This document shows positions 1-64,000 of a stretch of 64,000 nucleotides of DNA, in pieces. Location of the stretch: NCBI GenBank assembly GCA_950295325.1, contig OX485807.1:14099001-14163000 (forward strand), written 5' to 3'. How positions within the stretch are numbered: position 1 is the first letter of the stretch; every line of letters starts with the position of its first letter. Below the pieces are notes generated by a model that searched no databases, was not told the DNA's origin, and saw nothing but the letters and a program-made list of their open reading frames with translations. This stretch comes from Polytrichum commune (taxonomy: Eukaryota > Streptophyta > Polytrichopsida > Polytrichales > Polytrichaceae). The position numbers were made by a program, and so were the translations under genes.

Positions 1-768
1 TATTCAGTGTGGTTTGAGCATTCACAGTTCCCAGATTTCGGCAGCTTGGTTGAAGCATCACCCTTCATTCTTCCTAAATCCTCTTCATCATGGCTAGCAT
101 CTCGTTAACCATCCAATCTCCCCTTGCATTTCACATTATGCGGCATTCGGCATTCTGGCTTGTAATTTCCTTCCCCGACTGCCATTGTCTTTCTACCACT
201 AGTTGCGCACACCATCAAATAGCCAATTGTGCTCCCTTCCTTAGCCCATAACCATTTAGGCAGAAAGAAGCATTTTCCTTCCCGACCATCTACCCTTGCC
301 TCCTGATCGGCTGAACCCTCCTGCCGCCGTCGTCCAGTGTGAGAGAGCACACAGAGAGCACCTCCCGAGTGGTTCATGGCACCCCTCCCCCTGATCGGGA
401 AATCTGGGACCTTACCCGCTTATTGCCACCCGTTAACTGCCTTAACTGGACTAACCCCATACCCAAAATGAACACCTGCCTTCTTAATCTAATCCTATCA
501 TGGCTAAGATGAACAATAAAATAAGGCCTAACCCATAATATGCACCCAAACTAACCCCAATCTTACTTCACAATACTCTAAGCCTCCCCTGTCCACCATC
601 TTAATCCCTAATTCGCTACTTCAAGCCATAGATCCGACATCATCCCCTTCCTAACCTCCTACTGAGTTGCAATCCAAACACACCCCTTTGTTCACTCTTT
701 TTATCTTTTCACATCATTAAACAACATAAAAATTGAAGTCCTAATTGTCTGTTGTAGTTAAGAACTCA

Positions 769-868
769 TGTGGGCACCAAATTGGGCTCACACAGGAGCA
801 CACACTACATACGTGTAGCATGCATGCAGTTCCTCGCCCTCTGTGAGCCCAAAAGGGTGCCCACATTT
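769..868. repeat. Imperfect inverted repeat / small foldback
   Basis: The left arm (tgtgggcaccaaattgggct and on to about 795) pairs with the right arm near 842-868, whose reverse complement begins tgtgggcacccttttgggct. Each arm is about 27 bp and the loop about 46 bp. No protein is encoded. It could be a very short MITE; the flanks show no convincing target duplication. Confidence 0.6.
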
Positions 869-2040
869 AGTCTTAGACCCTTGAATCGTTAGTTGATGCA
901 CTTTGAAGTAGCATGTTACTTCACAAAAATATAAAAAGAGTGAAATGTTAGTCTTAGAAGTACCATGTTGTAAGAGGCTAGGATGTGAGTTGTTATTGTG
1001 TTTTTACCTTCGGAAGGATTTGAGTGAATGAGGATAGGTAAGGAGAACTTGGATTGAGTAGTTAGTGAGTAGGCTAGTACAAATGGATGGAGACAACCAA
1101 AATGACTCAAGAGGCAAGTGCATTCGAATTGGGATGAATGGAGGATCACATGGAGCGCACAAGTGGACCACCTCATCATGGCCACTTAATGGGGAAGGCC
1201 CAAGGAAGAATGCAAGGTGGAGGATAAGCAAATTCTCAAAGCACCAATCAAATCACGAGTTAAGCATCGTGGTTTGAATTAAGTGGTGAGCGACGATTTG
1301 GGAAAGTAAGGGGAGAAAGTTATGGCGGCGGAAAGCGAAGGAGGCTAAGTTTGGGTTGAAGCATCCCAAGTTTGGTAAAGTGTGGTAGGTAGAAAGCCAA
1401 GGCTAGTTAAATGTTCGAATTAGGATCCTTGTTGATCATTTGAGGGAGGAAGGCTTAGAAGATAGGATTGGCGCCTACTAAGTAGGAGGAAATCTCAAGG
1501 GCTTATCGTGAGCCTTGAGGGTGCTCACCCCCTCAAGCTTACTATATAATCCCTCATTCTTCCCTCACTCATCCTCTCTTTCCTTTGTGCTCCAAGGCAC
1601 CCCACGAGTTATAAGTGTGGGTGTGGGAAGCCATATTGGAGCACATGTGTGTGCTTAGTTTTTAGTTTGAGAGCCAAGGCTTGTTAGCCTTGAAGAGGGC
1701 TTGACCTCTTGGTAGAATTAGTGTTGACGTGAAGGATTTTAAAGTTAATTCATGATTCCAATTTGTGGTACTTAAAGTTCATGTTTTGAATACACGTGGT
1801 TGCAAGTTCCATGTTTAAGAGTTGAGCACTTGATGTTGTGATGAGTGCAAAAATATACTTGTGTGGATTAGTTAGTCTTAGTGAAGTTAGGAAATTCTCT
1901 CTCCCCCTCTCCTCTCTAGGATTTTAGGATTTTAGGATTAGAGAAGAATTGTGTGATTAGAAAGGGGTTGTTAGTAGAATTAGGGAAATTAGGTAGGAAG
2001 ATTAGTTAAGGACTTGAATAATTAGTGAGGTAGTTGGGGA

Positions 2041-2320
2041 TTACAACTACAAAGTTGTGGGTTCATGAAGGAGCTGGGTTTATGAAGGAGCTGGGTTTGT
2101 TTAGTTAGAAAGTAAAGAGCTGGGTTTATGAAGGACCTGGGTTTGTTTAGTTAGAAGCTAAGGAGCTGGGTTCATGAAGGAGCTGGGTTTATGAAGGAGC
2201 TGGGTTTGTTTAGTTAGAAGCTAAGAAGCTGGGTTTATGAAGGAGCTGGGTTTATGAAGGAGCTAGGTTTATGTAATTAGAAAGTAAAGAGATGGGTTCA
2301 TGAAGGAGCTTAGTAGATAG
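2041..2320. repeat. Degenerate tandem repeat (ggagctgggtttatgaa motif)
   Basis: The motif aggagctgggtttatga recurs about ten times, sometimes head to tail at about 21 bp and sometimes separated by tttgtttagttagaagctaa, which gives a higher-order unit near 60 bp. The copies have point differences. It shows no coding potential and looks like a minisatellite. Confidence 0.8.
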
Positions 2321-3095
2321 CCTACCTAATTAGCTCATAGACAAGTAGTTAGTTACATTATGCTAGTTAGTGTTATGTGTGGCTTTCACAAGTAAATGTA
2401 TTTGAGATTGACTATAGAGAATAGTGTTTTTTTTTTAACACTTGCATCCTCTCTTTAAAAATAAACCACGTGCACAATTTAATGGAGAATGTGGAACACT
2501 CTCGCGATGGCAAGACAAAGGAAGCAAAGACCAAAGGTGCGAGGGAGAGATTGACATAAGTCACATAAGTATTTCTTAATACTTAAAGGCTTATGTACGG
2601 TATGGAGACACCAAGTGAGACCTCTTATAGTAGCGATACGGAATACACAAGTGATAGTTCAAGTGGTAGTATAGAGTCAACGGCACGGACTCCATTTAGG
2701 AGAGGGATATCCTTAAGGGCTTGTGTAGCTAAAGCAGCCGGATGGACGTTAGAAGCAAACAAAGACAAAATAGCACCCGAGCATAAGGAGGTTAAAATAA
2801 CATAGTTAACTTGTGCATTCTCCACATACGTATTGAAATCGTACATTGAGTTGTTAAAAGTGAAATTCCAGTTAAATCCAAGACCACTTGAAGGGTGAAC
2901 CTTGCACTATGGACTCATCCAAGTCCAAATCCAATACCGCGGAGGAATGTGAGCCCAAACCCACTACTCGGACTACGGACGCTTAAGGGTGGGGGGTTTG
3001 GCCTCACACCCTCTCGCATGACAAGGACCTCTACATGACCATCTGCCCCCTTGCGGCTCTCTCCTGCCCTGCAGTGAGGCGTGCGTGCTACCTTT

Positions 3096-3127
3096 CACTA
3101 TAAGAAACCCGTGTTTTTTGTGATGTT
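3096..3127 (+). repeat. CACTA left terminal inverted repeat
   Basis: This 32-bp terminus starts CACTATAAG and is identical to the reverse complement of the right end. A TTT target copy sits immediately outside at 3093-3095. It would be the cleavage and recognition end for the transposase. Confidence 0.95.
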
Positions 3128-4214
3128 TACAAAAAACGTCTACGTCAACATGGACATCTACATTTAAACAGAGAACATCTACAAGAACGTCAGAATGAAC
3201 GGGACGTTGTAAACAACAACTTAATGTTAGTAGGCAAACGTGGGCATGTTGGCGGCCAGACATGTGGATGTTAGCCACCAAACGTGGGGATTCGGTCGTG
3301 AAACATTGGGATGTTAGCAGTTTAACGCGTAAATGTCTGGGGTAACTTGAGCGTCGATGGCGACATTATGTAGGACATGGAGAGAGGAGTCCAAGTGCCA
3401 CGTCGGCAAGGGCTCCCGGTTTTGACTATGGGGAAGACTTTGAAATTTGGTGCCACCTCAGCTACAACGCTGCCCAGCACCAAAAAAGTGAAGTGCGCGG
3501 GCAGGTTTTCAAAAATCCAAAAAATATATAGTTTTTTTTTAAAATATATATATATTTTAATAATAAATTCCGGGGTTGGTCCGCATTCAATTTCAATACT
3601 TGAAAAATGTACAATTTTCATATTTTCATGTTCTTAGTGTTATTATAAAAAAATCGAGAATGATATGGAATATTTCAACATGGCAATGACCATGGAATAT
3701 TTTAGGCTGACTTGGAATTTGGTTTACACATAGATTTCATCAAATTGTTATTTCAAGATCCTTTTTCTGCGTGGCCAACGATATTCCATGTCAGCAACGC
3801 TGACGTGTTGCACAGTGTCAGGGTCAACGTCACTTGCAACATTGGCCGTGGCAGGAACTGCATGCCAATTACACGTCCTAGTAAATGTTGTATCCAATGT
3901 CCATATGGACGTCTAGGATGTGGTTTTGGGTGTACACTTGAACGTCCGCAGTAGCAATGTTACGTTTTCTGGCCATGCGTGCCAATGTTGCCCATGGAGA
4001 CATTGGCAACGCTGTTGGTGATGTGCCTAGTGGCGTGCACGATGGCATTGCCATAAACATGTTGATTTTAGGGTGCAGTTTGAGGGCATGTATTCAACTC
4101 TGACATGTATTATACTGAGGCATGGTGAACATCTGAACATGCTATCATTATCACGTCCAAACTAGTGGACATACATTATCATCAGCAAAGTGATTTGTCT
4201 CTGCATAGAAAACC

Positions 4215-7200
4215 CTATTGGTATTCCTCTTCTTGGGTCTCCGTAAGCATTGTGTTTGTTGCCGCTGTAACGTAGCTGCCCCCAACGGCCGCGGGTCTTC
4301 TGAGCGGTTCCGTTTCTTGTATTGTTGGCTGAAGACCACGGAAGTCGTCGTCATTCCCCACAGCAATGACGTTGGCAGCGGGTTGAGGTTGATGTATCGG
4401 CAGACGTCTCCCCCTGACGTCCGTGCGGAGCACAACCTTCCATCCGCGTCTCGTCGGATCATCAGATAGGAATACTTGTTGGCAATGCAGTGGAAATGCG
4501 AATGAATCGGCGTGCACCCTGCTGTCCATGTGGTTGAAGTTTGCCACCGTGAAGCCGTACTTGTCGCGTTCAATGTTGGAGAAACGCGCGTCACGTGTTG
4601 CCTTGATCCACTCACACAACAATACCGTCGTGCAGTGATTCCGGTAATCTAGCTCAAGTATCTCTTCGATGAAGCCGACATGCTCTGCGGTTCTCTCGAT
4701 GGGCTTCCCGTTGCAAATCCCCCAACGGAGCTGTTGCGTGAAGGCTACCACCACACATGAGTCCCTAATTACGAGACCGCCTTCCGAACTGCGAACACGC
4801 AAGTGCATTCCGAAACAATACATTTGTCTGTGCGATGTCGCGTACCGCTCGGGCGGACAAGCGTATTGTATGACGTCTTCGTGTAAACGCTCTCCTGAGC
4901 GTTGGGCGTGTTGCACACGCTCCTTCAACCAATCTGCGAAGGGGGGGATGTCGCTTAGGTCGGGAGGGTATGTCACAGGACGGCTTGGGCGAAGACGTCT
5001 TGAACGTCGCCGAAACGCCTCCCGCTCTTCCCACCTTCGAGCCTTTGCAACAATGTATTCCCTGCGTAGGGGTCCACGTATTTAGTGTCCGCAACATGCA
5101 TGCTACTGGATCTCGTCACATAAATTGCTGTCAACGTGTACTGTGCCCTGAAATCGTTGGCTCTCTCTTCTGTTATCCAAGGCGTATGGTTTGACATCTG
5201 TTGTGACATGCAATATTTAAGGACTCGTCATTCAGCATGCGCATGATGTCAATGGACACGTCCAGTATGACAGTATTATGTGGTTCAGGGCCTCACTCTC
5301 GCCACAGTTCCAGGCACGGCGCATTGTCGATGACAAACGCATGGGCGTACGAATGCACCTCATCGGACAACTTGCGCATTGTGTGTTCGTTTCGCCTCAA
5401 TACCTCATCGTTCATGGTTGCATCTTCATTGGGATCCCATACACGGTGCGTTGTTGCCCGATGCCGTTTCATGTATTCCGTGCAGAAGCCAAGAGTGTCC
5501 GATTGCCGATATCCTTCCGCTATGCTCCCTTCCGGGTGTGCGTAAGCCCTAACGTAGTCTTTCAACGTCTTCATGTATCTTTCAATCGGATACATCCACC
5601 TGCAGTGGACAGGTCCGCAAATGAACAACTGCTCCACAAGATGTACCGGAAGATGTGCCATAATATTCAAAAACGTCGGTGGAAACTCCTTCTCCATCAC
5701 ACATGTTGCCATTATGACGTCGCACATGAGATCCCCCTCGGCGTCTGCTCGGACCTCTTTCTCACAAATTCATTGAAACACCCGACACAACTTGATGATT
5801 GCCATGCGCACTTCTTCATCAAGGACATTTCGTACAGCCACCGGAAGTATCTGCACCCGGCATTTGGATTTCCCATTCAATCATTCAATCATATAGGTGT
5901 CATGCGGGTTGTCTGCTCTAGCATCGAGGATGTCTATGTTCACATGAGAGGTGTTTGTGCCAGCAACTACTCTCAAGAGCGTACATGTACGACGTATGTT
6001 AGAATGTCTTACTTGCTGCATGAGTACATGGTAGTCATGTGACTTCATGTACTGCAGCTTGCCATCTTCTAGTCGTTTATGAATGGCCCCAACATAGTTT
6101 GTGGGAGTGCGTATACTTGACACAATGGACACAAACTCGCTCCTCTCCACTGGCTTCAGTATGTAAGGGGCGTGCGGCATGTAATACTGATCACCCTGTC
6201 GTCGTGGAGGCTGCAACCAAATCTCGGGTCGTATGTTCAAGTCCTGCACATCTTGACGACTTCCCGGGCTGTCATTCATGCCGAACAAAGTTTTCAATAT
6301 GTTTTCACATAGATTCTTCTCGCAGTGCATCACATCCAAGACGTGTCGGATCTTCAAATGCTGCAAATTATACATCATGTGCAAGTTACATGTCTGACAT
6401 GTCAGGACAAAAGGCTAGGTTGCATCGTCTGACCACTGTTGCAACACGCGTTTTTCCCATTGTTAAAAAAAACATGGCTAAAATTACTAGAAACATTGCA
6501 AATGTTAACCTGGATGTGCCTTCGACGAACCCCATGTTCAATAGTTATTGTCCCCATGTTTGGAAACTAACATGCCAACGTTTTTTTACAACATCACGTT
6601 CATTTTGATGTTCATCTACATTTCATAGTCCAACATGTTCATGTCCACAAAAACGTCTACGGTTTTTGGTGACGTCGCAAAAACAGTGGTATCTTATAAT
6701 GGTTGATCAACGATTGCGGTGTGGGGTGTTCAATACAACACCTGCCAGTACGGAAGTTCAAATAAGGCGCTCAGGCGCTTCACGCGAGTGTTGTGGACAG
6801 GGTCGCTCTTCACTCCTTTTGTGCCACCTAGATCTAGGTATGACTGTCGCCATGCGGCGTATTTGATCACATCTGATCCTGAAACGCATTGAGGCCTTGT
6901 CCTTGTCTCGCGTTCCCCATTAAAGCGCATGTTCCGTCGATATGGATGGTGTCGAGCTAGATATCTACGTATTCATCCATACACAATCTTTGAACCTTTG
7001 GTGCTTCGGTTTGGGCGCAAGTCTCCTGTTTTTGCACTGCGACCATCCGTGTCGGGGCCGCAGCAGGGACATCCTTTATATCCCTTGCAACACAGGCCTG
7101 AAATGAGCCCGTACGCCGGAAAATCGGAGATTGTCCACATCAACATCCCCCTCATGTTGAACTATCGACATCCTGCGGGTTTGGAAAAATCAAGTGTTGG

Positions 7201-8514
7201 CACACCATGCCACAATTCCTTCAGCTCATCCAACAAGGGCCGTATGTACACATCGATGTTTCCGTCATGCGGTGACCGCTTCCCCGAGATCAGGATGCAT
7301 AGTGAAATGAAGAATTTCTTGGTTACAAACCAAGGCTCTAGATTATATATCAAGATCAACACTGCCCACGTGGACCAGTTTGTGTTGCTCAACTTGAACG
7401 GATTGACACCATCCAATGCCAAAGCTAGCCGCATGTTTCTCTTCTCGCTTCCAAAGTTGTTGAAAGCAACGTCGTTGTCAATGTGCTTCCAGACGGGACT
7501 ATCAACGACTGATCGCATGATGCCGTCTGCGCTGACATGTTTTGTGTAACCAATCAACATGCCGGCAATCTCCGGTGAACGCCACATACGTTTCAGCCTG
7601 GGTATTAGTGGGAAGTGCCGAATCACTTTGCTCGGGATATTATTTGTGCCTTCCATCCATCGTGACTTTGAACATTTGGGACAAACGTTTAATTCTGCGT
7701 GGTCGCCGTCATAGAGCACACATCCGTCCGGACATGTATGGATGTTGTTGTAGTTCATGCCCAACTTGTGGATTGTCTTCGCCGCTGCGTATTGACTGTG
7801 TGGTAGCTTGTTGCCCTCAGGGAGCAGGTCTTCCGACAAGTACCGCAGCAATTCGGATGTGAAGTTGTTGCTGACCCCAAAGACGACGCACATATTCATT
7901 ATGACGATTGTGGCGAAGACGACGCTGCACTTTGAACCTGTGTACAAAGGGGTGGTGCATTGCCTGTACAATTCCTCCAATCCCTCCACGGTGTCACTGT
8001 CCATGTCGACCTCCATGTCCACGTCGGTTTCAAGGGCGTACTCCCTGTGCAACGCATCACCTCGGTCCAGAGCCTCCATCACCTGCCTGTGGACATCATG
8101 GTACGGGTCGAGTGGCGTGTCGGCGCTGCCAACTGGATAGGAGCTCTGGACATTTCCGCCGACATCGGCGTTATCCTGAATGTCTGGATTGGCGTCGACT
8201 ACATCATCGTCAAATGACATGTCCTCGACCCAGATGCCATCCGGAGGGTATCCATCGGGAGGATCGCCGCCTATGATAGACTTTGTCAAAAACGGATCTC
8301 GGCCAACCGAGGTGTGATGCTTTCTGACAACATAGATGGATTTACGCAGGCCTCCGTGACAATTGACACATGGGCATGGGTAGGCCACAATGTTCTGCTC
8401 TGTTGCAACTCGAAGCTCTGTCTGCAGGATGAGATCGCCAAGGGGAATATGTCGTTCTGTGCGTCCGTCCTCCGTTATTCGGATGCGAGCACCGCGAGGC
8501 CGTGAATCGGCCAT
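4215..8514 (-). pseudogene. CACTA tnp2-type transposase, multi-exon, broken by in-frame stops
   Basis: In family members this protein cuts the element ends. The start is taken at ATG 8514 (MADSRPRGAR). An N-terminal segment with a CPC/NC cysteine motif is followed by the tnp2 core (HTCPDGC, CPKCSKSRW, WKHIDND, MWTISDFPAYG, CPCCG, ELPYWQ, RHVLDVMHCEKN), then DUF4218-like (LPVHLVEQLFICGPVHCRWM, YPIERYMKTLK) and DUF4216-like sequence (VIRDSCVVVAF, CEWIK, QVFLSDDP). Two introns restore known junctions: 6361-6741, which joins ELPYWQ to HLKIRHVLDV, and 5851-6012, which joins HVLMQQ to ILPVAVRN. A third, about 5196-5294, is likely. Damage includes in-frame stops at 7162-7164, near 6948 and near 5770, and a 1-nt frame change near 4975. 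The copy is probably not autonomous. Confidence 0.88.
6434..6701. mobile_element. Probable nested mini-CACTA remnant inside a transposase intron
   Basis: Within the 381-bp intron, a segment begins CACTGTTGCAACACGCG and ends cttataatg. Both ends are degenerate matches to the termini of the host CACTA element. Between them are typical subterminal words (catgtccacaaaaacgtc, gtgacgtcgcaaaaac). The flanking trinucleotides do not match, so the insertion is old or has been edited. The surrounding splice sites still join the conserved transposase motifs in frame. Alternatively this is simply a regulatory stretch rich in the element's motifs. Confidence 0.4.
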
Positions 8515-8605
8515 CTCCACTGTATCCACGTAGTTGATTATAAAAAAGTACTCATACCAGCAGTGCCAAATTGATTCCGCCGTATTCATGTACTAATTGT
8601 ATTCA

Positions 8606-8731
8606 TACGAATGTCTACAGTGACATCACTGCATTCAGGTACGATAGTCTACAGTGACATCTTTGATAGTTATATGGATGTCTACAGAGACATCTTTGAT
8701 AGTTGTTCGAATGTCCACAGTGACATCCATA
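8606..8731. repeat. 33-bp tandem repeat, four units, in the CACTA central region
   Basis: Units of the type tacgaatgtctacagtgaca recur near 8606, 8639, 8672 and 8705 with a few substitutions. They lie just upstream of the transposase start. Each unit contains the inverted pair gatgtct/agacatc seen in the element's subterminal regions, so these may be binding sites for the element-encoded DNA-binding protein. Confidence 0.8.
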
Positions 8732-10557
8732 AGTGCATATTTTTGTAAAATATAAGTTATACCACAATGAGCGTACCAATGAGCGAATCACTTGCACGCT
8801 CTCCAAAAGCAGCCAAACTATCTCCGAAAATGTGTACCGTGGACCTGTGGGCGCACTCCGTGGGCGTAAAGTGGTAGTACTGCCACACTGCACAACAAAC
8901 AACGAAAAACACCATCCCAACCAAACCTCTATTCTCCTCAGAATTCTACTATAACCACCACAATATGAATGTTGATGTATTCCAATTGGTATTGATTAGA
9001 GATCAAGGCATAATCCACTCATGAGCTGTGAGTAAACCTGTCTCAGTGCCCCACTTGTTCGTCAGGTAACACCAGACACGGCTACGTCAAGCAGGTTCAA
9101 TTTTGAGAACAACCTAGCAAAATATGACGCAAGTAAAATCCAGAACAGGCAGGTCACACTTGGAAAGCAAACACATGGTATGCACGGTAAAATCGGACCT
9201 GTGGCTACCACATTTCAACACATTGAGGTACAAGATTTAAAGCACTTCTGAGAAATAATAGTGTGTAGGTCTTATGGAGCCTCAATATGAAACACAAGAA
9301 AACATCACTCTATCGCCATAGGCAACGGTACGCTGAAATAGGAAGAAGTGCTCCTTCCAATATTACTAGCACATCTTCAGTGTTTGTGCCACAGCCTGTC
9401 ACAAATCCAACCATGCTTTAAGACTGATGTCTCATGTCTAACTCAATATAAAACAAGAGCAAATAGACCAATCAGATGTGTTTTGGTCTCCAGAATTCCA
9501 ATTCCTTGTAGTGTCACCAAAATGAAAATGCAGAGAGGTACTACCTGATTTAAAGTGACGCATTTTGCTATTCCAACCATATTACGGTAAAAATCTCTGC
9601 ATTAAAAATTGAAACATTCCACTTGTCAGTTCCACTAAAAGGATATATGTTTTGTGCTCTTGCAGATAATGGAACCTTTGTAGCCTTGAGCCTTTTGAGC
9701 ACGTTGGGTGATGGCTGACCCAACAATGGCAATTTGACGAGGTGAAAAATAAATTTCTGGAGTAGGATCTGAAATACCCATTAGGTAGTATGTGGAGGGT
9801 CAAAACCTCTTTGCAGTTCTTTCATTTTCTTCTTGGAGAGTATGTTAAGGTTACAACATCTGCTTCTTGGAGAGTATTTTAAATCGCAACATTTTGCTCA
9901 AATTCTTAGTCTAGATAGATGTCCTCAGCAACATGTGCCATGACATCCCCGAAGACGTCGTCGCGTTACGCAAACGACGGATAGGCATTTACCAAAAATC
10001 AAGTCGCCCTCACTTTGCACTTGCACATCCACCTTGGAAGCAACCGACCGTTCTTCCATCGGCACTTGCACTTTAATCGTTGTTTGCGCACGGCGAAATC
10101 CAACCCGAACATGCCCTTCAACTGCAACGGACATGTGCAAGGTGGTTTAAGGCAACCCCACCTATCACGGCCACAATCTTGACATAAGCAGTCACATGGC
10201 TTCTTGGTCTTGGAACACACGTGCTTCATCTGCAAATCACCCCCATTGTCCATGCATAAATATAAGTAATCTCAAGTCTCACTGACGGAATGAACTCCAG
10301 CTAGTAGGGAATGAACTCCATCATGGAAGTCAGTGAAAAAATCAGTCACAAAATTACTTAAGAGTATCCTCTACCAATCTCTGCTTTCCTCTTCTACCGC
10401 CTCACTCTTGTGCTCTTCTGAGATAGGGTTTCAGAGAAGATACCCTCCTACATTGTCGAATTCAGGGAAGATGAAAGTCCGGCTAATCTCAAAGCCACAA
10501 GCTATGATGTCCTTGGCATTTTCATGAGCAAGGCGCCGGGTCTCCTCCAAATGTCTG
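8732..10557. other. CACTA central non-coding region between divergent genes
   Basis: No gene was recognised. A cysteine-rich open frame on the minus strand near 9999-10253 (MDNGGDLQMKHVC...) has no neighbours or family that I can name. The region probably holds the divergent promoters of the two element genes. Confidence 0.5.
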
Positions 10558-10683
10558 GGTACGAATGTCTACATTGACATCATAGATACATGTACGAATG
10601 TCTACAGTGACATCATTGATACCTGTACGAATGTTTACAGTGACATCATTGATATTTGTACGAATGTCTACAGTGACATCCAT
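10558..10683. repeat. Second array of the same 33-bp unit, four copies
   Basis: The unit tacgaatgtctacagtgaca reappears near 10560, 10592, 10626 and 10660, before the plus-strand gene. It matches the 8606-8731 array, so matched arrays sit in front of both divergent genes. Confidence 0.8.
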
Positions 10684-10907
10684 AAGAGGACTAATACAAC
10701 ATGTGTAATGTCAATAGCGACGTCTAGGATGACATCCCTTTTTTCCTATCAAACGGGCATTGGGGTAAGCAAGAGGGCACCCATACTCCACGTGTCCCAA
10801 AAGACGTATATTCTAAGCGCACGGCAAAGTCAACACTATTTTCGGAGAAGGTTGTATCACATATACCCTAGCCTGCTGCATCCCAGTCGCATGGGATCAC
10901 CTTGTAC

Positions 10908-13900
10908 CATGGCTGCAAGTGCTCAGTCCCTAACGCAGGTTTCACTCGTCGGAGAGAGAGAAGATATACCGCCAGCATCCACGGTGGGGTTGGGGGTCAC
11001 AGAGGCCGCTCTTGACGTGTTCAACAATTTTGTGGAGCACCTTGCCTCCAATGTTGGAAACACATGCGATCGGGCGGAAAACATGGTGGCAACAAGATCG
11101 CGGCTGCGGAGGAGTGTGCGGTTTGCAAGTGCTGAAACTTCTGTGCCAGACGCATGCCCGCCGACGCTGCCAACTCCCCTCGAGGCAAAGGTACGAGCCG
11201 CCGTGTGCGCTCCAAGTGTCATCGCCGGAAATTAGGGTTCGGGGAGCCTGGCGGGGCTATAGGCTTACTCCCGCATGGCGGCCATGGGTCCCTCTTCCAC
11301 GGGCATGGGCAGACGTCATGGCCATTATTTCATGGCTTTTGGACGTCCATGCCCAGTTGGCTCATGTTACCACAGACGTCGTGAGGGGGGCGGAGTGCCG
11401 CCGCCATTGCTCTTCGCGCAAGGGCATCCACCTGTGTTGAGTCAAATCTGTGCCAATTGCATTGGCAATTCAGCTCCCGCATTCAATCAGACCGCGATTG
11501 CTCACGATTGCTAACTTGTTGGGTTTGTAGGCTACCCGGTTTTGAGTTCCTAGGTGCTGACCGCCTTGAGGTTTCTTCGTTCCTTGCAGGTTCGGGGTGA
11601 GGCATTTATCCCCTGGCGCGAACCACAACTAAGGATGCCTAGGAGGAGCGGATCCAGGTTGAAGAGGGTGCGATCCCCTCCTCGGCACAGGGGGTCGGAG
11701 AGTTCGGACCGCGGAGGGGAGGAGACCGCGACTGACATGGAGATGCTTGAGCGGCGTTCAAAGCACCGGCAAGATACGAGGTTGAGGTCGAAAGTCAGCA
11801 AGGACAGGGAAGCCGGGAGGACGCCGCCCAGAAGGAAGCGCAGGGTAGTGGAGATATCAACCTCGGAGGAGGAGGAGGACCCAAACCAGCTCCCGCCACG
11901 CGGAGGAGACCTGCAGCTCCAACAGGACTTCAAGTGAGTTCCCTTGTACTTTGAAATTTGGTATGAACGCCGTTGCTGTAGTTAGGCGGAGATGTCGCCT
12001 AGGACATCTCCATGGACATTGACGTCTAGGATGAACATCCCAGACGTCGCAACGGATGTCTTTGTGGACATCGCAGCATGTGGTGTTCAATGTTGTTCAA
12101 ATTATAGTGAGGAAAGGGAAAATGGTGTAGAGTGGTCATAGTGAGAGGTACAGAGTTAGTTTTGAGTCGGGGCAAGCTGTAGATGTTGAATTTCAGGGGT
12201 AGCGACTTAAGAACTCATTTTCTTCTGAAGTTTGGTTCTGGTTTCTATGATGAGGAGGAGGGTGAAGTGTGGGGCAATGTGATCTACTGAATTATATTAT
12301 ATTATATTAAAATTTTAATGTTTGTTGATGTGTTAGAATCCCTAGTGCTGAATTTCATAATTTATTGTTTTACATATAATACACTCTGTAACAAGGGACT
12401 GTGGCCTAAATTATTTTAGTTTTCTTCCCGAAGAGGTCTTTGGGTGGTGAGCATACCGGAATTAGTTAAAACTTTATGCATAGAGGTAAATAGTTAGGGT
12501 TACTGCTGAGGGTAAAACAGGGTAACTAACATGATATATTTAGGCACGTTTTAAAAATGCTTTTCGGATGCAAATGGGCTATCCATCTCTGTGGATAGAT
12601 AGTGTGGAGTTAATTATGAACCCTAGTAGGAGCAACACGCATAAATGAAGTAAAATGAATTTTCTATTTGGGCTCCAACCTTGGTAAATAATTAGGGTTA
12701 CTGCTAAGGGTAAATAAAAGGGTATATTTATGAGCATAGAACAGGGGTAACTCGTGTTGGTTTTGTGTTGTGGGTAGAACAGGGTAGCTAAAAGGATGTA
12801 TCACAGAAAACATGTGATACATCATTTTCTTTAGCAACAGGAGAATAATATGTCCCATCCACACTATACATACTGCCAAGATATACTAAGTTGTCTATGT
12901 ATACTAAACAACCCAAGAGATGTCAGGCCCAAATATTAAGAGAGGGGAAGGGCTGGGGTTAGGGATGGGCATTTGACATCATATGCCTTCAGACAGTTAC
13001 CACAGTGGGACTCCAGTCAAGAATGGGACATTCCACATAGCAGATATCTGTAGGAACGCTACATTATAACAATTGGAAAAATAACAAGGAAGTGAGATCT
13101 CTGGGTTCACAAGATAACCGGCCTCAATTATAATGGCCAAAAACACATGTATTCTGCCTTTACTACAAGCAAAGACTCATGCATGCAAAAAAAGTAACAT
13201 CCAATATCTGTGCATCTTCTAATGAACCAATAGCAGGTCCATGGGAGATATTCTAGGAGCAACACCCATAAATGGAACTGTAAAGGGTTTTATTTGTCTC
13301 GCATAGAACATGGGTAATTCTCTAGGTTTACTGCTGTGGGTACAACAGGGCAGCTAAAAGGGTATATTTAGTCGAATGGCACATTTGCATCCAGATCCTG
13401 AGCCTATAGTGTGCCATGAGTTAGCTTTCAGGCATGTGGTGATGTTCATAAGATATGTAAAATTTTGGTGCAATTCCTAGGATGACTGACAATGTGGCTG
13501 AGTGTGATGTGCAGGTTAAGTTTCTACCACAAGAGGATTCCCAGTAATAGGCCCTAGAAACATGCTGTCTAGTGTGATCATTGTTCAGTCTTAGATAGAC
13601 ATCTTAGAGACCAGGGAGCCAGTGAGATGACCGAGACCTGCAGAGGATGGGGGTGTTAATCGGTTTGTTTTTCATGTTATCTCGTTTATACCAACTGTAA
13701 ATCTATGTGTTCCCAATAGAAGCTGCACCGGTTTGTGTGAGGAACGATGTCTGCCTGGTTTTGTTTGACGTCTCCGTGGACAAGGAGATGTCTGTGTAGA
13801 CGTCCTTGCAGGCATAACTATGTGATTGTTAGCACAGGCTATGCTTTCCATTGTTGCTGACTCCCGTGCACTCGGCCGTAACCTTGCAGCATGGGCTATG

Positions 13901-15700
13901 ACACACACACGGGCGAGTCGGAGGGCGACGTGGACTCGAAGTACTCGGTTACCGACACGGACGAGGATGCGACGTTGCCTCGAAAGCGCCGCAACAAGAC
14001 ACACAGCCACACCGAGGATATGAGGAAGCCTGTGTTGGTGGACTCCAAAGGCATTCCATACGGGACGATGAAGAAGGTACTGGAGCAGGAAGTGAAGCTC
14101 CTGGCCAAAGACCTTGACCCTCGGTACAGCTGGGAAGGGCAGCCCCAACATGCCAAGGATCGGTTCTTCAAGCGAGTATATGCAGGTATGCCCCCTCTAA
14201 CACATGTTAGCTCCCTTTATGCTTTCGGACATTGATTGATCGACAGCAATGCTCCGAAACCACCGGAAGTGTCGACTGAGTGCTGGAATGATCTTGGCAA
14301 ATGGCGGGCCTCCGAGTTGTCAAAGAAGAAGTCAGCCCAGATGCGTTCGATCTCGCGCCGCAGGGCATCTAAGGCATCCCAAATGCAGGGGCTCCGGGAG
14401 GCCGCGCTTGTTAGACTGGTAAGCACCTCCTCACGCGTGTTTTATCTACGCGTCTTTCAATGTTTTTCTGGATGTTTGAATGAACACGATATTTGCATTT
14501 TATTGTTTAACCTGATGTCCCCCCCCCCTCCATCGGTGACGTCTTGCATGTGACAGAGCATACGTCTTCAACGAGAGCCGTTTGAGACGGAGATCAATGA
14601 AGAGGTGGAAAAGGAATATCAGCGGCTGGAGGAGGAGCGGGCCGGTGAAGAGCCAAAAGCGGAGAAGAGCATTGCAAACATGGCCACTAGGATGGAAGAG
14701 TTGGAGGTGAAGCTCGACGCGTCGAACGAACGGCTGGAGGCCAAGATCGTCGCTTCCCAGTCGCGTCTTGAGGCGATGTTCCAACAACTCTTGGCGGCCA
14801 GACCACCTATGTACTCCACCCCCCCCTGTCTCCCCGCGTGACACCTATCCTTCAGTTAGCATTATGCTACCAATTTTGGGTGACGAGCCTCGGAGCGCCG
14901 CGAAGGAGAAGGAGGCGTCCAACCCCAAACTAACCCCGCAGGTTGGAGGATGTGCCTCACAGCCGGTGGCAGGTGAGGGTTGCACATCGCCGAGGACACA
15001 TCTGGAAGAGATGCTTGCATCTACGGTCCTGGACACTGCTGCAATCGAGGCCGGGCCAAGTTCGTCAGTGGCCCCTGAGCAACCCGTGCAGGTATTGCAA
15101 ACATAGACATCACATATTCCTGGCAGGCACGGTTTATAAGACAATGTGATGAAACACGTAGAACAATGCTTGTAGATGTCATTGGGAATAACTGTGGACA
15201 TCCCTGGAAACGCTAAAAAAAAAATTTGACATCCTGGTAGACATTTGTTTAAACGACCCCAGGCAACACACCATTGCCAAGCTGAGTTGGATTCAGGTTT
15301 TGCAGTGCTTGCATATTTGTTGCATTTTGACGCAAAATGAGTCATGTGTCCATTACCGTGCATGCCCAGTCAGCATTGTCTATTAGAGTTCCATTGGCTA
15401 CGTCAACCATAGGTAGGTGCTGAAATGCATGTCCAGGATGCGGTGGAAACACTCCCCGACAATGTTGGTCTTCCCCCACGGCAACCTGCACAACCTGAGA
15501 AGACACAGAGAGCGGTAAAAGTTGTCGGCCTCTCAAAACCCAAAAAGGCTGATTCACAAAAGCCCCCATGCTCCACAAAATCGGGAGGCCTCTCAAAACC
15601 TGGGAAGTGCGTTGCCAAGGTCGGGAACTCAACAGGAGTGGAGGCGGCGAAGAAGAAATCCGGTCGCATTGGAACTGCCAGCATTGAGAACTCACAGTGA
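10908..15700 (+). CDS. CACTA second gene, plant En/Spm (Ptta)-type protein, multi-exon
   Basis: Likely the element's accessory DNA-binding protein (TNPA-like role, inferred from family and position). Predicted exons: about 10908-11189 (MAASAQSL; donor GCAAAG|GTACGA); about 11589-11933 (basic, SR-rich; donor TTCAA|GTGAGT); 13890 to about 14187 (MGYDTHTGESEG, DPRYSWEG, RFFKRVY); about 14249-14418 (ECWNDLGKWRASELSKKK, the family's W...KS motif); 14557 to about 15090 (charged coiled-coil EVEKEYQRLEEERAG, then an S/P-rich tail); and about 15437-15700 (stop at 15698-15700). The 11933/13890 junction restores codon AAC exactly. Two frame problems remain: the 14187/14249 join, and an 8-C run near 14818 where the good frame changes. 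It may be a decayed gene or may contain sequence errors. Confidence 0.7.
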
Positions 15701-16949
15701 AATCGCAGTTAGTTTGCAGCAATGTGTAGAGGGATGGCAAGGATATGGTAGGATTTTCGAGCAAACATCGACTTGTTTTAATTGGTGGCTAGTAGAGAGA
15801 ATCAAACTTCAGACTCTGCACTTGAAATGTATCGTGGCACTTAAAATGGAAGTCCACTTTGGTACCTATAAGCCCCCGTACTTGTTATTTCGTTGCCTTA
15901 ATGAAAATTGGAATGTCGTTATTCAAATATGTGCATTTTCGGGTACATTCAGCATAACATCATTGTAATTTAGAAAAAACACTGGGAACATCACGCGACA
16001 CATCAAAGATAACGACATATGATGTCTCACATAATGATGTGATCGTGCTGCTGAAAATATGCACATGTCCCAATAGACACCTCCCACAACACGAATCAAA
16101 CTTAGAAGAACGTTTCTCGCGACCACCTTGATATTCTTTCCATGTTCGCACAACGCTGTGCTCATGCTCACTGAGCCTAACAGATGCTCTATATGAGGCT
16201 TTACAGAACGTCATGGACAACCTATGTCATGTCTCCATGGACGAGCATTGATTGCCCACGGCATCTTCAATGACATTGAGTATGCACATGTTCATAGCTT
16301 GAAGACACACAGTAATCACACGAAATGTTGGTCGCAATGTCCACGCAAACTACGCCATTCTATATGTTTTGAATATTGACATGTACTCTACATGCGATAA
16401 CGTCAAATTGGACATACAAACTGTCAACACATGCATCCTACCAAACACCCCTAAACCATATAGAGTGTCTGCCTGAACACACATGTGTTTCCCGGAACAT
16501 CAAAATGAACACACCGCAAAACCCCAAACCACCCAAAATTTTGCCGACATGGCAGCCCACGTCAGTGCGCCGTCATCATCCACGTAGGATGCCACCGTGG
16601 CGAAGCGAGATTCCAATGTCGCCACGTCAGATGACAACATGGCAGCTTGTGATTTTGGCGGGACCACGTCATCAGCCACGTCACCAAGGGGCCGGATGAA
16701 ATAATTTACATGTGCCACTGCCCGTCCAGGAGGGCTCCGATGTGGCCCCCACGTGGCCCCCACGTGGCATCCACATGGCACCACTTCTGAGTACCCTAAC
16801 GCATGTTTCTAAACGCACGTTAAGGTAAACATTCTACCTGTTTAGTGCAATTTTGGCCACGCTTTTGCATGTTTCGGTTGATCGAATTTTAGGTGATGTT
16901 TTTGTGGACATCAAGTCCGTTTTTTTAGACATTTTTCCGTGTTTTTGGG
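15701..16949. other. CACTA right subterminal region
   Basis: Non-coding. It is rich in short direct and inverted motifs (gacatc, acatgg, acgtgg), which are typical of CACTA subterminal repeats. At 16735-16775 the string cccacgtggc recurs within about 40 bp. No gene was recognised. Confidence 0.65.
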
Positions 16950-16981
16950 AACATCACAAAAAACACGGGTTTCTTATAGTG
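16950..16981 (-). repeat. CACTA right terminal inverted repeat
   Basis: This 32-bp terminus ends CTTATAGTG and mirrors the left end without a mismatch. TTT follows at 16982-16984. Confidence 0.95.
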
Positions 16982-16984
16982 TTT

Positions 16985-17700
16985 GCTCGCACTGGGGCTG
17001 TTGTTGTCCTTGAGTTATCCGCAGCAACTCTCCCTCTGTTCGTGCCTCCCACGGTGCTTGCTCTGCTTGTGCTCGCCACCTGCTTTGCCAACCCCAGAAC
17101 ACCGTCATCCTCCCCCCCCCGAATGTGTGGGTGTTTTTTGTTCATGGAAGAGTGTCTCCGTGCCTGCAATGGCACACCGCATGCTATTGTGGGCTTCCAC
17201 CCGGCAAACAAATACGACACGTACATGTGGCGGAGGTTACAGTCTACCCGTACAACACCTTAATGCCCCAACATACGCTGTATGTACAAATGGTAGCAAA
17301 TACATACCAAAATGTTGTTAATGATTTACCGTTGTATTTAGTGCAACTGGCGTATATCAAATAGGACGACGTCGTGTATATCGATGCAAGGAGTTGTCAA
17401 TATAAGCTAGGCCACACTCAAACAACATGCATTTTTTTGGTATATGTGTCGGGCCCCCACCATAAATACACCCACCCACCCAGTCCACTGCGCACACAGA
17501 AACGGAGGACACTTTTTCGACAGGCAGTAAACCCACAAGTGCCGATTTTGCCCGTTTGCCAAATCAAGATTTATTGCTCACAAAATTTGTGCCCGCTGTG
17601 GGAGTTTCCAACACAACAGCCATCCGTGTCAAAACCGTCTGTCGAATGGGACTTGTTTCCTTCTAGTGAAGCCATTGGAATTTTTTTTGGGAGGTAATTG
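16985..17700. other. Host sequence right of the CACTA insertion, possibly part of an LTR
   Basis: GC-rich at first, continuing the 2990-3095 flank. Further on are a TATA-like cataaatacac (about 17462) and, about 120 bp later, a string gtgcccgctgtgggag (about 17585). The latter resembles the region after the 5' LTR in some plant Ty3/gypsy elements. I see no protein domains, so the LTR reading is weak. Confidence 0.3.
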
Positions 17701-18130
17701 ACTATTATATTAATTACAACTAGCAGTTGACATGGTAGACGACTTTCATATCAACTGCTAATAGAACTCGACGTTGCAATTAATTATTCTATCGACTGCA
17801 CCAAGTGGTCGGCAAAATTCCTTTGACTATAATGATGACTTTAAACCGACATCCGCCTACCTAGATTGACTACAAATATTGGTCACTAAATCGATTTCCG
17901 GTTACTAAATCTATTACTAACAAGCAATTGAATGCTCTATGTTGATTGCTAAGTAGCAGTCAATAAGGTAGGTGACATGGATTGATTGCCCTTAGCTGAT
18001 TATTACTTAGCAATCATTTGCCCTAAATCGACTGCTAAATAAAAGTCAATTACTAAATAACAATCGACTGTCTTAGTCGACTACAACCCAATAGTTGATT
18101 GCCCTTAATGGACTAATATATAACAATTGT
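17700..18130. repeat. Degenerate repeat field with TCGACT/AGTCGA motif
   Basis: Short phrases such as atcgactgcta, gtcgattacta and agtcaattacta recur every 20-40 bp in both orientations. The same field appears at 21470-21582 and 25850-26300, on either side of the copia element. It is non-coding, and may be an old satellite or the body of a simple element. Confidence 0.6.
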
Positions 18131-18227
18131 TTGCTTTAGTCGATTACCACTTTGTAGATGACAAAATGTCTCTTCCATCGTGATCGTTGGATGCAATCAC
18201 ATCTAATATTTAAGATCGAGGAAATAG

Positions 18228-19640
18228 GCCCCATGGGCCTATATAAGGTGGGAGGTCTCTTTGACACCCCGCCTTAAGGGGGACATTGGGGCCTAGCATG
18301 CTTATACCCCCTCCCCACCTGACTTTAGGGAGGTGGGTTTTAACATAATACCACTTCTTTAATACCACCCTTCTCCACCTGGCAAGTATTAGCTCCCGAG
18401 CTGAGCTGGTTGTCCACAATGGAGGCTCTAAAACTCCCCAATCCTAGTGATTCAGTGCCGAGGCTGATGACCTCTACTAACACCACAAAGGATTTGTAGG
18501 GCCACTAAGATGCACATCTGCCGAAGTGGGATTGGCCCAAGCAGGTCTTAGCTATATGGCCTGCTTGAGCAACATTACTGGTAAATATGAGTTGCGGGCT
18601 TCTCGAAGGCTGCAACGGCACTTAACTACCACTTGAACCCACCAAAAATTCTTTCAGCAACGATTTTCTAGTCGAATTTAAAATATGGACTTGTATTTGC
18701 GCAAACACATGTGTGCATTTCGGCACTTCGCTGGCGAACTAGTGCATTTCAGCACTCTTCCGGTGAATTTCGGCACTCTCAGAGTATCCTTTACTAGAAC
18801 AAAATCCCGATAAAAACTCAATCACAAAAAAAACAATCGAAAGAATCAAGGCTACATATTTTCTACACTTGAAGGGTGAAGGAGTGACTTACAGCTGCAT
18901 ACAAACAATTTTATATCCATCACACTACATCTCATTGAGAGAGATTTATAGACATGCATACTACCTAGCCTGCACGTGCAAAACAGAGATTCTAAATAGC
19001 TCGAGTCGTTTGAAGAAGTTTGAGGACCACAATGTTGGGTTCGCTAAATCTCCCTGAATTACTCCAAAGCCAACGAAAAATCAAAAGCAGGCGACATACG
19101 GACGGACTCGACTTATATTATCTTCACTACGAGCGGAGGGAGCGATGAAGGAAGACTGAGATTCATCAATGCCACCACCTGGCTCCATATTTGCAACAAA
19201 GCTCCGTGCCTAGGGATGCATTGCGTGCTTGATCATAGGCACTCATCTCATGACTCCCCACCATGCGCTTCCTCAGGATTGCAACCGTGAGACTTGCATG
19301 TGGAGATTGGGAAACCATTTGAAACTGAGCTTTCAGTGTCGTTAGGGGCCTTTAGGAGATTTGGGAGCCGGGGTTCTCTTATCACCTTTACACGAAGTTT
19401 TAACGGTAGAGTTAAGAAGGTTCTGGAGTTGTTAAGGTAAGAAAAAATGGGTATTAGGCCCGCACTTGACATCTACCACCAAACCAGGTGGTGGACCCTA
19501 ATAACCGAGCTTCGGGTATTAAGTTGGGTTTTAACGTAAATACCTAGTTTTTGCTAAAGTCAGGTGGGGAGGGGGCTTTAACTTACTTTGCCCAATGTCC
19601 AAAGAGGGTCAAGGGGAGTTGGAAGGTTGGTGACGTGGTC
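18228..19640. repeat. Foldback element with inverted ends around ~1.2 kb
   Basis: The left arm near 18281-18327 contains ggacattggg and accccctccccacctgactt. The right arm near 19555-19600 contains their reverse complements in mirrored order (taaagtcaggtggggagggg, then cccaatgtcc). The interior has no recognisable protein. It is probably a non-autonomous DNA element; the ends and target duplication could not be fixed. Confidence 0.55.
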
Positions 19641-21580
19641 AAACCCTTTGCCAATTTTGGATTGAATTTTTATGGCATTGAGGTGTGGATATTGTCGTGT
19701 CCGTGAGTGTGTTTAAATTGTGTTTGTAAACACAAGTATACCTTGTTATTAAATACGATGACAGAAAGAAGTTGGATGATTGGAGATGACAAACATGAGG
19801 ATTTCAACAAGGTGTTTAAATGGCCTAATAAAAGACAAAACATGTGAATATGGGTTTGGCTAATTTTATAGGGTTAGAACCAAACTCACCCCCCCCCCCC
19901 ATCCAGAATGTAGTACGCATGTCCATCCAATTGTCCATGTCCATTCATGTGGGCAAGGGATACCTTCTGAGGCCTTAGGAAGCCAAAGGTGAAATTTCTG
20001 GAAACCATAATTAGAAAAAATCAAAACACCATCATAGACTTGTACATGCACAACGATGCGAACGACATCATATGAAAATTTCTCATGTATTAGCTGAAAG
20101 ATCAAGTGGCTGACCATATAAAAAATCAATTGACGAAGCCATTCAATATGCATCGGATGGACCCGAATTTACTGAGGATCAAAAATCTCACATAATTTAA
20201 CCCTTGGATGAAGAAGAGGGCCCAAAATGGAGTTTTCAACTTCAAGCAATTGGTTGATAACATTTTTCCGCTTCCCAAAGCAAATGAGATGATGACCCCT
20301 CACGTGGCAAAAATGCAGGTGTTACTTACATGGTGGGAAACCCAAGCCAAAGGGTTTTCCAAGACGACTAACAAAACAATTTCTTAGAAAAGACATAAGT
20401 TGGAGAAATGATTAAGGGCGTCTTGCCCATGCCAATTATTATGAAATCCCGATATGGCAAAAGTGGTTGTCTTGGATTGCAAGAAATAAATGAGAGAGGG
20501 TAATGGAGAGATTGTCAAGGTGAAGATTGAGGGTAACAAACGTTTGTCTTCATATCATGACTTCAACTTCATCAAGTTTTGGTTGATCAACAATAAAACC
20601 AACACATCGTACACAATATAGTGGAACAGAGGAACTCTACGAGAAATGTATATCCAAGATAGAGCGCATTGACCAAATCACAATGTCATGTTAATGGGTC
20701 CAACCGAATGGCAATGATTGGACCAGGTTGAAAAGGCCCGGAAGAAAAACATAAAGTTGTCATGGGCTTTGGTATGGCTCATGTCATAATTGCATAATGA
20801 AATCGAGTAACACAACAATTTTTCCATAGATAATATTGCGCTTCGCTGGAAATCAGACAAAAGCTTGAAGATTGGAGTGCGCCATTGGAGGTGAGGATGT
20901 TGAATCATCATGATATGCGAAAATTGAAAGAGGCCAAGGAAATTTTGAAAAATAAGAAGTGATGGGTGGCATCCGAATTGTTTTGGATCCAGAGTATAAG
21001 ACATCAAGATCTGCTTAAATATTACACGAAGAAGGCTAAGAGTTTTATGGTCGGCAAACTTGTACAACTTTATGACCAAGGTCATGTTTCAATTTTCTAT
21101 GTCATCAAGGGTTATAAATTTGGACCATGGCCCTACACTTTTTGTGCAAAGTTAACGTGGGGAGCCACATTGACTTGGCTACCGCAAGTCGTCAAATGCA
21201 GATGGACCATGTGAGGTGGGATGAACTCGTGGACTGTTGGAGATCCCAAATCAGGAATAATATTAAGAATGTTTGGTTTTTTCCAGCTTCCCAAGGGGGA
21301 TTTTCATAGACTTAGTATGCATATATCATTGACATGAACTTGTGTGTTAAAAACATTGTATATTTTTCAACCCTTTGTTATGATGCAACAATTCTCTTTC
21401 TTGAATACAAAAAAATGTTGGTTTTTTTTTTTCCATTTCATGTTCCCTAAATCCATAAGTCGGTCCACATATGGAGTTGATTGCAAAATAAGCAATCGAC
21501 TCCCTAATTGACTGTTATGGGGGCCGTTGACTCCCTAATCAAATGTTAATGAGAATAGTCGACTTCCTAAACAATTACTA
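19641..21580. other. Unassigned DNA, probably a decayed mobile element
   Basis: Fragments such as WDELVDCWRSQIRNNIKN (about 21200-21290, plus strand) look like relics of coding sequence, but I cannot name the family. A 10-C run lies near 19892. The TCGACT repeat field starts at about 21470. Confidence 0.35.
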
Positions 21581-21585
21581 AGTAT

Positions 21586-21855
21586 TGGATATCAATAGGA
21601 CTAGAGACAAGATTGCACAAGCATATACACATACACAAAGGCATATGAACAATGCTTGGAGTGGGATGATCTCATGCTCTCCTTGATTTACCTTTTATTC
21701 ATTTTCTTATTTTCATTGGTTCATACAAACAATATGGGATAACTCTTATCCCTCTTTAGACTAGCATTGTAGCCTTATTCTAATCTTATTTTCTCTCATG
21801 CTTCTTTCATTACATTTTTATTGACTACGAACAATCTAATGCTCTACCTTCTACA
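21586..21855 (-). repeat. Copia 3' LTR
   Basis: About 270 bp and strongly similar to 25575-25845, with scattered substitutions and small indels. That divergence agrees with the broken coding sequence. Confidence 0.85.
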
Positions 21856-21960
21856 CTCCCACTTGCGAGTAGTTAATGGTTTCTAAACCCATTGCCCTTG
21901 TTAATGCTTGATGCCTATCCTTTGCAAGTGATTTGGTTAGCACGTCCATTATCATATCCT

Positions 21961-24770
21961 CTATTGGATAATTTCTTGATTTTCTAGTTTTTCTTTAATG
22001 AAGTAATGTTGTGCATCGATATGTTCGGTGCGAGAATGGTGTGTGAGATTCATTGCAAGTGCTATGCATCCTAGATTGTCGCACATGATAGATGTCAATC
22101 CTTCTTGCACATATCCCACATCCGCCAAAAGTTGTATAAGCCAAACCGTTTCTTTTGTACAATGGCTAGTGGCCATGTACTTTGCCTCCATCGTAGACAA
22201 TGCAATGGTTGGTTGTTTCTTGCATTACCACGAAATGACTCCAACACCAACAAAAAAAACATACCTTAGTGATGGATCGCCGGTCATTTACACCTCCCAC
22301 CAATCCACATCGCAAAATTATCTCAAGACAATATCCTTGCCTCTGAGGCATAATTTGAAGTCCAAAGTGTCTTTTAAATACCTCATGATGCGTTACACAT
22401 CCATCCAATCCGGGTGGACCAACCCTCGATATGAATTGGCTCATCGTATTTACTGCAAATGCAATATCAGCCCTTGTGGACACCATTGTATATATGAGAG
22501 ATCATACCCCGGCCTTGTATGAAACACCTTCCATTTCCTTTTGCACAATCCTAAATTCTTCATCTAGAAATTATAATAATAATCTTAAATTCACATTGCA
22601 CAAAGTTCCAACATGTTTGCATTATTCCATGTTGAAATGCTTGAGGACCTCCTCGATGTAGCTCCTTTGGTTCATGGTGATGGTACGAGGCTTTTCTATT
22701 CCTCTCAAATTCCACTCCTAAGCAACAATGTAATTATCCGATATTGCTCATCTCAAAAGAAATCTCAAGCTCTGATCTGAACCACTTCAATTGGTTACAT
22801 TGCTTGCCAATGTGATACAATCATCCACCAACAAATATTCACATATTTGTTTGACGTACAATGAATGATCTATTTGGCTCTTACAAAAGCCCTCGTTAAT
22901 GAAGAACGAGTTGATACGGTAGTACCACGCCTTTGGCGATTACTTAAGTATGTACAAAGCTTTCTTGAGTTTGCACACAAGGTATTATTTTTCTTCTTGT
23001 ATAAAATCCTCCGGTTGATCCATGTAAATATCCACCTCCAATACTCCAATCAAAGACGTTGTCTTTACATCCATTTGGTGGATCTTCCAATCCATGGTCA
23101 TTCCTAAATGCGAGAATGCATCCAATGGTGATAAACTTCACCACGGGAGCAAAAGTCTCTTTGAAATCCACTCTAGCCACTTTAAAATATCTATTTGCTA
23201 CTAACCGAATCTTATATCTAACAATTTCACCAAATGCATCATTTTTGGTGGAAAACAACCATTTGCATCCTACACTTGTTGAGGCGTATACGGGGTGAAC
23301 ATTTGCTTCTCAATGTCATAATCCTTGAAAAAATAATTGAATGCCTTGGAAACGAATTCCCCGCCATTGTCCAACCAAAACGCCTTGATTTTTTGCTTTG
23401 ATTGTATCTCGATAAATGCCTTGAACTTCTTGAACTTCTCAAATCACTCCCCTTTGGATTTCAACGCATACAACCACACTTTCTTTAAGAATTTATCAAT
23501 GAAGTCCCGGAATACCTTACACCATCCACGAATGTGGTTCGTTTGGGGCCACACACGACGGAATGCATGATACCTAAGGATTTGGTCGCTTGCCTCCTCT
23601 CCATCCTCCCCTCCCAGTTTGAAAACGCAACCCTATATTGTTGGCATTTGATGCAGGCTTCTCAAAGCAACAAGGATGTGGAGCAAGAAAGTTTGTCAAG
23701 ATTCATGTCACTCACCATGTTTTGGACCGTAAGAACACCCTTCTCGTTCAAATGGCCAAAGCGGCGATGCCAAAGCTCGAGTGCATCAACTCCCGTTGAA
23801 GATTTCTTTTGCGTGGTGCAATTACAGTGGTTTTAGCGTTGCAATATTTTATAGTGTATTCGTTTAGGTTGAATTGGACATTCAATCTGTTCGACACAAG
23901 TTTGCTCACCGAGAGGAAATTGACATGCAATTTGGATATGTTAAGCACATTTTTGAAATAAGTCCGGTTGATTTACCTTCCACGATTGGTTCCATAATGA
24001 TAAATTCCATTATGATGGCTTCGACAATATTATTATCAGCCAAATGCATATTGTGTGTAGCGATTACTTGATATATGTCAAATGCAGCCTTATGCGAAGT
24101 CATATTTTGAATGTTCCTAAATTCATGATCCACTTACACACGCTCTTGGAATTAGCTTTATTTCGCATTACAAATGCGCAGTTGTCATCATCCTTCATAA
24201 TTCTTGCCCCTTGTATTTGTTTTAAATATATAAAAAAACGCGCAATGTGGCTTGGTTTGCCGCCATAGAAATACGATTTTGCATTTTGGAGCGAAAATGA
24301 GTTGTCGCCTCTGCTTTGTCGCAACACCATGGCGGCATCATCACATTGAGATAGTTTCTTCTTGCGCTTCGACATCTCGTGCATCAAATACCCCATCATA
24401 TAGTCCATCGTAAGTTCCTTCATCCACATCGTCTCGAAGGCAATGATCAAGTATTCGTACGATGCCAACAAGCTCTCGAGCAAGGTCATGACAATATCTT
24501 CGTCTCTCATGGGTACCTCCAAACAAGTAAGTTCATATGTGAACGCCTTGATTTTGTTGACATTGATCAATAAGTCATCGGCCTCTTCAATCTTGTACGT
24601 TTAAAACTTGTGATGAATAAAGAGGATGTTGGACAAATTCTTTATCTCATAAATGTTGCAAAGGGTCGTTTACGCCTCTGCATGTCCTTTGCAACTTTTG
24701 ATTTGCACAAGTTGGTTGTCCGTCAAATCGAGGTTGATAATGAACATGGTATTTTTGATGCATTTTGAGT
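21961..24770 (-). pseudogene. Copia gag-pol remnant
   Basis: From 5' to 3' on the minus strand: a gag-like part at about 24100-24570 (TLLESLLASYEYLIIAFET, and a segment ending KSVCKWIMNLG); integrase-region fragments at 23239-23948 (KLHVNFLSVSKLVSN, the GAG-pre-integrase type; WTMAGNSFP); RT at 22944-23258 (YKIRLVANRYFKVARVDFKE then TFAPVV); the RT end at 22166-22486 (STRADIAFAVNTMSQFISR); and RNase H at 21961-22200 (MEAKYMATSHCTKETVWLIQ, DNLGCIALA, RTEHIDAQHYFIKEKL). The frame is broken many times. Confidence 0.85.
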
Positions 24771-25574
24771 ATACTCTCAAAACACTCAAACTAGCATTTC
24801 TTGGCCTACAATCATCCAATCTAACCTAAAAATATAATTTTTTACAATTAAAATGTATATTTGCACTTCAATGTAGTAGAAACATACCCACATTCTTTCA
24901 AATGGGTCTTTTGGTCTCTAAAATGTTAGACCTTCTACATCTCAAGAGAGTTCTTAAGACATTCAAATCATTCAAATAAGATCTCATTCGCCTCAAATGC
25001 CTTACATTATCAAATCATTCAAATAAAATAACCTTCACCTCAAATACTTTACACTCTCAAATGCCTCAACTTAGATCTTCTACACCTCAAGAGAGTTTTA
25101 AAACACTTATATCATTCAAATAAGATCTTCTACACCTCAAGAGAGTTCTTAAGATATTCAAATCATTCAAATAAGATCTCTTTCAATTCAAATGCACCTT
25201 ACATTCTCCAAAAAAAATCTCAACATTCAAGCCTCTTAAGTCATATGTTATTTGGAGTCTAAACACCTTCAAAGTTCTCAAATAAATCCTTGAACACTCA
25301 AAACACTCAAGTCAAATGCTTTGAAGTCTAAACATCATCAAACATTTCAAATAAGCATCTCAAAACTCAAGAAACACAAGTCACATGTTTTTGCATCAAA
25401 CATACATTCAAACAAAAAAAAAAAACAAAAAAAAAACTTACAACAACCAAATGCACCCTCAAACACCCCCAATGTTCCGAAGCTTCAAAACACCAACCGC
25501 TCAAGATCCACTCCACAACCTCAAAGCAATCAAATCTCTAGGCATTTCACTTGCATGGTGGGCCCATAACATAT

Positions 25575-25845
25575 TGGATATCAATAAGACTAGAGACAAA
25601 ATTGCACAAACACATACGTATACAGAATAGCATATGAACAATGCTTGGAGTGAGATGACCTCATGCTCTCCTTGTTTTTCCTTTTATTGTTTTTCTTCTT
25701 TTCCTTGGTTCATACAAACAATATGGACAACTCTTATCCCTCTTCAAACTAGCATTGTAGCCTTATTCTAACATTGTTTTTTTTTTCATGCCTCTTTCAT
25801 TACATTTCTATTGACTACGAGCAATCTAATGTTCTACCTTCTACA
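25575..25845 (-). repeat. Copia 5' LTR
   Basis: Direct repeat of 21586-21855. The segment from about 24800 to 25570, between it and the gag remnant, is an AT-rich leader with repeated cattcaaataagatct phrases. Confidence 0.85.
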
Positions 25846-27919
25846 CTAATGGGAATAGCCAATTTCCAAATCAATTGCTAATGTATGCAATAGACTCTCT
25901 AAATGATTGTTAAGTGAGCAATCGACTCCCTAATAGATTACTAATGGGAGCATTTGACTCCTTAATCAATTGTCAATAAGAAAGTCAACTTCCTAAACAA
26001 CTGCAAATGGGAGCAACCAACTAGTGAGCCAACTGCTCTCATAAGTACTTGACTAGAGAGGTCAAGTGCTCCTATAGAAGTCAACTAAGGAGACAATTAC
26101 TCAAATAAGCAATCAACTAAAGAGCCGACTATTTATGTGTAGTCAACTTTAGTTGTAACAATCGCTTGCAGAGATGAGTGTTCCCAATAGCAATAGACTA
26201 GAGGGTCAACTATTCATGTGCAATCAACCTCTAACGGGAGCAATTGACAAAGAGCATTTTCTTTACTTGTACTCAACTGACATAGTAGCAATCGACTTTT
26301 GTGGTGACACTAGAAAAAAATGCCATGTGGTAAATAATTTATTTTTTATCGTAGTTAATGTCCTCTAAGCATCACACTCAAAAGTGACGTGACATGATGC
26401 CATCACGTCATTTGTGATTTGACGTGATAGTTGGAGGTTACATCACATCCATGTTCACATTCTTGGTTTTTCCCCATGAAGGTAAAACAGTGGAGGCCCA
26501 TGTCAAATGCTAAATATAGAATGGAACACAACCATCCAATTGAATAATGTTACAAGGCTTGAAACCATGCTCATTGACTACTAAGCATTTAGTTAATTAG
26601 GATAATAGCATATTCTATCCGTTACTCAAACCCAAAGTGTCTTTAAGACGAAGTTTTTGAAAATTATTGGCATTTGACACCCAAAAACTTGCACATCAAA
26701 AAATGCACGTCATTGGACATGCACATTTTGGAAGTTGACACGTAGTATGACATGTGAATAAAAAAGAAGCCACACATCAATTGACACTTTGGAAATTGAA
26801 GGGACTTGTACTAGTAAGGAGCTCTAATAAAACCCAAACCAATTGGAGAGCTCTACATTGGATTACATACTTCTTTAAAACATGTCCCATAACAAGTGCA
26901 TGCTCTTGGGTGCAGCTTATGTGCAAAATATTGTTCATCCTTTGAATGATTGTTTTCCAAACATTCCAATTTTCTATGCATCTAAATTTTCAGCCATCGT
27001 TATTATTCAAGTGATGATAGTGAACGAATCACAAATACTATCCAAAGCAAAATACAATCAAAAGCCACTTGCGCAATAGGTTGAACTTGAAGACCCTTGA
27101 TGCTCTTATGTGGGTCTCTCTTTATGGGTTTGAAGTGGATGCAATGGATTAGCCGACCATCAACATTTGGAAAAATATGCGAGATAAAAAATACTTACTC
27201 TTGATTGTTAGTGTTTTGTTTACAAACCAAGCATATAGTTTTATCAGTTGTAATCATAGTCTTTTGAAATATTTTGCAATTCAAAATTGAGGTGACATTC
27301 TAGAATCAAATGTACATGTCAATTGACATTATGTTTGTTTTTGAAAACGTCATGTGACACTTTGGACTTGAAGTTGAACATCAAATGAAATTTGTCAAAC
27401 CTACACACTACTCAAACCTCCAAGATGTTCGGATGAGAATGGTTTCATATTGAATATGAGGGTGAGACCGGTAAGACCATGTTTAATAACAAACAAGGAA
27501 GTGTATATGAAGCATGTAATGGCACTCTTTATTCAAGGGCTTTACATAGGTGTGTCAATGTATTCTCCCACATGGAATGCATTGAAATCATTGCACTATG
27601 CAATATAATGCATTGGACCTGGTGTAAGAAATTAGGATCCTCTTGGGCTTGTGACCTCATGTGTGCATTAAGGGTAGGCAGCCGAGTGCATTAACCAATA
27701 CAATGATGATTGCTATTATTAGCAATCTTTCTCAACAACTTAGTGACATTGAGAAATGTGCAGGTGTTTTCCATCATCGATTAAACATAACAAAAGGGCT
27801 TTCAGGTTGCTTGTTTGAATTTGCTAATGTACTTGTGTAGTTTGTATTTATATGCTTAAATGCTCAAAGTGTCCATGTGAATCTCTTTTGATTTCTTTTA
27901 AGCAAAACTCATAGATGAC
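25846..27919. other. Intergenic DNA; TCGACT field then unassigned
   Basis: 25850-26300 continues the TCGACT/caatcgact repeat field interrupted by the copia element. From 26300 to 27919 I see only AT-rich DNA with short open frames and no family match. Confidence 0.45.
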
Positions 27920-27922
27920 TTA

Positions 27923-28514
27923 GGGCCACTTCACACATAAGCCAAGAGCCGTGACCTTGTAATGGTGAGGACCCTTGACTCTCGTCCAAAAGCCGTACCA
28001 TGGGTGTTGGGAAAGCCCTTTTATGTAGTCTTGGGCCCTCAAGCATAGTGTGAAGTGAGAATGAACCATGTTGCAGGACCATTGCATATTTTGTTGGCGG
28101 AAAAAGCGGAGAGGATTTGGTTTAATATAATATGTCTCCAAGTTTATCAATTTAAGATAATTACTTGGTGGTGTTTGTCTGTCTTGGAATTTGTCTTGGA
28201 ATCTACCATGTAGTCTATCCTGAAATTTGTCTTGCTGGAAAAAATATATTAAAAAAGTCATGGTCTCCCGGAATTTGCGTCAAGCCCACCTCTTGGAGGT
28301 GGGTCTGACGCAAATTCCAGTAGACCATGCACCCTTATCCACAACCAGCCATGTAGGACTCCATGTAGACTTTTCATCCACGAACTTTTCTTTGGGCCTT
28401 TAGGCCTTCACCTCCTAGTGTGAAGTGAACTTGGACGGTCTCTGCCCTTTCGACCAATGAGAGCTCTTACATTGCCATGGTCAAGGGCCTTCAGCCTTGT
28501 GTGTGAAGTCGCCC
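27923..28514. mobile_element. Foldback MITE, 592 bp, TTA target duplication
   Basis: Starts GGGCCACTTCACACA and ends TGTGTGTGAAGTCGCCC. It is flanked by TTA on both sides (27920-27922 and 28515-28517), which fits PIF/Harbinger-type insertion. The arms pair along most of their length. The centre (about 28262-28327) is a strong hairpin with arms aatttgcgtca-gcccacctc and gaggtgggt-tgacgcaaatt around a TTGG loop. No protein is encoded. Relatives occur at 33491, 34513 and 47638. Confidence 0.85.
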
Positions 28515-28517
28515 TTA

Positions 28518-30499
28518 TACGGTAGAAACCAATTTGAATCACCGTTTACAATAGGTGCACCCACCTTATATTGTCTGAGATAAATGTTGTTGGAATCACC
28601 TCTTTAAGCATTGATTATGATTATTATTATTAGATTGAATTTTATTTTTTTCTCGCTAGCAATCGACAAAGGATTATAATACTCCAAAATATTTGTATAT
28701 ATTGTATATACAAAAGTTGTGAGGATTCAAAGTTGTATTGATAGATGATCCAAAACTAGCACAGAAATCTAGTATTCAACAGGTGGACATTCTCATGACC
28801 ACTATGTACTTATTATGCAAGATTTTAGGGTGTTGGTTTTAGCAATACCTCCTTATACTTTTGAATGAGACACAACATATGTTGAAGATTATGTGATCTT
28901 GAACTCGCGAAGGCTTCAAATGAGGCAACAATGAGTGAAATAATATTTCATTGAAGGCAACTGTGGCTAATGTGGACAACTCTAGCTCTGTGGAATCATT
29001 CAACCAATGGATTCAAGCATTAGAAGCTTGAGCATGTTAGCAATTGCAAATCAAGACCAAAGTACTTGAAATCAATGAAATTGGAGTTGAGGAATGTGTT
29101 GATTTAGGCTCCACAATCAAAGATTCTTTGCTTCCTAATTTGGTGTTACAGGGGGGGAACTATTTTATCATTCAACGTTGTGTAAGTGGATGACATCATT
29201 AGCATTTTCTACATGGGTATTTTCCAGTGAAAACAAAGTTTAATGCCAATATTGGTTGTTTCATGTCTCTAAAGTGGTCGTTGATGATATAAATTGTTCC
29301 CAGATTGGCTTTTTATTACAGAATACCCACAATACAAAGTTGGTTAGCACCTCATAGCCACATGATGCCTCCTAAGGTAGAAAAAACAAAAACGGTGAAT
29401 GGCCACTATCATTTCACTGGACTAGGGGTAGGATGGTTCTTATGTGGACCCAAAATAGCTAATTTAAAAAATGGTGGCCCAGAAAGGATGCAATGATTGG
29501 CCAGATAGGCGTTGTTTCACACCTCTTCCATAGCTCACTCATCCAACATAAAAGCCTTGAAATAATATGCAGCCTAGAGATTTCATTTCTTAAGTTATTT
29601 GACACTAGATTTAGTTTTAAAGACCTTAAATTACTCTAGTCCAAATCATTTGAGATGAATCAACCACAAACTTAAGTGGGGGGGGGGGGGGGGGGGAAGG
29701 GGGATTCGAATGTTTATGTTCGATGGATGAGAGGTCCAGAGAAGAAACTTTGACCTTAGTGAGATCGGCATGATTGAAATGCTTGCTCGACCCACCCTTG
29801 ATATTATATCCACTAGATATAATGTCAGTGGTGTAGGACTACTAGCCCCTCTCGGGGTGGGCACTATAGTAACCAGGGTAACCAAAGTGACCATGGGAAT
29901 TGAGTGATTGGATGATCTTTGTATTGGTGGGGTTAGTGTGGTTGTGGTGTTGTAGGGGTATATGATCATTTTTCTTTGTGAGGTGGCCGTTAAGTCATAG
30001 GACTTCTCAATGGTCCATTGTATGTGAGGGTTGGTATCACATGTTTAGTGGTTTGGATTCGATCTCTAATGGCCTTGTATGAGCATTGTATTTTGATGTA
30101 AGTGACTTGGCATATGTTGTGTGAGTTACTTGGCAGGAAAGTTGTATCCTATAGCCACCAATCCCTACCGTAAGTTGTGACAATTTCTTAGCCAATGTTG
30201 GCATTTATTCTTTTGTAATCCTTATTATCTATTGGTTGGTGGGTACTTGGGATTGCTATGGTAGTTGTGTGTCTATTGGTAGTGGTTTGGTGTTTTCTAT
30301 CCTCCTTTTGTGTAGAGTTATGGACATAGCATATTGTATGACAATGACGTTGATTTCCTCAAATGTGTATTTGATGCTTAGCTTGGGATTTTAAATGTTA
30401 TTTCAATACTTTCCATAGAAGGGGTGTGTGTGGCTATCTTAGAACATGTTGTGATGACTATTAGTGAATCTACCTTCCATCCTTTGTTGATAATATTGT
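28518..30499. other. Intergenic DNA, no gene recognised
   Basis: AT-rich with short open frames only. It contains a long G run at about 29677-29698. Nothing else stands out. Confidence 0.4.
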
Positions 30500-30504
30500 C
30501 TATT

Positions 30505-31328
30505 TGTAATAAACCTCCCACATGCTTATCACCAATTTTCACAATAACAATTATCAATCAAAATGATGAGTTGAAGAACTCAATTTATTTTCCTTGTAGC
30601 GTCTAATTACAATCATAGACCAAGTAGGTCTTGGTCTAAGCTCAACCACTCGACCATAGGAGAGAGACAAAAAATATCCTCTCTCCTCCCCCGAGCTTCC
30701 TCTTATGCCAAAGGCATTATTACTTTTTATTTTCACATATAGTAAAAGTTCTCTATTCATAGCTCTATCTTCTAGTTCTACTATGAATCTTTCGTCTTTT
30801 GGTTCTTCTAGAACCTTCTTCCATCTTTTACTCCATCTCATTCTTCAAGTTGAAGTTGTCTAATTCTTACTGGATTCATCTACCCTTCCCTCTAGTTGGA
30901 ACTGTCTAATTCCAACTTAATTCATCCATCCTTTATTCTAGTTGGAACTATCTAATTCCAATTTGGTTCATCCAACCATTCTTCTAGTTGGAACTCTCTA
31001 ATTCCACCTAGATCTATCTGTTCATTGAGAGTTGTCTAACTCCAATGAATAACATTCATCTTTCCAATTTTGAAGTGGTCTAACTCCAGTGCACCTCATC
31101 GAGAGTTGTCTAACTCACGTGCACATGTTCTCAATATGGAATGGTCTAATTCCAATGCACTAAATGTGGAGCTATCTATTTCCAATGCACCTGTTGTCAA
31201 TATGAAGTTGTCTAACTCCAATCCATCCATCTCCAACTGGGGTTTTAGCTCCCATCATCCTTTGCTTACACACTAGCACATGTTGTTAGAATATTCAATC
31301 ATCCATCTATATTTATAGTTAGCTTACA
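30505..31328. mobile_element. Solo LTR (copy A), 824 bp
   Basis: Starts TGTAATAAACC and ends AGCTTACA, with near-matching 5-bp flanks ctatt and ttatt. It is homologous along its length to 54846-56139. The middle contains a variable-number repeat of about 47 bp (agttggaactgtctaattcc, then ttcatccatc), with fewer units here than in copy B. No internal retroelement body lies beside it, so a solo LTR left by recombination is the simplest reading. Confidence 0.65.
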
Positions 31329-31333
31329 TTATT

Positions 31334-32756
31334 AGTGGTTTATATTTTTCATATTTTTTAGATCATAGTTTTATATGGTATTCCATCATTTCAATATGTG
31401 AATTCAATGAATTGTATTGTTAGGTTATCATTAGGTTTTGTTGCTGGTGGAGATTGATATGGTAGTCATTTCACACATAGAAGGTCTAGTTAGAATCCGG
31501 CATTGCAGTGACATCTTTGTTGGCCACACGTGCAAGGTAATAGCCATGGGGGGATGGCTTTTTGGGGGGGTCAATATTGAACATGTATGCATTCATGAGA
31601 ACATAGCATCTTGACATTTGTGATGCCATTATAATTTTCTTAATTCCCATACTGCTTTATTATGTCTTTTGGTTCAGATGGCATGTATGTGATGTAGTTT
31701 GGACTTGAAAAGTACATGTAGCCATGTATCAAAGTCTAGAGAGTTACATATGGGACATGTGGTTTGAGAGGTCCACTCATATACGACAATTCCCTCTCAC
31801 CAAACATGTGAGCGTAACTCATGTTGTGTATTTGAAATAAAATTTCACAAGTAGTATTGTATACAATTAGTTATTAAATCACACTTAAAACTTCAATTAA
31901 ATTCAAATAGGCCATTTTTTACACAAATAACATTGAATAATAGTAGGTGGCTCAACTACAATGATACATGCCATTAGATTGCCCCACACTATAAATGTAT
32001 TGACATTCCAGACTAATTTGGACATTTACTACAACAACAACAATTTTTTATTTTTTTATTTTTAATTGTGGTTTTTATATGGATGAATGCAAAAAGTTTT
32101 AAATTTTTGTTATCAAGTTGACCCAAGGTAATTTGCATGGGCAAAGAGGCAACCTATATGCAAAGGCAACCTAATTGCAGATATGAGTGTACATGTTATT
32201 GTACATTTGGACGTTTAAGGTGTGCAAATGTTATCCAAATACTTTTCTTAATCAAACACTTATATTTAATTAGGTGATTGTCGAAAAAGAAACACCTTAA
32301 AGGTACATGTTTAGAAGAGATCATTGGACTGCATCTGCAAATTTTATTAACTACAGTAAATATCGTCTTTAGTGGCACCAATTCAAATTTTATTTCTCAA
32401 TACTAAATTTAAACCTAGCATTCTATTTTATTCCTTATTTTAAGAAAATGGGGCATTATAGAATTACAATGTTGCAATTATTGTCCCTTACTAAGTGACT
32501 TTCATCCAAATTTCAATCATCCATGACAACATATCATTATAGAAGTGTTAGGATACATAATATACCAAACTTTGTTTCAATAATTGGCATTTGGACGAGC
32601 TAAAAGTGAGTTGGGATGATAGTATTTGCATACTTATTCAAGGAATTTTGCATCAGAATATTTACCACAATGACATAAAATACCCCAGGACACTAAATAC
32701 AATACTTAGTGTACTCCATACTCAATAATGAACAAAATTTGGAAGATTTTTGTATT
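31334..32756. other. Intergenic DNA, no gene recognised
   Basis: AT-rich. I see no domains, repeats with clear borders or RNA genes. Confidence 0.4.
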
Positions 32757-34060
32757 TGGTTAAAGAATCAACAAACATGCACTTTTGAAAACCATAACTA
32801 AATTAGGGTATGTCCAAATTTTGTTGATGTTTCATTGTAGGATTCCTAATGCAAAACGAAATTGCAAACCTAAATCAATCAATAAAAAATGAAGTTCAAG
32901 AAAACTTTCAAATAACACCTGCAAACATATTGAATCTCACATTGTGGAATCTCTTCCCCCCCCCCCCCACCTACCTCTCTCTCTCTCTCTTTTTTTGGGG
33001 GGGGTTGAGATGAGTGTAAGACCTATGTATTTAGTTAAAGACTCGACAAACATGCACTTTTGATTACCATAACTAGATTAGGGTAGGTCGCATTTCTTTT
33101 GATGTTTCATCGTAGGTTTTAAATGCAACACAAAGTCGAAGACGTAAATCAATCAATAGAAGATGGAGAACAAGAAAAACTTCAAATAACACCCACAAAA
33201 CATATTGAATATTACATTGTGGAAACCCCCACCCCTCCCCCTACCTACCTATTTCTCATTGGGGTGTGGGGGGGGTGAGATGAGGGTAAGACCTATGTAT
33301 TCAGTTAAAGAATCAACAAACATGCACTTTTGATCATCATAACTAGATTAAGATAGGTCTGACATTTGTTGATGTTTCATCAAAGAACACATTTCCTAAT
33401 ACAACACAAAGTTCAAGACATAAATCGATCAATAGAAGATGAAGAACAAAAAATGAAAAGAAAATCGAATACCACTCGCAAACCCTATAAGGGCCACTTC
33501 ACACACGAGCCAAGAGCCGTGATCATGAAATTGTGAGAGCCCTAAAAAAGTGTCCAAAGGCCGTCCCAACACACCTCCAACATCATGTAGTGTGGTCACG
33601 GATCCTCAAGTGTAGTGTGAGGCCATATGTGACCGGGCCCCCAACCAAATGCTATTTCAATGAGTTTCTATTCATGCGGGTCCTCACGCATGATGAAATA
33701 GAATAAATCAACGGTCGTGAGCGTCCATAGTGCCACGGTCTCCCGGTTTTATGGTAGGCCTACCTCCAAGAGGTGGTTTTTGAAAATAATCCGAGTGGCA
33801 ATGAAACATGATCCATTCAATGCCATGTAGGAATCCATGTAGACTTTACATCCATCTTGCATCTCACATACTCCGGTGGTCCCTCAAGTGTAGTGTGAAG
33901 CAGCGAACTTGGACCGGCTCCGCCTTTTCCACCAATGAGAGTGCTTGAAGCGTAGTGGTCACGGGCTCTCAGTCGTGTGTGTGACGTGGCCCTAAGTTTG
34001 CAAGGAATGCCCACCAAGAGCCTCACATTGTGGTAAACCTCTCTCTCTCTCTCTAACTCT
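32757..34060. repeat. ~275-bp tandem repeat, three units, the last split by a MITE
   Basis: The phrase aaagaatcaacaaacatgca recurs near 32762, 33037 and 33307 (periods about 275 and 270). Each unit includes ctaaatcaatcaata and, where complete, a C-rich run followed by ctctctctc or a G run. The third unit stops at 33490, where a MITE is inserted, and resumes at 33996 (gtttgcaagg ... tcacattgtgg, then ctctctctct). Confidence 0.8.
33491..33992. mobile_element. Foldback MITE, second copy, 502 bp, TAA target duplication
   Basis: Starts GGGCCACTTCACACAC and ends GTGTGTGACGTGGCCC, flanked by TAA at 33488-33490 and 33993-33995. Same family as 27923-28514. It interrupts the third unit of the 275-bp tandem repeat, so it inserted after that array formed. 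Confidence 0.88.
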
Positions 34061-34480
34061 CTATCTCTAGATAAGTGGCTGCCTGCGTTGGATGTGGGAA
34101 AGGCGGAGGGTAGTGACACGCTTGCTGCAGGGGACGCAAACAGGCGTGAGTGACGGGGGTGTCGCCGGCGGCAGGCACTCGAGGAGGGAGGATCTGAGCC
34201 GCCCATCGTCCACATCTGCGAAGCTAGCAGCTACGCTAGCTAGGCCATGAGTGCAGAGTCTGAGTGCCGTCCGTTGGACGCGGGCCCCCACCTGTCAGCC
34301 TTTGGCACCCTCTGGCGCTGTGGGAGACGGGCAGCTGGGTCAGCACCAGGGGCTGCCCGACTGTCGCCCGCCAGGGATATTTATTGAATGGCGGGGAGGG
34401 GCCTACTTTGCTGCCTGTGTCCTTTATTGCCCCCCCCCCCTCTCTTCCATCAATTGAGCCCCACTTCTAAAAGTAATACC
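34061..34480. other. GC-rich patch in AT-rich DNA
   Basis: About 350 bp with many CpG dinucleotides (ggcggcaggcactcgaggag, gacgcgggcccccacctgtc) stands out against AT-rich surroundings. Open frames on both strands are under 135 codons and match no family I know. It could be captured gene sequence, a promoter or first-exon remnant, or part of another element. Confidence 0.4.
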
Positions 34481-34512
34481 CATACACCCTACTTTTAAGT
34501 AAGGTAAGGTGA

Positions 34513-35225
34513 GGGCCACTTCACACACAAGACTGAAGGCCCGTGACCATTGCATTCTAAGCTCTCTCATTGGTCGCAAAAGCTGAGACCGTCCAAGTTC
34601 ACTTCACATTATAGTGCAGGCGCCCATAACTCATCACTTAAGGGATTTTGCGCCGTATTTGGAGAAGGATAAGGCGTTGTAATTTTTTTTTTCCCCGTGT
34701 AGGAAGATAGAAAACGTGAGGATTGCAAATTTTTCCGGTGATTCTATTCCTTAGATTGAAAGTACTGTGAATTTTTGAAGCCAAAACTAGGCCCGAACAT
34801 ATTACCTATGTCTAAATTTTTTCATAACCACTCATTCCGTGAGGAGTTTTAGCACTCAAAACTAGGGACATGTGTCTGGCACTATTGGTTCCGGCTTGAT
34901 TGGAAATTTTGTCCCATCATGATCAAATTTATGGTAGATTCCTAGAGATTCCCAACGGGATCCTGATCAAGAATAGGTGGTTCAACTCTAGAAGGTGAAG
35001 GCCTTTGGTTCCAAAGAAACTATCATGGATGAAAATCTACATGGTAGATTACGGATAATGTTTCACAATCTGTTGAAATTTGTGTCTGGCCTAATTCTAA
35101 GAGGTAGGCGTGATGCAAATTTCATCAAACCATGTTAGTTAAACAACTGATACGGCCTTTGGATGAGAGATAAGGGCCCTCACAATTACATGGACATGGT
35201 CATGGCCCTTGACTTGTCATGGGAC
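34513..35225. mobile_element. Diverged copy of the GGGCCACTTCACAC foldback family
   Basis: Begins gggccacttcacacacaaga. Inside are ctctctcattggtcg, gacgcaaatt-like and aagggccctcacaatt phrases shared with 27923-28514, and it ends near catggtcatggcccttgac. The right terminus is eroded, so the end is approximate. Confidence 0.55.
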
Positions 35226-35439
35226 GCTTTTCTTTTCTCTCTACACCCTCTTCTTGTAAATAACATAACTCAATAGTATGGTATTCCATCCCTAGTGCCA
35301 AGAATCTTGGGAATTTTAAGAAAACTATTCTCTTCTTATGTTGAACCACCCTTGCCAAAGTGAACAATACTCATCCTTGAGCGTTGTTTACTGAGCTTGG
35401 CATGCGTGCCAGGTCGCAATTGTGTTGTAATTCACTATC

Positions 35440-36600
35440 TTCCAAGTCACATAATATTTACAAGTTGGATTCACTTGGCCAATAACCTTCTCTAGATAGT
35501 ATAGGGAGTTAAAAAATTCACAACTAGTGCAAGATGATCAATGAATCCAAATCGTGCATGGAGCCAATTTCCTTGTAATTTTGGATCTCATATGAATATC
35601 TTATTCATTTCAAAGTAAAGATTCTTGAGCTCATTAAATAGTCATTTAGGTCTTCCAAATGATGTTGACCTAACCTTTGAGCCTAAAATTTTAAGCATGT
35701 TGTCCAATTTCTTTTAAACACATTTCTTTTTTGTGTCCATTTTTAGATCCACACCTTACAACACACCACTCAAATATACGTAGACATGAGGAAGACATGT
35801 TTGGAAACCACCATTCACACATTGACCACATGTGAGTATTATTCAAATGTGTGGATCCCACCCTCGTCAAATTGAGCCTAGATCAAAGGATTGTTGGTTG
35901 ATTCTTATAATAGTAAACAACTTAACCCTTAATCTTACAATTCTCATCATAGATTCAATCAACATAATATTATTCAGCTACTATCAACTATTCAATGACA
36001 TAGCTTCTCTTGAATCTCACTCGTTTTGCAAGTTGAATTTACTTATTGACAAGCATCCGTAACGTATAATTCTAGCACCTTACATGACGTATTCCCAGCC
36101 CCTTCCAACCTGGTCACTCAACTGAATAAGGTTATGACAATGTCAACTCCAATGTGTTTCACAACACTCCAAACATACCATATCACACATGAACCTCTAC
36201 AAATCAAGAACGGATCCAAGGGTTGTTAGTTGGTCTTCTTAAAAAAGAAATTCAATCGTATTCAAACAATCCAAATCACCAATTTAATTGCAATACAAGT
36301 TCAAGATACTCAACAACACCCCAATCTAAGGTAGGCATGCCTAAATTAAACATAGCAATACTTTGGACCTCTATATTTGCATGGTATGTGGTTGATTATG
36401 GATCTTAGAGCAGACACTTAAAAGACATGTGTTTAAAAGAGGTTGGACTCCGTGCTCAACATATGCTAACCATTCTATACTCAATAGTCAACATGACTGG
36501 AGAGACCTCTACGATCACTAAATAAACAATGAATAAGATATTCATACGAGCTCCAAAATTAATGAGGCAAATGGCTATGGGCACATTTGAAGCCGCCAAT
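35440..36600. repeat. Inverted pair of a dispersed repeat (core tcttttaaacacatgt)
   Basis: 35640-35790 and 36400-36600 are diverged inverted copies sharing gtccaacctcttttaaacac and adjoining sequence. Further relatives occur at 45000-45260, 51960-52085 and 53300-53400. I find no coding sequence and no clear ends. The element type is unknown. Confidence 0.5.
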
Positions 36601-37760
36601 CATCTTGCACACATGGCTACCTTAGTTGTGTGAAGCCAAGCCTCTTCCAAGTTAATTTCGCAGCAAGGGTGTTGGTCTAATTCTGAAACAACTCACTCTT
36701 GTTCTTACAACTCTCATTAAAAATGCAGCTGCAACGCCAGGTTCTGACATACCCCATGATATGAATTGAAATGAAATTGAAGTTTAGGAAGCCAACATCA
36801 AGATGGTGTCGAAAAGGCCATGAATTCTCTAGAGTTCCAAGACTTCTACCTCATTCCATGCAAGCACGCTGGGAGCACACATTCACAAATAAAGGAAACA
36901 TGAATTAGAAGATTTTATCCCAACCATTGCAATTTTCACCCCACAATGAATGCTACCACATACTCAATCCCATGTACAATCCGAGCTACGAGTAAGGTAA
37001 ATGAGACAATGTACAGCATGTTGAGAAAGCTTCCTTCTTTTAAATACCCCTTGGGAAAGGGAAGCATGAATACAGCATCGATTAAGCAGCCAGAGGGTGG
37101 GCAGGGAGATACATTACCCACAGAGCTGGTAAGGGATGGTGATGATGAGTTGTAAAAGGTATGGTTGGGAGTCCAAAAATGGGGAAGGGGTACTGAGGGA
37201 TGATGAATTGAGGGGGTTGGTTCATTCTGTGCTGGGTAGCAGCCTGACTGTATATCTAATGCCTTCTTGCACCACCATAGTTCTTCGTTGTTGTGTATTT
37301 CTGTTGGGTGCGCGCTTTGTCCGCTCGCTTGCTCGCTCTTTGCTTCTTTTTATGTACTGCAAATGCAATCTGTTTCTAAATAGATGAATTACATCTGTTT
37401 AATAACATAACTTCTCTCTTCGTCACCCAATCTAAACCTAGGTATTCCCAGTAATGTTGAATTACATCTGTGTGGCTTTCGACACGATACCCAGCCAATG
37501 GGTCCTGTCCTGCTCGGCACATCATACAAGAAGGGTCACTGTAATAAGTAGTGTATTTGGTAGCCCCACCACGCACCAGCTCCTACCCACCTTCTTGGGG
37601 CAGCTGCAGTTGCGTGGATGGGACTGCCCCGGCCCCATACGCCATGTTGTTGTGTGTAAATATTTGAACATATAGATACTACTCGCCTTCGCCTCTTCAG
37701 CTACAAGTTGGCCGTGGCACAGCGTCTTGCTTTCCTTGCTGTAATTTTTTTTGGTTTTTT
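36600..37760. other. 3' flank / probable 3' UTR of the CCCH-RING gene
   Basis: Immediately downstream of the minus-strand gene. An open frame near 36946-37155 has no family match. The DNA close to the stop at 37761 is likely 3' UTR, but the cleavage site cannot be placed from sequence alone. Confidence 0.35.
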
Positions 37761-40700
37761 TTACCACAGCTGCTGTCGAGTGCCTGCTGTTTGCGACCAT
37801 TGCAGCAGGTCTCTACTTTGTGTCACTTTGGTCTCATGGTTTCCAATTCCCTGTCCACAAACTGGACACTCTTCACTGCCCACATGCATGACCTGCAATA
37901 ACATCAACAGAAACAAAAGAGGTTCAGTCCCCCACCCTCTCCAGTGGCCACCATACAGGATAACCATGAAGTTTCCCTAGAAGTTATTGAAAACAGATAG
38001 CCGTCAATCAGAGGCCACACCTTCAAAACACACTGGACGCAAAAAGTGTGGTTGCATTCCAACTGAACAGTGTCTCCTGCATATTCTGCAATCATGACAT
38101 TTTAGGGTTAGATATCCAAATAAATGCCCAATAAGTCACCCATAGATCATTTCCCACAACTATCAGATTGCAATGTCCATACCCCAGAACAGCACCTTTA
38201 GAATAAAGAACGACAAAGACATGAGCTCAATAGTGCATGATACAGTGAACCACCAATACCTGATCATTCCCAGCTAAACAGAGGCCCCCTAAAGCATGGA
38301 TAACAAAACCACAGCCACAACCACCATATGATGACATGCTTGTGAGGTCTTAGGCCTCCACTGACGGAATGGATAAGACCACTACATGACACATAGCATG
38401 GTGAGGACAATACCCAGGCAGATGCAGCAGGTGAGAGAATGAGCAGCAGCTATGGCTGCTGTGTGCCCCACCTGCGAACCCTGCAAACTCAAGCTTTTCA
38501 TCTTCTCCGGCAGCGAGAATACCTTCTGCTTGCTTGTCCCAAGTGGGCTTGTGAAGGGACTATCTGGCAGGTTGTGTCCATTTCCATTACCACTGCATCA
38601 TCCATATTCATTATAAATGTCAGCATCTTCTAATCCAGACCCAACTTACCCTAGTACAAGCACAAAGATAGTTTCCCTGCAGCACAAGGGGGCTTCTATT
38701 ACCTACCCAACAATATGCAACTTCCTCCAAAAGTACCAACATAGCAATGGAGAGGCAGGTGTTCGCAGTGTAGCAAATCTACCTTGACTTGCTGCCAAAT
38801 ATTTCAGTGGTCTGGTCACTATCATCACCCTGATCACCTGCATCCAGCACATCAAGCAGGTAACCAAAGGAATTGCTCGGGTGGAACTGGGACAGACCTG
38901 CAACCAGCCACACAAGAATAAGACGACATGCAAGGTATGCAACCCTTTCAAACACATACATAATCAGCTGAAGAGGATTTGAAGCTATACCCTCACTGGT
39001 TAATCCAAGATCATCCGCAGAAAACCCAGCATTTGCCAAAACTCGATTTTGTGCTGCCACAACAGCCATAGTTGCTTCTGCCTCAGCACGGCGGCGCTGT
39101 ACATCAGCCAGCTGTAGCTCAGCCAGGCGTCGGCGTTCAAGATCCAAAACCTGTTCTTCCTCCTCAAGCCGACGTGTAAATGCCTCTTCCTCTTCATAAA
39201 ATTTGGTCACTGCAGATACAAAAATCACCAACAAGTGAGACCATTGGCATTCTTCCACTAACAGAATCTCATTAAGAAGTCTACTCCACAAGAGCATCAA
39301 GCTTTGGTGCTCAGATTCATATTCCATCTAATTTAGTTGCAACAAGAAGTTTGAACTGTACAGAGAGTCTGATTACAAACTTGACATGAAGTTGGAATGA
39401 ATAAACATAAAACTTGTCTTACCTGCATGAAAGTCGAAATCCTTGCCATCAATACTACGGCTCTGTACAAAGCGGGCATGATCTGCCCTCTCAGAATATT
39501 TTCTGCCAGAACACACCAGCTATCAGCATAGCCCACATACTGATAATTGGAGATAATAACACATCTAATGTAACCCTGACATACCTTGGCACGAGACACC
39601 AGAAGCACAAGTGAAATCCATGAAGGCAACGACATACATTTTCAAGGCAAGTGCCTCCAGTACCTGTCACCATGTTTGCCTTTTTCTCTGTAGGGCTTAA
39701 CAAGAACACGGGCTCCACAAATGTAGTGTGGATTTCCTTCGGACAAAATTGCCTTAACAGTTTCTGAATATACAAAAGTGACAAAACCAAACATCCGCTT
39801 CTGCTGATAAGGGATCCGCACATCTTGCACGGGACCGTAGGCCCTGGAAGCCACCAAAAACACCAGGACGTATGAGCATGAGAGAGACAGAAACCGCATT
39901 TTGAGGATTTGCGTCACACACACACACAGCATGAAAACAATAGGTAGGTGCTTTGAACCTGAAGTGTGATGTTACATCCTCTTCAGTGAAAGTGGATTCA
40001 GCAGGAAAAGTAAGATAGATTTGGCGAGAAGATGGGTTGATCCCACTTAAATCCTCCCCGCGGTGGTCGGAGCGATACGCAGTAAAGCGATGTGCATCCT
40101 CCGCAAGCACAACTGCATGTTGACCATGAGGCCTGTTCAAACACCCAGCAGTGTGCTTGTGTCTGAGTAAACCACTGCCCACACCCACTGTAAGAAGGGT
40201 ACCCTCCTCCCTGCTGACTTGAGCTCTTTTTTTCCCTCTAACCACTCTCGGATCTACAATTGGCTGACCCCTCAGACAGACATATAACCCCAGCCCCAAT
40301 ACACACAACAAGCAGGCTCTGCTGCACACATCTACCACTCCTTAGCCCTGGCCTCATTACCCTTACCCTCCTCACCCAGAACCCAGCACATCCAGAAGGG
40401 CCATAGTACTGAACTCAATGCAACTCATCATCAACATAGGTACATGAAGAAATCATTGGAGAGTCAAGTCAATGCAGAGCGGCAACGGCTTGCTGCAATG
40501 GCATACTGTGAACACTTACCAAACAGTGAACACTGATAATCCTTCGATCTGACTGGCGTGGGAGGGCATAAATTCAGTCAATACACAGCAGCCATCAAAG
40601 CACAATGTCTCCTATCAGAAACTACTTGAACAAGCATCATCATCATCATCACAAACAACCAACCAACAAGCTACCAGCAGCAGCAGCAGCTAGGGACCTC

Positions 40701-42191
40701 CAAACCCACGCAGAATGAATGGCATTGTTTGCCTACCTCAACAAAATCATTCCCCTGTGCAACTCAACCACCATAACCCAACTTTTCCTAGACTGTGAGG
40801 CAATGTGCGCAGAATGTCCAACGAGGAGTAGAAGGAGACCATGATTTCAGCTGGATTTGGAACGAGGGCAAAGTCTTAAGCCTGAAGATTCCATCAACAC
40901 AAACTATGGATGATGGTGGCCTTTGATGCCATGATGGTACAGCGGAATGGAATACAGTGGAATGTAATGTAATGGAACGTAATGAGATGATGATGATGGG
41001 TTACAAGATGCGATGGTGATGATGCCACAGCAGAATGGTGATCCCGTTTACAACAGAAAATTTGAGGGACGACAGTGCGTACCGATCAATGAGGGTAACG
41101 GTGTTCTTCAAGCGGGCGAGCAGCTTGGTGAGGCTATAGCCTGCTTTCCCGTGACGCTGGCTTTCGGTTAGGTAACCCTCCGCTTGAAGTGTTTTCCCAA
41201 ACCGTTCATAGTACAACTGAGGGAGAGATGCTATGGAAACAGGAGCACGTCGCCCCCGCAGAAGCTCCTGCAGCTCAATTTCGAGACGCTCTAGGGATCC
41301 AGGGGCCATTCCATTGTCATCAACTCGAAGCTCCCTCCCCCCGTTGCCATTGCTAGAGGCCGGTGACCCCGAGCTTTCCCGCATGGGCCCATGTAAGAAA
41401 CGGCAGTTGCTGCCATGCTTGCAGTAGCCACGAGCGAAGTAGAGACATGGCTTCCAAGCTAGCGCAGGACCGAGATCGGGCGGTGAGGAGCCGTTGTTGT
41501 TGATGATGTTAATGTTGTCCACCACAGGGGATGCGCGGCTACTGCTGGATCGAGAATGCAGAAGTTCCTTGCTGCTGTTCAGGAACGCGTAAGTCTCCGG
41601 GTAGAAGTGGTCCGAAGCAGCCGCTACGGCTGCGTACATTCCCCCACCACGCAACGAGCTTTGCTCCACCGCATCACTTAGCAAAGCCAGGTGGTCATGT
41701 AGCGGCAGCTGGTCGTGGAGAAAGAGCTGCTGCTGCTCATGTGTATGGCTATGGCTATGGCTATGTTGCTGCTGCTGCTGCTGCTGCTGGAGGGCTGCTG
41801 CAAGCTTCACCTCGTGCAAACTTGGGGATGACAACACATTGGAGAAGCTGCCAAAATCGTGATCCGGAATATACAACGGTGCAGGACGGGCTTGCTGTTG
41901 CTGTTGCTGTTGCTGCTGTTCACGTACCCCCCCTCCTCCTCCTCCTCCTCTTAGCCCTCCTGCAACGGGGACTGTGTCCTCCCCCAAGCTCCCCAGGCTG
42001 CCGAGCCCCAGCTCCTTCTTCGCCTTGCCCACCATCGCCTGCACGAGTGCGTCGGAGCCGAGTGCCAGACGCAGCATCTCCTGCTCGCCGTGCTCCTGCA
42101 GAAGCAGGTGCAGCATGATCTTGCTCCCGACCTCCGGCTCCAACGCTTGCACCCTCCCGTACACAATCCGCGTGGCCTCATACGGATCCAT
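37761..42191 (-). CDS. CCCH zinc finger - OST-HTH/LOTUS - RRM protein with C-terminal RING finger
   Basis: Nine predicted exons (minus strand): 41083-42191, 39959-40132, 39664-39843, 39423-39502, 38991-39209, 38783-38897, 38414-38592, 38021-38085, 37761-37892. All introns are GT-AG. The exons sum to 2253 nt, an open frame of 750 residues. Start [13 protein letters not shown] matches plant CCCH-RRM proteins; an in-frame ATG at 42242 would add 17. Seen: Gln tracts; CCCH finger C-x7-C-x5-C-x3-H at about 247-266; OST-HTH/LOTUS-like domain at about 299-370; RRM at about 403-480 ([18 protein letters not shown]); coiled-coil [15 protein letters not shown] at about 515-587; family motif HNLPDSPF; and a RING C3HC4 at 681-719 ([17 protein letters not shown]). 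It probably binds RNA; the RING suggests ubiquitin ligase activity (inference). The last two exons are the least certain, because exon 7 could read through to a stop at 38382-38384. Confidence 0.85.
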
Positions 42192-43219
42192 CCCGCCCCC
42201 TCGCCGATCTGTGCACCCCACCCCACCACCCCTCCCCGGCATTGTCAGTCCCCCAATCCTCCCACCATTCCCATTCCCATTCCCACACCCATTACCCAAT
42301 CCCCCACATCCACCACCATCCCTCCCTCCCCTTCAGCTCCCCAATAATCCTCCCACCCAAACAGCATCTCCCAGCCTCCCCAAAACAACACCTTTCGTTC
42401 CTTCTCCTACTGATTCCTATCACGCTGCGAAAAGAGGGCCCACACATACACACACTCAAAAACACTCACTAACTCACTCATTCACTCACTCGCTCAACGT
42501 CCGCACCACACGTCCGCCAGCAGCCCGCGGGCAGCTCTCCCTCGCCTCCCCCCCCCCCTCAGCTCCTCCTCCTCCGCGCCATCCTCCTCCTGCTCATCCT
42601 CCAATGCCTCGCTCCATCTTCCCCCTGTCTTCCTCCCCTCCCCTCCCCTCCCCTCCCCTTCCCTACCTGCTTGCTTGGCTGCTGCGCCGAACCGAGGTAG
42701 CTCAGCTGCTGCTCCTGCTGCTGCTGGCTGCCCCTTCTCCCTGCCCTGTGGCCTGCCCCTACACTACTCCCCTCCCCTCGCTGCGCTCTATCTCTTCTGC
42801 TGCGTCTCCCGATCCGCGCCCGGCCATCATCATCGTCCGACGAGTGACCTCATCACTCTCCCGGGAGCGATCGATCCAAAGGAGAGGAGCCCCGCCCGCC
42901 TGCCTTTGCGTAGCTCGGACCGCACGAGCAGTGGGGGGGAGGGGCGAGGCGCCCGGGCAGCGGGCAGCTCTGGGAAGTTTGGTGCGGGGGCAGCGGGCAG
43001 GGTTATCGGGATCGCGGGGGCTTCGGTGCAGCGAGCGCGGTGAGTGGAGGGCAGCCGCGGGGCAGCGTTTCCCAGGATGAGTTGGCGGCACCATGGCAGG
43101 CCCACCCTACACCACGTGATAGGTCGCCTGCTGCCCTGCCCTGCCCTGCCCTACTACCCCCTCCTGCCTGCCACCCCTCCCCCTTCCCTTCCCTTCCCTT
43201 CCCTTCCCTTCCCCCCTGT
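42192..43219 (-). promoter_or_regulatory. GC-rich 5' leader and promoter region of the CCCH-RING gene
   Basis: This is the most GC- and pyrimidine-rich stretch of the window. It has ctccc/cttcc microsatellites near 42635-42660 and 43170-43215, and cactcactcact repeats near 42460-42500. It precedes the first coding exon. No single TATA box or start site can be fixed from sequence. Confidence 0.5.
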
Positions 43220-45540
43220 AGGGTACTAGGTTTAGGCACTCCTCAGCCACAAGATTTCGAACCTGGGACCGGCTCCCCCGGGGCCAAGGATTGCACTGCA
43301 CCGTTTCGTCCAGGGTATCGGTCGGTGTGTCTGGCCGGGTATCAAAATCCTCAATCCAGTAGAGCGCTATATATGTGGACTCAAACGAAATTTAGGCATC
43401 TGATTGTGCAAGCCTTGGACCCCGGGACCCAATCCGTTCAGGTCAAGGAATTGCATTGTCTGTTGTGTGGGTATGTAGCGGTTGTCCTAGGTATTGGTCA
43501 TGGTACATGGACGGGTATCAACATCTTGATCCGGTAGGTGTCACAACCTTGAATACCATTAAGGTGTCATTGATTAGACTCTCTCTCTATCTCTCTATCT
43601 CTCTATCTCTATATATATATACATGTGGGCTCGAACGGATTTAAGACATATGGGCGTGCAAGATTTCGAACCCGGGACCCGGTCAACTCATGTGTATTTT
43701 CTAGTCATTTGAACTAATGTTGTGCGGGTATCTAGGGCCATCCCAAGTATTGGTTAGGGTACGTGGACGGGTATCAAACTCTCAACCGGGTAGGTGTCAC
43801 AAGCTTCAATACCATTAAGGTGTCGTGGATTAGGCTCTCCATGTATATGGACTCAAACGAAATCAAGGTCTCTGAGTGTGCAAGAGCTCAAACTTGGGAC
43901 CCGCTTCGTTTAGGTCGGTCGAGAATCGCAGTGCTTGTTGTTTGTGCTATTGATATGTGGGTATCTAGGTTCTCAACCAAGTATCGGTCATGGTATCGAA
44001 TCCTCGATCCGGTGAGTGTCACGACCTTCAATACCATTAAGGTGTAGTTGATTAGGCTCTCTATACATATGGACTAAAACGAAATTCAAACATTTGGGTG
44101 TGCAAGATTTTGAACTTAGGATCCACTCCGGTTTAGGAATCGTAGTGCCAGTTGTTCGAACCAAATTCACTATATTCGTTAATTTGAGACTTTCTCTTGT
44201 CTCAAATTAATATATGGACCACAACAACATGGTCTAATGTTTGGGTTGTCCTACCTAAACCATCTTGATATGAGTTCTTAATTGGATTCTTGATATGAAC
44301 ACCCGCTTCAAAGTATTTGCATCTTACAACATTCTTCCAAATCTGTGTGATTTTATCCATGTTCTTATATTTGTAACTGTATCAAAATGCCAAAAAAGTC
44401 CCAAATTAACGAATACAGTGATGAATGTTGTGTGGGTATCTAAGTTCAGCCCATGTATCAGTGAGGGTATATATTAGGACCTATCACGTACTCGATCCAA
44501 CAAGTGTCACAAATCTCATACCAATAAGGCATCATCGAGGCGCTCCATGTGATTTTGCGAGAATCGCATGGTTGAAAATGCAAGAACAAAGGCCACAGTT
44601 TGTGAAAATGAGGAAGGTTCAACCATTGTTGTGTGGGTATCTAGATTCGTTATGGGTATCGATTAGGGTATACTACGAGTATGTAAATGTATGGCATGGT
44701 AGGTGTCACAACCTACAATGCCAACAAGGTTCTTCACAAAGATGCTCTACGTGATTGAGATGAGAATGGAGCATTTGAAGTGCAAGTTTTGATCTATAGC
44801 AGGAGGCAGTTTGTGAAAATAAAGAAAGTTTGAACCAATGTTGTGTGGGTATCTAGGTCCCACCTTGGTATCAGTTAGGGTATGTGTATGTGTATGTAAT
44901 ACCCGAGCTAGCGGGTATCACATCCTTCAATACCAATTATTAGGCGCATTGCAATGGTCTAAGGTAAATGTGTCTAGATCGAACACAACAATGATCTAGA
45001 CACCTGTATTTGAGTGGTATGTCATCAGATGTGGATCTAAGAATTGGCAACAAAAAGACATGTGTTCAAAAAAGATTGAACTACATGCTTAGAATATGCT
45101 AATCATTTTACTTTCAGTAGTCAAGGTAATTTGGGGGACCTATACAACCACTCAATGAGCACAAGAATCTTCACTTTAATTTCGATTGAAATATTCATGA
45201 TGACCTCCAAAAATCATGAAGCAAATGGTTGCAAGCACTATTTGGATTTAATAATTATTGTGCATTGATTACGTGTTTCATATCCTACAAGAAGCATGTG
45301 CAAAGAGAGAAGTATCCATCTAAGGCACATCTACCTTATATGCACTCGGGCAAAAAACCAAGCATCTTAGAGTACAACATTTTGAACATGGGACTGACTC
45401 CACTCGGGCCTAGAATTGGTGAGTTGGTTTGTTGAACTAGTGTTGTGTGGTCAAACCTTGGTATCAATCATGGTACGTGTATGGGTAATAAATACCCAAC
45501 TCAGTAGATGTCCCATCTTTCAAGACCGTGAAGGTGTTTT
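43220..45540. repeat. ~200-260-bp degenerate tandem array upstream of the CCCH-RING gene
   Basis: The phrase gttgtgtgggtatctagg recurs near 43460, 43722, 43958, 44428, 44630, 44838 and, weakly, 45435. Each copy is followed by ggtatc...gtgtcacaacctt, caataccattaaggtgtc, then tatggactcaaacgaaat and gtgcaagatttcgaacccgg. Spacing is about 200-260 bp, with one double interval. It is non-coding. A (ct)n/(ta)n microsatellite lies at about 43579-43622. Confidence 0.75.
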
Positions 45541-47634
45541 GTGTGAACTCATGCAATTATCTAGTGTTTAAAAGTGCTTTTCACTTCAACTTCACTGGAA
45601 ACATGAACACCTCCACGTGTCATCTGGGTCATTTGTGCTAGATGGTCGTGTCATGCATGCACCACATTTCTACTAGAGACAATTCATGTGCATGTTGAAA
45701 TTGATATTTCAACATTGACAACATTTGGGCCTCTTGTCATAATCCTTGCTTGTATAGATTCCGAGTTTGCAAAAAACCCTTGGTAATTGAGAAAACCCTC
45801 TTCAATTGTCAACATAGGCTGCAAATTCTATTATGTTGATTTATTGATTGTTTTCCCCCTAAACCCAGGCCCTCAACCTAGCCCCTTGTACGTGAGATGC
45901 TTGATGTAGGCTCAAGCACCATTGGCCATATGAACCTTATAATGTAGTTTAAAAGGGTTCATCATTGTTTGTGAGTTGCTAGATGTGGGCACATGCGCAC
46001 AACTTGTAGTTTATATTTAGGTGCTTGTATTTGAACCATTTGATTTGTAAATCCCATCTCATGAGGTGGATAATTCCATTTTGGTCCTCTGAAGCCTAAG
46101 ATTGCAATGCTCCTTGTGGGTTAGATTCATAATTAAAAACCACCGTTGAGGTTTTTTTAACATCTTATCTCACCCATGGCCCTAGGAGGCCAAGGTGGCA
46201 TTTCCTTCTTCTTTTTTACCCTTTATGCCCTTAGGAGTGAGGTGTTTGTTTTTGGTGACCACATGAACATTAGGTATGACCTTAAACTACGACTCATTAC
46301 TTGAGTCATAATGCAAAAATTGTGTTTTGTGCGGTTTTGTTTGAAATGTTCACATGTCCAAGCACTAGCGCTTATGAACACTAGGCAAGTACCTTGCGGC
46401 GTTTTACTAGGATTGTCTCACCAAGTTCCATATGCTTGTCATTCCCAATACATCACTAAGGTATGTGTTCAGCGGGACATGGATGAAAATTTTGTTTCCT
46501 TTAGGTGTTCACTGGGTATGGGGACACACTTGTTGCTTGCTTAGGGTGGCACAAAGGGGTTCTCAATGTGGTTACAATTTGCTTACAATGTGCACAAGAG
46601 TCCCAATGGCCTCAACTACAAGATTGAAGTGTATGTTGTATATATATGTTATGTGCAAGGTTGTTGATTCAAGCATATACATCCTAGTCTAACAAGAAAA
46701 CTCAATCAGTAAAAACTTTTGTAACAAAAGTAGTGTTCTAAAACTCATGTGTCCTACATCGTCTAAGTAATCACGTGTCAACAAAATTGACAATAATTGG
46801 TCTTATTATTTTTGAATGAAAAAACATGCATTCAAATAATGGCCATGTACATCATACCCCCCAAATAAATACTCTTTTAAATACTTGTATACCACAAAAA
46901 TATACTTAAGTGCCTACTCCAATGACATAGTGGACACTATTGATACTTATGCAACCAACAATTAGGAAAACCAACATACACAATCATAACTAATATCTTA
47001 CAATACACATGACTCTACATAAAAAGAGTTGAAACTAAAATCTACACTCGATCAACGATTTTGAGACATTGATAGTTACTCCCATACAAATTACAAAGGT
47101 GGTGAAAAACACTTCCCTTTGTAAGTTTGAAGGTATGGAAACGTTTAAAGTAGAAAGAACACCTCTAAATTGAAATTAACTAGGACGTGTGGACGCCTGC
47201 TTTGTTAAAATTCATCTCTGAATTGTTTAGAAGTGTGTGTAAGGGGACTTGTGTGGTCTTCCTCGAATGTAAGTTAGTACCCGCAAAAAATCCAACCGGG
47301 TCTAAGAAAGAGCTGCCCTTCACATCCTTGCAAAATGATTAGAATGGATGAAAATGTGTCTGAATGTGTGTATTTATTGGCATAAAAGCATAGACGTTCA
47401 TCCAACACCTTGCTAGATAGTATTTCATTCATCCTATATGTCATCATTTACATGGGAAATTTTGACTACTTTGTGTTGTTTTTTTTGAAACTTGGAGTTA
47501 TGAGACTCGAGGTTGAGAACTTTCTCAACCTCCGGGCCAGCTCGTGAGGGCCACATGCGAGTCCCGGGAGTGGCCAAGTGTTCATCACATTGTAACTCAC
47601 ATTTAACCCCTCAACGCTTTTTGGATGTTCATAC
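45541..47634. other. Intergenic DNA, no gene recognised
   Basis: AT-rich. Open frames are below about 90 codons and match no family I know. Confidence 0.4.
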
Positions 47635-47637
47635 TAA

Positions 47638-48103
47638 GGGCCGCTTTACACGTAGACCAAGAGCCGTGACCATGGAATTGTAAGGGCCCTCAATTATCCG
47701 TTAAAGGCCGTACCGTAAGAAATAAAGATTCACTTTTGTAATTGATGGGTTCTCCAATTGTGTGTAATGTGAAAGTGGACCATGTCGAGGGACTGCAACA
47801 TATGTTCATGTTTGGGCCTCCACCGTGGCAATTGAATCGTTTGTCAAGATCGATCCCTTGTTTTGCACTAGATCCACCTCTTTTGGATGGGCTTAATGCA
47901 ATATCCAGTAGACCATGAAACATTATCCACTTGTTGCCATGTAGGATGCCACGTGGACTTTCTCATCCATTCAAATTTCTTCGGTCATTCGTGCCTAGAA
48001 GGTATAGTGTAAAGTGATGTTGGATTGTCTTGGGCTTCTCGACAAAACATATAGTTTGTGTATCATGGGTCAAGGTCCCTCGGGTTGTAGTGTAAATTGG
48101 CAC
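47638..48103. mobile_element. Foldback MITE, third copy, ~466 bp, eroded ends
   Basis: Begins gggccgctttacacgtagac and ends gtgtaaattggcac. Internal phrases (ccaagagccgtgaccatgga, attgtaagggccctc, aaggccgtacc) match 27923-28514. The flanks are taa and tag, so the target duplication is only partly preserved. Confidence 0.7.
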
Positions 48104-51100
48104 TAGTTGTGTGTTCAATCTTACCATTGGATGATATACAACTTCATTGCATTGTTTTCAAGTTATTATGTGTGGGCGTCAAGAAGAATAATCAATGCAA
48201 GACAACAAGCTATCATTATCTACCAAGAAATCACATCACAATCTATATTCACATGGTACAGTTTTAGAATATCATATGTATGAGAGGTCCAAGTCAAGCT
48301 TCAAACCCTTTAGGAGTTAAGCAAAATCAGATGAACAAAAATTATCATGAAAAGGTCATAAAGAGGGCGAAACACTTGGAAACACTACCGAGCTTCACGA
48401 GCAATTATATTATTGAATCGCTTGCCAAATTTGTGTTAGGATCTACAAATAATCTAATGTCCAAAGAGTTTATCTTCTTATTTTTCACTTTATTGGTGCT
48501 TTATCCCTAGTGAGTTCACTAGCCAAAACACTACAAAAATGTGAGTTGATATAAAGGGTCTAAGTTTATTTTCAAGATATTATTCAAAGTTGAAAGAACA
48601 AAGCATTGAGCAATTGTACACATTCATTATAAGAAGTGAAGTGCTCCCTAAAATACTTGAGGTTGGGTTTATGTTTTTTCTAATGTAGTTTTTTAACCAA
48701 ATGTCTTTGAAAGTTCTCACTTTCAGATTGGTAGTAGGTGTACTAGACATTCTTAGAGAGGCACTTTGAAGTCCTCTAAATGATTCGTGGAATGTTGTTA
48801 ATGTTATTAGCCATGACCATGTTATTTCATAGTGGACAATGTTTCTCAACACTTTAAGAATACAAAATTCCAATTTTCAAGATGGAATCTTTTGTCATTG
48901 GATTGTCATGTCTATGTGTTGTTGTGTTGGGTTGCATGAATACCTTAGCTAAACATTTTGCAATTTGTTTTTTGTTTTTTAATTTTATTATTTGTACCAA
49001 TTTGAAGTTGGGTTATACTAGTTATGCTTAGTTTTCTATAAGTAATGTATCATGCTAGAAAACCAAGGGCACCGATGTTTAGACATAATAAAAGAGTATC
49101 AACAATTGGGTCAAAGTGCAGTTATTCATGATTCAAGGTATCAACAACTTCTAGAATCCAACTTGATAGCCCTTGTCGTAATGCCTAGTTACACATGTGC
49201 ATAGAAAACATCGGGGAGGGTCCCCCCCTTTGTTTTTTGATTTTGACTTTTGTTGTTTTGTCTTGAGAACTTGTAAGTTGAACATGATAACTTCTTGGGA
49301 GCCACATGGAAACTACAAAGCTAGTGGGCATGGTTTGTCCAAATCTAGAGTATGTGTTGGAACTAAGGAGTTCCAACTAACACGCCAGAGACAAGATGCA
49401 CCTCTAAATACAAAAGAGTTGCTTCTGTCCTTCTCGAGAACAATTATACTACCTAAGATCATCAATGACAACATGTTTGAGTTGTATGGGTGAACATTTG
49501 GATAAGATTCCATATGTGGTTTATTTATGATAATATACAATTTATCTCAAAGCCATGGGGGTTTTGGTTTTCGTTAAATTATCATGAGATTTGTTCATGC
49601 CATATAATCATCTTGGTCAAAGAAACTTTGTGTTGTAAGGAAGTGTGACAATATATTGGAGTAATATATTTGTAGAAATGTATTCTTGAAGTTAAACAAA
49701 TTATTTAACGATGGGTTGTTTGAACCACCTTGAGATTACAACAAATTTTTTGGTCATGCTATCAATATTAGTCAATTTATTACATAGTTTCTACATAACA
49801 AAATCGTGTATCAAAGATATCCATCCTATTTTAATATTGCAACATTCAAATACACACATAGGATATACATATAGCTTATTAACAAATATGCCAATGGCTT
49901 TAACTCTTACATGATATAGGGTCTCGATATACAACCAAATACACAATTTATATGGGATTTGTCAAGTTCAAAGCCATGTGCCATATGTTAATGGGGTTGA
50001 AATCTTAATTTATGCATTATCTGATGTCAAGGAGAAACTCTAAATTTATGAATAATCGACATTGGGTGATCATAATACAACATATGTATTTGCATTCAAG
50101 GGCACCCGTGTTGTGCATTCGAACTTAATCCTCATGACATCGAGGTATTCAACTGATTTGAAAAGTGCACTCGATGAACGAGTTAATTTAGATAGGGTCA
50201 TTTTTGACATGATTACACAAAATTGAAAGTATGTAGCTCAAGTATGCTTTTATGTGCATGGAGAAGCCCGAGCTAAGCCTCTCGTATGTTTAACGGTTGA
50301 GTTCAACTACAAGTTTTTGCAATGGGTTGCAACAAACCGAAGAGAGGAGATTGTTACATACAAGTGTACCTCTAATCCATCTACATTGACCCGTGCATTT
50401 AGCTTTCTCCACACTATTCTAAGTGTACACTACTTCAATAACAAAATATAATCATTATTGAATTTAGGTGGTTGTTGTATGGATGAAGTAACAAAGTTAT
50501 AAGTTGTATGATATGGTTTTGACCCAAGGTAATTTGGATGTCCAAAGAGGCAAACGATTTACAGAGGCAACACAATTGCACATACCAGTGTACGTTATGC
50601 CCTTTATAAGTTTGTGATTGATCCATCTCAAGTGTGTCCCAATTCAAGCTCAAAAACACCAATTTTGGTGTTAAAATCTATTAAGAAAAAACCTTCAAGC
50701 TACTCATTATTCGACGGGTTTTGTTTCTTTGATAAATGAGAAGGTACACTTGTATGCAATAATTCCCTCCCGCCCAACAAACCACCACCATCTCTCGCCT
50801 ACCTTCGGGACCACGCCTCCATGATTTGGAAGTTAGGTGGCTTTTTCCATCAATTTGGCACATCACACATTCCATAGGCTCGATCCAACGGACGGGGACA
50901 ACCGATCGCTCATGATGCATGAACCGGGTGATGAGCTTGAGGAATAACTGGTTGAAGTTCACGACTTTAGGGAAATTACCGAGTAGGAATTTAGAGAATA
51001 TACCTCAAATTATAGAAAGAAAGAAAGAAAAACTGATTGATGTCAACATGTAACCCGTTAGCTATGTTCGGGGAAAACCGACGGCTAGTTCATTATCGGC

Positions 51101-52760
51101 CGATGGATTTCCCCTCATGGCCGGTCCAAATTTCCAACCATTGGACGGCAATCCGATTGTAATTTCAATCCTCTGGCAATTAGTTGATGGACCGGAACAT
51201 GTCCCGGAAATGTAGCCGATTCTTCTTGTGAGTTACTGGATTTCAGCCAGAAGCATCCATAGCGTTATTTGTCTGGGGCATCTGATGATGCACTTGAGGA
51301 AGTACCCTAAACCTTAAACTTTTTGAATTATGCAACCTTTCCATGACCAAATCCAATTGCTTCTATGAAGAATTGGGGGACCCTTGGCCTTCAAGTGGTG
51401 AAGGCATTGCTAGGTTCAATTCCTGCCAAGGATATTAACTCTTCAAATTTAAAGTTCTGAACATGCCTTTCATTTCACTTATTCAAGATTTTGTACTAAG
51501 AAATGATTTCTAGTAACTTTTCATACATTTTTTAAACAATTAGTGCCGATATGAATTCCATTTAATTGGATATTGGCCAATAAAAATATGAAAATATAGG
51601 CAATTGGCCAATTGATTTTACAAAAGACCGGCTCTTGCCGATGTAAATTGGAAAAAATCCGACCCTTCGTAGCAACTACCGGCAATTAGCCACTAAGGCT
51701 TCAAAAACTTCCTGAACTCTGCCCGTTAGACTTGGAAACCATGGGATCTCAACTAATTATGGTATGTGGATGTTACGTGGTTTTTTTTCATTTTCTCCAC
51801 CTCCTACCAATCAGATTTACCCAACAAAGCTTGTGTTGCATTAGCAAGTCTATAATTAAAACATATGCAAAAATCGGATTGAAAATCGAACTTCCTTTGA
51901 TTTAATTATGGTTATTGGAGAGCCCAATTGTGTTCATTATTGAGTGTAGAGTAGTTATTAGTATTATTAGTATATGAAGATATAGTCCAATCTCTTTTAA
52001 ACACGTGTCTTTATGATGTTTGCTCTTTGATCCTCTTCGAACCACGTATTGATCAAATCTAGGGATCTGATGAAGAAAACAAACCACTTAAGACCAGTAG
52101 ATGTGATTAGTATGTGGCTTGGTTGTAGCTAAAGTGTCTTCAAGGGCCTACAAGGCGCTTAGGAGTTGTTGGCTAAATTAAAACCCTAAATGCCTAAGCA
52201 ATCAATAAATTATTAAAAACAATATGAAATTAAAGAAGTTCTCCAAAGCAAATTGTTTATATTTATTCGGTAGTTATATGCATTGTTTGCAAATAGGGGT
52301 TCTACATCACCCGCAACATAAAGATTGTGATAATCCTTTCATGGTTTTTTTTGCGGTGGACCTTGAAGTGGTTAAAACCCTCTTTTTTTTTTCGTTGAAT
52401 TGCAAAATTCCTTACACGGAGATTTTGCAGAATTTGCAACTCATGTTTTGAATCTATCAAAGCAAAGCTTAAGAAATTATCTTTTCATGTATTTTGAATT
52501 ATTTAAAGAGAAAAATGCATGTAACATGTTTGTTTTGGTAAAGACTAATGCATAATATGCTTATACTAATTCTATGGAATTTTTTTAGAATCACGTTTTG
52601 TGGCGTTGTTTTACATGACAACCTCAAGCAAGGTCTCCAAATTGTCACCAATTAATATTTTCATAGCACTTCTTTGGTATGAGGTCAATCCCCAAGCTTT
52701 TGGGGTGAAAGGCTAATACCATCGTACATGACAGCTTCAATGAAATTTCTACTATACACA
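48104..52760. other. Intergenic DNA, no gene recognised
   Basis: Mostly AT-rich without domains. 50760-51260 is less AT-rich (ccgacggctagttcattatc, atggccggtcc) but encodes nothing recognisable. Part of the dispersed tcttttaaacacgtgt repeat lies at 51960-52085. Confidence 0.4.
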
Positions 52761-52772
52761 TAGTTTTTAATA

Positions 52773-53138
52773 AGGCACCACGGGCCTTGGCTTGGTGGTT
52801 AGAGCTCTTGCCCCCAATGAGGAGGTTGTGGGTTCTATTCCCCATGCCGGCGTGGTGCTCACCACCTTAGTCCACCCAACTATGGTGGGGGGTCCTTGGA
52901 CCTTGTTGTATGGGTACCTCAAAGCCCTTTGGGGGGATACCATGTCCGGTATCTTCAAGGCACTAGTGGCTAGCTAGGAACTAGTATAGTGTGTCACTAT
53001 AGTGTCCATCCTCGAAAGGGGAGAGTAGTATTGTCCCAGTGTCCCCTTGTCCAGTGGCCATCGGGTCATTGGCATTACGAACGGACACTTTATTCACACC
53101 GGCCCCTTGCTAAAAAGGGACCGGAGTTTCTATCTATC
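52773..53138 (+). mobile_element. tRNA-derived SINE, copy 1, 366 bp
   Basis: The head is tRNA-like: an A-box-like tggcttggtgg near 52787 and a B-box-like ggttctattcc near 52831. A non-tRNA body follows, and the tail is short (tatctatc). It is flanked by a 12-bp target duplication, tagtttttaata, at 52761-52772 and 53139-53150. It would be transcribed by RNA polymerase III and mobilised by a partner LINE. A second, highly similar copy is at 54994-55363. Confidence 0.88.
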
Positions 53139-53659
53139 TAGTTTTTAATATTTAGAAAATGGCATTTGACATGGGAAGTTTTGGAAAACATGCAATTTTT
53201 TTTAAATGAAACATTATTTTAAAAATAAATCGAGTTAAATAGTCATGTGGGTTTCCTCAATCATGCCAACTTTTGAGGTTGCAATGATTAGCGAGTTTTG
53301 AGTATATAGTCCAACCTCTTTTAAACACATGTGTTTTTAGTGTCAATTCTTAATCCACACCTAATCACAACCCCCTCAAATATAGGTGTTAAGATTGTTG
53401 TTTTGTTTGCTTCATGGCCATCTACACAACATTACACAAACTGTGGTGGAAGCTCATTTTCTTTTCTAAAAGGGGGGGAGGCTTCCACTAGGTTGTCAAG
53501 GTGGCCTAGCATAAGGGAGTGTAGATCGTGCTACTACTTGCCCAATTAGTCTCAACCTCCGTGTTGCACACATGTCGATAGCAAACGTCGAGCTTGAAAT
53601 TTTCAAATCCGTTGTTTTTTTACTATGCAAAGGTCACCGAATCTGGGGACATGCCCACA

Positions 53660-53730
53660 TGTTGGGCCACCTTCACAAAGTGAACAATACTCAAGTTTAT
53701 TAAAATTCACTTTGTGAAGGTGGCCCAACA
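53660..53730. repeat. Perfect 25-bp inverted repeat, 21-bp loop
   Basis: The left arm 53660-53684 begins tgttgggccaccttcacaaa. The right arm 53706-53730 is its exact reverse complement. A diverged single-arm relative (ccacccttgccaaagtgaac) occurs near 35346, followed by the same caatactca. It could fold into a stable stem. Confidence 0.8.
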
Positions 53731-54840
53731 GAAGGGGAGCATGATTCTCTTCTAATTCCCAACATTAGGGCAACACCCTAGTGCTAAGCGTTGTTATGTA
53801 CATGACACACACTATTTAAATTATACACCATTGCTTTGAGATTTATGATGGGGCAACTTACCTTGGTAACATGATTTGCAATCAACATATACAATAGCAA
53901 GATTAATTTATACGAGGACATAACGTATCCCTGCAACTCAAGCTTTGAAATATATTCATTCAATTGTTGTACTCAACTAGGTTGTAAGTAAGAGCACCCC
54001 CCAATGTTTGTTCTAGAAAGCTCTGCCAAAGTGCATTGGACAACATTATCCTTAGTTTACATCATGGGTCATTGCCACTACAAGATGGATTTTGGATATC
54101 CAAATCAAAAATGCTAATAGATTTTAATACCTAAAACTATCTTGTAATGGCAAAGAACCAATAACAACAACTCGTGATCTTTGTAGTGCTTGATTCATTT
54201 TCACATAACATTTGTGAATGGATGTTATAACTTTCCACATTTTGACCCACCATAAGTGTCCTTTCGAGCATTTAAAAACTATGATGCTTTTAGAAGGGAG
54301 GGTGCTTAAACCAACACTTTAAGCTATTGCGCATACATGTGGCTATGTGGTTGATTCTTTTTTAAAAAGAAACATCATATTAGCCTTTGGGCTATAGATA
54401 GGTATAAAGAAAGGTTTTTTTTTGCCTCAATTGAATACCGTAAGCTTATAGCAGGTTGGGTAGAAAACAATTGCAAATAATTAAGTCTATTTTTTAGAAG
54501 TCACCGGGCTAGATGCCCAAAATGAAAGGAAAAGGAATCATCAAAAATACTAAATTTTAGGAAATTCTCTAATCTTCCCAAGGTGATCTCTCTTGACTTG
54601 GCATGTACAAACTTTAATATCACTTGCAATGCTCAATAATTTGTCAACCTTGTCAGTGTAATGGAACATACGGTTGATTTTCCTCTAGCACTTAGCCATG
54701 CTTGCAAATTCTCAAACAACCTCTACTGAACATGAGCACAAAATGTCATAAAAACATTGTTGGCAACCCTAATTAACACACTACAATGGCTTAACCTAAA
54801 CCCTCAAGGCTAACCTCGCATGCTTATATATATATATAAT
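53731..54840. other. Intergenic DNA, no gene recognised
   Basis: AT-rich, with a short (ta)n run near 54826-54838 just before the solo LTR. No domains seen. Confidence 0.4.
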
Positions 54841-54845
54841 CAAGT

Positions 54846-56139
54846 TGTAATAAACCTCCCACGGGCTTATCACCAACTTACACAATAACAATTATCAATC
54901 AAAATGATGAGTCGAAGAACTCAATTTATTTTCCTTGTAATGTCTAATTACAATCATAGATAAGTAGATCTTGGTCTAAGCTCAACCTCATGAAAGAAAG
55001 AGAAACTCCGGTCCCTTTTAACAAGGGGCCGGCGTGAATAAAGTGTCCGTTTGTAATGCCAATGAACCCGATGGCCACTGGACAAGGGGACACTGGGACA
55101 ATACTACTCTCCCCTTTCGAGGATGGACACTATAGTGACACACTATACTAGTTCCTAGCTAGCCACTAGTGCCTTGAAGATACCGGACATGGTATCCCCC
55201 CAAAGGGCTTTGAGGTACCCATACAACAAGGTCCAAGGACCCCCCACCATAGTTGGGTGGACTAAGGTGGTGAGCACCACGCCGGCATGGGGAATAGAAC
55301 CCACAACCTCCTCATTGGGGGCCATGAGCCTAACCACCAAGCCAAGGCCCGTGGTGCCTTCCGACCTCATGACCTTAGAAGAGAGACAAAGAAGATCCCC
55401 TCTCCTCCCCCGAGCTTCCTCTTATGCCAAAGCCACTACTTTTCCTTTTTATTTTCACATATAGTAAAAGTATTCTATTCATAGCTCCATCTTTTAGTTC
55501 TACTATGAATCTTCTATCTTTGGTTCTTCTAGAACCTTCGTCCATCTTTTCACTCAATCACATTCTTCTAGTTGGAACTGTCTAATTCCAACTTAATTCA
55601 TCCATCCCTTCATCTAGTTGGAATTGTCTACTTCCAACTTGATCCATCCATCATTTCTTCTAGTCAAAACTATCTAATTCCAACTTGTTTCATCCATCAT
55701 TTCTTCTAGTCAGAACTGTCCAATTCCAACTTGTTTCATCCATCCTCTCTTCTAGTTGGAACTGTCTAATTCCCAACTTGGTTCATCCATCAATTCTTCT
55801 AGTTAGAACTGTCTAATTCCAACCAGATTCATTGGAGTTAGACAGTCCAATGAATAGCATTCATCTTTCCAAATTTGGAGTGGTCTAACTCCAGTGCACC
55901 TCATCGAGACCTCTCTAACTCATGTGCACATGTTCTCAATCTGGAATGGTCTAATTCCAATGCACTAAATGCAAAGTTGTCTAACTCCAATGCACATATC
56001 GTCAATCTAGAGTTGTCTAGCTCCAGTCCATCCTTCTTCACCTGGGAGTTGTCGTGCTCCCATCATCCTCTGCTTACACACTCGCGCATGTGGTTAGATT
56101 ATTCAACCATCCATCAACATTTCTAGTCACCTTATTACA
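54846..56139. mobile_element. Solo LTR (copy B) with a SINE nested inside
   Basis: Starts TGTAATAA and ends TTATTACA, a perfect 8-bp inverted terminus. It is flanked by an exact 5-bp duplication, caagt (54841-54845 and 56140-56144). Without the nested SINE it is about 915 bp. It is homologous to 30505-31328 and carries about six units of the 47-bp agttggaactgtctaattcc repeat. No retrotransposon body adjoins it. Confidence 0.8.
54994..55363 (-). mobile_element. tRNA-derived SINE, copy 2, 370 bp, minus strand
   Basis: Reverse-strand copy of 52773-53138 with few differences. Its flanking duplication is acctcatga (54985-54993 and 55364-55372). It interrupts the solo LTR where copy A of that LTR is continuous, which confirms insertion after the LTR formed. 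Confidence 0.88.
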
Positions 56140-56144
56140 CAAGT

Positions 56145-56960
56145 AAGTTAATGTTACGTTAGGTATTAGAAGTAGTTCAGTGCTGTAAAGCTCAATACAG
56201 CTCGAATCTCAGAGCCCGTGTCCAATAAATGCGAATTTATATACGACTCGGGTGGGGCTAAATTTTATTCGCATCAATTTCGAGGGAAGATCTAGTTTTA
56301 TATATGTCGCTCAAATTGGGTGAAGCTCCAAGTGGACGCTAAGTTAAGAAAGTAGACTACATAACTTAGTGTATTGACGAGTGTCTTTAATTACTGGCAA
56401 CAGCGGAGTAATAGTATAGTATAGGCAAGTTAGGGCATCCAAAGAAGTACTTTGTGTCTGCCAATTAATGGCTACGGTTTTCTATAACACCCGGCTTCAA
56501 AACCTGTACGCGAAGTTACTGTAAAGAGTAACACACTCGTCAGTAACACTGCACATAGTTGGTCCACGTGCACATGAAAACGCTTTACAAAACGCGAGGG
56601 CTTTTCCCTCATTTTCAAAAACGTTGCGGGAAAAAGAAAAAGAAAAATAATAGTCACGTACAAGGTAAGGTACTTCGCCCCTTGTTTTTGGGAAGAGGGT
56701 GCATTCCGAGGAACTTGGAACTTTCATAGCATCCTTGATGTCAAGGGAGATTCACCTCAATGTCACCAACATGTTCATGATTCGTCGCTTTTCATGTAGA
56801 AATCAACTCCGCTATGGAACTCTAGGAAGAAAAAACTTTCCGTTTCAACAAGATTTGAAAACATCCAACAATTTCAAAGTCGAAGTTTCTAAGTTGGGCT
56901 ACCTAGTGAATTCTTAGTTATGTTTGTCAATTGGATGACGGCATGGACAAGGAATTATAT
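56145..56960. other. Unassigned DNA between the solo LTR and the Penelope-like element
   Basis: Somewhat richer in CpG than its surroundings (tatacgactcgggtgggg, gcgagggc). The open frames are short and match no family I know. Confidence 0.4.
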
Positions 56961-56961
56961 G

Positions 56962-57156
56962 AGAGAGTTGGGCATTTCTTGAGAGAAGCTAAGCTTACTT
57001 TCAAGCATAGTTCTTTTTTCAAATAACATCCTCTTAGTAAGAGGCCATACCATTCTTCCATATATCTATGTATCTATCAAAACCAGGGAGGGTGGGTGGG
57101 ATCATTCCCTCATCCCATTGCAATACAAATGTTAAAACATAACACTTTTAGAGTTT
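56962..57156 (-). repeat. Terminal direct repeat, downstream copy
   Basis: 195 bp starting agagagttgggcatttctt. It lies 3' of the RT on the coding strand. The near-identity with 62200-62394 points to recent formation. I found no hammerhead ribozyme core in it. Confidence 0.9.
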
Positions 57157-58122
57157 CATACAAAGATTTTTTGTTACACGTAAAACCTTGGAGTATTCCA
57201 TGATACTAAGGTTTTCCAATGTAAACCCTATCAAAGACTCCTTACAACTTAACTCCGGTAAATCAAATGTAAACTTGTAACACCAATCATATGCTCAATA
57301 ACTTGCAATGTAGAATAAAACTGTTCATTGCATATGTTTTAGATAATCTTCATCTACACACACTATTTTGCAATTCGATGGTATACAAAACCTAATGTAG
57401 CCGTCATATTTGTGAAGGGTCTGCCTCACCTGTGCCCATGCCACCAACCAAATCCACGGAGAGGGTTAGTAACGTACACGAGGTGAATTACAACAGAACC
57501 CAATTGTTATCTATGTCACACAAACTTATACAGCATAAACATACATTTGGTATCCCCATCATACACAATACTCAGTACTTTCAATGAGTATTTTACCTGT
57601 TCTTTAGCCATTTGCTTCCTTTGACGTTCAAAGCTTGAAGTCAGTCACTTCCACTTCCTCCAAACTCACGTCACGTTTACCCTAATCCCAGAAGTTACTA
57701 AGTGTAAACTGCTAATACTGTTTACACTTGGAAAGGAAGTACTGAAGATGGCTTCCTCTTATTATACGATTAGGTAAACTTCTATGACCGTAGATGCAAG
57801 TTCTGAATCTACGGCTGAGCCTTTTTAAAAAAAAAATCTCCCTTTGCTGGATCCCTAGGGTGGAACCTTACATAGGGTCTTTATTCAAAGTGTTAAGATC
57901 TCTTAATGGCAAGCCAAGAACTAAGTATAGAGAGAGAGAGAGAGACCCACCACCATTTATAACCCCTGGTATGTCATATATAATTTCCAGAGATAGGATG
58001 CATGTGTTTATTAATAAAAGACGACACATGCATCCACTCTCGGTATGCATGCCAGTCCTCTGTATAATTCTCTCTGCTCTGCTCTTAGTTAACATTAACT
58101 TCTAAGTATAACCTTAGACCTG
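57157..58122 (-). other. 3' untranslated region of the Penelope-like element
   Basis: Non-coding DNA between the RT stop and the terminal repeat. It contains an (ag)n run near 57928-57945. No endonuclease domain is seen on either strand. Confidence 0.5.
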
Positions 58123-59631
58123 TTATGTCTCTCTCAGAATAGCAGAAACAGTGGTAGTAAAGATAGAAGTGATACCTTGGAGTAGTCTGATTAGGTCAGT
58201 TACCTTGAATTTGATAGCTGGAAAAGTTGTGGTAGATAGGGTCGAAGTTACCAACTGTATCAGTTTCTGTTTTCTGAATCCATTGCTAGACAGAGTATTT
58301 ACCAGATTTTGGATTTCCAGCATTGCCAGTTGGATATCACTAGATAAATATAATATGGGGATAGTCTGTGATATAACAACGTTATAAGCTTGTTTTACTG
58401 GCCTACATGAGTTAAACTTGATATACTGCGTGTATGTAAAAGGGAGGTCACGCCGTTTATCAAATTTTTGGAGGGTGAAAGTTCCAAGATTTTCATTGGA
58501 GACATCCACCAAAACATTCATAGAGTGTGCTTTCACACCATGATTAGGATATATCGATGAGAAATTAGACACTTCCGTCTTAATTTCTAAGATGTGTAAC
58601 GGGTAAATCCAAAATGGGTTAGACCCGGTTCTTGGTTGTTTAGGGTCGAGAAAAATTTGCGCTTCTCCAACATTGATCCAACAAAGGTCATCAATGTATC
58701 TAAAGGCGTGAGCAAACTTAGCCATGATGTCCACACGTCCAAGTTTAGCAAGTCTATGAATAAATTTAATTTCGTATGACAATAGGTATAGGTTGCACCA
58801 TAATGGTGAACAAGAGAATCCCATAGGGATGCCTAAGTCTTGTTTCCAAACCCTGTTGCCCAATCGTATGTGACAATTAGCAATAAGCCACTTTTGTAAC
58901 TCCAAAAACTTTGTTACTGACATGTAGGTCCAGTTACCATAGTTGGGGCATGTGGAAGCCCATACAACTTTTGAGGTAACCCCTAATGTGCTAGATTTGA
59001 ACCAAAAGCTTGGTTCACTTCTAGGATGCTTTCTTTTGAAATTTTTAACTCCGAGTGAAGTTATGAATTCCATAGCTTCAAATAGAGTATCATGGCCATT
59101 TATCAGGATAGTCTCAAAGCACCTTGTAATATCCGCAACATAAAGGTTATGGATATTGCTCGGTAGATTGATGCAAAAGTCATTTATAGAGTCGATGATC
59201 CAGTAAATGGATGTGTCGACATGTAGGAAGTTTTTATATCCAATTGTAGTTAGTTTAGCCCATTCCTTAACGTCTTCTAGGAGGGCCATAGTTGCAATGG
59301 TGATTAGAGTAGCAATGTTAACAAAGATAGAACCAAATGCATTGGTTATCCATCTATATTTACGTTTGTGAAATTTGTATATGGCCATTATGTAAGGTAG
59401 TTCCTTACCATGGACGGGTAATTCCACTATAATTTTATGCATTGTCATAAGAAGAGTATTGGTAACTTCTTCAATTGACAACCATTTGCCTTGACTCATG
59501 CATGGTATAAAATCCGGACTATTAAGTCTATTCAAGGCTTGCATTCGTATATGACTAATACATATGAAGCAAACATTGTTTGCAGCCTTATCTAGGCCAG
59601 AAATGTAGATATTTTTGAGGATCCAATTCAA
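58123..59631 (-). CDS. Reverse transcriptase of the Penelope-like element
   Basis: Copies element RNA into DNA. The open frame extends upstream to about 59651 (YLFSENVVNDELNWILKNIY). In order: DKAANNVCFICISHIR, which matches the Penelope DKA...C..Y block; IYKFHKRKYRWITNAFGS, RT fingers; motif A YVADITRCFETI with the catalytic Asp; motif B GIPMGFSCSPLWCNLYL; motif C FRYIDDL with the paired Asp; then LQKFDKRRDLPFTYTQYIKF and RPVKQAYN, equivalent to the conserved post-RT K...S/RP..K block. All three catalytic aspartates are present. No GIY-YIG follows. The first codon of the longest frame is TTG, so this part is probably not translated separately but joined to the upstream frame near 59651-59678. 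Confidence 0.85.
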   Translation of the reverse strand: MNWILKNIYISGLDKAANNVCFICISHIRMQALNRLNSPDFIPCMSQGKWLSIEEVTNTLLMTMHKIIVELPVHGKELPYIMAIYKFHKRKYRWITNAFGSIFVNIATLITIATMALLEDVKEWAKLTTIGYKNFLHVDTSIYWIIDSINDFCINLPSNIHNLYVADITRCFETILINGHDTLFEAMEFITSLGVKNFKRKHPRSEPSFWFKSSTLGVTSKVVWASTCPNYGNWTYMSVTKFLELQKWLIANCHIRLGNRVWKQDLGIPMGFSCSPLWCNLYLLSYEIKFIHRLAKLGRVDIMAKFAHAFRYIDDLCWINVGEAQIFLDPKQPRTGSNPFWIYPLHILEIKTEVSNFSSIYPNHGVKAHSMNVLVDVSNENLGTFTLQKFDKRRDLPFTYTQYIKFNSCRPVKQAYNVVISQTIPILYLSSDIQLAMLEIQNLVNTLSSNGFRKQKLIQLVTSTLSTTTFPAIKFKVTDLIRLLQGITSIFTTTVSAILRET

Positions 59632-59642
59632 CTCATCATTGA

Positions 59643-60344
59643 CTACATTTTCTGAGAAAAGATAAGGTTGTGAGTACCTGAATCCGTATTTGTATCAAGT
59701 AATAAGACCCGGCATCGTTCCCTAACCTCCTTGCAGGCGTGTTCCATATTCACCATATGAGTAATGTTAAGAACCTGGCAAACTTGTAAAAAAGTGTCAT
59801 ATACAACTTGGATAACTTCAAAAATTAAAGTGGGTCTAAGAGGTATGTGGTTCAAACCCATCTTTAGTGCATGTCTCAAGCCTTTGTGTTGGACAATGGA
59901 AATGTCCATTGTCCTTACATGACCCTTGCCATTTTCACTTTCTTGTTCATTATCAATTGCATCCAAATCAATGAACCTCCATAATCTGTTAGAGGAATGA
60001 CAAATGCATTTAACCTCTTTCCCCATGAGCTCAGTAATTTCAAAATCCTTGAAAACCATGCCTGGTTTATAACAAAACATAGACATGTTGGGGTGATAGC
60101 ACCATGCAAACATGATATTAAAAAGAGCTGGTACATATTGTGGTATGGATAGGAGTATGAAAATTTCTGAAAAGAATTTTTTCATATGTATCCATTCCAA
60201 TGCTCTGCTGCAGTAAAAAACATGTACGATACCGGTAAAATCTGAGTTTTTTCTTCTAGTGATGACTTTCTTACCAAGAGTGTTATATGTGAGGTGTCTT
60301 TGGTCATCTGTCAAGACAAGCAAAACAGTATGTCTTAGCAACAC
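59643..60344 (-). CDS. Penelope-type N-terminal region upstream of RT
   Basis: It contains CYKPGMVFKDFEITELMGKE, a short Cys motif (KCICHSSNRLW) and GHVRTMDISIVQHKGLRHAL. The last resembles the block before RT in Penelope-like proteins (histidine-valine, threonine, then an LR..L..G segment). A good 3' splice site (ttgcttgtcttgacag, about 60306) lies just upstream, so the real start of this exon is probably there (DDQRHLTYNTLGKK). The frame changes relative to the RT over about 26 bp near 59652-59677. Confidence 0.7.
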   Translation of the reverse strand: MLLRHTVLLVLTDDQRHLTYNTLGKKVITRRKNSDFTGIVHVFYCSRALEWIHMKKFFSEIFILLSIPQYVPALFNIMFAWCYHPNMSMFCYKPGMVFKDFEITELMGKEVKCICHSSNRLWRFIDLDAIDNEQESENGKGHVRTMDISIVQHKGLRHALKMGLNHIPLRPTLIFEVIQVVYDTFLQVCQVLNITHMVNMEHACKEVRERCRVLLLDTNTDSGTHNLIFSQKM

Positions 60345-60442
60345 TGATTGCTTTATCTATTCACTCTATTAGGTATGTATTGCAAAGCAAGAAAACTACC
60401 TAATCAGTGAATAACAACAAAAAGTACATAGAGTAATCTGAT

Positions 60443-61189
60443 TTAGACTTCATCATCCCACAGTAAAACCCTTGCTTTTAGCGGGGATGAGCTGGGTCTG
60501 TGACTGCCCTGTAATTCCAGGCTGGGAGTACCGGCTCCAGCTGGCGAGTTTTCGGTGAGGCTAATAGTTCCATTGTCCGGGGTAGCAGCTGGGCTCCCCC
60601 AGAGTGACGATAGTCTGCCAGGGGACTGCGTGGCATCGTTAGGGTTGCGGCTACTGCGACCTCCTCCCCGTCCTCGGTATGCTCGGCCGCCACGGACTGA
60701 GCCACTGCGGCCACCTGCATTGCTTCTGCCGCGACCTCCTCTAATATTTCTCTCTGATGGTGACGAATTCAAGTTGAATTTATGTCGTTTGTAAGGAGAG
60801 GGTGCTTGGCTAGGAGATCCAGGATGTGCTAAAGAGAACTTAGGTCCCTTAAGTAATCTCTCAATCTTGCTTGCTAATGGAGTGTCTGTGATTTCCATAA
60901 GTAGTCTCTGATTGGGATTTTCAGAGAGTTGTATGGCGGCATTGATCATGTGCTCTCTTGTGATGTGGAAAACAATTGCTGCTTTAGCTGCCACTCTTGC
61001 TGACTCTCTCATCCAAATCATGAAGGCAGCAAGTCTAGCAATAGCGGTAGGGTAATTAGGAAAGAAGATCTCTAACTTGTTGACCATTGTCCAAACCGCG
61101 TGATCAAACCAAATAATGGATCCCTTACATCCATTAGTGGCTCTAGGATTACAAAGACATCGCATATAGGGTCTTTGCACATTCCACAT
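60443..61189 (-). CDS. RGG-rich region of the Penelope-like element
   Basis: The N-terminal half is mixed and partly helical (GCKGSIIWFDHAVWTMVNKL, ARVAAKAAIVFHITREHM). The C-terminal half is a basic, glycine/arginine-rich stretch (RGGRGRSNAGG, RGGRAYRGRGGGRSSRNP) typical of nucleic-acid-binding RGG proteins, followed by an S/P-rich tail. It is in the same frame as 61220-62179 and separated from it only by a TGA. I know no standard domain for it. A role in RNA packaging is a guess. Confidence 0.65.
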   Translation of the reverse strand: MWNVQRPYMRCLCNPRATNGCKGSIIWFDHAVWTMVNKLEIFFPNYPTAIARLAAFMIWMRESARVAAKAAIVFHITREHMINAAIQLSENPNQRLLMEITDTPLASKIERLLKGPKFSLAHPGSPSQAPSPYKRHKFNLNSSPSERNIRGGRGRSNAGGRSGSVRGGRAYRGRGGGRSSRNPNDATQSPGRLSSLWGSPAATPDNGTISLTENSPAGAGTPSLELQGSHRPSSSPLKARVLLWDDEV

Positions 61190-61219
61190 CTCGGATAGGT
61201 GCGATTCCTTGCGATTGTG

Positions 61220-62179
61220 TCATGTAGGTAGGTCTTGTTTTGTATGAAGCTTGACTTCTAGAGTAGTACACTTAGCATGATCAAACATGGTAAGTGGGAA
61301 AGCATGTGTGAGATCCATTGGAGCCCTTAACACTCCAATGTTATTCAATGCTTGTTTTTTGCAACAATCTACCTCTTGATCTGTGAATCCTGTCCAAGCT
61401 TGCCACATAGGGATAGAAATAGGAGCTAAGAGGTTTGTGTTACCTATAGCCCACATTCTGTGTTGGTAGTCAACCACAAGAAGCTCCACACTTCGAGATG
61501 GTTTGATCGGTACCACTGGGCCCTTGCTTGTGATCATTGTATTTTTCTGTTTTTCCATTTGGGTTGAGAGTATGCCATCGCAGTATTCCTCCAGCGCATT
61601 TTTGTCAGCATCAGAAATCCGGAGTTTGGCCAGTAGCGGGTGCGTACTGCTGCCTTTGTTCTCTGTCTGCCCAGAAAGAGTTAGAGCAGACTCACTGCTC
61701 AACTCATCTTCATTGGCCAGTTTCAGTGCTTCCTCGACCCGTTGCGCAAGCTGTGCAGACCTGACAGCATCCCTTTCGTCATCAATTATTAGCTCAGACA
61801 GTCTGGACTGCGCAACCCTCAATCTGTTCACCGTTTTCGGCTTGTCTGAGGTAGCTGTAACGAATAGAGAAGTCCATGCTGCGAGATCCAGTGAGTCCAA
61901 CAGCAGTGGACCATGCACACCTTCATCGTCTGCTTCATTGATAACAACGATATCAGATTCTTGAATGAAACTATGAAACTCTGGTACGTCGATTGCTGCC
62001 ATGGTGGTTTGTACCGCCGGTATAGGGGCAGGCAGTGGAGGTCCGTATCCGAGAGAGACCATATCATTACACCATGTTTGTGTTTTTGGATCCGACTGTC
62101 TCACATTGTTTTTCACATGTATTGTTAGTATTCGTAGGTAGCATAGATATATACAAGAATGAATGGTAGCAGCTTCCAC
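61220..62179 (-). CDS. N-terminal region of the Penelope-like element, unknown function
   Basis: 319 codons from the first ATG. Later starts at MVSLGYGPPLP or MAAIDVPEFHSF are possible. It contains acidic segments (IQESDIVVINEADDEGVHGP), a helical charged stretch (RDAVRSAQLAQRVEEALKL) and a hydrophobic block (LLAPISIPMWQAWTGFT) before HAFPLTMFDHAK. It ends at a TGA at 61220-61222, but a GT-AG intron at 61143-61271 (129 nt) would remove that stop and continue in frame into the RGG region. I recognise no domain. Confidence 0.6.
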   Translation of the reverse strand: MEAATIHSCIYLCYLRILTIHVKNNVRQSDPKTQTWCNDMVSLGYGPPLPAPIPAVQTTMAAIDVPEFHSFIQESDIVVINEADDEGVHGPLLLDSLDLAAWTSLFVTATSDKPKTVNRLRVAQSRLSELIIDDERDAVRSAQLAQRVEEALKLANEDELSSESALTLSGQTENKGSSTHPLLAKLRISDADKNALEEYCDGILSTQMEKQKNTMITSKGPVVPIKPSRSVELLVVDYQHRMWAIGNTNLLAPISIPMWQAWTGFTDQEVDCCKKQALNNIGVLRAPMDLTHAFPLTMFDHAKCTTLEVKLHTKQDLPT

Positions 62180-62199
62180 ACTGCTAATGGGTATTCAAT

Positions 62200-62394
62200 A
62201 GAGAGTTGGGCATTTCTTGAGAGAAGCTAAGCTTACTTTCAAGCATAGTTCTTTTTTCAAATAGCATCCTCTTAGTAAGAGGCCATACCATTCTTCCATA
62301 TATCTATGTATCTATCAAAACCAGGGAGGGTGGGTGGGATCATTCCCTCATCCCATTGCAATACAAATGTTAAAACATAACACTTTTAGAGTTT
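62200..62394 (-). repeat. Terminal direct repeat, upstream copy
   Basis: 195 bp, the same as 56962-57156 apart from aaatagcatc versus aaataacatc. It lies just 5' of the first open frame and may supply the promoter. Confidence 0.9.
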
Positions 62395-62550
62395 TCTCCT
62401 ATGGTTGGGTGGTTGAGCTTAGACCAAGATATAATTGGTCTATGAGTTAATTAAACGCAACAAAGAAAATAAACATAGTTTTCAACTCATCATTTTGATT
62501 GATAGTTGTTGTTGCGAAGTTGGTGGCAAACCTATGTGAGGGTTGTTACA
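62395..62550 (-). repeat. Fragment of a related LTR
   Basis: Read on the minus strand it starts TGTAACAACCCTCACATAGG and continues actatcaatcaaaatgatga, then tcttggtctaagctcaacca. It is a diverged copy of the first ~155 bp of the solo LTRs at 30505 and 54846. It stops where the Penelope-like repeat begins. The rest of the LTR is not on the other side of that element, so the junction is a truncation or rearrangement. Confidence 0.65.
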
Positions 62551-64000
62551 TGTGGGGAATGGATTATTAAAATTGCATTACAAAATTGTAATATGCTTGA
62601 ATGTATAATTTTGAGCATATAAGATACCTTTACAATCTACTACAATTTGTGGGGTGTCTGCAAGATATGACTTTAGATGAACATATGAGAATGCCCATGT
62701 GTAATCATGCGGAGATGGTACACAATAAATGGCTCCAACAATCCAGCAACAAAATGACTTGCTTATATGAAGCGACAATGAACAATATGATTCATGCATA
62801 TTGCAAATTACATGTTGTGGTTGAAAGGTGATTATAGTGGTAAAGGCTCAAAATTTGCGTCTTTGAAGTTGAAGGTTATTGCTAGGTGTGGAGATCCAAG
62901 TTGTTGGCAGATGCCATGAAGTCATGTTCGGGGGTAGAAAATCTTAACACAAAGGATTTTTTGACTCCACCAAACACAAACTTGATATGTGACCAAGTGC
63001 CAATTATGACTTATATCAACTTGACCAATGAAATTATTTTATTCCTTGCCTAACAATAAGGCAAAAAATACATGCATAGATGACTCCTTGAATTTTGTTG
63101 AGCATGGTGTGGCTCACACCACATTAGTTTGGTTTAATTTAGTAAGAAGTGTACATTGAGGCTTTTTTTTTGAAACATCCAGCTAGTCCAAGGTATTGAC
63201 CCGCTTGTGAGCATTTCCCGACTCCACGTACAAGTTTGGTAGTTGGATTGACTTGGGAAGTGTCTTGTCTAGTAAGCAATGATAAGTCACAAAGATTGTC
63301 ATTCCAAGTTTCAAATTGCAGTTGAGATGCAAATGTTCTCATTCTCTTTTAATGATCACACAATGTCTCCCAATTGTGTTTGTTATTGAACCTAGAATGA
63401 TGTCTATATATATATATATATATATGATTTTATTTTTTTAGCCACAAGTCAAATTTTCACGTAGCATGTGTTATTTTGTTTTTCATTGCTAAATGACGAG
63501 CCTTGTTGTATATAATGACTCAAATTTAGGTGAAATATTAAGGACGAAGCCTGGCCATGTACCTCACAAAGAAAACTTATAAATAATCTCAAAAAATATT
63601 AAAACTACATGCAAGGTTTGAACAATAAACACATACCACTATGAAAAACATTTGGTTTCAATTATAGCAAAATCACTCTCCACCCTAATAAGATCATGCA
63701 AATAAAATGCTTTTGCGCTCAAATGAATGTCAATTCATGGTTCCAAAACAAAGAGACAATGAACTCTTCTTCCTCGAATTTCAAAGTCTTTGTATGATTG
63801 TACATGCCACGAATTGTTCTCCATTGACATTGTATGCACAATTCCATTTGAGATTCTTGTTTTCAAATACCCCCCCCCCCTTTCATATGGCCGACTTGTG
63901 GGAGTGTGTCCTTAGTGCTTCCCAACACACCTAAGTTAAGGTTGGAATGCGCATTCAAAATACGATAACCATTCACGCTCAATAATCAACATGAATGAGG
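62551..64000. other. Intergenic DNA at the window end, no gene recognised
   Basis: AT-rich, with a (ta)n microsatellite at about 63408-63425 and a 10-C run near 63871. No domains seen. Confidence 0.4.

Follow-up and report, generated by a model that had tools for sequence, protein, structure and literature searches.

A predicted plant RNA-binding protein of MLLE, CCCH, LOTUS-like and RRM modules ends in a spliced RING finger and may act as a ubiquitin ligase

The window, a stretch of 64,000 nucleotides, carries on its minus strand, from 42191 to 37761, a gene that we rebuilt from the sequence as nine exons joined in phase (Table 1). The resulting frame sums to 2253 nt and encodes 750 amino acids and a stop. 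An earlier note on this DNA had proposed the same sum, and the positions of exons 7 to 9, the in-phase joins and the zinc-ligand spacing that it gave are reproduced by the rebuilt frame. The least certain edge is the end of exon 5, where six of the GT sites that were tried leave the frame open (2070, 2154, 2247, 2253, 2316 or 2319 nt); we took this end as 38991, the option that matches the 2253 nt of the earlier reader, and none of the six touches the RING finger described below. Upstream of the gene, at 43300-44500, one sees by eye blocks of about 200 nt that look like diverged repeats, in which phrases like 'gtcccgggttcgaaatcttgcac' recur. Elsewhere in the window, the minus strand holds DNA transposon remains at 4215-8592 (Transposase_21/tnp2, E 2.6e-34; DUF4216, E 5e-7, at the cut-off), which we take to be of the CACTA type, and a Copia-type gag fragment at 24103-24600 (Retrotran_gag_2, E 6.4e-9). 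The same strand has, at 58126-59694, an open frame that is 523 aa long, matches RVT_1 faintly (E 0.007, below the cut-off) and shows a YIDD motif recognised by eye, possibly an unusual retroelement; for three frames neighbouring it, within 59646-62194, Pfam gave no match up to E 0.1.

Table 1. Exons and domains of the predicted gene, with the second locus discussed in the text (window positions unless another contig is named)
Feature	Position	Strand	Content or score
Exon 1	41083..42191	-	PABC/MLLE, CCCH and most of the LOTUS-like domain; Q/H/S low-complexity stretches by eye
PABC_AtC3H46 (MLLE-type), residues 1-64	42000..42191	-	Pfam E 6.8e-26, 90.7 bits, cut-off 27
CCCH zinc finger, residues 248-269	41385..41450	-	zf-CCCH E 4e-6, 27 bits, cut-off 20.5; also in the genome-wide CCCH search
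OST-HTH/LOTUS-like, residues 300-375	exon 1 part 41083..41294, last residues in exon 2	-	Below the Pfam cut-off (20.9 bits, cut-off 23.8; E 3.4e-4)
Exon 2	39959..40132	-	End of the LOTUS-like domain and start of the RRM
Exon 3	39664..39843	-	Remaining RRM (RRM_1 residues 417-471)
Exon 4	39423..39502	-	From the joined reading frame
Exon 5	38991..39209	-	E/R/A-rich by eye; 3' end uncertain
Exon 6	38783..38897	-	From the joined reading frame
Exon 7	38414..38592	-	HNLPDSPF motif, then first RING zinc pair C681, C684 (38429-38414)
RING-less alternative end	38382..38413	-	Intron 7 donor read through, adding 10 residues before the stop; ORF 38382-38597
Exon 8	38021..38085	-	RING middle, C696-x-H698-x2-C701-x2-C704
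Exon 9	37761..37892	-	RING end C716-P-V-C719 (37892-37857), C-terminal tail, stop TAA
L024	G000:C7:10538000-10545500, 1773-5612	+	CCCH, RRM, OST-HTH and RING in this order, within about 4 kb

The gene appears to encode one protein of about 750 aa with the domain order MLLE (PABC)-CCCH-LOTUS-like-RRM-RING. The part that precedes the RING had earlier been read as a plant CCCH-LOTUS-RRM protein. The CCCH finger and the RRM (RRM_1, E 3.5e-7, 30.4 bits, cut-off 20.7) are borne out by Pfam, with one stretch of each in the protein; the LOTUS assignment is weak, and the N-terminal PABC/MLLE domain had been overlooked. Folded alone with AlphaFold2, residues 1-64 gave a model of four helices with a mean pLDDT of 86.1. 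PABC/MLLE structures (PABPs, UBR5/EDD/HYD) make up 33 of the 46 Foldseek rows obtained with this model, with a probability of up to 0.99 and query-normalised TM-scores of 0.53-0.71, none having an E below 0.001. By its Pfam family match and these Foldseek matches, the N-terminal domain is of the MLLE fold, and in a genome profile search the window gene was the sole match found to the PABC_AtC3H46 family. In the PDB sequence search with the same piece, four matches were obtained up to E 1, none significant: HYD (E 0.34), UBR5 (E 0.49) and two de novo designs; HYD and UBR5 are also among the fold matches. UBR5/HYD is an animal E3 ligase bearing an MLLE and resembles the window protein in this respect, although it is a HECT and not a RING ligase.

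The domain placed between the CCCH finger and the RRM is called LOTUS-like here because its Pfam score lies under the cut-off, because the genome-wide OST-HTH profile search listed four other loci and not the window gene, and because its Foldseek matches to LOTUS structures have an E of 0.62 or worse. The model of this piece reached a pLDDT of 68.9. Oskar LOTUS and TDRD5/TDRD7 lead the Foldseek rows, and LOTUS structures account for 21 among the best 50 of 68 matches, none of the matches having an E below 0.001.

At the other end of the protein, exon 7 closes with C-C-I-C-L at 38414, the first join splits an E codon, and the eight zinc ligands (C681, C684, C696, H698, C701, C704, C716 and C719) have C3HC4 spacing. 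A domain search of the whole predicted protein, which the earlier note had suggested as a check, returned three RING families above their Pfam cut-offs: zf-C3HC4_3 (E 2e-7, 31.2 bits, cut-off 27), zf-C3HC4 (E 6.9e-7, 29.5 bits, cut-off 21) and zf-RING_2 (E 3.2e-6, 27.7 bits, cut-off 27.3). Matches to zf-C3HC4_2, zf-C3HC4_4 and further RING models fell under their own cut-offs. The RING matches span both exon joins.

The sequence between 38592 and 37761 was also searched for every way in which GT/AG intron pairs could yield such a finger, with introns of 60-600 nt, a middle exon of 20-250 nt and exon 7 in its true phase. The real sequence gave six joins with a strict RING pattern, with identical zinc ligands in all six, and 18 joins with a looser one. 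Neither pattern appeared in any of 1000 dinucleotide-preserving shuffles, nor in any of 3477 tests made elsewhere in the window (overlapping segments of 832 nt taken every 100 nt, on both strands and in three phases, those touching 37761-42191 being left out). A chance RING produced by the free choice of GT and AG sites is ruled out by these counts (0/1000 and 0/3477), which address a pattern written with knowledge of the real spacing and say nothing on expression. The same data bear on the view that exons 8 and 9 belong to another transcription unit and that the fusion is an artefact of modelling. We rejected this view, to which we give a very small chance, because the first zinc pair is located in exon 7, beside the HNLPDSPF motif, so that the RING exists only through the exon 7 join; besides, no shuffle gives such a join and the Pfam matches cross both joins.

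The splice signals of the last two introns were compared with those of the rest of the gene. Donors match the consensus at 5, 4, 5, 7, 4 and 6 of 8 positions in introns 1 to 6, at 4 in intron 7 and at 5 in intron 8. The 15 bases preceding the acceptor triplet contain 7, 10, 8, 10, 8 and 5 pyrimidines in introns 1 to 6, and 6 and 9 in introns 7 and 8; all eight acceptors end in CAG. By these donor and pyrimidine counts, introns 7 and 8 do not fall outside what the other introns of the gene show, the donor of intron 7 being at the low end together with those of introns 2 and 5. A donor that fits just four of eight positions, and a retained form that stops at 38382 after 10 residues, are what would be expected if the main mRNA kept intron 7 or ended there, giving a short AtC3H18-like protein, with the RING form minor or regulated. 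However, the donors of introns 2 and 5 are equally weak by the same count, a RING spread over three exons would not be expected to stay intact if unused, and intron 8, lying downstream of the stop of the retained form, should open that mRNA to nonsense-mediated decay. We consider this alternative improbable; the fused reading frame with the RING is, to judge from the sequence, very probably made as protein.

When the RING was compared with PDB chains, 178 distinct sequences were matched at E up to 1. Among the best 60 of these 178, a RING2/BMI1 chimera comes first (1.3e-10), TRIM21 is among the top matches (5.6e-7), and the solved E3 RINGs of RING2, TRIM21, BRCA1 and RNF168 can all be aligned. 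The C-x-I-C-L and CP-x-C surroundings, common to the E2-binding RING2 and TRIM21, are retained. Many active RINGs carry a basic 'linchpin' residue after the last zinc cysteine. In the PDB alignments this residue is Arg in TRIM21 and RING2, whereas the window protein has Gly (CPVCG), so that the activity of its RING may be weak or dependent on a partner. Taken further, the missing basic residue could mean that the RING, though translated, is by itself inactive as a ligase and serves as a zinc-bound module for interactions, through which the protein dimerises or is docked in granules. The best PDB match agrees with such a role in that the second stretch of the chimera (CPICD, likewise non-basic) also aligns, and BMI1 reportedly has little activity alone. 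Against it, the surroundings of the zinc ligands are of the E2-binding type, and active RINGs that lack a basic linchpin exist. We regard an inactive RING as unlikely, although less so than the retention of intron 7, and favour a RING with ligase function.

The genome that was searched comprises 408 Mb in 64 contigs, the window lying in G000:C5. It has three loci with LEAFY DNA-binding domains and 13 matches to dynein heavy chain, 12 of them above the cut-off, which together mark a land plant, probably one with swimming sperm. Two of the LEAFY loci, L022 (G000:C1:40571878) and L023 (C1:62299295), read by eye, differ at a site where one has KMRHY and the other KMRDY followed at some distance by a Cys; this site presumably marks LFY types, and two types in one genome would be odd, for which reason LEAFY gives no call of the lineage.

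No duplicate or pseudogene of the window gene was found in the searches of this 408 Mb assembly. In one search with the gene, 10 of 12 matches were the window gene itself and the other two span the end of the RING and some of the preceding sequence. The four best other loci for the RING share 33-44% identity with it across about 50 residues; by eye, we take three of them to be RMA/RNF5-like and the fourth to lie in an SNF2-type helicase, so that no donor of the RING is named. Outside this genome, one stretch in IMG/VR fitted a pattern and none was confirmed as a relative, and 30 stretches in GTDB genomes were likewise without a confirmed relative, as expected for a virus set and a prokaryote set.

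Genome-wide lists contain 59 RING, 47 CCCH and 4 OST-HTH matches; they miss split or weak domains, the RING of the window gene and the CCCH of the C7 gene described next both being absent. In these lists there is one RING/OST-HTH pair within 10 kb (C7:10541702 and C7:10543447), and no RING/CCCH or CCCH/OST-HTH pair within that distance. The pair belongs to a MEL2-like locus on contig C7 (L024, Table 1) where four domains score above their cut-offs (zf-CCCH_4, E 1.1e-6; RRM_1, 1.4e-9; OST-HTH, 1.1e-10; zf-C3HC4_3, 5.9e-10) and likely form one protein. Like the window gene, L024 has CCCH, RRM and RING on one strand; to these it adds an OST-HTH above the cut-off, the window gene a LOTUS-like domain. 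It differs in that the OST-HTH follows the RRM and there is no PABC_AtC3H46 match, and its RING bears little resemblance to that of the window protein (31% over 32 residues, E 0.015). Taking the two loci together, the coupling of RNA-binding modules and LOTUS with a RING probably occurs twice in this genome, in differing orders and with differing RINGs. No ankyrin repeats were found beside the C7 gene in the pieces scanned, which does not prove their absence.

Of a CCCH-OST-HTH-RRM-RING architecture, which would couple RNA binding with possible ubiquitin ligase activity, the earlier note knew no description. Both types of module do lie in one predicted frame, but the novelty was overstated, for the kind has precedent in a paper of 2010, in rice MEL2 and in the second locus of the same genome. 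Anantharaman et al. (2010), in the part of the article available, tied OST-HTH to ubiquitin-system domains, RING included, in lineages that include plants, and predicted that RNA granules with LOTUS proteins are under regulation by ubiquitylation (PMC2848206). Rice MEL2 is described, in the excerpt at hand, with seven ankyrin repeats, RRM, LOTUS, PscP and a C3HC4 RING, a combination that this 2024 paper places in Poaceae and reports as lacking in Arabidopsis and in other organisms (PMC10838886). MEL2, a plant protein, has in common with the window protein an RRM and a C3HC4 RING at the C terminus, and carries a LOTUS as against the LOTUS-like domain here; it is set apart by its description in that excerpt, which gives ankyrin repeats, lists no CCCH or MLLE and puts the RRM before the LOTUS (PMC10838886). 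In the window protein, the 20 Pfam matches obtained up to E 1 include no ankyrin family, and the LOTUS-like domain precedes the RRM, so that it does not have the MEL2 form. The pairing of RNA-binding modules and LOTUS with a RING is unusual, yet it has relatives such as rice MEL2 and is not new in kind. For the exact order MLLE-CCCH-LOTUS-like-RRM-RING, no description was found in the open-licence literature, among the matches listed and in the portions of text that these provide.

The PABC_AtC3H46 domain, the single CCCH and the RRM are shared with AtC3H46/AtC3H18-type proteins, and the membership of the window protein in the AtC3H46 kind of plant CCCH-RRM proteins is supported by its predicted sequence. 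Arabidopsis AtC3H18, at 536 aa against 750 here, has CCCH, LOTUS and RRM according to the available text (PMC9335048), and the same three domains are reported for BcMF30a/c in the source passages seen. No RING is mentioned for either in these passages, and the word is absent from the main text of the AtC3H18 paper (PMC9335048). The length of AtC3H18 and the absence of this word are what these passages offer on the statement of the earlier note that the family normally ends soon after the HNLPDSPF motif. After heat, AtC3H18 co-localised with P-body and stress-granule markers; in tobacco leaf its LOTUS, its RRM and its N terminus (1-158) each reach foci, whereas the CCCH and C-terminal pieces form none, as far as the accessible sections describe (PMC9335048). 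Were AtC3H18 organised in the same way as the window protein, its residues 1-158 would contain an MLLE-type domain. The switchgrass survey of CCCH proteins, in its available portion, lists RING motifs for some of them and assigns RRMs to three clades, both in one protein not being stated (PMC4352264). In the survey that covers Arabidopsis and rice, the accessible text uses the word RING in the background and in the reference list alone (PMC2267713).

Another likeness is found in animals, and the way in which the poly(A)-binding protein is reached differs. The ligase in question is MKRN1, which has CCCH fingers, is not known to carry RRM or LOTUS, and reaches PABPC1 by a PAM2 motif of its own, where the window protein has an MLLE-type domain. 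In the part of the paper available, MKRN1 is a RING ligase that binds RNA and acts together with the poly(A)-binding protein, binding PABPC1 and ubiquitylating both PABPC1 and RPS10 (PMC6805484).

Taking into consideration these modules and relatives, we hypothesize, with a probability of about 0.6, that the window gene encodes a single RNA-binding protein that acts as a putative E3 ligase on mRNP proteins. The CCCH, LOTUS-like and RRM modules would bind mRNA while the MLLE would hold partners that bear a PAM2 peptide, which would place the protein in mRNPs or in granules of the cytoplasm, like AtC3H18, its relative in Arabidopsis. There the RING would recruit ubiquitin-charged E2 and ubiquitylate mRNP proteins or itself, which could set the make-up of granules, translation or the life of the mRNA. 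If intron 7 were sometimes kept, a RING-less form would result and the ligase part could be switched by splicing. We lean towards this putative ligase mechanism; stated more broadly, the protein is most likely an mRNP-resident E3 ligase or a ligase-like scaffold. A tentative and rather doubtful extension is that the MLLE-CCCH-LOTUS-RRM-RING protein is an old land-plant RNA-granule E3 whose RING was lost on the line to the C3H18/C3H46 proteins of flowering plants; beside it, the same plant would have a separately built MEL2-like CCCH-RRM-LOTUS-RING ligase.

If translated as predicted, the gene would bring together in one protein an MLLE for docking to the poly(A) machinery, modules that bind RNA and, as a head, a ubiquitin ligase. 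The 2010 prediction on the ubiquitylation of LOTUS granules (PMC2848206) would then become directly testable in a plant that is probably non-flowering, where a clean knock-out is conceivable since one copy was found. The finding also hints that RING-bearing LOTUS proteins, known in the MEL2 form from the available part of its description (PMC10838886), may have counterparts far outside the grasses.
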